A DNA stretch of 64,000 bases from Acholoe squamosa. Taxonomy: Eukaryota > Annelida > Polychaeta > Phyllodocida > Polynoidae. The notes below the pieces were generated by a model, which saw only the letters and a list, made by a program, of their open reading frames with translations, had not been told where the DNA came from and made no database searches. Where the stretch lies: the NCBI GenBank assembly GCA_949317995.1, contig OX439039.1, forward strand, positions 17,289,282 to 17,353,281, written 5' to 3'. Shown one piece after another: positions 1 through 64,000 of the stretch (within the stretch, counting starts at the first letter, position 1; the number at the start of each line of letters is the position of its first letter). The translations under genes and the position numbers were made by a program.

Positions 1-4
1 ATAT

Positions 5-415
5 ATTTCACACTAGTTTTTATGTGAGGGGAACACATGTTCCTCTCGAGTACAATAAGGTGGGATGCTGGGTATTATTTTTTGTATATCACACATGTTC
101 TTAACTTAAGTTGCACACATGTTTCTTCCCAGTACAATCAAGTGGAACACTGTGTGCTTTCTCATGTATTTCACACAAGTTTTTCACTTCAACTGCACAC
201 ACATACCTCCCTGGCGCAATAAGGAGTGAAAATGAGTGCCAATCTATGGATTTCACACAAGTTCCTTACTTGAGTTGTACATAATGTTTGTACCAAGTAT
301 GGAATTGTTAGAAACTGGGGGTTAGTTCACTGAGTTCACACATGTTCATTTCTTGTTACAGAGTCCTGTTCCACTCAAATATAAAAAGTTGTTTTACTGA
401 GTATTCTTGTACCAC
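5..415. repeat. Degenerate tandem repeat, period about 82 bp
   Basis: Recurring blocks begin with TTCACAC(A/T)(A/T)GTT and continue with CACACATGTT and (A/G)TACAATAAG-like stretches. The block starts fall at 5, 86, 168, 250 and 333, so spacings are 81, 82, 82 and 83. Copies become harder to recognise after about 415. The array probably continues left of the window. The 61-residue open frame at 37-222 runs through the repeats and is not taken as a gene. Confidence 0.75.
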
Positions 416-3400
416 TTTGACATAAATTTAAAACTAGGTAGATTGCTGTGATCCTCCACTCTGTACACACATTCAGAACTGTGGTGTATTCTTTTCCTGT
501 CACACATATCATAAAAATGTGAGAATATGGAGTCTCTCCTGTATTCCAAATATGTGTGCCCTAACCTTGTACACTCTCAAAGTTACATATGTAAATTTCT
601 CAGGCACTTCTCGTGCCTCTCCCGTGAAAATATCACATTCCAGTCTCAGTCTAACTTCACCCCACTTGTACATGTGTGTTTCACGTGTACTGTTTGGTGG
701 GTAGGAATCTGCAGTGTATTGCACAATCGGCTACAGAATTGGGTTATGAGCTAAAATTCAGCAATATTGATGTGCATAATGCAGTATTTGGCTGATAAAT
801 GTACCGATTATTGCAAAATTGGGTAATGGGTTTTGGGCCTAACTCACCAGGGCTCTACTTATCATACTAACAATAGGGGCGCCAGCATGCACCAATATGA
901 TGGTATAAGAAAGGAGTATAGCCAGGAAGCATCATGAGGCCCTGAAAGGGTAAGGGAGCTGCAGAGTGAGCAAATAGCCACCCCACAACATGCAGACACA
1001 CAGGCAGACGTAGGACAACAACAGTGTTGTTAGATTATACATTATACAGAGTAGGGAGGGACACACTAAAAGCCATAAATAATGCTATGTGTACTTCCCC
1101 TTATGTACTATACAGTACTTGGTTCTATGTCTCTCCGTCTAGCTGGCTGACCTGACCCTCTTTCTTTCAGCTCTAATCCTGTGCCAACTACCCCCGAACC
1201 TCCATAATTTCTTTCAACGAACACACTGCGATGTCCAAATGGCTTTAATAAATTAACTAGAAACACCAGACCCTACCGATTTATCATAGCCATTGAAGGG
1301 TTGGAGAACATGCCCGTGCTAGTGTTCCTGTGTCATCACATTCCATTATTGCAGTGTTGAGAAGTACACCCCAGCATTGTATTGATGCACCTTGCTCTTG
1401 TAAATAGTACCTTTTAATACATTTTAGTATGGTGAACAAAAGCACTATGAGATAACTAGCATGGTCCATAAGCCTGCCCGCCCTGCCTGCACTATGTTGT
1501 CGACACAGACATTACTCCAGTTAGAACCCTTCAAGGACAGCATAATGCCTCCAGGTTCATGTTCCTTGGTCCCCATTATGCAGTACTGCAGTGTTTGTGG
1601 ATCTCCTTTTGGGAGTTCTGGAGAGTTGGAATGATGCAGGCATGTAGAACAGGAGGGTGTTGCTCCTATTGTAAAAAGAGCTGTGAGTATGTGCCCTCTT
1701 TTCTAAACAAGTCGTGCACTGCTTCACCTAAGTACTTGCACTCACCACATAGTCTGAAAAGTAACCTGCCTTGTTTAAAATAGAGAGAGCTGCACTACCA
1801 GGTAACTACTCATGTCACACGCTCTATAGTTTATTATACTGACTGACTTCTCCCAACTAGGTACCTACTCAAATCCCCCTTTTTTAGCACCATACTTGAA
1901 TGACCACTTGTGAGCAACAAAAGGGACAAGTCATAGCTACATGAAAAGAAAGGACTGGAAACAAGGGCATTTTTAGCCAGCTCTTCCTTTTACTATAGGA
2001 GCAACACCCTCCAGAGGTGAGGGGTTACTTTGGCAAAGTCACCACTCACCTCCGTAATCAGGGTCTATGCATAGCAAATAAAAGCACCAGAGGGCAGCAC
2101 TGTTCCCTTTAGTTTATCACCCTTCTATAGCATATGGATAACACCTACACCGACTAAATCTGGTAACCAGTCCACGCCCGTGAACATATGGATAGACCTA
2201 TCAAGAATAATCATGTACCCATGTGTGATGCATTAATACACTACGCAGCCTTTCAATAGTTAGAGTAAAGACAGACCCCCTAAGACTTCACACAAACCTC
2301 CATATAGCTCACACACACCCTGTGAACATGGTCTAAAAAATACCACAGAGTTATGTCACCCATTGTCTCTGAGTTATGTGCCTTTTTGTGCTTCTGTGCT
2401 TGAGGGGGCTGGCCCCTGTAACACACTTCAATACTTTGATGGTCTAGGGTCGTTTGGTCCTAGACTAACTCCTTACAGATGTACTGCCGATTATATTCCA
2501 CAACCACAACAAGGGTTTCTTTAGTTAAAGGAGATTATAATCAGTTTTATTTATTAAGATTTGTTATTGCAGAAATATTTGCTACAGCTCGAGGGTGAAA
2601 CCATCAATAATAAAAGTCTTTTCTGTACAAAGCGTTTTATATTCCACAATTAGAGAAATCTATATGGTATATCCATCAGAGAGAGGCATCTGCATATACA
2701 TGTATATAGGATGCCATGGATGTATGAGATGAATAATAATTTCACAAGTGAAGTTTGATCTTCAATTTATAGGATAACGAGCTGCATTTAGGAATAACCT
2801 AAAGACCCAGAGTTATGGACTGTTCATTGCCGCTTATAAGACAGAAATGGATTTGTAAAGATACGTTCACAATGTATATGGCTTCTCATATTACGAGCAA
2901 CACATAGATATGAATGTGATCAACTTGTGCATCAAGCCTAGTACTGAGATTATTTCATAAAATGTTCTATGTGATACTGCAGTTGTATATAGGTGTGATT
3001 GGTAAGACATCAAGGGTTTGGTTTTGCTGCTTTTGGGGCTGGGGTACTATGTATATAGTTTTGGGTTCCTATTAGGGAGGGGTTGTACCCTGAGGCTTTT
3101 GATATCTAGTAAAGAACATACTCCTAATGCAGTCTGAGCCTACTCCCCATTCAATTCAGCCTGTCGTGCCTCTAACGTTATAAAAGGTAGACTTAAGTTA
3201 TGCTGATCAATATGGACCTGACCCATACATGCACACATCAGAACCAAACTAATAAATGATATGCATTATCACTCTATATGGGTCTAGCATCATCTGTATA
3301 TAAACATCAAACACTAATGCACCTTCCGACCACTTCTCGCTAAGATATCACTATAGGACATTTTTCCAATGGTTTATCTAGTTAAAGGAAATATATATGA

Positions 3401-4930
3401 TAAAGGGCAAATTTATACGTGCAATATCCCTTTGACAAAACAATCTCTATTGAAGCAGATCCTCTAACAAGAGTAGATAAAGGGCTCCTTAATCCTTCAA
3501 CTGCAGCTGAGTGCTTTAACAGACTCACCAATGAGGCATTACTGTATCAAGCCATTTTCTGATTCTGGATACACTTTGAAATGAAGGCCGAGGATGCACC
3601 AAAGTTATGCCAGCCTCATTGCAATACTATAATGGACACTTAGCTTGGGGCATCATGCACCCCTTACAGGGTTGTACTAATGCACTCAGTGCATGCACAG
3701 ACTTCAGATCACACACCTAGGGTAGATCACAGGTGGCACACACTAATGCAGCACTATTACAAAATCCACTGAGATGGATAATGTGCAGCCATACTAAAAG
3801 GGTAATCTATTTCAAGGTGAAGTGAGCATCCTTTCTGCATGCCTATTCACACTGCAATCCAGAGCAGACTGACGTGTAGAACAGCGCATCTTGACTAACT
3901 AAAAGGGTGTGCTGTGCCTATGGTACAGGGGCATCCCTTTTGTATGTTCGCTTACATAATTATATGAATCATATAGGACTGAATATCGCTTCTAGTCCAT
4001 CCCCCTTTTCTCTCTGGTTGTTAGTGCACTCTAACGATTTCTAAGTAACATATAAAAGATAGAGTTGAGATCATAATATAACATCGTAGAGGAAGCATGC
4101 GAATTTATTGAACCCTTTACAGAGGGCATGGTGCATCAACCCTAAACCTATTGCTCAAAATATTCTGATGAACCAACCCGGTACTGGCGAGCAGCTCCAC
4201 ATTTAGTACTTTATGGGTGGCTGACACTCGGGAGTGTATATACCAGAGGACCATGATGACGAGTCACTTAATGAAAATGCATTGATGCTTTGTGGCCAGT
4301 GGTGGCGTCAATTGCACTAATAATACAGTAGTATTTGGCACTTAAAGGGTAAATTGCAATGGAGGTAGAGAGCATAGATCTATAGATACTCCTGACACAT
4401 CAGAACTGAGTATTCTGAGGTGATATGATGTCCCTTTATCTATATGTATATATCACCCTATCATAGAAATACTGCATCTCACTCAGTTGACACATAAAAG
4501 AACCATAATCAGAGAAATTCAGGTCGATGGTGTATCATTAGCGTGAATGTTACGGCAATGATGTGAGAAGGTGCACGGCTGCATATTTACCTTTGAAAAA
4601 AGCCATTCATCACCATTGCCATATACCTCACCCTTCCTTTTGATAACTGATTAATGCACTGGAATATATATAACTCTATTCATTTCATCTCACCATCTGC
4701 CTCCCTTCATGTTAAGCTGGCCTATATGAGATGCTGTTTATAATTGGGGTGAAAGGGTGTGTGTAGTTACCTCATTAAGGGCTGAGAAAATAATCACCAG
4801 TGTTACTCAGGTATATCACGCTGACCTCAGGAGCAGTTCGAGTCCATACGGTAAACATGATGCATTGATGTAGCCCTGGGGAGGGAAAGGTTGGAGGCAT
4901 AAATAGCCAATGTAATGTTGGTCAGTGTCA
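416..4930. other. Non-coding stretch, no gene recognised
   Basis: Only short open frames without recognisable domains are present (for example 527-754 and 1559-1783). The motif ACCCTTCAAGGACAGC near 1527 and a related inverted version near 940-950 belong to a dispersed motif family that recurs at 45-58 kb. I see no tRNA or other structured RNA. Confidence 0.5.
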
Positions 4931-5240
4931 TGAGAGTAAATACCTAAACCAGGAGGCATCATGTTGCTCTAAAAGTGCCAGAGGGTATCATTAGGGGATG
5001 AGGGTAGAGGTGAGGTGTAGGTATCTGGAGGTACACCTGGGTTATTGACCCCCACTCACCTGCCACCCCTCCACACCTGTCTGCCAGTGTTAGTTAACAC
5101 TCCACTCACAAGGGGGTGCACGGTCAGAGGCTAGTGGTGACAGCGGGAGCAGCTGAGAGGTATACAGCCAAAAATAATTACTCATTTCGAGAAAATAAGG
5201 TACAAAACCGCTAGCTGAGAGTAAATACCTAAACCAGGAG
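4931..5240. repeat. 25-bp perfect direct repeats flanking about 260 bp
   Basis: An identical 25-base sequence containing GAGAGTAAATACC occurs at 4931-4955 and 5216-5240. The 260 bp between the copies do not resemble any other element I recognised here. The arrangement fits a target-site duplication around an insertion, or a local duplication. No A-rich tail or terminal inverted repeat was seen, so the type of event is open. Confidence 0.6.
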
Positions 5241-6859
5241 CTGCAAGAAAAAAGAAAACAGTGTAAAGAGTTGTGCATGACTTTGACCATACCAAGAGGA
5301 TGGATGGATGACTGTGGTAAGGGGATAGGACAGAATGAAGAACATATTATTATGGCAGATGTAGAATTGCTAAAATAGGCTGTATCTACTGTAGACTATA
5401 TGTACTATAGTTGACATCGGCCAGTGTGATCACATGCTTCATATTGATGCCACCGGCATTCCCAGGAGTAGATCCACTACTGATTTCATATGAACTGCTG
5501 CAACTGAAATGAGCAACGCAAGGACTATCTAGCTTCGGTTAGAGGGAGTGGAGTGGAGTGATACCACGTCCCTTGCTCTAACATCTTCAATATAGCCAGC
5601 ATTATTATATCAGAAAGTGAATGGGGACCCATCTACCTGGCTGCTATTCCACAATAACTTTGACCGAGTCACCCTCTCCTGGGCTAACCCAAAGCAGAGA
5701 TCATGCCATTTCATTGAGCCGCTGTGGTCTGTCTGTAGGTGTGCTGTCTACCCTTTGAAATACATGAAAACCAGAGTTTATTATTCATTTGATGAAATTA
5801 TAGTTTCTCCTGTAACAATGAAGTTTGCATCAGGATGAAAAAGGATCTTGGAGATTTCTCCACCATGCTTTCCCGAAAGGGTTAAATCCTTCTCCACAGT
5901 AGTTTTCAATATCAGAGGGAGGTATGGTGTAAAGCCTTTTCCTTTATATCCCCACTTCACCTCAAGCCCCGGGGCAACACTTTCTAAGCTTCTTGTATTA
6001 TTCACGCCTATACACATTTGTAGAATTCAACATAAAGATTCTAGTGGAGGAATACGACCACATGGAGTTGGTAAGTCCCTTATTCACCTTAAACCTTTAT
6101 TGACTGAAGGATGCATTAGGGTTCATGTTCATTTGTTGCCAATGTGTGTCAATGCACTTTGTGTGTCTAATCACCATGGTCGCATTACATGTATTTTGGC
6201 CCTTTAGAGGTGCATCAATTTGTAGCGTACACTAACGCTTCGATCTACCAGAGATCCTCGTAGAACTTGGCAGAGAACCATCATAATTCTATTGCAATGA
6301 AACACTTTTCAAACACTGCCATGTACAATGTATAGAACTTGTATGGCTGAAAGGAGTCACCTCAGACTTGTTTGAAGGTCTATTGAGAGACAAGAGCTAT
6401 AGAAAGTATCCTTCCCTCAGGCATTTCAACAAATCAGATGTCAAGCCATCATTATGTCTCAGATTCACACAGATCTGTTGCCATCTACAGCACAGAGGCC
6501 TATCAGAATACCTTTCTCGCCCTTGACTTTTGCTTTAAAAAAGAAAGAAGAAAACTGTGGCCAGAGGGAGGGTAGGAGATCATAGAACCCATAGACGTTG
6601 CACTCAGCAGCTATATAGCAGCTTATTCTTGCATTAGTGACTGGGCCAAGTGCTCATGTTATCTATTATTGTGAGTAGGGAGCAGTAGACATTTCCTGGT
6701 AGCCTCTGCCTGAGGGTGTCCCCTATAAAACCACAGGGTGCTTGGCAGTGCTGGCAGTGTACCTTTTTTGGTTGTAGTGACTCCCTGTCTACGTGAAACC
6801 TCTAGTATCAGTGACTGCTATCCTTATCTTAACCACTCTTACCAATAGTACTACCGCAA
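5241..6859. other. Non-coding stretch, no gene recognised
   Basis: Open frames at 5617-5838 (+), 5848-6207 (+, 119 codons) and 5781-6017 (-) overlap on both strands and show no recognisable domain. The 119-codon frame is the longest in the left flank. It lacks an evident splice context or homology that I know, so I leave it unannotated as a gene. Confidence 0.4.
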
Positions 6860-7039
6860 TAGCCCGTTTAAGTGCCAGGGTCTCAAATTAGCGCCAGTCT
6901 CAAATAAGTGCCAGGGGTAGGAGGGTATTGAAATAAGCCTTAAGCACTAAAAACAGTATTCAAATAAGCACCTGTCTTGTATGAGCACCGGGGGTACAGT
7001 GGGAATAAAATTTATGAGCGCCCGGGCGCTTATAGGGTA
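6860..7039. mobile_element. MITE, GC-motif inverted-repeat family (copy A)
   Basis: The segment starts TAGCCCGTTTAAGTGCC and ends GGGCGCTTATAGGGTA, giving imperfect terminal inverted repeats flanked by TA. The interior carries repeats of CTCAAATAAG and GCGCC/GCGCT words. Related copies lie at about 38884-39053, 40661-40754 and 52786-52968. It has no coding capacity. The TA flank suggests a mariner-type target but this is inferred from few copies. Confidence 0.6.
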
Positions 7040-8062
7040 GAGGCACCCTGAGTCGGACAGACACCTAAAGTCAGACACCTTTGTAACTGAATTACATAAT
7101 CAATATCAGAAGCTTGCCTATCATATCAGCCAGATATGAGAATTAAACTATTAATCTCTCTAACAAATACAGTATAACACACATGAGAGTCTTCATACAT
7201 GGCTTTATAATTGTGCAAACCTGGTGTGTTGTTGCTATGTTTTGATCATGCAGAATAATGAGGGAATGAGAAATCTGGTTTCATTCTTCATTCTGTTGTG
7301 CCTTATCCTACATGTCTATAGGATTGCTATGTATTTCAATGACAAAATATAGATATTTGTTCAATGTGAGACTCAACAAGACTGAAAAAGTTGCTCATGT
7401 TATATTTTGGCCATCATTTTCATATCACCACCAAATTACACCTAAATTCAGACACCAATTGCACCCTCTTTCGGACACAATTATGTAATGCTTAGTGTAA
7501 TTATAGAATGAATATTTTTTCACAAAATAAATCCTTTACAATGTATACTCATACTCCCAGCCATGGATATTTAAAATTTCCTTGGTTTGGCCTAATATCT
7601 AACACCTATGTCCTGTCAGTCTCCAACTACCCTGTGGAAGTCATGTTAGTTTGAGTGTGCAGACCCTCCCATCAGAGGTATGCAATAAGAGATTGTACAT
7701 GTCTTCACAAGACATTCCATATGCAGTCATCAATCATAACAATCATATAACAAAGTGTCTGACTCGAGGGTCATTCCTAGCAAGGACTGTCCAACTTTAG
7801 GTGCAATTTGACCATATGAAATCGAATTATTTACATTTCATTTATTCATAAGTACTAGGTAGAATCATTAAACTTTTATCAGGGATGTTAGTGTTAATAT
7901 ATCATGTACAGCACAACTTACAATTCACCACCTCTGGACACACTAGATTCAATGACTAAATCTGATAACCTCTAGCATGGTCAGGAGCGTCCAAAATGGG
8001 TGCCTTTACCCTACAGACCACTAGGTAGCTCAACTGTGGTGCAATCACCAGGAGAAGAACAT

Positions 8063-8068
<6 letters not shown>
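7040..8068. other. AT-rich non-coding stretch
   Basis: No open frame above background and no recognised repeat, apart from recurring CAGACACC/TCGGACA words near 7055-7075 and 7440-7480. Confidence 0.45.

Positions 8069-8126
<58 letters not shown>
8069..8126. repeat. (AT)n microsatellite
   Basis: An uninterrupted run of alternating A and T, about 29 dinucleotides, in otherwise mixed sequence. Confidence 0.97.
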
Positions 8127-8129
<3 letters not shown>

Positions 8130-9119
8130 ATCAATAGTCTATGGACGATACACTAGATCTCAACTGATATAGTGTAGAAACCGGCACGTATATGGTATTT
8201 CAAAATAGTGATCATAATTAACATTTTTTTTAATAATCTCCAGATTTAAAGGTATTCTTGAATATCCTCCAGGAGTACCGCCCAGTGAGAGATGAACACT
8301 TTAGTAAATAGAAATTTGATAGGATAAAAAGATATGATATATGTAACTATGGAAGGCATGAACTTGTGTGGATAAAAAGAAAACAGCTTGCCTGAGAGTC
8401 TGTGCAAAGAGCTCTTGACACAAATAGTGTCCCAACCTGTCCAGGCACAGTCATAATAGAAAAGAAATGCATCAGAGCATCTGAGACCTACAACCCTGTT
8501 TGTTTGACAAGTTATTTCCTAGACGTCCAGAAGTGAAGAGACTAAAAGATGCCTCCTTCTGATGGCCCTGAGAACACAGGGAGTTGAAAAGCTGACATCA
8601 TCACAGTTCTTGTTGCTGTCAAGATATTTCCTCAGCTACAAAGCTGAAGTCCCTGTCCTGTCACATGTGAAGGAGCTGTCAAGGCTGTTTCTGTTAGAGG
8701 AAGATCATACAACAATTAAAGGTAAATGAGTTAATCTGAAGACAAGAAGGACACTTAGGAAGACAATATTGAGAGTGTAGCTATATGCCTATATAAATGA
8801 GGGGAGGAGGGGCAGTCAGAGAGAGAAAGAGAGAGAGAGACATACATAGGGATTGCCATAGAGGCAGAGAGAGTGGCGGGAAGGGGTAGTGAAGGACAGA
8901 AAGAGACAGAGGATAGATAGATAGATATAAAAGGCTAATATTATTACTGGCATTGGCAGTACGTGATGAGTAGTAAGCTTGTGTTCCCATATAAAATATG
9001 TCTGCTAGGTGTATTTAAGACGTGAGATGTATGATAGCTAGCCTTCAATGTGACCATAATGGAACTGATATAGGCTACAACGAAAACCACCCATCTAATA
9101 TCACCCTTCCACATTTCTG
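8127..9119. other. Non-coding stretch with GA and GATA simple repeats
   Basis: Purine-rich simple sequence lies at about 8805-8910 (GA repeats) followed by (GATA)4 at about 8912-8930. The minus-strand frame at 8781-8990 reads through this simple repeat and is not a gene. Nothing else recognised. Confidence 0.5.
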
Positions 9120-9525
9120 TTGCTTCTATATTCTGCCGCTTGGGTCGCCACTGGTTTCCTGTGATGCATCATGGGAGTTAACCAATTGACGCATGCGCAA
9201 AAAATGACTCATTAACATCAAATAAACTTGGCTGGTTCCCCGTCTGTATGCTAGGGCTCTCGCACCGATTGATGCTGGGGAACAGCATACAAATTAACCA
9301 GCTTATAATATACTGCCCCTCCTCTCCCCTCTGGACAACAAGCCAACTAATATACTCACCTTGCCTCCAAAACAGGGGAGGCCTTTTTTATTTATTGTCA
9401 CAAAATGGTGTTGTAAACATTGTAAGCGGGTTGTTGATGGTGGGTATAAACGCGACTGGTGTTTACATGCGGGGTATTTATTGCCGCTATATGAATCAAT
9501 ACAAACTATACAATGAAGGGTAAGT
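9120..9525 (+). promoter_or_regulatory. Candidate promoter and first-exon region
   Basis: Between 9155 and 9215 several promoter-type words cluster: a CCAAT-like box, ACGCATGCGC (an NRF1-like site) and an AP-1-like TGACTCA. Downstream, an open frame from 9248 (91 codons, no known domain) runs into GAAGGGTAAGT at about 9515-9525, which looks like a splice donor. Together they could be the 5' end of a host transcript. No downstream exon was identified, and the motifs are short enough to arise by chance, so this stays tentative. Confidence 0.25.
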
Positions 9526-10021
9526 CCTTCCAGGTTTTGTTGCACTATCATCGCTGCTCAGCTCAGAGATCTTTCTGCACGATACATATATTTGCAATGT
9601 ATTACTTCCTAAGAGAACACTTTGTTGCTGTGTGGTGCAAAATGACCTCTATTGATTTGATGAATTTGGTGCTTCAAAGAAAATATTGGTGTGTTGGTAA
9701 AGGGAAATGTGGTGATATAAGTAGCTACCGTTGCTAGTGTGAAGACATTGTAGTAAGGATATGTCACTAAATGCAAGTTTTTGTTGCTTATGCCAAATAA
9801 AAAAAATTGTTTCCAGTTACCCTATAATTCTTTTTGTTTTGAAATTTTTAGAGAATTTTAAAGGATTTTAGAGAATGTTTTCGATTTTTAAGAATTTTTC
9901 ATCACTTTCCCATGCATATAATCTTTGGGTGTAAAGTTAACAGCTTCATTAGGCATATCTTTTGCATATTTTTTACATTGGTCATATTAGTCCAGTAGCC
10001 AGATGCCCAAATATGGCTCAA
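9526..10021. other. AT-rich flank of the composite transposon
   Basis: Repeated GAATTTT/GATTTTAGAGAAT words lie at 9840-9900. A segment AGTCCAGTAGCCA at 9989-10001 resembles the inverse complement of the right flank at 25412-25424, so the transposon end may reach this far. No gene. Confidence 0.4.
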
Positions 10022-10030
10022 CCTCGCACT

Positions 10031-10453
10031 AAGGTATGGCAAAGGTTTTTTGATTGATTTTGGACAATTAGGGTATGGCGATTCAGAATCTGCCTGTTGC
10101 CGGCCTGGTAACATTGAGCATTTTTTGTTATTCATGGTTGCTTAGCAACCACTTAAATCAACGAAATAGCATGACAAAGGGGATAAAACATGCACAAATA
10201 AAGAAGGTAATCATTCCTACCCCCCCTAAATCCAGGTCAGACATTCTATTTATGCCAATGGCTTGTTGCTAAGAACCTCATGTTTCCTAGCAACAAGGAA
10301 TTCTTCATGTTTTTGCTTAGTAACAGCATGTTTTTGCTTAGCAACAGCATGATTTTGTTTAGCAACAGCATGTTTCTGCTTAGCAATCACAATTTAACAG
10401 CAACCTTTCAAGTCTTCGAGTGAGTATTTCTACACTTTCTTTCATTTTATCGT
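10031..10453 (+). repeat. Left terminal inverted repeat (423 bp)
   Basis: Inverse complement of 24970-25392, starting AAGGTATGGCAAAGG. By eye there are about 11 mismatches and no net length difference. The outer 240 bp differ at about 3 positions and the 21-bp repeat zone at about 8. Weaker similarity continues outward (CCTCGCANN) and inward to about 10540 (CAGTTGAAATT, TAGCAAT, CTACA words). The 65-residue open frame at 10075-10272 is repeated in the right copy at 25150-25347 only because the DNA is repeated. Confidence 0.93.
10279..10390 (+). repeat. 21-bp subterminal tandem repeats
   Basis: Four to five copies of CATGTTTTTGCTTAGCAACAG start at 10306, 10327, 10348 and 10369, exactly 21 bp apart, with a looser copy at 10279. 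The same array, inverted, is at 25030-25140 in the right repeat. Subterminal arrays of this kind are usual transposase-binding sites. Each unit holds a TTGCTTAGCAAC core that also resembles the metazoan RFX X-box. Confidence 0.85.
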
Positions 10454-10649
10454 ATTAATAGTCCCGGACACATTCATGTCCCTTTATATTGCCAGTTGAA
10501 ATTCTATTACTAGGTCACATAGCAATCTACAGAAAACATCAAAAACAGTTATAAACAAGAGTAATATTTGGCATGAATTCACATTTAGTAGACCTATGGG
10601 ACACATGTCATAAGTTCATAGATATCACTGCAATGAGATAGTGATATGT

Positions 10650-10800
10650 GTTACCCCCTTCCCATTCCATGTCAGATATTCTACCCTTTCATGTTGCCTA
10701 GCAACAAGGAATCATTCAGGCTTTTGCTTAGTTACAATAAATTGCTGCTTAGCTACCACAAATTAATGCCACCTTTCATGCATTTGAAAGAACAATTCTG
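10650..10800 (+). repeat. Diverged second copy of the inner TIR segment
   Basis: The order of words in 10220-10440 recurs here in weaker form: GTCAGAYATTCTA, then CCTAGCAACAAGGAAT, then TTTTGCTTAG, then CTTAGCNAYCACAA, then CACCTTTCA. This is a direct, partly deleted duplicate of the inner part of the left inverted repeat. It contains a perfect palindromic-type word GTTGCCTAGCAAC at about 10690-10703. Confidence 0.7.
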
Positions 10801-11563
10801 TGGTTTCATACATTTATTCGTGTTCATAGACCATGAAGCAATAGTAATGATATGTGAAATAACAATATTGCATATACTTTCTGTATTCTTCATGTATGTA
10901 CCTTTAAGTTATTATGATTCCTGATGTTACTACATCATAAATTTATTAAAGAATGTTTACACCAATTCTTCAATAAGTATGTCATGTAAGTTGTATGTAT
11001 ATCACTACAAAGGTTATCTTGTTCATATATTTTTTATCTAGGCATTAATTATTTGTACATGTGATAAAGATGGTGATTTCCCATATTAAATAGCATGGTG
11101 AAGAATGTCCTCATATCAGACATTAGATAATAGTTCATAGTCAGTATTTGCATTCTCTGTCACTGTGTCTGTGGTCCTGCCTTCCCCATACAAAAACCTG
11201 TACACAAGAAAGAAACATCTTAGAATAATTGGGAATGAATTTAGGAATATTTTCTTTGTGGTTTATTATGGTTTGAGTTGTTTTGTCAATCTTCAAAATG
11301 CAAAGTTCCTAATTTCCAAATATAATTTAACTTACTGTATGATCAACAAGGTTAAAAATCAATTTACATATGAATGGGCAATACCTGCTTGAAACTTACT
11401 TTTCCAACTTTGGATAAATTTTTTATAACACCTATAAAGTACAGTGTCATGATGTTCTGGTGTAGTATGGGATATATTCTGCCCTTTTTAATGAGAAGTA
11501 GAACTAGGAGGTAACAGTAACATAAAGATGCATTTCCTTACCTCTTACATAATGTGCATGCTC
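10801..11563. other. Transposon interior, downstream of the broken gene
   Basis: AT-rich sequence between the inner left repeat and the 3' end of the minus-strand gene. Open frames at 10646-10924 and 11165-11392 show no domain. It probably corresponds to the 3' untranslated and subterminal part of the element. Confidence 0.45.
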
Positions 11564-11815
11564 TTAAATGTCATCATCCTCAATTAGGTCAGTACTTTCA
11601 TTGTTAGATAGTGGATTGGCACAATTTCCAGTCATATGACACTTGCAGAAGGTTGAACATGGCAGGTCTGCTCTTGTACAAGCACACCTTTTGGTTGCAC
11701 ATGGCTGATTGGCACTGCAATTGCAAGCCACCAATTTCATTAGTTCTGGTGGGACAACTTCTGACATTTCAGAGACATGGTATGCCCGACTTGATTTCCC
11801 AACCATAGTTTTCAA
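11564..11815 (-). pseudogene. C-terminal CXC segment of the transposase
   Basis: Reads VVPPELMKLVACNC and then a cysteine-rich block spaced like a tesmin/TSO1-type CXC motif: CNC, then C-ATKRCAC, then LPCSTFCKC, ending CANP. Ten cysteines fall in about 40 residues (roughly 11600-11735). Such blocks bind zinc and DNA. The frame differs by one from the upstream nuclease segment, so a single-base indel lies near 11785. It ends in an acidic tail (EDDDI) and a stop at 11564. Confidence 0.75.
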
Positions 11816-12516
11816 TGTCCAAAGTTGGAGGGGCTAACTTTTCTGCTGACTTCCGAATTATGATCTGCAGATGCGCTCTTTTGATATGAGGTTTGAGAGC
11901 AGGATCTGTAGGTGGCAGGGATATAATCTTCAGAGTTATCTTCTGGTGGATGAAGATTGAATATCTTGCTTCATTCATGGATTTCTTCTTTATTTTGTAC
12001 ATGAGACTAATGAAATGACTGCCCGCCTTCAACACGTCAGTTTCAGTAGCCTCTTGCTCTCCAAGTACTTCTATATTGACACCAGGCATTTTAAATTCAG
12101 ACAATGCAGCTCCTCTCCCTTTGTCAAAGAAGCTAACTGTGTCACATCCCGATAGCGCATGCACCCCCAAAATCTTGAGGGATTTGTCACCAAGTTTGTT
12201 TGCTGTTTCATTAATGTTGATGATTTTGCCATCTGACTTGCGCATTGTTATGAGGGTAGCACTCTGCCACTTCCAGCAAAAGTAGACAAGCAGTGCAAAT
12301 ATGTCTGTGTCATCAGATACCTCTTGAAGATGTTTTTTTTTGCTGGTCAATCAGTATCTTCATGTAACTGATAATGATACAGTCAGCTTCTTCATGTTTT
12401 TTCTAGTGGCCTTCAGATAACTGTTCGGACAGCATATCTGGTGAATAAGTTGCTTCTTGTTCGCTGTGCTCTTCATGATAGTATCTCTGGATGGTAATGG
12501 GGTTTCTTGTGTGAGT
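11769..12516 (-). pseudogene. XPG/PIN-like nuclease segment of the transposase
   Basis: Three spaced acidic motifs are visible: EEADCIIISYM (coded at about 12360-12393), SDDTDIFALLVY (about 12280-12317) and GVHALSGCDT (about 12139-12168). Their order and spacing fit the XPG-I/PIN metal-dependent nuclease fold. Downstream comes LPPTDPALKPHIKRAHLQ and then NYGWEIKSG, which in this family precedes the CXC block. A run of nine A/T near 12338-12346 carries a frameshift that separates the EEAD motif from SDDTD. Stops upstream of EEAD show further decay. The catalytic acids themselves are intact in the sequence. Confidence 0.75.
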
Positions 12517-12962
12517 TTAATCATTGGCTGGTTTGTTCCTTAAATGCTCTTGAGTTTTGATGGAGGTGCCATTGTACCTATTAAAGATAACTATGACTTC
12601 ATGATCTTTTGCTACTGCTCGTGTGATGTTATTGGTAAGGGTTTTAATTGTTCCAGACTTTGGCCATGCTATATGGTAAAGCATTTCATTGCCGTCTACA
12701 AGGTCAACATCAGGGCTGTCAGGAGGTAGAGGTACATGGTTGAGCATTTCTATGCCATTTAACAGTTCAACATCAGAACTGTCACTAGGTAGAGCTCCAT
12801 GGCAGAGTGTTTCATTGCCATCTAACAGTTCAAGATCATTATTATCCCAAGGATCATTATATCTAGCCAGTTTATGCAAGAGATATGACTTGTTTCCTCT
12901 TTGGAGTCCTCCATACTCATTAAAAATGGCAGGAGGTAGAGGTGATGACTCATAGGTGAGGA
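12517..12962 (-). pseudogene. Transposase segment with triplicated 21-residue unit
   Basis: Begins LTYESSPLPPAIFNEYGG and ends VIVIFNRYNGTSIKTQE, matching the part of the family just before the nuclease motifs, where a DGN-ML-HIAWP block is expected once. Here that block is present three times in tandem (see the 63-bp repeat). At 12950-12962 the frame is cut by a SINE-like insert, on the other side of which the upstream frame ends VTLEQLLTYD. Confidence 0.75.
12671..12859 (-). repeat. 63-bp tandem triplication inside the pseudogene
   Basis: The words ATGG-AGCATTTC-ATGCC...ACA(A/T)C...TC recur with a period of exactly 63: anchor bases at 12674, 12737 and 12800. In translation each copy gives a 21-residue unit of the form (V/L)(E/D)L(L/V)(D/N)G-E-L-H-LP-DS-D. 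The copies have diverged by substitutions but not by indels, so the reading frame through the array stayed open. Confidence 0.88.
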
Positions 12963-13093
12963 CTGTGTGTGGTGCACATATGCGCGGGCACTGACACATT
13001 CCTCTTTTAAATTATCAACCTGTGAAGCACGGGATAGCCACTTAGTGCCGCTAAAGTGCTGTAAAACACAAATCAATCAATCATAGGTGAGGA
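12950..13093 (+). mobile_element. Chimeric SINE-like insert, 118 bp, with 13-bp TSD
   Basis: The 13-bp sequence TCATAGGTGAGGA occurs at 12950-12962 and 13081-13093. Between them, about 40 bp (GTGTGTGGTGCACATATGCG and what follows, to about 13006) match the centre of the 185-bp SINE family of this window. The rest ends GCTGTAAAACACAAATCAATCAATCA, an (AATC)n tail unlike the (ACTC)n tail of that family. Removing the insert and one duplication restores the transposase frame. The target duplication and simple tail indicate LINE-mediated retroposition. Confidence 0.88.
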
Positions 13094-13616
13094 GCTGTTC
13101 CAGTGTCACATCTCTCTTTTGAGATAGGACTAGCAATCTTCCATACACCTTCTCCATGTCATAGGTAGTTCTTTCACCAATTTTAATCCCTTTTATAGCC
13201 TCCATTCTGGTCACCTTGGCATGAATTGGGCCATGAAAAACAGATGGGAGACTACCAATGAACTGTGCTGCCATACACTCACCGATGGAGAGTGCATCAG
13301 CGACATTGATTCTATCATCAATGATTCATCCATTTAAAATATTGAACAGGACCAGTTCACTTTGTTTTAATGAATGTGGATGTGCAGCTATCTCAGCCCG
13401 AATTTGTTTCCATTTTTCTTCTGTTCTTCCCTCTTCCTTGTGTCTGTCAACACTTGTATCAAGGTCTTCCTCTTTAATAAGGTTCGAACATTTCATCCAT
13501 GTCATGAGATAGCATATTACAAATATCCTGAGAGAGTACCCACCGGGCAGTTTGGTTAGGGTCGAGTGTCATTCCAACAAGACCTCCTTTGGCCTTGCCT
13601 TTTCGAATATATAGGC
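13094..13616 (-). pseudogene. Transposase segment upstream of the nuclease half
   Basis: Read 5' to 3' it begins YIRKGKAKGGLVGMTLDPNQ, passes HPHSLKQSELVLFNILNG, a TGA stop (13326-13328), INVADALSIGECMAAQFIGS, and ends YGRLLVLSQKRDVTLEQLL. These blocks occur in the same order in the invertebrate family I recall. A one-base frameshift lies near 13480 (after EMFEP). The segment joins the next one across the 118-bp insert. Confidence 0.7.
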
Positions 13617-13925
13617 AAATGTTCACGAGGGGGGAGAATTTTTGAGGGTTATCTCACGCGCCGATGCGGCACCTGATCGGCAATGAGTGTTCATTTGCAT
13701 TTATTTCATGTTATTTTGATCTAAAACTGCTGAATTACAATAGAATTTACCAGAATGACTCCCCGTGCGCACTGTTTACATCGCCATCTTGGACCTATGA
13801 AGTCATCAAATGGTCACGTGACCTCGGCGTGTGATATTTTCACGGGTTATCTCACGGGGGGTGTGAGATACGGCCCTCGAGTGCTAGAGCTATGGGCTGT
13901 CAGTATCTCGGGCATATCAACATGA
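13617..13925. mobile_element. Unclassified insert of about 310 bp with YY1 and E-box words
   Basis: This block separates ...DQFCEQTFI from YIRKGKAK in the broken gene and has no coding logic of its own. GGGTTATCTCACG occurs near both ends (about 13637 and 13842) and TATCTCAC/GTGAGATA forms a short hairpin at about 13846-13869. Less exact inverted words (CTCACGCGCCG and CGGCGTGTGAT) suggest terminal inverted repeats. Inside lie CGCCATCTTGG (YY1-like) and GGTCACGTGACC (a perfect E-box palindrome). The gene words GTGAACA and ATTT lie on both sides, but a clean target duplication could not be defined. Confidence 0.45.
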
Positions 13926-14187
13926 AATAAATGTCTGTTCACAGAACTGATCTGCAGAGACTGCATTCCAACTACCTGGTTTGTGATGGCAAACATGATT
14001 ACCAAGCAAGTAAAATGATGCTGCCTCTTTATCAAGTTGTGCCAATTCTAGAAGGTACCATGTTACATATCTTGCATAATTCCAATGGCCGGCTGCAAAA
14101 AAGTAAGGTACCATCTTCTGGATACAATACACATACAAGGTGAAATTTGCTTCCCTTTCTGCTCTCATGAACATATTATGCGCCAGT
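13926..14187 (-). pseudogene. Transposase middle segment (FAAGHWNYAR block)
   Basis: Encodes MRAEREANFTLYVYCIQ, MVPYFFAAGHWNYARYVTWY and SADQFCEQTFI. In the family this block follows the GGMH-LMSFLG block and precedes the GG(L/I)VG block. In the correct frame it continues through the SINE target site into RLWVDCFLLPVLLAHN, showing that the SINE at 14200-14387 landed in coding sequence. Confidence 0.75.
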
Positions 14188-14399
14188 AACACTGGAAGTG
14201 AGTGAGTGAGTGAGTAATAGATGTTTAACGCCATTTCGACAGCTAAGGTCATATTCATGGCGAGAACGACATTACACAATTTCACAGAGGGATGTGTCAG
14301 TGCCCGCGCATATGTGCACCACACACATCCTGAGGGGATAGGAAAGAGGAGACATAGACCCTTTTAAGTGGGCTAGGGAGGCCCCGAAACACTGGAAGT
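14188..14399 (-). mobile_element. SINE copy 1 (188 bp), 12-bp TSD
   Basis: AACACTGGAAGT is repeated at 14188-14199 and 14388-14399. The body between runs on the minus strand from GGGGCCTCCCTAGCCCAC to an (ACTC)n tail, seen on the plus strand as GTGAGTGAGTGAGTGAG. It is the same family as the copies at 24246, 41749 and 52097. There is no recognisable tRNA or 5S A/B-box, so the promoter class is unknown. Confidence 0.93.
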
Positions 14400-14662
14400 A
14401 GGAAGCAATCTACCCAAAGACGACCTGCTGTTTATTTTCCAGGGATTCCCATGATTCCTTGCCAGATTGTACTGATTCTCTCATGATTTCAGTTGCTACC
14501 ATACGAAAACCTCTCATTGCCTTTGGCCAAGCCTCACCATTTAGCATGTTCATAGTTCCATTGTATGCATCCCCAAAGATTTCCTCCAATCCTGATCCTG
14601 CCATGAGATTTCCAATGGATCCCAAGAAAGACATATGCAAATGCATACCACCTGTTCTAGGT
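14400..14662 (-). pseudogene. Transposase segment next to the LINE insertion
   Basis: Starts in the 12-bp LINE target site (coding PRTG) and reads GMHLHMSFLGSIGNLMAGSG and then MNMLNGEAWPKAMRGFRMV. On the far side of the LINE (20683 onward, minus strand) the frame reads QIKWSNPNRWKYLLPRTGG, so the two parts join exactly through the target sequence. A frameshift lies near 14425. Confidence 0.8.
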
Positions 14663-14823
14663 GCCCCTGTGGAGTGGGGAACCTCTAAAGTGACTAGAGG
14701 TAGTAGAATAACTTCACCGGGATGCTTCTGTGCAGACCGAATCGTAAAAGGCGAGGAAAACCATAGGCTGCAGCACCCCATTCTTGCTCGCCATCCTTGA
14801 ATGGTTCAAAATGGCTTAAAAGA
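14663..14823 (+). other. LINE 5' untranslated region
   Basis: Sequence between the target duplication and the first plausible ORF1 start. It must hold the internal promoter of the LINE, but I recognise no specific element. A run of ten C at 14830-14839 follows the ATG at 14824. One extra C would put that ATG in frame with ORF1, so a slip in this run may have removed the original start. Confidence 0.6.
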
Positions 14824-14843
14824 ATGGATCCCCCCCCCCTGCA

Positions 14844-16712
14844 ATGGAAAGCACACCCATATCAACCCCAATGTCGGCTGCAGGCCCGACGGAAAACAAA
14901 CTGTAACGTCCCTTGGTAGGCAACCAGGCTGAGGACGGCTTATCAGCTACTGGAAGAAAAACTGAAACAGAAGCCCCCTGGGGCCTAAGTACAAAAGAAA
15001 CAGACCGCGCCACGGCCGGTAAAAGATCACGTGAGAGCACTGGCGAAAATGCTAGTGCCTCTAAAAGAAGCAACAATGTAGAAAGAAGTAACGACAAAGA
15101 AAGCAGTAACAATGAAGAAAGCAATAATAATGAAGAAAACAGTAATAGTGAAGAAAGAAGCAACAAGGAAGAAGAAAACAACAACAAAAAAGAAAGACGC
15201 AGGAAAGAGTACAATGCCCACAACTGGCCCAGATTCCTTGTTGTGGAGTCTAGTGAAGAGGGTGAAACACTAGCAAAACTGTCACCATTTGCCATAGGTA
15301 AGGCTCTGGAAGGCCATGCTGGAATACCTAAGAGTGTGAAAAAGACCAGGGCAGGAACCTTGCTTATTGAAACTTACAAAAAGTCTCACAGCATAGGACT
15401 GCTTAAAATGACCAATATGGCAGGAACTCCAGTAAAAGTCTCTCCACACAGATCCCTCAACTCCTCAAAAGGAGTCATTCGCTGGTGGGACCTGGTGGGA
15501 ACCCCCGAGGAGGAGATTACCGAGAACCTGTCGTATATAGGAGTCACAGAAGCAAAGCAGATGAAGGCGAGAAGGATGGGTAAGGTAGTCGAGACTGGTA
15601 CTTTTGTACTGACTTTCGACTGCCCGACGCCACCAGATTCCATCAAATGCGCGTATCAAAACATCAGGGTAGAAGAATACATCCCGAACCCAATGCACTG
15701 CTTCAAATGCCAACGTTTTGGACACACTTTGAGAAAATGTAACAACCGACAGAGATGCGGAAGGTGTGACCAAGAGCATGAAACAGAAGGATGTAGGGAG
15801 GTACCCCACTGCACCAACTGTGGTGGAAACCATCCCGCCTTCTCCAAAAAATGCCCCAAGTTTATAGAAAAGAAGAAGATCCAAACTGTACGTATAAATC
15901 AAAAGATATCCTTTTCGGAAGTAAGAAAAATTGTTCAAGCTCTAAACCCTACTACCACACGTACTGCATTATTGTCAGACGTTTTCAAACCCAGCAAAAC
16001 TGTGGCATGTCAGACACTATCACCGTCTGAACTGGCTGAAGAGCTACAGCCTCCACCAAAGGCTCAAACCCAAACCTTTGGGACAAAAACGGGCACTCTC
16101 ATCATGCCCCCTAGGAACCTTCCTGGTTCCGTCCAGGTGCCAGCAGGGCCCCTCGAGGGGTCACTGTCACCTGCCTCAGTATCCAAACCATCAGGATGCC
16201 ACCTACCCACCCCAAATCCGGGACAATGTTCTAGGGATTCTCATAAGCCTACATCATCTGGTTCTAGCCAAAAAACATCAGGCTCCAACCGACCAGTTTC
16301 TGGTGTTCGGCCCACAGAGACCCACAAAGGAAGCCGGGCACACCCCAAGCCCACCCCAGGAGGTACTGAATGGGATAAACACTATCCCTCTGAACCAAGC
16401 TTGGTAAACATCCCTACACCCGCAAGCTCCTTCTCATCAAAGGCTGCGTCACCACCACCTCCCCCCAAAGCCTCCCCCAACTCTCAACACAGAGTCAACA
16501 AGGAGGTTCAGGGGAGGTTCGCAGCTAAGAAAATACCACATAAAGAACTGACCACACTAACAAAACAAGAAAAAGCCAAAACAGCACAGGTAAAGACCAA
16601 AATTAATAGAAATATCACCCACACATCCAACAGATTTAAAGTACTTGCTAATGAAATGAAGGAAGCGTCGGGCCCAGCCGACCACAAAACTACCACCAAA
16701 AATGGAAGATAA
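14844..16712 (+). pseudogene. LINE ORF1, gag-like nucleic-acid-binding protein (stop-disrupted)
   Basis: In-frame ATG codons occur at 14844 and 14871, then a TAA at 14904-14906 breaks the frame, after which 599 codons are open to 16712. A single C-to-T change (CAA to TAA) would explain the stop. The protein has a Ser/Asn/Glu-rich low-complexity stretch (about 15070-15200), a folded part, and three CCHC knuckles from about 15699: CFKCQRFGHTLRKC, CGRCDQEHETEGC and CTNCGGNHPAFSKKC. The C-terminal third is rich in Pro, Ser and Lys. Such proteins bind LINE RNA into a ribonucleoprotein. ORF1 overlaps the ORF2 start by 11 bases in a different frame, which suggests coupled reinitiation for ORF2 translation. 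Confidence 0.88.
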
Positions 16713-17541
16713 CGAGGTCATATTACAATGGAACTGTAGAGGTGCTAGAGCCAATAGAGAAGACCTTGAACTTCTCTGTGCAGAATTCAAACCATCTGCA
16801 ATATCCCTACAAGAACTTAAGGTAACAGACTCTAGCTCCCTTGAAATGAAGGGCTACAACATATACTCCAAGATACCTCCAACAGAAACACCATCAGGGG
16901 GAGTAGCCATCATGGCCTCAGTAAATTACCCACAAAGGGAGGTTAGTCTCGACACAGAGCTTCAGGCAGTGGCAATAAACATCACTATCAATGAGCCAAT
17001 CACCATCTGCTGCATATATCTCCCACCCAAAGAGAAGATACTCTACACTGACATAAGCAAAGTGATTCAACAACTTCCCACTCCCTACATCCTCATGGGT
17101 GACTTTAATGCCCACAACACCATCTGGGGATCCCAAAAATGTGATGAAAGGGGGACAACTATTGAAAGGATACTAGACCGCAAATCATTATGCATCTTCA
17201 ACAACAAAACACCCACATACCTCCACCCAGCCAGTGGGACCTACAGCTATATAGATCTAACCATAGGTCACCCAAACATCTTTGCCGATTATGGATGGAG
17301 TGTTCATGATGATCTTTGTGGAAGTGATCACTTTCCTATCATCCTAAAAACTCAAAAACATAACAACAACAACCAAAGGAACCCAACATGGAAAATACAA
17401 AGAGCTGACTGGGATGAATTCCAGAAACTCTGTGAAACTTCCTTCCTGCCATGGGAACATGTGGCTGAGAAGAGGGACGCCATCCAATACTTTACAGATA
17501 CCCTTTTGGAGATAAGCAAGATGAGCATCCCCATAACATAA
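16702..17541 (+). pseudogene. LINE ORF2, endonuclease domain
   Basis: Begins with ATG inside the end of ORF1. APE-type endonuclease motifs appear in order: QWNCRG (residues 8-13), LQELK (about 37-41), MGDFNAHN (about 132-139), YIDLTIG, and SDHFPI (about 208-213), which hold the metal and active-site residues. It nicks target DNA to prime reverse transcription. The frame ends ...SIPIT then TAA (17539-17541). The same frame continues KKPSKKSRPWYDD without shift, so this is a point-mutation stop within one long ORF2 and not a natural terminus. Confidence 0.92.
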
Positions 17542-19965
17542 AAAAAGCCCTCCAAAAAATCTCGTCCATGGTACGACGACAAATGCAAAGCAGCTCGGAA
17601 GGAACGCAAGAGGGCCCTCAGAAAATTTAACAACAACATAATCCCAGAAAACATGTACAACTTCCTCCAGACAAGGGCGAAAACCAAGTTAACGCTGAAA
17701 ACAACTAAAAGAGAATCTTTCCAAAATTATGTTAAATCTCTCCCCTTGTCCAAATCCATGAAAAAGATCTGGCAAGCAGTAAATAGAATGAAAGGTAAGG
17801 CCAACAACCCAACAATACACCACCTGAGAGTTGGGGGCGAACCCAAAAGAACAAAGCAAGAAATTGCAAATGCACTGGCGAAGCAATTCCGCAAAACCTC
17901 GTCAATTGAAAACTGCAGCCACACATTCCTGAGACATAAAGAAAGAGAAGAATTACACAAACCCAACTTCTCCTCAGATAATAAAGAGAACTATAACCTA
18001 ACTTTTAACATTGGTGAATTGAAACATGCACTGAATGGCTCAAAAGACTCGAGCCCAGGACCGGATGAGATCCACTACCAAATGCTGAAACATCTCCCTG
18101 CCAATCAACTGAACCTGCTACTGGATATCTTGAATGATATCTGGGTAAATGGGAAATATCCCAGATCTTGGGCAGAGGCATTGGTCGTACCCATCCCCAA
18201 ACCAGGAAAAGACCACAGTGAAGCCTGTAACTATAGACCCATAGCAATGACAAGCTGCCTTGCCAAAACTATGGAAAGAATGGTGAACAACCGACTGATG
18301 TGGTACCTTGAGTCTAATGATCTCATGAATCCACTTCAGTCAGGATTCCGGAAAAATCGTAGCACGACAGACCATCTTGTCAGGTTAGAACGTTACATCA
18401 GAAAGGGATTTGCAAATAATGAACATGTGGTTGCCATCTTCTTCGACCTGGAGAAGGTCTATGACACCACATGGAAACATGGAATCCTGAAAGACATTCA
18501 CAAACTAGGGCTCCGTGGAAGGCTTCCCATGTTTGTATCAAAATTTCTTGCCAACAGAGTATTCAGTGTACGCCTTGGCACTACTCTCTCAGACAGAGTA
18601 GAACAAGAAATGGGTGTCCCCCAGGGCTGTGTCCTCTCTGTGACCCTGTTTGGCATAAAGATTAATGAAATAACCAAAAACTTACAAAATGACATCAATT
18701 GCTCTTTGTATGTGGATGACTTTGTCATTTGCTACAGATCGAGGCATATTCAAACTATTGAAAGAAAGCTTCAACAGGCCCTGAACCACCTTGGAACCTG
18801 GAGCTGCCAAAACGGCTTCAAGTTCTCACAGACCAAAACCACCTGTGTCCACTTCTGTCGCAGAAGAGGATGTAGAGAAAAACCAACGCTCCACCTCCAG
18901 AACACGGCACTTGAAGTCAAAGAAGAAGTGAAGTTCCTGGGGCTGATATTTGACAGACTACTCAACTTCAAACCACACATCGAATACTTGAGGAGGAAAT
19001 GTCAAAAAGCCATGAATCTCCTGAAAGTGCTTTCCCACACCGACTGGGGTGCCGACAAAGAAACATTACTGATCTTATACAGGGCCTACATCCAGTCAAG
19101 ACTAGACTATGGCTCTATCGTATATGGATCAGCTTGCCCCAGCTACTTGGACAGGTTGAAGCCTATCCAGAACCAGGGACTGAGATTATGCCTGGGGGCA
19201 TTCCGTACATCTCCAGGAAAAAGTCTAGAGGTGGAGGCAAACATCGCCCCCCTTGAGCTTAGGCGAGAAATGCTGTCTATGCAGTACGCAGTTAAAGTAA
19301 GATCAAATAAAAGAAACCCAACATATGAGACACTGTTCACCGAAAACAATTCAGTGTACAGGAAAAAACCGAACATGACCCAACCATACTCGTACAGAGT
19401 GAAAAGACCTATGAAAGCAGCAAAATTAGATGTGATCAAAACCAGGGAGATAAAACCACCCGATAATCCCCCATGGCTACAAATGAAACCAAAGATCATC
19501 TTCACCCTGTGCAAAAACAAAAAGGCAGAAACAGACTCAGTGACCTTTAAAGATCAACTCCATGGGATAGAAAAAGACCATAGTGAACACCTGGCGGTGT
19601 TCACAGATGGTTCTAAGGAGGGTGACAAAGTAGGCTATGGAGTACACACGCCATATGGCAACCTGAAAAGAGGCCTCCATCCCAAAGCCAGCATTTTCAC
19701 GGCAGAGGCTAGCGCCTTGCTACATGCTCTAGAATATGCCAGGATATCAACTCACCAGAAATTCATTGCTCTGTCAGACTCCAAGTCATGCCTTGAAGCA
19801 ATGAAACAATATGAACCAAACAATCCCTTGATACAAGATATCAGGGACAAAACCAACAACCTTGAGAAAGCAAAGAAAGATGTGGTTTTCTGCTGGCTGC
19901 CGAGCCATGTTGGCATAGACGGAAACGAGGCAGCAGATGAAGCGGCAAAGTCAGCACTGGATTGA
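17542..19965 (+). pseudogene. LINE ORF2, reverse transcriptase and RNase H
   Basis: Continues ORF2 in the same frame past the TAA. Reverse transcriptase blocks are SSPGPDEIHYQML, NYRPIAMTSCLAKTMER, LQSGFRKNRSTTDHL, AIFFDLEKVYDTTW (first catalytic Asp), MGVPQGCVLSVTLF, and LYVDDFVICY (YVDD box, about 18703-18732). RNase H follows from about 19590 with FTDGS, FTAEASALLHAL, LSDSKSCL and WLPSHVGIDGNEAADEAA, which supply the D-E-D-D catalytic set. The presence of RNase H separates it from Jockey, CR1 and RTE types and supports the I superfamily. The frame stops at 19963-19965, just after RNase H, because of a frameshift. Confidence 0.94.
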
Positions 19966-20306
19966 CACCTCGAGAAGTGCCAATCCCACACACGGACCTG
20001 ACATCAACCATCAAGAAATATGTGAAACTGAAATGGCAAGCTGACTGGAACAAGCAGCATGAGAACAAGCTACACTCCATTCAGCCTCAACTGAAAGGAA
20101 AGGATGAAAAAAGAAAACTATCCAGATCAGACGAAGTGAAACTAACACGTCTACGAATTGGCCACACAAGGCTTACACACGAACACCATCTGAAACGTGA
20201 AGCCCAACCAATGTGCCAAGAATGCAAGAAAGCTGTCTTCAACACAATAGAAACAAAAGAACTCCTGAACTTCCTCAAAGAATCAAACTTATATAAGTAC
20301 ATATAG
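19962..20306 (+). pseudogene. LINE ORF2 C-terminal tail (frameshifted)
   Basis: In the neighbouring frame the sequence continues VPIPHTDLTSTIKKYVKLKW, LTRLRIGHTRLTHEHHLKRE and MCQECKKAVF, then ends LLNFLKESNLYKYI and a stop. I and Nimb-type proteins carry such a tail after RNase H, with a CxxC...H...C motif. Here the CxxC (MCQEC) is followed almost at once by the terminal LNFLKES block, so the H...C half and about 35 residues appear deleted. The size of the deletion is an estimate from family memory. Confidence 0.8.
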
Positions 20307-20682
20307 ATCATACATACTTATAATTTAAAAAAAAAAAAAAAAAAAAAAATGAAAAATGGCTGGTCCGTCGGTGTCAGGATAATGTGACCGACCGGGTGAT
20401 GTGTCTACAGTTTGCGACATGTTACCTGCGTGAGGCAGCACAATAAAGAGGGGCCTTGAGCCACGAGTGGTATTTCACCACTACGAGCCGTGTCCCACTG
20501 CTACAAGCAGACTCATAAATATATGCACGCGCGCACACACACACACACCCACTCATATGCGCAAACCCGAGGTAGGCCCGCAGCCTACCATTACTATTGA
20601 ATAGTTTAAAATTCTTGAATGTCTGAGTTCCTCGATGGCCCCCGGACGTAAAACTAAACAAACAAACAAACAAACAAACAAA
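20307..20682 (+). other. LINE 3' region: A-run, UTR-like block, (AAAC)n tail
   Basis: After the ORF2 stop there are 23 A residues (20327-20349), then about 300 bp with ATGGCTGGTCCGTCGGTGTC, GTGAGGCAGCACAATAAAG and a (CA)n stretch (about 20527-20548), and finally GGACGTAAAACTAAACAAAC repeats to 20682. Because the outer target duplication encloses everything, this is most simply one 3' UTR with an internal A-run. The alternative is a separate retroposed segment that landed at the A-run. Confidence 0.75.
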
Positions 20683-21745
20683 CCTGTTCTAGGTAATAGA
20701 TATTTCCATCTGTTTGGGTTGGACCACTTAATTTGCAATAGTACTTTGTACAGTTATAGGTCAGCAACCAAGTGGAGGTATCTCTAGCCATGATACTTGA
20801 AAAATGTCTCCAAGTACATTATGCTGGTGAGAACTGTGTCTGGGTGGCTTGGTGGTGCATCTATAAGAGGACCATACACATACTTTGTTGCCTTTGAAAT
20901 AAAACAATTTTCCCTGGCCATGTGTGCCATGTAGCCAGACCATTCAGCTGAGGGATCTTCTTCTGAGTCATTGGTTATGACTTCATTGAGCCATTCAATA
21001 TCAGCATTTAGTGCTTGGGTTATTTCATCCATTTTTTTCATCGCCTCATGGAATGGTATACCATCATGACCATGGATTACTGGAGGCATTGGATTTTTTT
21101 CACCTTCATAATGCTGGAGATCATTTTCACACAGGGTATCAAGCTTGATTCTGGTCATATTGGGTTTACTGACTCTGGGTATGATGGGTCTGACTTTGTC
21201 TGCCTTTTCAACCTGATCTACACAAAGTGATTGTTGTTGAGTCAATTCTGTGACTAGGGCATGTGTTCCTCTACAGCCATTTGGAATGAAGATGTTTAGA
21301 TCATAATTGTCAATCCATGACGAGAGCTGCCCTTGATTTTTCTCAAGACCTTGGATTGTTTGAGGTTGAGATCCCATGTAAATAGCTGCTGAAGTTCTAA
21401 AGCGAAGGATCTCATCATATGTTGCAGTGATTCCATAATCATGTAATAGTGTCACAAGCTCCTTAGACCCATGTCTATGCTGTAACTTTAGAGCTAGACC
21501 CAGCGTTGTTTGATTCCAAGACTTTGTTATTTGTGCCTGTATAGCTTGGGCCATTGTAGTTGAGATCTTTGTTACCTTCTCCTGGAAACCAATGCAGATA
21601 TCAATGCTAGCAAGATTGGACTTGTACTGTCTATAGTTTTTGACTTTGAGAACTGGGCAATGTCATAGTACTGCTGTTTAGGGATCTCATTGGCCTCCGA
21701 GTGAATTTTCCTTTTCAGTTTTTGGATCATTTGGATCATTTTGGA
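20683..21745 (-). pseudogene. Transposase N-terminal half
   Basis: Protein order from 21745: HSEANEIPKQQYYDIAQFSK, SPILLALISALVS, a frameshift near 21590, then 256 open codons (21554-20784) including LHDYGITATYDEILRFRTSA, DNYDLNIFIPNGCRGTHALV and KATKYVYGPLIDAPPSHPDT, and on to QIKWSNPNRWKYLLPRTG at the LINE junction. The YDE-LRF-TSAA and YGPLID-PPS-PDT blocks are the ones I recall as hallmarks of the multi-copy invertebrate family. An in-frame TAA near 20753 gives further decay. Confidence 0.8.
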
Positions 21746-22056
21746 TCAAAGTAGGCTTGCACAACCACTGATATCCAGTTTAATGAGGGTATTTCCAAAG
21801 TGAATCTGCAATTTTGAAATGAGTTCTCTTTGACTCATCAATTCATTTTCTTTACAGAACCCGGAATATGAGTTATGCAAGTCCACAGTTGTCAATATAT
21901 GAGTTGGATCACTCTCCATAAGCTCAATCACCATCCCAATATCATTTTTATTCATTGGCTGTTCCTTATTTTCTGGTGTTTTGGCTGCCTTGATGTTCCT
22001 TGCCACCATAAATGTCTTATAACAATCCCTATGATACCTAGCATCTGCTGCATGCA
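21746..22056 (-). pseudogene. Transposase N-terminal Cys/His segment
   Basis: Reads HAADARYHRDCYKTFMVARN, then NDIGMVIELMESDPTHILTT and ELISKLQIHFGNTLIKLDIS, ending ASLL and a TGA at about 21746, after which the same frame continues. RYHRDCYKTFM looks like the second half of a zinc-binding motif, with its first half disrupted by the hAT-like MITE directly upstream. Confidence 0.7.
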
Positions 22057-22222
22057 CAGGGCTTTTGACAGGGCTGCGCAGTGCGCAATACACGCATTTA
22101 ATGCCTAAATGTCGCATTTAAATGGCTAGAATGGCCATTCATTTACAGAATGGCGCATTGTATTTGCTAAAAAGTGTGCAATTGGCGCATTGCAAAAAAT
22201 CCTGTCAAAAGCCCTGCATGCA
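22049..22222. mobile_element. hAT-like MITE, 160 bp
   Basis: Perfect 16-bp terminal inverted repeats CAGGGCTTTTGACAGG at 22057-22072 and its complement at 22201-22216. TGCATGCA lies at both junctions (22049-22056 and 22215-22222, sharing two bases with the right end), as expected for an 8-bp duplication. CAGGG termini and 8-bp duplications are typical of hAT elements. The host reading frame GAPSNLHA/HAADARYHRDC lies on both sides, so it was inserted into coding sequence. No coding capacity. Confidence 0.85.
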
Positions 22223-22286
22223 GATTACTGGGGGCACCAAGCAATCTCAGTTGCACATTATTTTTAACGCTTTTATGCCAAGTGGG

Positions 22287-22752
22287 CTATGTCATGAGTG
22301 AATTGAACGATGGGTGGAGGAATAGATGCCTGAGGGTGAGTTTGATGTGTTGTATAACTGAATGATGCTGTATTTAAAAAAGAAGTGGTTGGGAATGAAA
22401 CATTAGTATTTGGAAATAGAAAATTTTCATTAAAATGACAGGGATCTTCTTCATCCTGAAGGTGAACTGTATAGGATGATGACAACAATGGATTTGAATA
22501 CACACACAGCAGTTACAGGTAGAACCCCTACACCTGGTGGGTGGGTATTGAACTAGTTGAGCTGGACTCCCCCTGGTGGAATATATGCAAACAATCACTA
22601 TGAGCGCTTATCGGACAAATAATATTAAGAAAATGCTGTGTCATAAGTGGATTGGAGAATGGTGGGGAGAGAGTAGGTGCTTGAGATTGAGGTATATGCA
22701 TTGTAGAACTGAATAATGTTGTAGTAACAAAGTGGTTGGGAATGGGACACAA
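22287..22752 (-). repeat. Diverged direct repeat, about 119 bp, offset 347 bp
   Basis: 22287-22405 and 22634-22752 share an extended series of words (TGTCAT(G/A)AGTG, GTGG, GATG/GGTGC(T/C)TGAG, TGTAGAACTGAAT-ATG, AAGTGGTTGGGAATG). Both copies give open Ser/Thr/Pro-rich frames on the minus strand (22273-22503 and 22528-22812). They lie where the 5' part of the transposase gene or its upstream exons should be. Whether they code is unknown. Confidence 0.6.
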
Positions 22753-23011
22753 ATTGTAGCAGAGGTGTCTGGTGAAGGATTGCAGAGAATTCAATGAACC
22801 CAAAAACTCCATATTACAATTTTCTTAAGGGCTTAAATAGGTCTAAATTGTGCATATTTATATGAATAGCTGATAGCAGTTCAAAAAGGATCCAAATCAG
22901 ACCAATATTGTTGTTACATTTAATACCAATGACCTTGAATATCACCTAAGGTCACCTTAAAGTCACCAGTTTATAGTCCTAACAGGTAATGTAACCAGTT
23001 TCCTTAGACAG
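22753..23011. other. Transposon interior, nothing recognised
   Basis: About 260 bp of AT-rich sequence between the repeated segment and the TA-flanked element, with no open frame of note. Confidence 0.5.
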
Positions 23012-23989
23012 TACACTGTAAATAGTAAATGCTGTACATCTACAGCAAAAGTTGCTGGCAGCAATTGTTCCAGTAGATTTTGCTGTAGGTCTACAGCAAC
23101 TGACTTGCTGTAAAGGTACAGCAACATCTCCTGTTGAACTACAGTAACTTCTACTGTAAATCATTCTACTGTTCTTGAACAGCAAAAGTTGCTGGCAGCA
23201 ATTGTTCCAGTAGAATTTGCTGTAAATACACAGTAGATTGTAATTTGCTGTAAATGTACAGAAGATTGTAATGTTATGGTCATTGCATTTTGGTTGGCCT
23301 GACCAAGTAGAGATATGTATTTGGGCCATCATGATAGCCAGCTATGTAGCATCATTTATGACTAAATGGGTGTAAAACTAGCCATTGAGTATCACACCAA
23401 AGTCACAACAAGCAAGTGTGGTGCATTACACCATCTTTGCAACAGGCACTTTAGCTGATACACTAGGAAGCTTGGTGTCCATACTCATATTTACTTCCAA
23501 GCCACAGGAAAGGTGTGTGTGACAGAATGTAGAAGTGTCTGTTTTAGTTTATTTAGGTTAATGAAGAGTTCCACATGTTATAAAACTAAAATACAATATG
23601 TTCACTCTTGCACATTATTCAATTATGTGACACATTTCACTTCCTTTCGTAGATGAAAATAGATTCAGCTTTGAGTAAAAATTATCTGCCAAAGAGATAC
23701 TAAGGCCACCTGGTGCCAAAGCACAGAACCACAATGTCTACAGCAGTATTTGCTGTAATTCTGCATCTACAGCAAAACACTCAGTAACTGAACAGTGGGT
23801 CTTGCTGTATTTGGGGCTACAGCAAATATATGAGAGTATATCTACAGCAACACTTGCTGTAAAGTTGTATTTACAGCAACAAAGTTGATACTTGTACAGC
23901 AAAACTTGCTGTTTTTTAGATTACAGCAACTTCTACTGTATGATCACTGCAAAATCTGCTGTATGTATACATTAACTTTTTACAGTGTA
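23012..23989. mobile_element. TA-flanked inverted-repeat element with TACAGCAA arrays, 974 bp
   Basis: Flanked by TA at 23012-23013 and 23988-23989, with ends CACTGTAAATAGT and ACTTTTTACAGTG. Both arms (23014-23280 and 23735-23987) are filled with CTACAGCAA and TTGCTGTA words in both orientations, and GTTGCTGGCAGCAATTGTTC occurs twice in the left arm (about 23047 and 23188). The central 450 bp are unrelated and have no transposase frame. TA targets and CACTG ends suggest a mariner/Tc1-type non-autonomous element. The minus-strand frame at 22979-23332 is a shadow of the repeats. Confidence 0.8.
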
Positions 23990-24235
23990 GCTTAATGCTC
24001 CATTGGATATGTAGTGATTTATCAATAGATAGGCTTGAGATGGGATAAACTGTAGGCCTATAATTTGCAAGCAAAAATGTTGACTCATTCTTTCCTTTCC
24101 TCTAATATCACTCACTAGACCAAAAATGACATTATTTATTCTAATTACTGACATTATTTTCCCGAATCTGTATCAATAAATGATCTATAGTGTCTAAGGT
24201 CATATGTAACCTAATTGGTTCGTATGTAACCTACA
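23990..24235. other. Transposon interior, nothing recognised
   Basis: AT-rich sequence between two insertions, with no supported gene. Confidence 0.45.
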
Positions 24236-24444
24236 TGTGGCAAGGCAGGCTTCCCTAGCCCACTCAAAAGGGTCGATATCTCTTCTTTCCTATACCCTCA
24301 GGATGTGTATGGTGCACATATGTGCAGGCACTGACACATTCCTCTGTGAAATTGTGTAATGTCATTCTTGCCATGAATATGACCTTAGATGTTGAAATGG
24401 CGTTAAACATCTATTACTCACTCACTCACTCACCTGTGGCAAGG
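24236..24444 (+). mobile_element. SINE copy 2 (189 bp), 10-bp TSD
   Basis: TGTGGCAAGG is repeated at 24236-24245 and 24435-24444. The body starts CAGGCTTCCCTAGCCCAC and ends in (ACTC)n. It shows more differences from the other three copies than they do from each other (for example GTGTATGGTGC and GATGTTGAAATGG), so it is probably older or from another subfamily. Confidence 0.93.
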
Positions 24445-24969
24445 GCTGTTGCTACAATTACATGACAGAAAAAGGAAATTCTCTTGCCAGACTCTGTCTG
24501 TTTGTTGTTGCCATGAAGAATACAGAGTTAGCATGAACAGGCAGAGTTGGTTAGTTTTGCATTAATTTAGTTCCGTATTTTCAAAATTCAATGAATATTA
24601 ATACTTTTGCAATCAAAATTATATGGATTTTTCTAAATCAATCTATAACATTTTTATGGTCTTTGCTAGCATGATATTCATAATATTAGCGTTTCCATGG
24701 CAACCAGTGGGGTCTTAGAACCAGTTCAACTTGATCCATAGGCCTATTGAAGACTGATGAAATGCTACTATATATTTGTCTCTCAAAATTGATAATAAGG
24801 AAGACAAAGTGATTGACATCATTAAGGTGCATTAGACTGTTATTGACAATGTCTTGAGCAGAGCCTCTTAGAATATTTTAGGAATGTAGAATATTGCTAG
24901 GGAACCAACACTATTTTTGTTTTACCTGACAATTTCAACTGAAATGAAGGCTTTGTGATACATATTACA
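24445..24969. other. Inner flank of the right terminal inverted repeat
   Basis: Holds a near-perfect X-box-like word GTTTCCATGGCAAC at about 24690-24703. From about 24880 it shows weak inverted similarity to 10454-10540, suggesting that the inverted repeat was once longer than the well-preserved 423 bp. No gene. Confidence 0.5.
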
Positions 24970-25392
24970 TGATAAAATGAAAGAAAGTGTAGAAATACTC
25001 ACTCGAAGACTTGAAAGGTTGATGTTAAATTGTGATTGCTAAGCAAAAACATGCTGTTGCTAAGCAAAATCATGTTGTTGCTAAGCAAAAACATGATGTT
25101 GCTAAGCAAAAACATGAAAAAATCCTTGTTGCTAGGAAACATGAGGTTCTTAGCAACAAGCCATCGGCATAAATAGAATGTCTGACCTGGATTTAGGGGG
25201 GGTAGGAATGATTACCTTCTTTATTTGTGCATGTTTTATCCCCTTTGTCATGCTATTTTGTTGATTTAAGTGGTTGCTAAGCAACCATGAATAACAAAAA
25301 ATGCTCAACGTTACCAGGCCGGCAACAGGCAGATTCTGAATCGCCATACCCTAATTGTCCAAAATCAATCAAAAAACCTTTGCCATACCTTT
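24970..25392 (-). repeat. Right terminal inverted repeat (423 bp)
   Basis: Inverse complement of 10031-10453. It contains the same 21-bp TTGCTTAGCAAC array (25030-25140) and ends at CCTTTGCCATACCTT. Immediately outside, GCAAGGTATACCCCC and GGCTACCTGAC follow, only partly matched on the left side. Confidence 0.93.
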
Positions 25393-25620
25393 TTGCAAGG
25401 TATACCCCCTTGGCTACCTGACTATATCTTCTCCATGATGTTATCGTGACATTAAATAGTCAGGTAGATATGCCCATACATCTCTATACAAAATCAAAAA
25501 AAAATCAAAAGAAAAAAATCAAAAAAAAAATATTAAAAAGAAAAAATCCGACCTACCGACCTACCGACCCTAGGCTAAGGAATTTTGGCAGAGCGCTCCA
25601 TGACCCTGGTACAGGTATTT
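25393..25620. repeat. Flank with palindrome, A-rich run and GACCTACC repeats
   Basis: TACCTGACTAT (25415-25425) and ATAGTCAGGTA (about 25456-25466) form an inverted repeat with a 30-bp loop just outside the transposon. An A-rich stretch with CAAAAAAA units (25490-25547) leads into CCGACCTACCGACCTACCGA (about 25549-25568). No gene; the open frame at 25446-25754 runs through these simple repeats. Confidence 0.6.
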
Positions 25621-28369
25621 TAAAGCAAAAACTGCAAGAAAAATGTCAGATTGAAACCAATATACATGCATTTGAAAATAACCATAGCCCAACATTCCCC
25701 CTATGGGTCAATACCCCACTGGAGACATCAACTGCACACAGTATACTAGTATAGGCTCTGACAACATGAATACGAGCTAGGGACGTCATAATCATGTACG
25801 CGTAGACGTCCGTCCATTGAGGGATTGCAATGGTATGGGGTGGTTAAAATGAAATGACAATGAATTGGACCTTTTTGTACTTTTGTGGTGTATATTTGAT
25901 GTGTTATGGACAAGGGGGGGGTGTCTGTTCTTTCATCGGTCATTCCCCTAATCCGGGAGTTCAATAGTATTAGCTGACTGTGGTAATCGCTCACCATAAA
26001 TTGTTTAAATAGGCTTCCTGGAATTCTGTGCATGCAGTTCTAGTGCATTAATGTAATTCGGTAGTTTTCCAAATCATGATAACAATGGTTACTAGCGTTT
26101 AATGTATTTTTCATGGTCTCGGGTCCACGGTCAGTGACATTCAATAGCATTTACCAGACAACATGAATTGAAAAGAATAACCCCTGAGGACAGCATGATC
26201 CAAAAAGGCGTCAAGTCTAACTGTAACCATGATGCGTAAATTCAGTATAGATGACCACAGTTATGCACTTCTTTGGTACACCATACTGGCCCTACTCTGG
26301 TATATTAGTGCACAGAAATTCATGATAACTAGCGTGTACCTTCCTAGAGATTCTGCCTTCATACAGATTGACTATAGTAATGACATGGTCCATTAATGTA
26401 CCCTGGGGCTTTAAAAGTGTTAGGGCTTTAGGGTTCCACGTCAGATTGACTCTGTGAGTAATACTTTACATTTGTGATTAAGAGGCTGTCTTCTCTCATC
26501 ACCTATAGTTCTGTAAGTTTTCTTGAAAGAAGGAGCAATAAATTGAATTGAGAAAGGAGGGTAGAGACAAGAAGAGTTTAAAGGCCTGTCAGCTCACAGT
26601 ATTTGCACCCCAGGGGCTGCCAAAGGGGACACTTTTCTGATATCTAGTTCCATGTTTTATGTCTAATTAACTTACAGTATGGGTCATGTTATGCTGTTTT
26701 GAGTGAAACTGAATCGCAAAGAATTGAAAGAAGAGGCTTTTTTGCTTGTAATGTACTTTAGAGACGATTTCCCCAGAAGCAAGCCGAAATCATAGGGGCT
26801 TGAAATTCTTTTGTTGTACTTTTATAATATAAATTAATTCCTCGCGAATTGATGGATGTAGTTAATCTTGATTGCTTGAAAAATTAGGCAACACTACCCA
26901 GACCTCTTTACTTTCATGTGTGTTTTAGGTTCCTTCCCTTTTCTTTACCTATAGACTTTAAAGCGTTAACGGTTGTCTACGGTTCATCATTTTTTAACCC
27001 ATCTTGATATAAGAAAAGCTTCCGCATGTTGTCCCTGATGTTGAAAGAAATACCCAGGAAAATGAAATAAAGATGTCTGGCTTTTTCAGAGGGACACATA
27101 CGTGTAGAGTAACATACAAAAAGGGATACATGTTATTTCTAGAAGAAAAACATTAATCAGTTTCACTTTCATACAACTTATACATAATTATCTTACGCTT
27201 AGACCAATAGAACTTCTTTTATGAACATTAGCTAAGCAGGAAAGATAAAAAGGTCATCTATGTCGTAAATATTTGCAGGGAGAAAAGGGTGCATGGATGA
27301 AGAAAGGGGACAGAAGTTCTGTTGTGAAATTCATTTTAAGTGGTCTTTTACCTGCCTTTAATGAACTCCTGTAAAGAGATTTGCACCTCTGCATTAAAAT
27401 GAATTAAAGCTAGGGGCTTAGATGTGTGAGCTACAGCTCTTGTATAGAGTGATCTGACATTTTATTTCGAACTCCATAATATATTTTGATCTATGAACAG
27501 CCGAATCCATTATCAATATTCTTAAAAAAAGAAAACCTAACAGTTTTAAATTGGTTCGGATATTACACACTTGAGTTGCTGTAAACCAGCTGCCTGTGGA
27601 TGATCAAGACAAGTAGATATCCTTAAGTTAGAAACAAATTATTTCCCTCACCTACCCCATACACACACAAAGGCTGCGACAGACGGTTTTGTATCGGGCT
27701 AATTTAAAAAGCAGCGGGAGCTCTCTGTTAAGTTGGCAAAAACTGCCTGCTCACTTTGTAATTTAATAGGATTCTCTGATGTGAGACCACACTTAGTGTG
27801 GTGTCTCCTGTCTGGGTGGCGCTGGTGTAGTGGGCTTAAATTATCTGTTTTCTGTTTTACTTCTACTTGTAGTTGTCCTTGCAGGGTTAACTGAATAACA
27901 TCATGTATCACTTAAAGGCTTATGCAATTAACCCTTCCCATCCCATTAAGCAGAATTTGCAAGCCAACCTCACAGACTTCAGGGCCGAAATGGTCAATGC
28001 GCATATAAATGTACTTCATAGCTCAAGATCACTGCAAAAAGTAGCATTTCTTTCGCCTGAAAAAAAAGGATTGACCACACCCTTTAATCAGTATATATCT
28101 GTTCATGAGATGATAGCAATCTATTCATCGAGAAATAATAGTCTATTTGTGGAAAGACAGTAACAGTTCTGTATAATAATTATGTTCTTATCATGTGAGA
28201 TCAGGTTATTGTATAACCTGTCTTACCTCAGACATAGACCAGCAGCCTTTGCTGTGTTCATTGTAGGTTTAGTTAGCCCCATTAGTCTAAATGTAATGTT
28301 GAGTAGGTCTGACCCTGGCTACTTTTACCTAATACATTCATTACCAGTCATGTGTGCCAAGTCACAAAC
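25621..28369. other. Long non-coding stretch, apparently low in repeats
   Basis: No recognised mobile element and no convincing exon. Open frames at 25746-26033 (-) and 27903-28163 (+) have no domain that I know. The sequence is compositionally even and contains several TAATTA/ATTAA words (26660, 26830, 27410), as conserved regulatory DNA often does, but conservation cannot be judged from one genome. Confidence 0.35.
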
Positions 28370-28830
28370 TTTGTTCCATCACTCACTCCAACCTCCCCCC
28401 ACCCCACAACCCCTCTCTGCCACCTCATCCTCTCACTGCCCATCTCCTCTTTTTCACAGTTGATCCCCAAAAAATCGATCGTCTTCATGCTATATCTGTA
28501 CATCGTTCTACCTTATCACCTTTGTGTACAACCCTGAGCTATTCCTCCTTCTTCCTTACATGCCTGTCCATACTTCGCCCCCTACTCCTAGTTCATTTTC
28601 CTTTCACCCCTTTCTGCTACTTGCGTTATATTACATGTTCCAATCTGTCACCACCTCCTCACTACCTTGATCTTTTCCGTCCTTCTTCCTTCCCTCTGTC
28701 ATTCCTTCCTATTCACCCTCCCCTCTTATTCCACCCCCTTCCCCTGTCCTTTCCTTCTATGTTAAAACCCTCCCCATCCCCACAAATCTTCACTTTCCCT
28801 CCCTACCCCCTCCTCCCCCCAGGGCCGTGC
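28370..28830 (+). repeat. C/T-rich low-complexity tract
   Basis: The plus strand is mostly C and T in runs such as CCTCCCCCCACCCC and CTTCCTTCCCTC. The open frame at 28354-28908 (184 codons, Pro/Ser/Leu-rich) is a consequence of the lack of purine-containing stops and is not taken as a gene. Confidence 0.75.
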
Positions 28831-29199
28831 GTCCCCCGTGCCCAGTCATGGTTAATGTTATTACTTTGTTCTGGCTGGGGTGTTTCCTGGCAGCAGGCCA
28901 GGCAGTGAACCAGTCACTCAGCCAATGAACAAGACAAATTCCCACAAGTTACCCAATTGCCTGAGCAGCAACTCAGACCCCACCCTCCTCCTACTCTCCC
29001 AAGTGAGCCTATACACACCCCACACTAACTCAATATAAGTTTAGCTCAATGAACCATCCCTTCTCTCATTAGCCGTCCTTTTATCTTTCTTCCATAACTC
29101 TTCGTGCTATGATCAATTGTTGGCATCAGGTCCATCGGCTTATCTATATAATATGTATAGGTAATTCGGTCTGGATATCTTTTACACGATGTGCTTTTT
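28831..29199. other. Non-coding, nothing recognised
   Basis: Mixed sequence between two C/T-rich tracts. Confidence 0.4.
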
Positions 29200-29410
29200 T
29201 ACCCCCAGTCCCCAACTGTTCTCACTCCCGCCTTTGGGATCTATGGGATCTCAACCTCCGTTTTATTAGTCACACCTCCCTTCCTTACCCTACTCCCCCA
29301 TTTGGCTGCCTCCCTCCATCTCTCCCTTTTTCCCTCTATCAGTTGTCTGTCTTCCTTTATCCATTTCAAATCTTCCCCTTCCACCCCCCCCCCACCTCCC
29401 ACCTACCATA
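29200..29410 (+). repeat. C/T-rich low-complexity tract
   Basis: A second pyrimidine-rich stretch on the same strand, including CCTTCCACCCCCCCCCCACC. Frames at 29109-29411 and 29191-29508 are compositional artefacts. Confidence 0.7.
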
Positions 29411-32400
29411 GATCCTACCACCAGTGGTGCGTGACCACCCATAGTGCATGCATTTCGTGTCAGTTCATGTCTACACTAGCGGCTCCTGGCGGGTTCCAGG
29501 CATACTAATGACGCACACACCATTAACTTTTAATGCATTACACTGAAAAGAAACTTTCTGAAGTTTTATTGAAAGCATTTTGTAATTACATGCAATGATT
29601 TGACATGTGATTGAGAATCGTTCTCTTCTCTTTTCAGATTAAGGTACGTGGACTGATTTACATCCAAATCTTCAAAATGAAGGCAAGTTTGACGGCATTC
29701 TATTGGACCAAATCATTCAATTTTCTATTCAAAGGGTGGCCTGAGGTGCATGCTCTACCTGGAAACCCCAGAAGTAGCCCCTCCCCCCCAAAAAGATAAA
29801 TGATTAAATAAGTAAATAACAATGAAATAAAATTAAAATGAATAAAATAATGAAGGAAAGTGTATAGCAATATAAGAATGCCCATGTCCGCATGTTCTGA
29901 GCCCCTACTACTTGAATGGGCAGAACACCATCGTCATGCAGCTAATGTATTCCATATCGGTACGTGATAAAAACAGTACACCTGATTATGATTTTGAACA
30001 GAGACATACCCTATAGGTAAATCACCATCGATGTTCTCAGTTTTGTCATAAACCACACAAACATGTAACAGTGTTCTATAAATACCATTAATTAATAGCC
30101 TTCAGGTCCTGCATCTCCCTGTGGGGACCATAGATGTGACGTCACAAGTTGTACTTGAGAACTACACCCCCAGGAGCTATTGTATAGATTTGTACTTTTG
30201 TCTGTTGGGGGTAGGACTTAGTGGGGTAGGTAGATTGGGTGAGATGCAGTGTGGGAGGGGGGGGGGTCATAGTGAAAATCAGTCAGCCATGACATTAGCT
30301 TTACAAGATGGAGGCCCATGGGAAAAGTGGGCACAATATCCCATCCTCTCCAACCAATGACAAGTATGTGCCTATTGTAGTATATACAGGCTCTACAGAT
30401 TCACTAGGCCATGGCAGGGAAAGTGAACTCAACTGTAAAAGCACTGAGAGTATTTTCCCCGTTTTCTTTCTTTTATTTTCTCTCGATTTCTATTCTTCCT
30501 TTGACAAACCTAGAGTATCAGCCCTTCTACACAGAATGGCATAGCAAGGGTCAGATATCATTTCTGATTCTACTTCGTGGTTGTACAGATATTCTGGTGG
30601 TTCCGTTCAATATCAATCAACCCTTAACACTGGTCACCTGTTGGAAAATGGTGGGGGTGGGGGTTAATTAGACACGGTGTGTGATTCTCACTCAGGCTTA
30701 AGACATGCCCATGGGGATATAGCTAGATGATGGTTGGGGGAGGGGGTGCAAGTTAGGCATACTGATTTTCTAGACCTGTATTAGTCACAGAAAAAGGCAT
30801 ACTAGACTAGTTATAAAGAAAATACATGCCACTGGGATAGACTCTGTGTCCTGTAAGACCTTTCCAACATGGGAAAATTGACAATTTATTATATTTGGAA
30901 ATAAAGTTAGTCTGTGACCATGAGAAGCGGATTCATTGTTTATGTAGGCGGGAGGGGATCTTGCAAATTAAAGCTATCATCAGCTTAATTATTTCGTTTA
31001 TTGAACACTTAAGGGTGACAAGGTAAGTACCTACCCGAGCCATGATTCCTGGATCTCTTTTTTGAATTCATTCTTCAAATTTCTATCTCGATTTCATTTT
31101 GGATCCGCCTGTGCAGAGTGCTTTTGGTGGCGGGGAGGTGGCCTATAATGGGAATGGAGGAGAAGAGGGGGTAGGCAATGGGGGACTCAGGTGTTAGTAC
31201 AGGTATATTTAGGTCGGCATGTGCAGTCAGCGTGACGCACAATCCCCCAACATCTCTACAACACATACACCCTCCAGTCGTGCAGCACACACCTGTTTTA
31301 AGTGATCGCAGGTACATTTGGATCCTGTACACTCCCAGGTCTACGCTTTAGTAGAAGCAGGTTATCACTTTTGGTGAAAACACTAGTCCCTCATCCATTG
31401 ATGAGTAGATGGGAGGGTGGCTTTCCTGAATAACTGAAACACAATGAAATAGATGAATAAGATAAACTAGAAGTATTCCCATTGATTTGGATACCACCAA
31501 GAAGTTTGTTGATTTATAATCGTCAATCAACATAATGGTTACCAAATGTGAATAAGGAATATCTTCTTTTCCTCACGCCTACCACAGTCCACCCTATATT
31601 CTGTTTCCTCATCTTTTAGGCTTTATAAAACAATCTACCTCCGCCACTTATGTAATGTGCCCAGTACTAAACCTGGGGGAGGGGATGGACAGAGTGGGCC
31701 GAATTTGCAGCATTGCTTTGAGAAAAAGTGCTCAATATTTCTTTCGTCCCTCTCCACAGAGGGTTCAAGTTGTTACAATGTACCCTTCCCCAACCCTCAC
31801 TCTATAATCCAGCAAAATACCTCTGGTGATAATAAATGACCACTCCCTAAACTACGCTGACCACTTGGTCATCCAGCCCACTGTCAAGACCTTACCTGTA
31901 GCCGAATGCAATCCAAGGCCATACATACTACTTCCCCCCCGCCCCACCAGCCACCACTAAGCTGGTCACAGGTAGAGGCAAACAGCAGGAGGTCCCAGCT
32001 GCAGCTGTGTCAATCTCCACTCACCACAATTTATACAAGGTACCTAGTAGGTAGGGGCCAGCTTGCAAGTGTCAGGTGGTTGCTGGCAGCCTGCCGCGTC
32101 ACAACACTACTCACACACTCACACACACATTCATAGTCACACACCTGAGAGAGTGGGTCAGTCCCTCCTGGTATAGGAGAGTGGACGTGTTGTACCACCT
32201 TTAACGTTGTAGGAGTGCCTTTTCTACCATCGGATTTACCAAACAAGCAGAAGGGAAAAGGACATTGGGGTGTAAGGTAAGATCAAGTTAATGTGAAGCG
32301 TATGGGAACTAGCAGAACTTGGCGAATAGACACAAAAGCAGTGACCTAGACTAGAGTCTAGAGTAGAGAGGATTTGTCCCATTTGGGAAGCCTATAAAAT

Positions 32401-34035
32401 GCTGTGTGACAACACTAACTTGAACTAAGACTAGCGGTGTCAGAATGGCACGGTCACTTGCTAGATTTTTACCAATCTATATGAAGGAACGAAGGATATA
32501 CGACTATCATGTGTAATTACTTTCCAAGAGAAGAAGTTATGAGATAAAGCCCAAGAAGAAGTTGACATGACTTTACTTAGTCCGAAGTTCCTTCACGACA
32601 GGACTCCGCCTCCAGCCCCCCAATATACATACACCTTCACTCCGTCATTTTTTTTTGTTTGAATTTTCTTTATTTGCCACAAAATTTATCTTTGTTCTCA
32701 TCACTTTAAATAGCAATATAGGAATACGATTATAATAGAAGTAGTTTGTACAGCAGACATGGGTAAATATTAGTTCAGAAGCGAAATGAACTCTCATAGA
32801 TGTTCAAATTATTACAGACCTATAATACCTAATAAACAGGACAAAAAAGAAGGTATGGACCTCATCCCCACTTAGTTAGTGTCAGGGTTGTTCCTTCTGG
32901 TCCTACCCACGTATATAATAATAGATTTGCAAATATGACACAATGCAATCAAGTAAACAGGAGGGGGGGGGTGGGGTTTACCAATAGAGGGGGAAACACC
33001 TCATCGTACCCGCAATATTATATGCATAGAGAAAATAATGGCACACCTTTACAAAGGGATGATTACTTTTACATGCGTGTAAATCTAGTATACATTAACA
33101 TCAACCTATAAATGTAAAACGATAGGCATCAATGATAAAAACAGAGACTGCAAAGTGGTACCTTTAAGTTAAACTGTTTACCAGTCTTGTGTCCATTGAA
33201 TGATACGTCATGTTGGCTAAGACTAAAGAGCCACCTATATCTGGCAGAAAGCATAGGAGTTAGTAGAGGTGGGTCCTATTTTTAGCTTTGCAGAATGCCA
33301 ATGTCCCTAATTTAAGTTATATTTCTAGTCTAGGTCTAGTTCCCAAACACGTCAAAGACCCAGGTGTCCCAAATACACACTATGACTTAGATAGTGCACA
33401 GGTGGGAAGTAGAGTATGTCACACACATACAGGCAGGTTGGTGGTGTCCACAGGGATCTAGTGTCGATATTGTGTGCCCCAGGCTTTAACTTGGAAATAA
33501 GAAAGGGGTAAAAGGTAAGTGAGAAGCACAGGAGGCAGGTGAAGGAAACTAGGAGGGCTGAGTTATGACTCAATATATACCACCCATGGTTACTAACGTA
33601 TTTACCCAATCCAGGTTTTGTCCTTTAAGTGTAGATGTAGATAAAGCTGTCAATAAAGCCAGTACTCTGACTGCTCTGCCAGAATAGTGCATACTACTCA
33701 GAACCCGAGCAGAAAAGTAAGAGTTTGACCGTAGTGGACATGATTTCACCTGGGATATGTGATAGCTATCCCAACTGGCTTGACATCACTGATGCACTAC
33801 AAACAGTTGCTATGGTGACATATTTGTAAACACAGACACCGCTTAAGTTTAGTTGACGCTTTTATGAGCCGTGACTAATTATAGCATCTCGTGTGTAATG
33901 ACAAAGGATAATAATAGGCTAGACAACATTGACTAAGGGATAACACGAGATACAGGTATACTCACATAATTGTATAGTCTGGTATCTGGTATCTTGTAGG
34001 CTGACAGGTATATGCTATATTATAGACGAGGCAGG
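29411..34035. other. Non-coding stretch, no gene recognised
   Basis: Contains G-runs (30256-30268, 32966-32974), short (CA)n at about 32111-32130 and a T-run at 32648-32657. Open frames are short, without domains. No mobile element was recognised. Confidence 0.4.
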
Positions 34036-34293
34036 CATGACCATAGTCTTTCTTTTGTCTATCAGTCTCTGCCTCTCCCATGAGAAGTCTAGCTGTTTTA
34101 TTTTGCCTGTCTCTGTCTGCTTCCCCTCTCGTTCTCTCTGTCTGCCTCTATGCTCTATGGCTCTCTGTCTCTGTCTGTCTATGTATGTCTGTCTGTCTCT
34201 GTCTCTGTCTCTCTCTGTCTTTGTCTCTGTCTCTCTGTCCCTCTGTCTGTCTCTGTCTCTGTCTCTCTGTCTCTGTCTCTCTGTCTCTCTGTC

Positions 34294-34384
<91 letters not shown>
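34036..34384 (+). repeat. TCTG/TCTC microsatellite tract
   Basis: Interspersed (TCTG)n and (TCTC)n units from about 34120, becoming pure (TC)n at about 34314-34380. Open frames on both strands (Ser/Leu/Cys-rich on plus, Arg/Glu/Asp-rich on minus) are translations of this simple repeat. Confidence 0.95.
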
Positions 34385-34385
<1 letters not shown>

Positions 34386-35703
34386 TAGCCCACCCCTCCC
34401 CCAACGGTTACAGGTAGAGGCCCTTAGACTTAGTTCAAACTGTGACAGGTATCCCAGAGACCACCTATAGGCTATGGCTATGCACCTATCGTACTATGAA
34501 TACATTGGAAATAGGCCTCAGGGGAAGAAGACATTCTGTGTGACAAACGGTATAGACACTATGGCCTCAAGAGCAGAGGGATAGACTAATCCCCAGAAAA
34601 AAAAATAGAGCTACGGTAAAGTGTTCTGGTAAAGGGTTCAGACGAATGTTTAAATGCAATTCTCTTGAGAATCGTAATGCTCTTCATGTGTAGTAATTTC
34701 CCTCAAGGGACAGCTTTTAGTTCGAATACCTTATATAGGGCTTACAACCCCTTCTTGTTGTGTGTGGCGTATGTCGTTTATGGATATCTTTACTGTACCA
34801 CCCTTGTTATGCCATTCATATATTTTGTTGTTGTACATTATTTTTTTATCTGATCAATAAATCGACCAATCCACAACGCACTGCTCAAGCACAATACCAG
34901 TGGTCACGTACAATACACATTATTTAGTGATATAGCCATGTTTGAGACATACGTATTTGTGCTCAAAATCTACAATGGAATTCTAGTAGAGAAAAAGGTA
35001 TATAGTCATATAGTAAACAACAGTGTCATCTCTAGACAACAGTGGACTAGCTAGTAAATCTATTTGTAACCTCAGCGACAGATATACCTCTAGCAAAATG
35101 CGCTTGGTGTCGCTTTATCAACTACTGGCAGATTTTCAAGAAAAGAAATTTTTGTCTTTACTTCAGGAAGAAGAAGGTACAAAACACTCAAATCCAGTCT
35201 TTCATTAGCGATCAGATTTACCAAATATTTGATGCACAAAATCGCACAAGGGTGAAGTCCTCGAATCCTCGTGAAGGTTGTATCCTAACTCAGTTTCGAT
35301 TATAGAGGAACCATTAAAAGACAGTCATATGTTGCAGTTAGCAGGTGGGAGGTAAATTAACTCTATTGCTAAAATTTGATTAGTGTCGTTCAACCCTTCA
35401 TTCTCAGTAATTACTGGAACGTGACCCATCTGTTGGAGATATTCACCCTGTGAAATAGTGACAGCTGTGTTTCTCTTCTATATTATCATAACAATAGGGA
35501 TGGAGAAACATTTCAGACAACTCACAACTGATTGATAAATCAGATTGAATCAAAATCATTGATTTTGTCTGTTACAGCAGAATATCAGGACCGTGGTTCA
35601 ATAAAGAAATCATGAGCATATGCTGAATTAGATTTCCAAATAATCTATAATAATATCATGGACATGCATATTGACTTGAAAAAAGGTAAATACGGGGGCT
35701 GAC
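34385..35703. other. Non-coding stretch, no gene recognised
   Basis: The frame 35023-35208 (61 codons) has no recognisable domain. Nothing else stands out. Confidence 0.4.
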
Positions 35704-36631
35704 ATCACCCTATGGTTATCAGGAGGTTAATTCAAAAGGCTCTGCCATCGCTACCTATGAGATGTTAGTGATTTCCCTCCCTTATTCTTTATGGCTATGG
35801 TAAGGTAGGCATGCCTTCCTTTCTGATAGCCAGCTACTTTTTAGTGACCGCTGTTAGCCTCAGCCCTGCTTTCACTATTCAAAGCAGCTAACACCTGTGC
35901 AGAGTGGCAACAGGTCCACAGAAAAAAATAGCAGTGGAAGGTAAGAAATAACAGTGGAAAAAAATCATTCTCTCAAGAGTCCCTACACTGGAGTTCTGCT
36001 TAGAAGTATACAGTGCCCATCCTCCTGCACCAATAAGACAGAGAAGGGAAGCATGACGTTACTATGCCCTTAGGGCCGTTTTCCACCACCCGATATGCTC
36101 ACTCTAACGGCCGACAGGGGCACCACACACCCACACCAGCCGATGGGGCGCCCATAGAGTTCAATGGTGAGGTATGTCCCCCTGTCGGCCGACAGCAGTG
36201 CCTATCGGCGGATATACCTACTCTATCGGATGGTGAAAAATGGCCCTTAACGCATGAGTGCACTCAAGAGCCCTCACAGACTCAGAGAGAATTCATTCAA
36301 GTGCACTTAACTCATGAGTAGCCTCAAGAGCCCCCACAGACTCTCAGCAGGTGCATTCACTTTTTTGACGAGGAATGTCCCACACAGGTGCTCTTGCATT
36401 GAGGGGAACCACTATCGTTTCTCAGAATAAAATAAGGGGTGGTGTTAGCACTGGAACTGGAATAGTGAAGGATTGCATAGTAGTTACTATTCTTGACTGG
36501 CCTAACAGTACTAGAAAATTTAGTGTAGTAACACTAGGTCTTATGAGATGGTATGAGATGTGCCTATGCTAACATCTCATAGGTGGTGATGGCAGAGCCT
36601 TTTGAATTAACCTCCAAGTGAACAGGGTGAG
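35704..36631. mobile_element. Inverted-repeat DNA element, 0.93 kb
   Basis: GGAGGTTAATTCAAAAGGCT (from 35722) and its complement (to about 36614) begin arms of about 48 bp that match with only three or so differences. Weaker matching (TCACCCT...AGGGTGA) extends the ends to about 35704 and 36631. The interior has no transposase frame and includes two copies of CTCAAGAGCCC(T/C)CACAGACTC about 62 bp apart (36254 and 36314). A shorter MITE lies within it at 36072-36247. No target duplication was recognised. Confidence 0.7.
36072..36247. mobile_element. MITE nested in the 0.93-kb element
   Basis: Ends AGGGCCGTTTTCCACCACCC and, inverted on the right, AGGGCCATTTTTCACCATCC; inner words CGGCCGACAGGG and CTGTCGGCCGACAG continue the symmetry. 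It is about 176 bp and non-coding. The ends resemble hAT or PIF-type MITEs but a clean duplication of the target could not be identified. Confidence 0.65.
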
Positions 36632-38883
36632 TTAGCAATATAAAGAAAATTTACCAGAGCTGGCAACATATATTTGATAGGACATGTCTGTTTTTATACT
36701 GGTCCCTTGGAAGACCCCAGTATACAATTTCCATCCTAGGACCCCAGTGATTTAACTGATATATTGACTCACATGCTCGTGCCCGCATCCATTGAAACCC
36801 ATGGGAATGGTTGTGGGTTGCCTGTCAGGCCCGTACAAACAAGAAAGGACCCGTAACCCATATTTACTAACAGGCTATGATGATAACATTGTTGTAAATT
36901 ATCATATCAAATATTCCACCAACACTACATTTTAATTGGTGTTTTTGACACAATGTGAATTTTAAACACCATCTTAAATCTCCACCAGCTTTCCACTTTC
37001 CGTGCCTGTGAGTCTGGGCTCATTCCCTTCCCTTCACATTAAACCAATTTCACAATCACTGCAAGGTACTCGGTCTCTCTTTTGAGGAAGAAACGGTGTA
37101 GACATTTTCTTTTTCAAATATTAATAGAGCTCATCAATGAACAGCCAATTGGAAATTCTATCCTGATACCGGCATGCTGGCAAGGCCATGATTGTCATGC
37201 TATAACTAGGGATCGTATGCGTAAATGTTGGTGTGTTGTCATAAGTAATATACAAGCTGCCTACATATGTGTGTATTGAGCTCTCCATGTGCCAGTATAT
37301 AGGTTATGTCCAGTCAATATAGCCGTTACATTACCCTATGGAACATAGTATACACAATATATGGATGTCGTTTATATAATCCATGTGTAGTTATGGTGTT
37401 GTGCCTAATGCATCTGTAGATGTATATAAAAGACTGTATTATTCTATTATGGCCTGAACACGATCCAATTCTGGTCATATGGGATCATGGTGGTTAACAG
37501 AGAGTTTGTTTATGGAGTAGAAGGGTACAGGGGACTAGGGACGATGACAATCAATGTTAGGCTCTAGAAAAAAATGAGGAAGATTAATATCTGGTAAATG
37601 ATATTTTCTCTAGACTAAACCAATGATCTGGTATATTTACCAGCCCAAATTAAGCACTTGGCCCATAACAACTCATGTAGAATTGAGACCATATGATAGA
37701 CGTGATGTACCACTACTCTAACATAATGTTACCAGCCATGGTATAAGAACACTCATACACACGCCCATATACCTCTCCACACTCCATCGATACTGTATTG
37801 ATTGTACTCTAGGTTGGCTCAAGTAAAGACATCCCAGGTCTATATTAAAACATCCCTACTGCAGCCTTGACTATCTCATCGAATCTTTCATCTTCCATAC
37901 ACAAATCTGCTAATTCACCCCGTTCACTAGCAACTCTTTGATTAGGGCAATAGATGATAGGCAAACTCAATTACGTCTTCTAGCTGAAGTAGGTTTTTTA
38001 GATTTTATGTGAGCTGCTCCTATAACGGCGTTAAGGATGGGAAGCTGCTCCTGATACATCATTTTTAATCCTCCTATGTCTATATTGAACTTCTGTATCT
38101 GCAAGGGTGTTCCCCTTTCTATTGACTCATTCTTTCCACCCTTTCTCCCTCTCGGACCTGTCTCTCTCTATTCCATGCTCCCTCTCGTTCCTCCTTATGA
38201 ATCCCCCTTTGCTTTCTCCAATCCCTGCTTATAGGACCATGCCACACTGTATGCCCTTAAAAGTGAAGCAAGTAGCTGTAGGCACCAGGGACATTCCAGG
38301 GGGCAAGATGGCAGCCTACTTCGGCTGATTTGATGGCTTTATATACATCCCTCATTGTGTCCTAGTGGTGTACGTTAATGGAGTGGGGATGTCTATCAAC
38401 CACCTACACCACTCACATACCCCAGTCCATCATTTATACAACCTGCTAACATAGATCTATACACCAGGGGCTAAGTGATGCATCTGGGCATTGGGAGTCA
38501 CACACAGGACCAAATGATAATGGGGCGATGCAGGAGGGGGAATACAGAGGGGGGTAGAGGGATAGAGGGGCAGGTAGATATGAATAGAGGAAAATAGAAG
38601 GAAGTGGTGCAGATCCTACAATGTTTATATCTACAAAGGGAAAACGTCATAGTACAGTATAGGAAATGGGTTGGCATGACCCCCAGCGAACTACTACATC
38701 CATGCATCATGGTGAGTCTACAGGATGATGAAACGTCAAGATGATACCACCAACCTATAAGAACCAAAAAGGGTAGTGTCAATGGTTCCTTATGATAGTG
38801 CCAGTAGAAAGAGAAATGCCAACAGCGGAAATCAGACAGTAATAACTCGCAAAGATGTATTCTATGACCCATATAACCTACCA
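36632..38883. other. Non-coding stretch, no gene recognised
   Basis: Short open frames only. A C/T-rich patch lies at 38110-38215. A YY1-like word (CAAGATGGCAGCC) lies at about 38304. Confidence 0.4.
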
Positions 38884-39053
38884 TATTGCCTGCTTAAACA
38901 CCGGGTCTCAAATAAGTGACAGTGTTGAATAAGCAATAGGGATAGGAGGGTGTTTATCTGTTTCTCAAATAAGCACAGGTCTCATGGAAGGGTTTGGTGG
39001 ACCGATGTATTGAAATCCATTTAAGAACCGCGGTAGGGCCATTATGGTAGAGC
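38884..39053. mobile_element. MITE, GC-motif family (copy B, degraded)
   Basis: Starts TATTGCCTGCTTAAACACCG followed by GGTCTCAAATAAG, as in copies A and C, and has a second CTCAAATAAGCAC. The right end (about 39030-39053) is hard to align, so the boundary is approximate. Confidence 0.5.
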
Positions 39054-40660
39054 TCGCAAGTATTGTCAATTGCATAGGAGATATGTACCAAGAGCATTTC
39101 AGCGGAAACACAAGAGCAATATAACATTGGAGCTTATGGTGGCTTCAGTAGTGCACATCTCCCATTTATGGCGAGACTAGACCAGTAAAACCCTCTCTCC
39201 TATAGGGTAGGTTCACCACAAAGCTGCAGCGTAACCGAAGTCAGCCACCTACAGTACCCGATTAGCAGAAGAATCATTTCTACACTGAATTCACACTGTC
39301 AAATGCTTGAATGCATGATGATCAACCAGAATGATTGAACAAAGGTTATCAACTATCTTTTATTTTTTTTTTATTTTGTACTCATAAGGTACGCCGCTGG
39401 CTTTGTATACCTGGCCAACTTCAGGCGAACTTACCCTATCCCAACCACTCACACCAAGCCCCCTCCCCCTATCCCGCTCCCCCCAGCACACATTACCATG
39501 GTTATTAGACATGCAACGGTACGAGGATCAGGATAAAGATCGATGTGTATAGCAACCAGTAATAGCAATAACCAGAGGCAGTGCCTAGAGCATAATGGCT
39601 TAGTAGCTGGGTTGAATACACTTTTAGCATCATTGGGAAGCATTAGAATCTGGTTCCCTCCCTACCACTCATTGCTCCTGGTTATTGGGTCGTTAAGGCA
39701 CACATACTGCTTTAGTGTAGCGTGCTTAATAATGTCATCATGATGCAGGAATGAAGCCATGTAGGTCAGTCTACTCAGCAATGCTACATTCATGCACCAT
39801 GTCGGGCCCACAGAGTGGTGCGCTCCCAAAGGGCAGATGTACAAATGCAGCCCTGATGAGCTGAGTATCCTCACCATGGCTGCATATATATGCACCATGA
39901 GGGTAAGTGGCTATGATACCCTGAATCACTATGTACCCATTACAGGGCTAGACATGCAATGCCATGTCACTAGTCCCCATGTTGCTGCATGTCTAAACTA
40001 CCCTACTCACCCAGCACCAGCTCACCCCAGCTGGAGCTGGTTACCCACAGATCACCTGTACTTAGTGTTAGTGGAGGCTGATGGTTCCAGCGTGCTGTTG
40101 ATGTTCTGGCATTTCAGTGGCTTTAGAAGAATCCTGATGACAATCTTATATATGATGAGCCATGGTCCAATGTAGAATCTCTTTACTGTCCCTTTAAAGA
40201 TGACTACTGAAGGGAATCAGCAGGTCATCAAGCAAGTAGTATAGGGAAGTGATGTCTGTATCCGGCGTCCATAAATGAATCCTAGTGTTTTTAAGGCCAG
40301 ATGACTTCCATGCTTATCATGTGTCAATAGTTATTCAATCTTAAATTCCTACAGGGATATAGAATCTTAAAATATGGGATCTCCAAGAAATGTACCATGT
40401 TTCACTTTGGACCCTGTATACTAGTAGTGGTGCCATACCAGTGAATAATAACACGATGGACTCTGGTGCATAGACGTAATGCTGGAGCGGTTCAGTAACT
40501 GATATTAGCTACAGCCATGCAATGCCTACATTCCTGCCCTATTCCATAAACAAACCTCTCTACTCAGCATGGTAATGCTGCTAATGTTGTTCATACTGCT
40601 CATACCCATAAAGCTGTACGTGCAGTCCTTTAGTTAGCACAGCAATGTGCATGTGTACCA
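39054..40660. other. Non-coding stretch, no gene recognised
   Basis: A T-rich run at 39359-39376. The 127-codon frame at 39792-40175 has no domain I recognise and overlaps dispersed words such as CATGGCTGCAT and TGCACCATGA; I do not call it a gene. Confidence 0.35.
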
Positions 40661-40754
40661 TAGTGGCCCATTCAAGCAACCGGGCGCTAACTGATTTCAA
40701 TACCTCTGTGTATGAGCGCTTATTTGTGACCCCTGCGCTTAACACAGGCCACTA
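40661..40754. mobile_element. MITE, GC-motif family (copy D, 94 bp)
   Basis: TAGTGGCCCATTCAAGC at the left and GCTTAACACAGGCCACTA at the right make a near-symmetrical short element. Inner words CCGGGCGCT and GAGCGCTTATTTGTGACCCC match copies A and C in inverse orientation. Confidence 0.65.
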
Positions 40755-40786
40755 ATGTATGATCTTTTATTGCAATAGTTATTCTG

Positions 40787-41543
40787 CACTGAAAACACGC
40801 CACTATTGGAGAGTCATCATATATGACGAGTTTAGGGTGGTCAGAGGGTCGTCAGGCCTTCATGACCACCCTACGTCGTCATACTGACCACCCTGGCTAT
40901 ACCATTAGTCTGTCTATAGACCAGAAAAGGGCCCCACTATTCATTTCTGTAACACATTTGATGATCCCTTGGGTGTGTACAGGCTTAAATATATATATAT
41001 TGTACTTATTGTAAATAATATTATGAAAAAGGGGAATATAAGTATCATTTGATACAACATACTTGTACAAAGATCGGAATGGTTTAGTAGAATTATAGAA
41101 AAGGAGATAGATCAATCGAGTTATGACACCTCTCTTATGACTAGTGCTAGGGTATAACCCCTAATTAATTGAGTGTGCCTAACATAGAATAGAACAGTGT
41201 GCTCACACAGTACTACAAAAGTCTTCAACTAAACCTATGATAGTGGGTTAGGACAACCCCCCCCCCTACTGCCAATGAATACTGATTTATGGGTAAGGGG
41301 ACAACATATAATTAGAAAATTAGGAAATTGTAAAAAACAATATTAGAACATCTACAATTTCTACTCAGGTTGATCTGGCTTTAAAAGGCAGCCATAGTGA
41401 CAACTTTAGGTCATCAGTGAGGATCTAAAGGCGTCATCTATGACTACCCCATGACGACCTAAAGCTGTAGATTTAGGTATCGTCAACCTGAGGACCTAAA
41501 GTCGTCAATATTGACGAGTTTTGGTTCCCGGAGGTTTTCAGTG
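40787..41543. mobile_element. Inverted-repeat element with GTCGTCA/TGACGAC words, 757 bp
   Basis: Ends CACTGAAAAC and GTTTTCAGTG. The left arm (40787-40905) holds GACGAGTTTAGGGTGGTC, GGGTCGTCA and CGTCGTCAT. The right arm (41395-41543) holds TGACGACCTAAAG, ACCTAAAGTCGTC and TGACGAGTTTTGG. The middle is AT-rich with no transposase. The CACTG ends resemble the element at 23014-23987, but flanking TA was not seen. Confidence 0.65.
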
Positions 41544-41736
41544 TGGTGACAGGGCTATCAATCTTAAACTTTGGAAGGGGTATTAGGAAAAATAAATGTG
41601 TGCCCCTGCTCCCAATTCTAAATCTGCAATAGAAAACAGATGGCATGACCAATTGATTTGTTTAAGATTCGTTCAATGAACTGCTTCTGTCTCCATTGTG
41701 TCTATATATGTCTAGTCCAATGCTCTAAGAGCAATA
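41544..41736. other. Non-coding, nothing recognised
   Basis: Short spacer between two mobile elements. Confidence 0.4.
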
Positions 41737-41942
41737 CCAGAAAGAAGTCGGGCTTCCCTAGCCCACTTAAAAGGGTCTATTTCTCCTCTTTCCTATCCCC
41801 TCAGGATGTGTGTGGTGCACATATGCGCGGGCACTGACACATTCCTCTGTGAAATTGTGTAATGCAGTTCTCGCCATGAATATGACCTCAGCTGTCGAAA
41901 TGGCGTTAAACATCTATTACTCACTCACTCCCAGAAAGAAGT
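41737..41942 (+). mobile_element. SINE copy 3 (182 bp), 12-bp TSD
   Basis: CCAGAAAGAAGT is repeated at 41737-41748 and 41931-41942. The body runs from CGGGCTTCCCTAGCCCAC through GGTGCACATATGCGCGGGCA to GGCGTTAAACATCTATTACT and (ACTC)n. Confidence 0.94.
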
Positions 41943-42442
41943 GGTCTCGGGGTTAGGAAGCAAGCCTATATTTGAGATACCCGGGTACCCAAATACCCTT
42001 TCTGAGGGTTTGAAGAGCTGTGTGTCCCACAGGGCATTCCTTGAGCCGGCTTGCTGCTTCTAAACCAACCCTCTATAGTACCCTGCGTCATTTACAACCT
42101 CCCCCTAGTCCATCTACCACCCTACACACACATACTCCCCCGCCTACTCCCAAGAGCAGACCGGAAATGCCCCAACAGACCCGGATCAATGCTAATGCGC
42201 ATGCCCAATGCGACATGTTTGAATTTAATGGTGGACAAAAAGCGGCCACAGGGAGCGCTGTAAGGAGGGGGGAGGGGACCTGAATATTGACTGGTGTGAA
42301 GCCACTCTGCAGCTGACCCTCTTACTGCTGTTATTCAGCCAACATTGGCTCTGTCACAAGCTGTTACATTTAGCCCTCTGCTAAGGGGAATGTGTCATAT
42401 GGAAGCTCCATTGATAGCATTCAAAATAATCTTAGATATTGT
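41943..42442. other. Non-coding, with one GC-rich promoter-like patch
   Basis: CCGGAAAT (ETS-like, about 42160) and ATGCGCATGC (NRF1-like, about 42195) lie close together. No exon was identified, so no promoter is claimed. Confidence 0.3.
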
Positions 42443-42510
42443 CAATGCAGCTTATTTCTGGCAAAATGTTTGACAATTATCAAACGTTTTGCCAGAAGTA
42501 AACTGCATTG
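42443..42510 (+). ncRNA. Candidate microRNA-like hairpin
   Basis: Arms of 31 nt (42443-42473 and 42480-42510) pair with a 6-nt loop CAATTA. One C-A mismatch and two G-U type positions interrupt an otherwise complete stem. The 5' arm contains TTCTGGCAAAATGTTTGA. Length, loop and imperfect pairing fit a pre-miRNA. A very short palindromic MITE would look similar. The 5' arm resembles miR-31 only partly and its seed differs, so no family is assigned. Confidence 0.4.
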
Positions 42511-44287
42511 TGTCAAGTATATAAGCCTTAATTATATTTCCAACCCATGAGAAAGTGTTGGAGAATGTCATCATTTCACTCCTTTTCCACTCAACTAGCC
42601 ACAATCCTGGGATGGTGTTCAAAGTCTGCCCCACACGGTAGACACGTGTAAGGAGAGTGGTTAGATGGAGGCTAGGCAGTGATCGGGAACTGTATGGGGA
42701 GTGAGTCCTGGTGGTGTTGTGAGGTGTGGACATGAATTAAACATGTAAATGAAGATGTATGAGGTTTACAAGCTGACAGACACAGGGACCACAACATCAA
42801 GGAGGACCAGACCACACACACACACATATATATATATGATGAAATTGAAAATATTTTTGGAACCAGTATCGTACTAACATAAATTTCCTGGTGCAACTAT
42901 TGTTGATTCTTGCACATTTAATCTGGTCCCCCATTACTTTGTATTTAGATTTTCGGGGACTGAGAGTGGTCAGTTATCAATTCGTAGGTAGGATATTTTT
43001 GCTCACCCTCCCTATAATCCCTTGTGCCAAACCCCTCTGTATTAACGTGTGGTGACCTCTCATTAGTTTGTATAATAGTCTACTAGTTTTGGCTGCTCTC
43101 ATCTTGTCAGAGCATCCCTCACAGAGCAACCATGGCAATCCAGAGTAGAGAAGCCTAGTTTGAATTAATCAGAAGGTATTAGATAACAAATCAATGCAAA
43201 ATTAGATAATGTCACCTACCTCTGCCTTTAATATGGATATTCCCTGTGTCCTTGCCAATAAGGTGATACTGATTATGCCAGGCTTGTAGACCCACAGCCA
43301 AGTTAAAAGTATCAAGCTTTATGGGAAAGCCAATAATGGTAATGCAATGACAAATCGATATTCGCAAAATGAGGTAGGCATCCTCAATGTGTACAGTGTG
43401 GGGACCTCTTGATATTGCCTTTCTGTCTAATTTATAATAGATGTCTAAGAACAAAAGGGGTTTCTAATGCATATTTATATCAGATACTGCCATTTAATTA
43501 ATGTTTCTGATGTACTCGAATTTATACCATGGGCCTTTTACAGAGTTCAATTTCACAAGTTTTGGTGAGACTGACAAGGATGTAATCTCAATTTTAATGA
43601 AGTTGGATAATTAGATGATAATTAGAAACCTGTTTTGTAAATGCAATCCCTGCCATGAAAGAGTTCTAATGTTCCCGCGAAAGGCGTGCGAAACGCCACA
43701 TTAAAATTGAGGTTTTTGACATAATTCTGCAATCAATGGACAATAATGTCAAGGGGAGTTGGATGTTGCAAAACCCCTCTGAGGAATTGAAGTTGGAAAT
43801 GCCATGAAAAAAATGTCCTTTCACTCTTACTATTAATTTCTAGAATTAATGCAAGTCACATTTTCACATTTACTTGACATATATATTTAAATTTTTCTTG
43901 AGTTGACACAAAAGGTTTGCTTGTATAATCCTGTCCAAATTCCAATGGAAAATCAATATAGTTTAGAGTAAAAAAAGAATCATCCTTGAGGTCTTGAAAT
44001 GGCTTTCTCACATCCTTGGAGATATGATATAAATTTGAGCCTCGAGAATCAATGAGATAGAATCAATGAACCTGTACCCCTGTTAACATTAGGCCCTGTA
44101 AATGTAAAAAGTCTTACACTGGGTTGATGCATCAGGAAAACAATAGGCATGAACTGGTAGCGAGCATGGGATGTTAGAGGGTTATGGTTTGATTGCTATA
44201 CTGGGCCAACTATTACATTCCTCATTGAGGAAATTAGGTCCAATAGCACATTGTTAGTGGTCAAATCATTAGTGTGTGGTTAGGGGA
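42511..44287. other. Non-coding stretch, no gene recognised
   Basis: A (CA)n(TA)n microsatellite lies at 42815-42838. The part 43440-44100 is AT-rich with several TTAAT/ATTAA words and no repeat signature. Confidence 0.4.
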
Positions 44288-44574
44288 TGATCATTTTTTA
44301 ACAACAATGGGGGAGGGCCTAGTCAGTTTGAGGGGGAGGGGGTCAGATAAATTTTTCAACCAGGGCCCGAGGGGGTCAAAATAATTTTATCTGTTTTAAT
44401 CGAAAAAGCCTGTGCGTTACTATAGGTTAAAAGGGCACATTCGGACATGATTTTTGGCCCTTGGGGGTAGGGGGATAAAAAAATTGACCCCTCGAGGGGG
44501 GGGCCAGAATTTTGTCCATGCCTCCATGTGCAAACCCACCAGCCCTACCCCCTGTGTTGTAAAAAAAATGATCA
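44288..44574. mobile_element. MITE, 287 bp, TGATCATTTTTT ends
   Basis: The left end TGATCATTTTTTAACAACA and the inverted right end TGATCATTTTTTTTACAACA match closely, followed on both sides by G-rich AGGGGG/GGGGGAGGGC stretches. The middle is a G-rich and A/T-rich patchwork without coding capacity. TTAA or TA target duplication not resolved. Confidence 0.65.
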
Positions 44575-46353
44575 CTCTCTAGATAGATTTGGTTTGGTTG
44601 GTACTGAGATCTGAACTCATATCCTATAGAAATGTCTTCTGTTTTCTCAATATTTCAGTGATCTCTTTTCACTTCTCATGAACAGTCTACAATAGATACA
44701 ACTCAACTTGCAGTTGCCCGGACCCATCACTTTCTCCCCTGTCTGTCCTATCAGTGGGAGACGACTGACCTTCTCATGGTGACGCATATTTGAAGGAAAC
44801 TCAGTATCTCAGGGTTTAGAAATGTTTCTTTGCAGATTTACGTTCTGACTTTTTACTTTACCTGCATTGTTTCACATACCATGAAATGTTTGAATCAGGT
44901 TATACCGATATACCTTTAGCATGTTTTCTTTCATCTTGAAGTAGCCAGTAGTGAGTACTCGCAATAGTTCAGTTGTGTTTACCCATAGCTTCAAGTCCTG
45001 GTTTACAGCTATTGAAATGTTCAAAGGTCAGCCCCCAGGTGTTAAGGCATAAAGAATGTAGTTAGAAATGTCTTCTCAGAGTTCTGATTTTCTAGCTCTT
45101 TCAGGGCTGCAAGATATCTTAACATGTTATTTCCTGGTCACTGCAACGCTGGCGAGTCAATTCCCCAGCGCTGCTGACGTGCATCAGACCTTTTTTTTTA
45201 AATGCATCAATCCTGGGCCTGGTGAGGGTAATCATCATGGCTGCATTCGTGCATATTGACAAACAATGACCATGATGCATTCCTGCACAATGAGGGCTGA
45301 AAGGGTTCCAATGGTATGTGTTCAGTTCCCCTGAATTATTAACAATGTCTGTTGCGCCTGGAAATGTTTATCTCAGCACCTTTGTTTCATTTTCGTCTTC
45401 TCTCTGTTTCCCCTGGGAGCAGCTGAGGCAATCTAACATTGTCCATGGGGTAATGCATTCTGATCCCGAGCTATCCTCGTGAAAAAGGTCTCTGATGAGA
45501 TCAGGAAACACGGCAAAGGACTCACCTTCCAGGCATTGTCTTAATTTAGGAGTAATAGGGTTATCTGACCTGAAACATTCATCCTTCAAATTTCTAGATT
45601 CATCAGCTCTGTATTACCAGTAAAAACTCTTAGCCACCTTGTGTTTCGTAACAGAATAGAGGTAATGTTACACCAACAGCCCTGGATGAGCTGCTCATTG
45701 TGGCCCTCTTAATGTCAGAGGTACAAACTGGTGTGAATGTCTACTTGGAATGGGGCTTCTTACCCTTTAGGCCTTTCAGGACTGCATAGTGCGTTAATGA
45801 GCTATGTATTATACTCATTTGTTTGCTTACATGCATTGTCGGTGAGTAACTCGCCAGGCTCCATATACTTGTCTCTTCTGGGAGGGTCATACAGTGCTCA
45901 GCCATCGATACACTGGTTCCTGCATCATACATCAGACAACTAGCCCTACAGGGAAGCAAGAAACCTCCACTTTTAATTTTCATTTGCCTTTATTGTCTCA
46001 ATTGCTCATCAATCCTGTGTCAACAAGTAACTTGCCAAGGCGGCTCCATGCACTGTGTTCAACATTAGAGGGTTGATATCAGAGATAGCTGGTCTCCAGA
46101 GGCTGGTTTGTATTTGAGACTCAATGCTTATCTTACGGTAAACCTACATAACTCAAGCTCAATCTTAACCCTGCTGACGCCCATGCCCCTAACCTCTAGA
46201 CATGGAGTAACGTCTCTGTCGGTGCAAACTGTGTGAAGGCTGTGAAGGCCATGTTATGTCTTCCTGTTACAAAACATCAAAACCTGTTTCCTTTTTCTAA
46301 AAGGTCAGCATGCCCAGATTAGACAGCCCGCAGCAGGCAAATAAAAACCTCTT
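44575..46353. other. Non-coding stretch with dispersed GGGCTGCA/GATGCAT words
   Basis: CTTTCAGGGCTGCAAG (about 45101), CATGATGCATTCCTG (about 45270) and ACCCTTTAGGCCTTTCAGGA (about 45762) belong to a recurrent motif family also seen at 1.5, 46.4, 50.9 and 57.8 kb. Frames at 45368-45589 and 45741-45983 show no domain. Confidence 0.4.
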
Positions 46354-46663
46354 AAGGGATTACAGGGCATGGCTTGAACCCTTCAAGGACCACCTCTTTT
46401 GTACTCATATTTAGTGCCCATTGGTCGTCATGATGCATCAATGCAGCCCTTTCTAGTCTACTCACCAGGGGTTTATTTATATGCATTATGCCAACCCTAA
46501 AGGATCCATGTAATATTGAAGGGTCATTAAGATGCACCGATGCAGTGCTGGTGAGTTGATACACCAGCACTGCACTGCATTAATGCTTTATCCTAATCAA
46601 AAAGAACTTGGACCTGGAGGCACCATGTGAGGACCTTAAAGGGTAAAGGGATTACAGGCCATG
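46354..46663. mobile_element. Candidate insertion flanked by 18-bp direct repeats
   Basis: AAGGGATTACAGGGCATG (46354-46371) recurs with one change at 46646-46663. Just inside lie ACCCTTCAAGGACC (from 46378) and, inverted, ACCCTTTAAGGTCC (46631-46644), giving terminal inverted repeats. In the middle a perfect 13-bp inverted repeat TGCAGTGCTGGTG/CACCAGCACTGCA (46541-46553, 46562-46574) has an 8-bp loop. The combination suggests a short element; its class is unknown. Confidence 0.5.
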
Positions 46664-49380
46664 CCCCGAGGTAGAGTTAGTACTAGCTGTTACACAGTCC
46701 TAGGCAGCTGGCAGGTTCTATGGAAAGCAAATCAAAAATTTTTGTTGCAAAACGTATACAACTATAGTTCTGCACTAGGATTGGAAAGATGGCTAGACTG
46801 GCAAGAACGATTTGTCATTATTGTTTATAAAGTACTGGGTACTCAAAGAAAAAGACACTAGTTATTTGTAATGCTATCAGTATCTTAATTCCATCACTAG
46901 CTCCTGAGAGGGCCAATTAGATGGCAGGTACGTCAGACATAATGGCCAGATTTTGCTAAAATGGACAGTTGTGTAAAAGCGCATAATTCCCTATTCTCCC
47001 GGGGATTAAATCCAAAATGATTTATGTAAAGAGAAAATATGAAACTAAACTTAATGTAAACATTGTTTCATTCGTTTGAGAGGAATTTACTCCATTCTTC
47101 CTTAAAGTTTGTTAAAGCGGCTTGCCATAGTCTGGTTGGAGGGGAGGGGGGCAGTGCAAGCTTTTGTGACAAACGCCCACAGATTAGGGCAATGAGTGGC
47201 ACCAAATGGGACAGAGAACACTTCTTTATATAATCCAATCGTGTTTGTTTTCCCAATGACTAGTGCTGCACCCTGGGGATAGATTAATGTAACTGTACAG
47301 TGGCCTGGGAAGGGGTAAAAAACAGCATATGAGTCAGTCTGTGAACGGGAGTGGTTATTAATTTGAGTTGTGTCAGTGCTTTTACCCCTAATGGATTCAA
47401 AAAGAGGTGTGGAGAGAGGATAAAACACCAAGGAGGTGAGTGGGTATGTGACTGTCATAGCAGATATATGGAGGTAAAGAGATGGGTTGGGGGAAGGACT
47501 AAATGTAAGTTAACAAGTACACCTTTCACTATCACTTACTGTAAAACCCTTCCCTCTCAGCCTCCACCCTTATGATATACATGTCATGTAGTTCCATCCA
47601 CCTGCCCAGCACCTGCCATAACTATCCATATTTTACTCACTAGTCACCAGGTTGTACCTGACTTCCTCCCACACTTTCACGTCTTCCAACACCCCTCCCT
47701 TGTCCCACTGCATTGGTATTGGTAAATTTGAAAATGGATCGAGGTCCAGTAAACAGCAACTGCTAGCGGAGGACCCTATGTCAGCCAGTCTTGTCTTGCA
47801 GATTGAAATATCATTCCAGAAATGTAAACCTTGCTTTAAAATTCTTTACCCCGAGCTTTCGGTTTTGTGTCACCCCTTTCATGCTCTTACTGCCTTTCTG
47901 CCACCCGGTATCATTACCAAATCGTTATCCTTTTTTTACAACCACGAGGTGTCGATAGGACTTAACAAGGGGCTAAGCGGCCCTAACGCGTGTAGGTACG
48001 AAACAAAACACGAAATGAGGAGCTTTAATGGCCACTCAGGGTGCAGATAATAATGCCACAGTGCGGTCTTGTAACACGGAAAGTGTTAATTTGGTGGTTG
48101 GACGTCACGCCAACCATGGAGTGTCAATCTGTGTTCACTGCCACATCCCCATGGATGCTCTGTGTCCCCTATTCCTGGATGCCATCCAGTGTATTTCTCC
48201 AGAGTCCGGTTACCATAGCGCCTGAACGTCTGTCCATTCCAATTATTAATGCCTTCCAGAGGGATAACCCACAAATCAGCGGGGTCAGGATCTAAACATT
48301 AATGAAGTTCAAAATTGCCTATTTCACTCAAAATATGTACCACGTGAGAAAAAATTGTTTAATTGAGACGAATGGAGGAGGGATGATAGAGGGAGGCGCG
48401 TCTAGCGCCCTAATCACACCTGTCTTTGGTGACTGAGGTGGGGAATGAAACCAATGATCGCTAGAAATAGGACCGTCCACCAAAAGACTCTATGTATTAC
48501 ATTTACAGCAATGGTAGATGATGTCTAACATCTAGACCGACTCCTCCCCAGGGCCATGCCCCTGACATGTTTGGCAGCTCACGAGATGGTTTGATCTGTC
48601 TGACCCTTCCTAATGATTTCTGCAGATCTCCAGTCTTAATGCCCAGACGCAATCTGGGCCCCCATGATATGCCAGTACCTACAAGGAATCGACTGTGGTC
48701 CCCTCTAACATAAAGCACATCTTCAAAGCGTACTATATATATTTAAAACATCAAAAGGACAGAATATTGAAGGCTTAAAGATGAGCGTCCTACTAAACAT
48801 CAAAGTATCTGAAAAGGGCATAACTCGGAGCAGTTCAAAATTTTTGCAAGAAAAACTGCCTCAAAAGGAGAGGGTTGGACTAAGGCTCTTCTAACTGATA
48901 AACGCCCTGGATCTTTCACAGGAATATCTTGAATCAATTATGGTATTTGAACGTACACTTTCCTTTTTAAACATTTGAAGGACACTGCATCAGGAATATA
49001 GACATTAATAAATGGATTGTACATGTCTTTGCACCACAGCAGACTACGCTGGGTCTGGGGGTCTGGTTCACAGAGTTCACATTTTGTAGGTCTCCATAAA
49101 AAGGTGATTATCTGCTGCTTCTTATTGATCCTATACTTAATACTACCTCCTCCCATCTTAGCATAACCCTGGGCATAACCCCCCGGGGGGGGGAGCAATG
49201 GGCCTCGGTTTGGGTATCAATTGTGGTTCTGACCCAGCGGGGCGGTGGCTGTCGATGCTTCAATGAGGAGAAAAAGGGGGGCTGTTGACGGAATTACATC
49301 TTGAGATTAGGGGGCTGTTAATACCTTTTATAACTTGTGTGGAAAGGAAGTAACTTGAATATTAGACTATGTAATCACTC
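46664..49380. other. Long non-coding stretch, no gene recognised
   Basis: Open frames at 47102-47458, 47652-48050 (132 codons) and 48041-48295 overlap on several frames with no domain. The part 47720-48300 is compositionally balanced and free of repeats that I recognise, so it could hold an exon or a regulatory region, but I cannot support either. Confidence 0.35.
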
Positions 49381-50124
49381 CAGGGACCTTTTTCTGTTTA
49401 TGCAAGGATTATTCAGACTGATTGGGATTATTTGACAATCATCTGACGATTATTTTGAAATCTCACGATTTTTCTTTTACAAGCCATTTCTAATAGCAAA
49501 ATCATGAGAATTTCTGAGAGGGAGCTTGAAACACAATCTCACGATTTTCCTTTTAGAAATGGCTAGTCGTGGAGGTTTGGAGATAATCATCAGATAATCT
49601 TTAAATAATCTAAGTCAATCCAAAGTAATCTAGACACGTTTTACTATTGAATCAATCATTTCACGATTATTGATTGTTTTTGTCACGATCATAGAATAGT
49701 CCCATTTAAAAAGAAACATGGACAAAATGAATAAATTTCAAATTAAATTCATGTTTGGCTATTAATGAAACACCTAGTAACGTTTTTTTTTTTTTAAAGA
49801 TAAACCAAATATTTAAAAAAAGTACTCCCTTACTTTTAGGTCAGAGGAAAAAGTAAACCCCCTTCTTCATCACTGTACAAAAAGACTTTAAAGTCATAGA
49901 TTAGTTATCAAAGATTATCTTGAATGCTCAATATTATCGTGAAAACCCTTTTAGAAATACAAAAAATCGTTTACTGCGGAGACTCTCCTTGATATCTTTT
50001 TTACTCTCCTTAAAATCATTTTTACGATTATACATAATCCCCTATCACGATTTTTAATATAGAAACACTTTTGCTATAAGACGTCGTGAAAAATAATCAT
50101 TCCTAAAACAGAAAAAGCCCCCAG
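49381..50124. mobile_element. Foldback element with ACGATTATT repeats, 744 bp
   Basis: The left end CAGGGACCTTTTTCTGTTT matches the inverse complement of 50106-50124 (CTGGGGGCTTTTTCTGTTT). Inside, a second inverted pair of about 70 bp (about 49405-49475 and 49562-49635) includes GATTATTTGACAATCATCTG, and AGCCATTTCTAA/TTAGAAATGGCT (about 49483 and 49552). TCACGATT words recur to 50110. There is no coding frame. Class unclear; the multiple nested palindromes fit a Foldback-type or hAT-related MITE. Confidence 0.6.
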
Positions 50125-50310
50125 GGCTGTGAAATTCCTTAAGATTATTGTCAAGGAACCTTAATGAACATGGAAGAGGGCCTCCAAAAGGGGGTCTATT
50201 ATCAGACTTCATCAAAAGGTGTAAAAATTGAGTTGTATTTTAAGAGGCTGTAAAATGGCCAAAAAGGGGGTTGTAGTTTCGCAGTTGGTACTACTAATCA
50301 CAGATTAAGT
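50125..50310. other. Non-coding, nothing recognised
   Basis: Short spacer. Confidence 0.4.
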
Positions 50311-50700
50311 GCGCACCCCCCCAGGGCCAATACCCCTTTCCATTTTAGCCACAAGCATGCTTGCTTCTCCACATCATCCTCTCTCCCCCACCACTCCTAC
50401 CCCTCCCTCCCCCTTTCCTACTCTCCTCCCATGCATATCTTCCCTTGCCCCCCCCTCCCTTTACCTGCCACACAGTGCCTTGCTGAATACCCCCCCCTCC
50501 CAATCTCTATTATGTCCACACGCCCACCCATTCCTCCTCCCTACCTCCCTTTCTTCCTGCATCTGTGGCTTCTTTACTTACTGACTCCTCCCTTCTATGC
50601 CCTCTTTTATCTCTTTTTACTGCCTCCCTTCTCTTTACTCCCTCACCTATCTCCCGTCAGTGCACCTCATGCCCTTAGTGCCCTCCCTTTCCTCTCACCC
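50311..50700 (+). repeat. C/T-rich low-complexity tract
   Basis: Pyrimidine-rich plus strand with runs such as CCTCCCTCCCCCTTTCC. Frames at 50309-50584 and 50431-50742 are compositional. Confidence 0.7.
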
Positions 50701-52083
50701 AGTGATATAGAATTGATCCCTTTCAGCTTCAGCAAACATTGATCCTAATACACCAGAGGATAGCATCCACACTCTAGTCTGCAGCTGCAGCTAATTCCAG
50801 GAAAGGCGATTGAAATTGAATAGATAGGATAGAGGCTTCATGACTCCAATGTACCGTTGGGTGCAGTCTGCTTTTTGTGTCTCCTTGTTAACCCCTCAAG
50901 GGCTGCCTAGTGCTTTATTGACTTGATGAATTAATATAACTCTGTTCCCCTTGGCTGCATTCCTGGTGTCAATCCTATGGGGCTGTTACACCCAAGGGTA
51001 GTATATGAAGCAGTGCTGGTGAGAGGTCTCAATGGTATCATGGCAACAGAGGAACATGAACCTCAGTTAAGGAGCTCTCAAAGGGACAGTCACTTGCTGT
51101 TGTCTGTATTGTTTGAGCTTAGTGTACGGAATGTATGCTCGGTCTGTGACAATAAATGTGCTTTACTGACTCGAAGGTTGCGAGGATTGCAATTATGACC
51201 AGTGATGACAGCAGGTCAATAGATTGGATTTTAATAGACACGGTTCACAAACAAAGTCTGCTATGCCAGTGCTTTTCAGGATATATACACTGAAATTAGT
51301 ATCCCTCAATCTGTCCATAGCACTACACCCCCTCCATAACTACAAATTTCCAACCATGTACACCATATATATTTAGCTTAACACTTCACAAGTATAATAT
51401 AGCACCCCAATGCAATACAACTCGCCTCAGCATGTATATGTTGTTGTTTCTTTCAGAGAGTGGTCATCCCTCTCCAAAATTATGACCCTCATTTCTCTGT
51501 AAAAAGTGTAAATGATGTTATTCTTGACATTTTTTTTTCAATGCTGATGATACCCGTGTGGTAAGAGATCTTCCTTCAGTTGCTGAGTCAGAATCAGTCA
51601 GAAGGCGTTCAAGACAGTGGACAGTAACTAGTAACCACCACCCCCCCCCCACACACACACACGTCTAGTGAGGTGACCCTCCAGGGGGTGGCGCCATTTG
51701 CCTTCTGGACATGTCTGTGTCCCGGCATCCAATTGGTGCTGAGTATCCCTTACGGACTGTAATCTTCTGCAGCTCGTCCCAGACTAGTACCATTGGCCTC
51801 TCTACAGCAACCTCCCATACTGTATCTCCACTGTCAGCCAACAAAGGGTCCTCATTGCATAGATCTACACAGTTTTCGAAACTCAAAACTATACACTGGG
51901 TACTCCATCCACCATTTTCATGATCTTAGTCAATCCTTGCAGCAATGGAACAGGTCGTGGAACGTGTCCCAATTGTTGTTCACCTGATTGCAGGACACCA
52001 GCTTGGGGAGTCTGGTGGTAGGGTTGATCATTGACTGAAGACATGATTCCCTGCTGTCAACCCTTTACAATTGTAACTATAAT
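50701..52083. other. Non-coding stretch, no gene recognised
   Basis: ACCCCTCAAGGGCTGCCTAG at about 50891 is another copy of the dispersed motif. A C-run and (CA)n lie at about 51640-51662. No gene. Confidence 0.4.
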
Positions 52084-52290
52084 ACATGAGCAGTGTGGGC
52101 TTCCCTAGCCCACTTAAAAGGGTCTATTTCTCATCTTTCCTATCCCCTCAGGATGTGTGTGGTGCACATATGTGCGGGCACTGACACATTCCCCTGTGAA
52201 ATTGTGTAATGTAGTTCTCGCCATGAATATGACCTTAGCTGTCGAAATGGCGTTAAACATCTATTACTCACTCACTCACATGAGCAGTGT
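52084..52290 (+). mobile_element. SINE copy 4 (181 bp), 13-bp TSD
   Basis: ACATGAGCAGTGT is repeated at 52084-52096 and 52278-52290. The body runs from GGGCTTCCCTAGCCCACTTA to (ACTC)n and is very similar to copy 3. The open frame at 52157-52390 is a shadow of the SINE and its flank. Confidence 0.95.
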
Positions 52291-52785
52291 ATATCTCACC
52301 TGCCTAAGCCCAAGCCATGGCAGATTGAAATACAAAGTGGCGGGGCTACCTGCAAGACTGTACGTTTCAGCAGCATGGGCTAAGGTATGAGTGGTGCAGC
52401 ACCAGACTCATTCACTCCCCATCAACTTCCCACACCTTCAGGGAACTAACCAATAGGAGAGCAGATAACAGACAGCCGTCAGGCCTTTTGATGACTTCCG
52501 GTAGCCGCTAGGAGACACCACCACAGAACAGAAATGAGTGAGATGACGTCATAGGTGGGAGACAATCATGTGGTGGGTGTTCAGTCTTTCTTTATTATCG
52601 CTCATTGGTAGCTATTGAGACTTTTACCCTATCATCACCCGAGCTATTGGAAGGTAAAGGTCAGTGCTGTGGTCTTAAGGGAATATTTAATGGAAGCAAT
52701 TCTTCTACAGAAAGAGTGAATTTTGTAACGGTTCTGTCAGCTTGTAGCACATGGGTGAAAAGTCTTTAGCTGAATGTACCAAAAT
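52291..52785. other. Non-coding, nothing recognised
   Basis: Spacer between SINE copy 4 and MITE copy C. Confidence 0.4.
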
Positions 52786-52968
52786 GGCCTGTTTAAGCAC
52801 CGGGGTCTCAAATCAGCACCAGTCTCAAATAATCACGGGGGCATAGGGGCATTTAAATTAATCTTAAGCACTAAAAGCAGTATTCAAACAAGCGCTTGTC
52901 TTGTATAAGCCCCGGGGGTAGAGCTGGATTTAAATCAATGAGGGCCTGGGTGCTTTAATGGGCCCCTA
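52786..52968. mobile_element. MITE, GC-motif family (copy C)
   Basis: Left end GGCCTGTTTAAGCACCGGGG, right end (inverted) GGCCCATTAAAGCACCCAGG, interior with two CTCAAAT words and TCTTGTATAAGCCCCGGGGG. Same layout and length as copy A (183 versus 180 bp). Confidence 0.65.
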
Positions 52969-55024
52969 CAGTATGTGCTGGGAGCTTTGCAAATGTGATG
53001 CTCATCAAGACGTATCATATTGGTACATATCAGCTGAATAGTGCATAATGGCATTGTAGGCCTACCGTTAAATAGTCAATATGCAATAGTGTAGCTCTGG
53101 CCAGTTCTGTCCTGCTGCACCATTCTGAACCTAAGATGTTGATCCACAATTGAATGGTCACCACGAGTAGTGTTGGCGAGCCTACTAGCCAAAACTACAT
53201 CGGCACATGGCATCAAAGGGAAGCAAATCTGAAGGCTACCTTTTGTGACTTCTAGTGATGACCTCATTCTACGCAGGTTCAACCCAATATGGAGAGTACC
53301 ACTAAGCCTCAGGGCCACTGCACTTGGTGTCTGGCATTGCAGTGCAACTAGGTCAGGAAGCACCAGCTCTAAACGTATGTTAACTAGCTGGTACTGAGAC
53401 TGATACTCTATTGGGTGATTAGAGTTGTTGGTAGTGCATGTTTTTGCACATTACAGTGGACAAATATATGTTGAACTGAATTGCCTTTCTTGCATACCGA
53501 AATGAGAAAGAGGCAGTCCCAGACCATTGTACCCTATTATCACGCATCTATACGTTTGTAGATGCTGGTGACTGGCAACCACTCACAGTGTCCATGCATC
53601 AGTATGACTTCACTGGGTTGATACTCCATTGAATTTTTGGTATGCTGCATGAATGCAGCCTCGGGAAGTAGACTCACAATTGTCAAACATCATGGTAACA
53701 ACATTAGTTTTTTAATTAATGGGCATGATGCATCAAACCAGCGTACGGCACTTAAAGGAATAGAGAAGCAAATCTTCAGAACTATGTTAACCTATCTAGG
53801 CATCTAGACAGTGCCCTGTAATATGGGTGTGTAAATGAACATGTAAACCTCGAGAAAATAGCTCATGCCTTCAGGCAGGGTGAACCAATATGGTCTGAAA
53901 GCACAATTGACTTCTTGAAGTAGGTGGACGGGCAGGTGTGGAGCAGGCCTACTATTTGAAGCTACCTTGGGAAAAGGGAGCGATGATCAGACAGCAAAGG
54001 CGAGAGATACACACAGCGACAGACGCCGACCAAACAAATGAGACACATGAACATAGATAGGGCCAGCATGACACAAGGAGACAGAAAAGAAGAGAAATTT
54101 ACCCTACAGGAGGCAAGAACAGAGAAGAACTGAACGAGCCAAGAAAAACTAAAGTAAAGAAAATAAGAAGGAAAGAACAAACAAAAAAGGAGAGAAAAAG
54201 GTAATAGTTAAATGAGGAAAATTGCAAAATGAACTGAGAGAGAAAGAGACAGAGAGACAGTAGAAGGTAGTGAGACATGGACTGATTGCTGCTGGGTAAG
54301 ACACAATCAATGCTAATGGAATGAGATGCTGAAGGAGCATCTTCTCGAGTTACCAAACTAACCACCAAGGTGATCCCAAGCCCACTTAATTAGAACCTAC
54401 ACTTCTTGGTAGGGCGAGCACATGATAATTGCGCACTGAGTATATATTGGGTATCTTGTGGCTTCTGTTAAGATATCAGAAACTAGTGGGTAATCTATAG
54501 GGTGGTGATATAGACCACTAAAATATGGCAGGGAATTATAAAAGTCAGAGCAAGCTCCATTAACATTGAGGCATTTATTGTGGTATCTGCAGAGAGCGAT
54601 TTACAGCCCAGGTCATACCTGTAGATGGGCCGTGCAGTGCTGAAATGTCCACTTTCTATCACAGCGGATGGATGCAAGTCTACTCTACAGCTGCATTGCT
54701 GTATCGTGCTGGCCCCTCCGCAGAATCTGTTGAGATGTTATTTCTTCTTTGCTTCATGGTGGAAACTTTACCCCCCCCCCTCCCACCTCCCTCCAAATCT
54801 CATCTCATGCTCTCACATTAGCAATCTGAGAAGGGAAGCCACTAGAATGGATCCTGAGGGGAAGCCACTAATTCAGGTCCAGTTCTCAGGAGTTACACAA
54901 TACTAATGGCTTCATCAGCCGTCAGACGCAGTGCGCATGTCTGAAAGGTGGTCAGCGGATGTGGTTGTCAGGGAGCGATAATGGTGGAGGGGTGAAGGTA
55001 GGTCACTCAGTACTGACCTCTATA
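52969..55024. other. Non-coding stretch, no gene recognised
   Basis: A purine-rich part at 54040-54260 (AGAAAGAGACAGAGAGACAG and similar) explains the Ser/Phe/Leu-rich minus-strand frames at 53962-54368. A C-run lies at 54772-54782. The frame 53076-53363 (-) has no domain. Confidence 0.4.
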
Positions 55025-55115
55025 GGTGGGCGATATAAAGAAAACTGAACACACTGGTGGGCGATATCAAGGAAACTGATCACAGGTGGGCGATATAATA
55101 GAAGCTAAGCACACA
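55025..55115 (+). repeat. Tandem repeat, three units of about 30 bp
   Basis: GGTGGGCGATAT starts at 55025, 55056 and 55085, each followed by (A/C)AAG(A/G)AAACTGA-like sequence and CACA. Confidence 0.85.
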
Positions 55116-58049
55116 TTCAATGTGGTTCAATTATTAAACCACAGTTTTCTAGTTCCAAAAACACAAACATTTAAGACAGTTATCATTGATTTATCAAGTG
55201 TGCATCTGAAGTTCTCTATGAATGAATACATTATGTACAGAAGTAAACAGAGTACCGATAGATATTTACACACTGGCCACCTGGCTCTAGATATGATATC
55301 CTCTGTCAAAACACCTGAATGATCTGGTGGACCATCCAGTCCCAAGTGCGCTTCTATTTAGATAGATATTCCGATAGAAACACACACCAGTATGATACCA
55401 TGCCATATTTATGTGAATGTAATCTATAATGTACCATTACAGATAGTATCCAGTCATAAGTACTGTTGTGTTTGGATAGATGGCCCTGTTGGAATAGATA
55501 TTGACTTGATACAGCAAATGTTTATACACATGTATCTATATCAAAGTAGTAGAGGTGAGCTACAAGGGTTGGATGGGGTGGGTTATAGGTACATGAGCAG
55601 CGATCCATCCATAGACTGGTTTAAGGTCTCTGTAAATGTGCCTCACACAAATTAGATCAAGATATCTTGCTGCTCTTATTGGACTATTACTTTGCAACTC
55701 ACAAATGCTCATTTGATGCTGATTCTTCTATATCTTGTATTTGTGTGGAATATTGTCAGATCGGCTTTGTTCATTCAGAATTGTACAATACATTCATACT
55801 TAGATTGCTTTAATTGCCTTGCCACTTCTTCCTCACACTCATAAATGTTTTCCAGCGACTAGTCAAAGCTGGGCCAGGTCTGAAATCTTCTTTCCTATTT
55901 TGTGAGCAAGTCTATAACAGATAGTCTCTCCCCCTGGCGGCCAAGGGGCATGTGCCATCCTGTATAGGGCTATGTGTTGACAGGGGGTGTAGAGGGAGGC
56001 AATGCTTTGCTGAAGGAGGGAGGGGTCCGGGGTCTGCCATAGATCAGTAGATGACATAGGTGGTAGTGATGGACTAGTGTTACCTGCCTGCACCTAGATA
56101 CCGCCCTGTGTCAGCACCAGGTAAAACAAACCGATCACCTCCTGTACTGGCCCTATAGTATGTTTTGGCACTCACATTCTGTTCATCTAGAGCACAATAT
56201 GTTGCGACATGTGTAATTTTGGAGGAGCTGTGGTTTAAGACTTGACAGAAAAATGTCTTGATAGAAAAAGAAATATTAGAAGTACCTATATCTTAATACC
56301 CTATGCTGTGTGAAGCGTTCATGATACCCTTTTTTGAGAGAAGAAAAAAAGGTTGAAGGCTATATCTTACATACAATGATGACATAGGGTGATGTAATGC
56401 TGTTGTAGAGTGATCCTTCACACTACAGAGAGAGAAGAAAAAATATAGTGTTCACAACTTCCTTCATAGGCTGGTGAGAACATATTTTTACGCAGACCAT
56501 AGAATGTAGGGGGTGACTAAGTGCTTTACAACAGTTTGCAAGAACTTCTTCTACGACAGAATGAATGATGACAGGCAAAGGCTGAAAAAAAAAATTACAT
56601 CTGTTTTACTAGATATCACTTTGTGTATTCTACAAGTTATCTTGTTAAACAGAAACATAACAGGACGTGTCGTGGAGTCGCAGCTATTTCTTTTGGCAAA
56701 AGTATGGATTAAAAATATTTAATTCAACGAATTGAACAGGACATTAGTAGAACGCTGTATATCCTAAAGTCACGTTTTTATTTGCTTGTTCACAAGTGCT
56801 CTTTATTCTTGGTGGGGTGTGTGTGTGTGTGGGGGGGGGTAGGCAGGTTCGTTTGTAGATCCTCCAAATGCTCCCTTATACTGAAGACTCAGTGTGAGAG
56901 GAACGATTCTTATCACTTTGTTGTGACATTTTCTTTGACAATGAACTAGAACTAGGGTAAGACATACCATCCCATGTTTGCAAAAATGCTTTACTGTAAC
57001 CCCATAAATATATAACTGACCCGGTGTTATATTTGTAGCGCCTATTACAACCTCTACCAATACAAGCTAGGCCCTCAATAAAGACAAGTTCAGTGCGTAA
57101 GAGGAATTTTAAAAACCACTCACTGCTAGCGCTTACACAAACCCAGCACTTGATAAGCAGTGCACACTTTTATCTTTATCCTACCAACCTACTTCTCCTA
57201 CTATTCTATACTATTTGAATTCTATCTGCATGACAAAATTATATATTGAATGTAAACTCCAGGAATATACTGTGCCAAGATTTAATTGAGGAAATAAAGG
57301 TTCAGCAGCCACGTAAAATCATGAAAATGATGTGGTGAAGCTGAAACAAAAAGAAAATCTTGGCCTTTACTTGACGATGCGATATTCAAAGTACTTTGTG
57401 TGAAGTGTATGACTCATATGTGTCTTGTATCATCACATGACTAACCTGTATGTTTTTGTACCTTTCAGGTGAGGACTGGTGGTCACGTCTTTTTGTGTCT
57501 GAATCCTGGTCCTTCTGAACCAGTTACACAGGTAGAGTCTATGACATCCCACCTCATGGTAATTGTGCCTAGCTAGTAAGAATTGTATCTTCGTACCCAG
57601 ATGTGGGTGTCTGCAGTGCAATACTTACATTTAATTAATACAAATGTGGTACATTGTTACATCATAGACTGCATTAGAGGAACCTGTTGCCTGCTTTCAT
57701 AATAGCAGATGTGCTAATAAGTCTGCTCAAATCCATTTGCTCTACCAAAAGGGGGCATCAGGGTGGTCTTTTCTTTTAAAGGGTATCTGTAACCCTTTGA
57801 GGGCTGCGTTATGTCTCACGGGTCTGTGTCCCCTTTCTTCAATGAAGTGCTCTGTAGTTAACTCGCCAACCCTGCATAGTTTCAGGGGGTTTACATTTAT
57901 AAAGGATAAATCTCCATTTGAACATAACATCTGACATTCTAAGTAAAAATAATAAAGAGCAAGTTGCAAATGTAATCTGCTTTAATTTTTGAGGGATCCA
58001 AGGTTGTGAGTAAGCGAGGCTCGACTTGAACTATGCATTCATATATCTA
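55116..58049. other. Long non-coding stretch, no gene recognised
   Basis: Open frames at 55086-55322, 55392-55655 and 56513-56722 have no recognised domain. ACCCTTTGAGGGCTGC at about 57792 is a copy of the dispersed motif. A (GT)n/G-run lies at 56818-56839. Confidence 0.4.
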
Positions 58050-58280
58050 TCCCAGGTAGCATACAACAATTTGCCGACGTTGGCCCGATGCATTGGGCCA
58101 ACATTAGGCCAAAGTTGGCTGCCCATCGGGCCTATGTAGGCCCAACCAGTGGCATTTGCCAACCAAATGCCAACATTGGCCCAACATTGGCAGGACATCG
58201 GCAAATGGTCGGCCAGGGGTTTGATGATGTTTGCCGACCAAAAGCCAACGCTGGGCCTATGTTGGCATTTGGTTGGCACC
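58050..58280. repeat. Palindromic GCCAACATTGGC-type repeat element
   Basis: The segment is built of short words TTGGCCCAA, GCCAACATTGG and CCAAATGCC in both orientations. 58158-58183 pairs with 58252-58277 over 26 bp with about two mismatches. I recall similar TTGGC-word elements from many marine invertebrate genomes. Frames on both strands (58031-58282 and 58088-58366) are repeat shadows. Confidence 0.75.
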
Positions 58281-61200
58281 ATATATCTTTAAACAAAAAA
58301 AAGAGAAAAGACCCCTTCTCGATGCATGGGTCTGTAGATCATTTCCCCCAGCCTTTGCCTATTTAACCTTACCTATACATCCGTAACCAGACTGTTTTAC
58401 TCCTGTTCTGGTTCTGCTTTAGTGCTAAAGTGTTTTTGTATTCACAGCAGGGAGGAGTCCCTGTGGTACCTCCTCTGCCGCCATGTAAAACACATTTTGG
58501 CCGTCAGGGGGCTTCATGTGGAAAAACGTAAGCCTCGGTATGGAGTACTGTTGTAGACAACTATTGATAGAATTATGTTTCTGTCAAATGTAGTTGTTTT
58601 GTATCCGCTGGGGGAAATAAGGGGAAATTAAACTTTATATCTCAACCATGGGAATGCTCTTGTAGACTAGCAAGATCTCTGAATGGGACAACCAGCCATA
58701 TTCTTTGGCACTACATGACCTTAAGTCGCCTTTGGATAGAAAAAGGAACAGGTTTACTGCCTCGATGTAAGGGAAGACTTACAGAGCAATTTCTATTTGA
58801 CAGATTTTGTGGGAGAAAAGAAAATCTAACTGTACCCCAGTTTAGTTTATAGATGTATTGAAACCTGTCCTCTGAATACATGGTAGCTCCTCCATGCTGT
58901 TTACATATCTTGTAACATTGGTAGACTTGGTGATCAGTACTATACCCCCTCTCAGGTTAACATGTCCTCTAAGCTAACACTTCATATCTTACCACCACTC
59001 CACCCTATCAAGGAGTTGTATGCCCCACCCATGAGGTACACGTTAAGGTAGCAGCAGCTGCCTAAACACCCCCCGCTCCCCCCCCAACAAACACACATAC
59101 ATTTATAAAGAGGTACGCCCCTTCACAGCCTCCAGGTGTGTAGCCACCTACCAGCAGCAAAGGGAACTATGGATGACACTTTCAGTTTCGTTTACATTGC
59201 CTTTCACGTGCTGCTTTTAGTTCTCTGTACACTGAGGTTTAAATGATGGGAGTTGTAGCATCCTTTGAGGTGTTCTGAGGAATTTTCCCAGCAGCACTTA
59301 ACTTTCTCCCACATCCCCGATTCCAGCTTAATTCATTTTATTATAAACCGACATTCTTTCTCTTCCTCCTTGTTACCTTCCTTTCCCTCTTTGCTCTTTT
59401 GCCAATTCAACAACCCATCTGAAGACGTTGCACGTCCCCAACGCTTCTTCCAATACATAATCCATCTCCCAACATGTTTATTGCCCCCTGGTCGCCATGT
59501 AGTGTAGGGTATTTTGACCCTGAGTGGAACACATTGAGTTGGAGACTTAGATAGTGATTCATCAATGCCAAGCCATCCTGGCAAGCTATTTTTTTTAACT
59601 TTCATCATTGACTCTTATCTTTTTACAGTACGGTCTACAATTTCTTTCACGTAGGGAACTCAAAATCATTGAAAGTGGTGTCATAGTATGTGTCCGACTC
59701 ATGGTGGGCCTACCCTATTCCGTGCTGGTGTACATTGGTGGTGGATAGGCTGACAGTGGGCATGGGGTTAATGTGATAAATCATCTTTAGGTTAAACACC
59801 CGCCGCCAGGGGTCTCCATATGCTATGACAACATAGAGCAAGGTTATTCATGTACCTCACATGTTTATAGCATTGAGGTGCTAACAGGGTGCCTACCTAC
59901 CTAGTTGTGGCCTATGAGTGATTTTCTGTAGTGTATATGTGGTTGCAGTCTGTTGAATACTGGTATGCTATGTACCACGAGGAATGTGGACTGGTGATAA
60001 GATGTGACCATGTATACTTATGTTGCAAAGCGAACTATGGGCAGGTCTAATAGTGTAAGTATAAGAGTCCCGGGTACCGCAAGGACCCTTAGGTAGTTAA
60101 GAGATCTATGTAGAATTATAACCTCGTGGGAACACGCAGGCAGGGAGGACATCCATCACCCATGCAAGCCTCTGTCGCCACAGGAGGAGGCGAAAAATGG
60201 TTCTTCTTTCTCCTCCTTTCCTCCTCCCTCCCACTCCTCCTCCCACAATGAGGCATTCAGCTGCTCCTGCTGCATGCTTGTCAGCATCCCTCAGGGAAGC
60301 ATTGTCTTCTGTCTATGGCCTCACCATGCCTCACTCACTATGCCTGTCCTACACATACAAACAGTACTGTGTTCAATTTGTTTTGCAAGGCATGGCTCTT
60401 CTTCACTTGGAAGTATCTCAATAATTTCACATTTACCCTCCGCTCCTTACTCTCCTGGCTATTGACATTATACCATATATGTGGATGGTAGTAAAATGTG
60501 CCTGTATGAATTAGTGAATGGGGGAAGGGCAGGAGGGGGGAAAGGGAAGACTAGTCTTTGGTATAAATACCTTACTCCAGCCTCATGATCCTGGCTTTCT
60601 GTGTGGAGTTTACGTCCCTACCCACACCATGTAGGGAGGGCTGTGGGAACATGTAAGGCAGTATGTGATTTATGTTAGTTGGATGTGACAAGTTGGGGTA
60701 TATCTGATGTATGTAAGATATCAAGATAATCATGACAAGGATAGGGAGGCTAACACAACATGTTGTCTGGTTAGAGGTCTGCTGGTGGGTGTGAAGATGC
60801 CAGAGTCCATGTTATATAGGGCTGAAGCAGGACTAATGTAGTGCACTGCTCTCTTGTTATCCCCATATCTCTCTTTGCCTGCATGCCTGTCTTGCTTACC
60901 CCTGCTTGCAAAAAAACTCAAACGACATGCACACTCAAATAAGAGGTCAGGGCATATCAGATACAAATGAGATAAGGGGCATGTAGTTCTGATTGGATAT
61001 GGTAAATAAGGCACATCAAGGATTAGGTTGTTCTGAAAAGCAGGTGGAATCAGCGAGACATATTAGAAGACAAAATGGCGGCATCTAGTGTAAACCCCAC
61101 TAGACCAGATGCAACAGCGCCAAACTTAAACCAATACTTCTAAAGATCTGTATGTATCAGCCCAGTAACCCTTATCATTTTTGACACTTTATCAGACTGG

Positions 61201-62589
61201 GGTGAAACTATCCCTCTCAGATACTGTTCTATACTTTCCGTCTTCAACCTTTTCTTCATTATTTTCTTGTGTTTCCAATTGCCTGTTATCTCTATGAAGC
61301 CCTGTATATGTAAGATAGAATGACTGAAGCCTCTCGAGAGGCTGAGTAGACATATAAAGGCCATAGGGTGGGCTATAGAAGGTCATGTGAAGGTGGTGTG
61401 AAGGTTAAGGTGAAGGTCATGTAGGGAGTAGTGAGGGTGACAGCGGGTTGTCAGGCTGTGACAGTGGAGGATGAGGGATGAGGGTACAACAGCGTATGTA
61501 TACATGCTGATTCCTATAGTAATAAGCCTGCTCTATTCCCACCCTTACACCACTATGGTATATATTAAAGCCTATTGGAACTTCAGAGACCTTTCCACAG
61601 TCTGAAACAAGGTTCGGTCAAGGCAGATCTGATACACAGCCCCTCCCCTCCTCTGCAGATTGACATCAAACCTATTCCATGATAGAAGAAAAGAAAGACT
61701 GCAAATTCATGGACTTGACCAAAACCTTACTCAACCTCTAAACAAGATCTCTGCTGTGCGGGGTCGGTTATTGGAGTGTAGGTTCCTGAGGTTATCAGTG
61801 GCTTCCTTGCAAACCTGGCCCAGCCCATAACCATGCAGACCTGGAGAGTCGTTGGAGAGTCTAGGCAGTGTAATCTCTCATTCATTGTCTGCACTATGAA
61901 CCTTCCCCGGCGCCCCTTCCCCAGTCTTGCCTGGGCCAAAGGAGGAGACTGAGAGGAAAAAAACGGGTGAAGGCACAGGAGATAACTTGGACCATACAAT
62001 GAAATACCAAGAGAACATTGACCAAATAAAATGGTTGCTAGGGTCTTAAGGTGTAGAGACCATGCATCATCAGATGTGCATGCTATAGGACTTGGCAAAT
62101 TGACTAACACTGGGGTTTCCTATTAACATTTTAGCTGGCAAGGTTGGGGCATCCCATCCATAAGCATTGACCATAAGATTGTCGGCGTGACTGAAAACAA
62201 TTATCTTCATTATCCCCAAAAGACCGTTTATATCTAAGTAGATATAGCACGTGGCTCTATGAAAAAGGCATAGACAACTGTGAAAACAAAAATGCCGCTT
62301 TTGTATCAGTCTACTCGGCCCTGCCCCCTGTTGCCCGACCTGTTCCCGGGGGCCGTGCTTGTATTTGCCCTGGTATAAGTCGTGCAATTCCCAGCCTGGG
62401 GACTCAACTGTCTATCTGTCTGTCTGGGCATGGGTTGGGTGTGGGGGGGGGGGGTAGTACAACTTTATGAGAAGACAGAGGTGGTGGGTGGTTGCTTGTT
62501 GGATTCATTCCCTCTTTTGTTGCCCCATTTATAAAGGTTGTCTGTTCGATACTATACAGTTATTTGTGCACATTACCTGCCTGTGTCGA
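58281..62589. other. Long non-coding stretch, no gene recognised
   Basis: Short open frames without domains on both strands. A YY1-like AAAATGGCGGCATC lies at about 61073. C/T-rich patches at 59350-59410 and 60195-60240. Frames 61727-62110 (-, 127 codons) and 62070-62387 (-) overlap and show no recognised domain. Confidence 0.35.
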
Positions 62590-62930
62590 TACTTCTTTCC
62601 TTCCGTCCTCTTTCCCCCTCGCCCCATCGTTCCTCACCCCCCCCCCTCTGTCCTATCGTCCCTGTATTGCCTTTTATCATTTCATTTCTCTATAGACAAG
62701 GTTTTCTGCCTACCTATTTCCCCCTAAGTTTTGTTGGTCCTCTAATAAGCAGGTACTGAGGTTTGCCCACTCTCCCACCTCTCTTTCTACCCTTGCTTCC
62801 TTCCATCTGTCGCCCTTTGCAATCCCCAATTCCAGACCACCTACCTTGCACCACTTTCTGTCCCTATAGCTCCCGTTTCTTCTCCCTCTCTTTTCAGCCC
62901 CCCCCCCTCCCTCCACCAGAGGTAACTTGT
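62590..62930 (+). repeat. C/T-rich low-complexity tract
   Basis: Pyrimidine-rich plus strand (CTTTCCCCCTCGCCCC, CCCCCCCCTCTGTCC, CAGCCCCCCCCCTCCC). Frames on both strands in 62467-63089 are compositional. Confidence 0.7.
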
Positions 62931-64000
62931 AAGGCCAGGTGGAGGTGAGAGGCATACAGGGGATTGATATTTCTTTCTGTACCCCGGTGTTTTCTGTTCT
63001 GGAGCAACCAGGCATGTAGCAAGAGAGCATTCTACCAATAATTGCTCAGACATGTGTAAGAGAAGATAGAAGAAAGAAGGAGCAGTCAAAGACAGCGGTG
63101 TGTTGGTAAAGGCTGAGGGTCTTTACATATAGAGAGATATGTGAGGGGGGTTGACCTTGTGGATTAGCTACACGAAACCGGAGGTCACAGGAATAGCAAC
63201 ATACCATTAGTTTCCCTTTTTACAAGGTCTTACATAACTTGTGACATGTACCTCCATAACATGACATGGACCACCATTGTAGGTTCCTCGGAGCTTTCCT
63301 GTGCTGTCTATGATGGTAATCCGCTATTCCCCATATAATCTTAGGTTGTTTCCAAATACCATTATTTCACGTTCTTGACATGGCCTTGTACTACAAAGGT
63401 CAATGCCTGCTTTGTCCTCCAGGATCACCAATGGAGTCACATTATAAAGTCAGTGAAAATACCAAAGACATAATTAACTGATCTGTGTTGAGCGAATGAT
63501 ACAAACCTAATTGATACCATTCAACAAGTATCCCGAGTATCATTGCATTTCTTATAGTATGGTAACACTTTAGAAATCACATTGTAATGAAATGTGCCTC
63601 TTTTAACTAAAGCAAACATCCACGTGGGACCTACAGGGAAACCTTAAGCCAGTGGCCCTAAAATAGCGCCATGGTAACCGCCCTAATGCAGGGTGGTATT
63701 TGTCTGGACCACTGCGGCATTGTCTTACATGAATTAAGAGTGAAGGCAGATTTTCTGAATGGCAATTGAGTGATAAATGATTGACAGATGGGACAGCATT
63801 ATGAGTGGTGAGGGATTGGTATGATTGACAGCTATGGTCTCAGGTAAGTGGTAGGGATGGGCGTGGCATGTGGCAATGGTTTGGTAGAGTGATTGGTACC
63901 ACCAGGTAGTGTGTGGCTGGTGTAGGAGAGGGGTGAGGAGTCATGCCCCTTACCTGCTCTTGTTAGTGTATGTGGTTTAGGTTTGTATATCATTCACACA
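62931..64000. other. Non-coding, nothing recognised
   Basis: No open frame of note and no repeat recognised to the end of the window. Confidence 0.4.

Follow-up and report, generated by a model that had tools for sequence, protein, structure and literature searches.

A dead AcademX-like DNA transposon and its family in the genome of Acholoe squamosa

Termini, inverted repeats and target-site duplications

We analysed a window of 64,000 nucleotides of the Acholoe squamosa genome (the whole stretch, numbered from its first letter) and found a transposable element at 9988-25424 with 5′-TAGTC termini, the limits being taken from a comparison of copies. Its core inverted-repeat arms, at 10021-10451 and 24971-25401, are 431 nt long and 97% complementary. 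An earlier reading made from the sequence alone (the sequence-only reading) had described repeats of 423 bp enclosing a minus-strand gene, which agrees with this; its limits of 10031-25392 located the element but fall short by about 43 bp on the left and about 32 bp on the right. The features of the two ends are as follows.

9985..9987: left target-site duplication TAT, exactly 3 bp common with the right flank
9988..10451, plus strand: left terminal inverted repeat (TIR), an outer 43 bp (TAGTCCAGTAGCC...) and the core repeat
10137..10149, plus strand: palindrome GTTGCTTAGCAAC in the left TIR, candidate protein-binding site
10333, 25056, 25077, 25098 and 25273 in the TIRs, and 10693 just inside: further palindromes (at most 1 mismatch), candidate protein-binding sites
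24971..25424, minus strand: right TIR, outer end TAGTCAGGTAGCC... as read on the minus strand
25425..25427: right target-site duplication TAT

The window has seven palindromes where 0.08 are expected, and the one at 10137 keeps its position in the left TIRs of all 20 fetched copies.

A duplication of exactly 3 bp was found in 11 of the 12 copies with both ends (11 fetched copies and the window, which is among the 11), in line with the 3-4 bp expected by the sequence-only reading. The exception, L012, has both ends without a duplication and was retained as a miss. Left out of the count were eight of the 20 fetched copies, with no right repeat in their stretch, and L013, whose right repeat is incomplete. 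The outer end next to the core repeat is kept in 20 of 20 fetched copies, as TAGTCCAGTAGCC... in 18 and as TAG[T/C]CAGGTAGCC... in two, and also at 11 right ends. Beyond it the flanks of the copies look unrelated by eye, and by BLAST the window's own flanks match four of eight other repeat loci over 31-47 nt only. Sequence common to copies beside the core repeat had first suggested a strict target-site preference, an idea that was dropped, that sequence being the element's outer end.

Gene pieces and the nuclease region

The pieces of the window gene match, collinearly and at 25-42% identity, an unbroken protein of 1632 aa encoded elsewhere in the genome (L037). They are listed here in the direction of the gene, with blastp matches to L037 residues, together with what interrupts them.

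21749..22117, minus strand: N-terminal piece carrying a zinc-binding-like CxxC...YHxxC motif (residues 218-256, E 3.6e-4)
20787..21662, minus strand: proposed DDD/E transposase piece (residues 462-679, E 1.2e-16)
21300-21311, minus strand: DNYD, first acidic candidate, inside the preceding piece
20754..20768, minus strand: VADL, then TAA in the same frame, next to the putative second catalytic Asp
14663..20681, plus strand: inserted non-LTR retrotransposon (endonuclease, reverse transcriptase and RNase H, from Pfam domains)
14650-14662 and 20682-20694: 13-bp duplication ACCTGTTCTAGGT bounding the retrotransposon
13920..14662, minus strand: central transposase region, split into two open pieces (residues 721-777, E 3.5e-6, and 873-956, E 5.9e-9)
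14413-14662, and the lower part of 13920-14363: these two open pieces, the frame of the first continuing into the retrotransposon insert
14198-14383: small repeat between the two central pieces
13080..13325, minus strand: linker between transposase and nuclease (residues 1088-1143, E 1.9e-4)
12520..13011, minus strand: first nuclease piece, the motif I segment and then motif II as FNRY
12668-12838, minus strand: motif I segment, 2.7 tandem copies of 63 bp
12691-12702, minus strand: LVDG, acidic motif site
12574-12585, minus strand: FNRY, acidic motif site
11772..12393, minus strand: second nuclease piece, motifs III-V in two frames (residues 1364-1563, E 5.1e-11)
12382-12393, minus strand: EEAD
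12303-12317, minus strand: SDDTD
12138-12152, minus strand: SGCDT
11567..11833, minus strand: C-terminal nine-cysteine CXC-like block, from the sequence and a weak TCR match (E 0.038)

The acidic motifs EEAD, SDDTD and GCDT of the sequence-only reading were all located on the minus strand; the LVDG and FNRY sites go beyond its list. EEAD and SDDTD lie in different reading frames, so the window gene is broken, and motif II, as FNRY, has lost its Asp. With the 6-kb retrotransposon insert, the frame breaks and the lost nuclease aspartate, this copy is dead.

Pfam returned only two unrelated weak families for the L037 protein, with no helicase family among the matches and no transposase family even at E 10, and a PDB sequence search with the same protein returned only two unrelated weak chains. 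Upstream of the nuclease, D/D/E candidates of a DN[YF]D ... ADL ... LEQT-like form are kept across three families, all of this one genome, and from this conservation we infer a DDD/E triad in the central region. That region contains GGMHLHM and DQFCEQT, the latter with the third acidic candidate, E. Academ carries a DDD/E transposase according to the portions of two papers available to us (PMC9587614, PMC10294476); together with the upstream candidates, this speaks against the sequence-only reading's assignment of the XPG-like nuclease as the transposase.

The C-terminal part of the protein resembles XPG/FEN1 nucleases in sequence. Profile-profile comparison (HHalign) of the nuclease region with 48 archaeal FEN1 sequences gave P 0.0025 in a first run; after trimming of the alignment, chosen once that result was known, it gave P 0.0017 and a probability of 15%, and none of 200 column shuffles reached the local score. 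Across runs the HHalign probability stayed low (9-15%) despite the small P. When a global alignment was forced (P 0.00073, without shuffling as a control), the five acidic motifs of L037 came to lie opposite those of FEN1. The 48 sequences come from 53 loci of a prokaryotic scan, with L105-L107 and two that failed a length or first-residue filter left out. L040, a relative, matches the PF02739 5′-3′ exonuclease family weakly (E 0.0039), and of the seven NCBIfam families listed, three are pol I, Xni or 5′-3′ exonuclease models, each matched below threshold by one member, perhaps the same member. The nuclease-region profile found nothing in PDB, the PHROGs comparison gave nothing useful, and no XPG model is listed for the 22 members of set A2. 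XPG_I (PF00867) occurs at eight places in the genome, none of them, by eye, a place of the window family. A structure model of the window's own 193-aa piece was uninformative as to a PIN-like fold (pLDDT 34.5). In several related copies, residues of the acidic motifs are substituted.

The cysteine block runs from 11725 downwards on the minus strand. The C-terminal CXC block of the sequence-only reading is present, with nine cysteines, but scores 14.7 bits against Pfam TCR (PF03638), below the cut-off of 23.5; the best relative, L040, reaches 21.3 bits, also below it. Such a block is present in L037, L040 and the window family but was not seen in the L038 protein of another family of this genome; as judged from these sequences, it is a trait of a subclade.

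Classification, shared stop codon and copies in the genome

AcademX is a lineage of the Academ superfamily, reportedly set out by Kojima in 2020, and its nuclease is of the XPG type. Target duplications of 2-3 bp are known also for CACTA-type elements. In the part of the published account available, AcademX has target-site duplications of 3-4 bp and a nuclease, and AcademH duplications of 9-10 bp and a helicase (PMC10045372). Placed by such published traits, the window element is very probably an AcademX-lineage DNA transposon of the cut-and-paste type, present here as a dead copy. The AcademX-like label of the sequence-only reading is upheld by the 3-bp duplications, the XPG/FEN1-like nuclease, the lack of a helicase match for L037 and the tie between TIRs and gene detailed below. 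The family is new, of an already known kind.

It is unlikely that another long-TIR superfamily with short duplications, such as EnSpm/CACTA, acquired an XPG-like nuclease and gave rise to this element. The short duplications of CACTA-type elements would fit, and the letters CACTAAGG stand at the junction of outer end and core repeat; the true termini, however, are TAGTC and not CACTA, and the Pfam search with L037 drew no transposase family.

Of 31 matched copies from the genome, 24 carry the TAA that follows VADL and 7 have a sense codon in its place; the count leans towards stop-bearing copies, the pattern having been written with the stop. Among the copies that show a 3-bp duplication, eight of 11 carry the stop, and the other three do not align there. 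Because they have in common a stop codon within the transposase region, many copies of the window family, this one included, probably moved with protein from other copies (in trans), and the family is a likely natural case of such spread. We would put little weight on a broader scheme, in which the FEN1-like domain would be no passenger: the DDD/E transposase on the same polypeptide would require it for second-strand or flap cutting, and the stop-bearing copies would have stayed mobile through trans complementation between two halves, the protein up to the stop and nuclease from elsewhere, possibly with some read-through at the shared stop. That the stop after VADL is no lesion at all, the protein being made by read-through or as two pieces, is quite improbable: the frequency of the stop and a dN/dS of 0.53 in the downstream nuclease region between 13 copies would suit it, whereas two other downstream pieces give 0.90 and 1.04, a minority of matched copies has the sense codon, additional stops vary among copies, and the unbroken L037 is without a stop there.

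The repeat search of the genome gave 203 first-look candidates, 40 of which were scored, as well as 69 left termini with at most 3 mismatches (none with the reversed pattern as control), of which 52 show full identity over 35 bp; the gene's relatives had been expected to be multi-copy. The gene lies within 10 kb of 36 of the 40 scored hits, against a chance of 0.0013 per hit, in a count that used 100 gene positions and in which some hits are the two ends of one element; the other four have no listed gene match in that distance. Each of the 11 fetched copies that have the repeat at both ends contains gene pieces between them, with the same kinds of termini, and in L013 two repeats (the second incomplete) stand about 2 kb apart with no gene match. 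The sequence-only reading had itself raised the possibility that the repeats are a separate family flanking an unrelated gene by chance, which the four hits and L013 would suit, but which is already contradicted by the 36 hits and the 11 two-ended copies, short versions being expected as internal-deletion derivatives; we rejected it as having next to no probability. The core repeat-to-repeat length of the 11 copies is 3.5 to 9.5 kb, and four measure 7.06, 7.47, 7.98 and 8.00 kb; the figure of about 7.3 kb that the sequence-only reading proposed for the ancestral element is plausible but unproved. No relatives were found in viral contigs scanned with single proteins, a search that reaches close relatives only.

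Proposed mechanism and comparison with known systems

In the proposed scheme the protein's central region would act as a DDD/E transposase, binding the terminal repeats (the GTTGCTWAGCAAC palindromes may be its sites), cutting at the TAGTC ends and joining these, with a stagger of 3 bp, to the target DNA. Flap trimming, or cutting of the non-transferred strand, might then fall to the FEN1-like domain, and the zinc-binding ends (N-terminal CxxC/HxxC, C-terminal CXC) may assist DNA binding. In the portions of the literature at hand, AcademX is described through the enzymes it encodes and the length of its duplications; a mechanism put to the test is not part of the description.

The L038 element of the same genome (C8:78380735-78388090) resembles the window family in its TAGTCC terminus, long TIRs (366 aligned positions, 90% identity) and 3-bp duplication (TCA, by eye). 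Its protein has the motifs EAD, NDTD and GSDY, and its nuclease region is about 31% identical to that of L028, a window family copy, and 25% to L037; unlike the window family it shows no CXC block, and its TIRs have no GTTGCTWAGCAAC palindrome within 2 mismatches. The genome thus has at least two TIR families with a TAGTCC end and a 3-bp duplication, their proteins strongly diverged. In one of the two, 42 of the 110 nuclease-piece matches listed reach 98-100% identity, and several of these lie within open frames of 862 codons; the family therefore provides material for testing the role of a flap-endonuclease-like domain in a transposon.

With FEN1/XPG nucleases the order of the five acidic motifs is shared, as is a GIGxKKA-like stretch after the last; here, however, this region is joined to a transposase-like region and was missed by ordinary sequence searches. 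AcademH has the superfamily name in common with the window family, but its 9-10 bp duplications and helicase, as given in the accessible part of the source, differ from the 3 bp found here and from L037, which matched no helicase family. AcademX, on the same partial account, is alike in its TIRs, in a nuclease without a helicase and in a duplication range that includes 3 bp, while the window family has its own outer ends, a tandem motif I segment and the stop codon common to most of its matched copies.

Borders and copies of the element

Inverted repeats had been read from the sequence alone at both ends of an element at 10031..25392, and they are borne out (431 nt, 97% complementary, 14.5 kb apart). 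The limits were approximately right but fall inside the true element, since the 20 repeat copies fetched for comparison share a further 33-43 bp beyond the core repeat, after which their flanks diverge. The termini are TAGTCCAGTAGCC... at one end and TAGTCAGGTAGCC... at the other. The following features were placed in the window; the two internal inverted repeat pairs are probably small inserted repeats.

Features of the window element
9988-25424: whole element
22117-11567, minus strand: gene, in pieces
14663-20681: non-LTR retrotransposon inserted in the gene, with endonuclease, reverse transcriptase and RNase H domains, flanked by a 13-bp duplication
14198-14383 and 24248-24433: internal inverted repeat pair, 92%
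12964-13013 and 14278-14327: internal inverted repeat pair, 94%
12668-12838: 63-bp tandem repeat, 2.7 copies, of the nuclease motif-I segment
10137, 10333, 10693, 25056, 25077, 25098 and 25273: GTTGCTWAGCAAC palindromes, six of them part of the inverted repeats, the seventh just inside

We searched the genome (1.48 Gb, 63 contigs) and found the inverted repeat to be multi-copy, with 203 first-look candidates, 40 of which were scored. At ≤3 mismatches, the pattern of the left terminus has 69 genomic occurrences (52 identical over 35 bp); its reversed control has 0. The repeats and the gene belong together: a gene match is listed within 10 kb of 36 of the 40 scored repeat hits (chance 0.0013 per hit; hits are not all independent, as some are paired ends of a single element), the other four being C8:36773899, C11:25608344, C3:50410027 and C16:45798717, and gene pieces lie between the repeats in 11/11 fetched copies with both ends.

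Target duplications of 3-4 bp had been anticipated in other genomic copies. Both ends are available for 12 copies (the window copy plus 11 fetched ones out of 20); 11 of these show a duplication of exactly 3 bp and none shows 4 bp. In the sole exception, the fetched copy L012, the two types of outer end have also changed places. In another copy, L024, both outer ends are of the left type and a matching 3-bp duplication is still present, and L021 has a right-type outer end at its left repeat; these arrangements suggest exchange between inverted repeats.

The seven GTTGCTWAGCAAC palindromes (≤1 mismatch) compare with 0.08 expected in the window, and one site is kept in 20/20 left repeats. Their sequence is similar to the X-box, the binding site of RFX factors, and they are plausible transposase sites as well.

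Class assignment and related families

Relevant passages of PMC10045372 give AcademX a 3-4 bp duplication and a nuclease, and AcademH a 9-10 bp duplication and a helicase. The window element very probably represents a new AcademX-type family within a kind already known, an assignment set by described traits: the 3-bp duplication, the nuclease and the absence of a helicase match support the AcademX-like reading.

An unbroken relative, L037:3138-8036 on contig C12, is one open frame of 1632 codons. Window-family copies are collinear with its protein throughout; identity is about 25-42%, and the best E-value, 3e-42, belongs to copy L015. L037 has no long inverted repeats within the 9 kb fetched and few close copies (C6 95%, C12 91%), and may be either an element of low copy number or a gene retained by the host. 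The L038 family, exemplified at C8:78380735-78388090 by a copy with one frame of 630 aa and one of 858 aa, is common. Among 110 listed matches of its nuclease piece, 42 show 98-100% identity, and open frames over that region reach 873 codons. Its inverted repeats align over 366 positions at 90% identity, both sides ending in ATAGTCC, and its target duplication, read by eye, is TCA (3 bp). Its nuclease region is ~31% identical to that of the window family, and terminus and duplication length are common to both. Unlike the window family, it has no GTTGCTWAGCAAC palindromes in its repeats, even at 2 mismatches. As a second AcademX-like family, it is highly uniform from copy to copy and was likely active recently.

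Lesions and probable spread in trans

A stop directly follows VADL in 10/10 aligned copies. Genome-wide, TAA follows VADL in 24 of 31 matched copies and a sense codon in 7, a count biased toward stop-bearing copies by a search pattern written with TAA. Of the 11 copies flanked by 3-bp duplications, 8 carry the stop and 3 do not align at this position. Because copies share the lesion yet have their own duplications, stop-bearing copies most simply moved already lesioned, with protein from other copies. Production of protein by read-through of this stop, or in two pieces, is unlikely. Between copies, dN/dS is 0.63 before the stop (15 copies), while three parts after it give 0.53 (13 copies), 1.04 (15) and 0.90 (11); constraint on the gene is largely relaxed, not uniformly.

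Nuclease-like and candidate transposase regions

Nuclease motifs in the L037 protein
From 1190: LLDG, first motif
Within block from 1232: FDRY, second motif (motif II)
Within block from 1336: EEAD
From 1363: CDDTD
Within block from 1425: TGCDS

In an alignment of 22 nuclease pieces from 21 loci, the last three motifs are kept in most rows reaching them, with substitutions in several (e.g. L039, L040, L044, L047, L053). The motif II Asp is lost (FNRY) in the window copy and in L009, L010 and L011, 4 of 15 copies where the motif was found. The motif-I segment is tandem in all 15 copies where found and single in L037 and L038; the window repeats read LLDG, LLNG and LVDG, one without Asp. The CXC block was under the Pfam cut-off in every piece tested, and was not seen in L038.

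Searches of the L037 protein against Pfam and PDB gave unrelated weak matches only, and the nuclease-region profile found nothing in PDB. Pfam XPG_I matched 8 genomic places, none by eye at a window-family place; a full-length match at G000:C4:85413602-85413907, within an 869-aa open frame, lies away from these. Profile-profile comparison with 48 archaeal FEN1 sequences gave a probability of 11.8%, or 9.3% when query and template changed places, and P 0.0025, versus 0.29 for the reversed control and 0.21-0.84 for eight shuffles. With trimming chosen after that result, the local match reached P 0.0017 and probability 15%, a score attained by 0/200 column shuffles (highest 26.97 vs 31.86), and paired the TGCDS block with the FEN1 TDYN...GIGPKKA block; a forced global alignment (P 0.00073, without shuffle control) set 5/5 acidic motifs opposite those of FEN1. 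Below the cut-off, L040 matched the N-terminal domain of 5'-3' exonuclease (E 0.0039). Seven NCBIfam families matched weakly, three of them being pol I, Xni and a 5'-3' exonuclease, with one member behind each. The sole structure model made, of the window's own nuclease piece, was uninformative. A relationship of the nuclease region to XPG/FEN1 is well supported, short of structural proof.

The proposal that the XPG-like nuclease is itself the transposase is probably not correct. Academ encodes a DDD/E transposase, according to passages of PMC9587614, and an Academ DDE profile has been applied in bivalves (PMC10294476). Separate from the nuclease, acidic positions are conserved across three families (DN[YF]D, ADL and the glutamate in LEQT/GEQT) and may be the DDD/E residues. 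Because the Academ transposase is DDD/E and candidates for it are conserved here, the XPG-like part would be an added enzyme; Kolobok lineages likewise have accessory nucleases, as passages of PMC9587614 describe.
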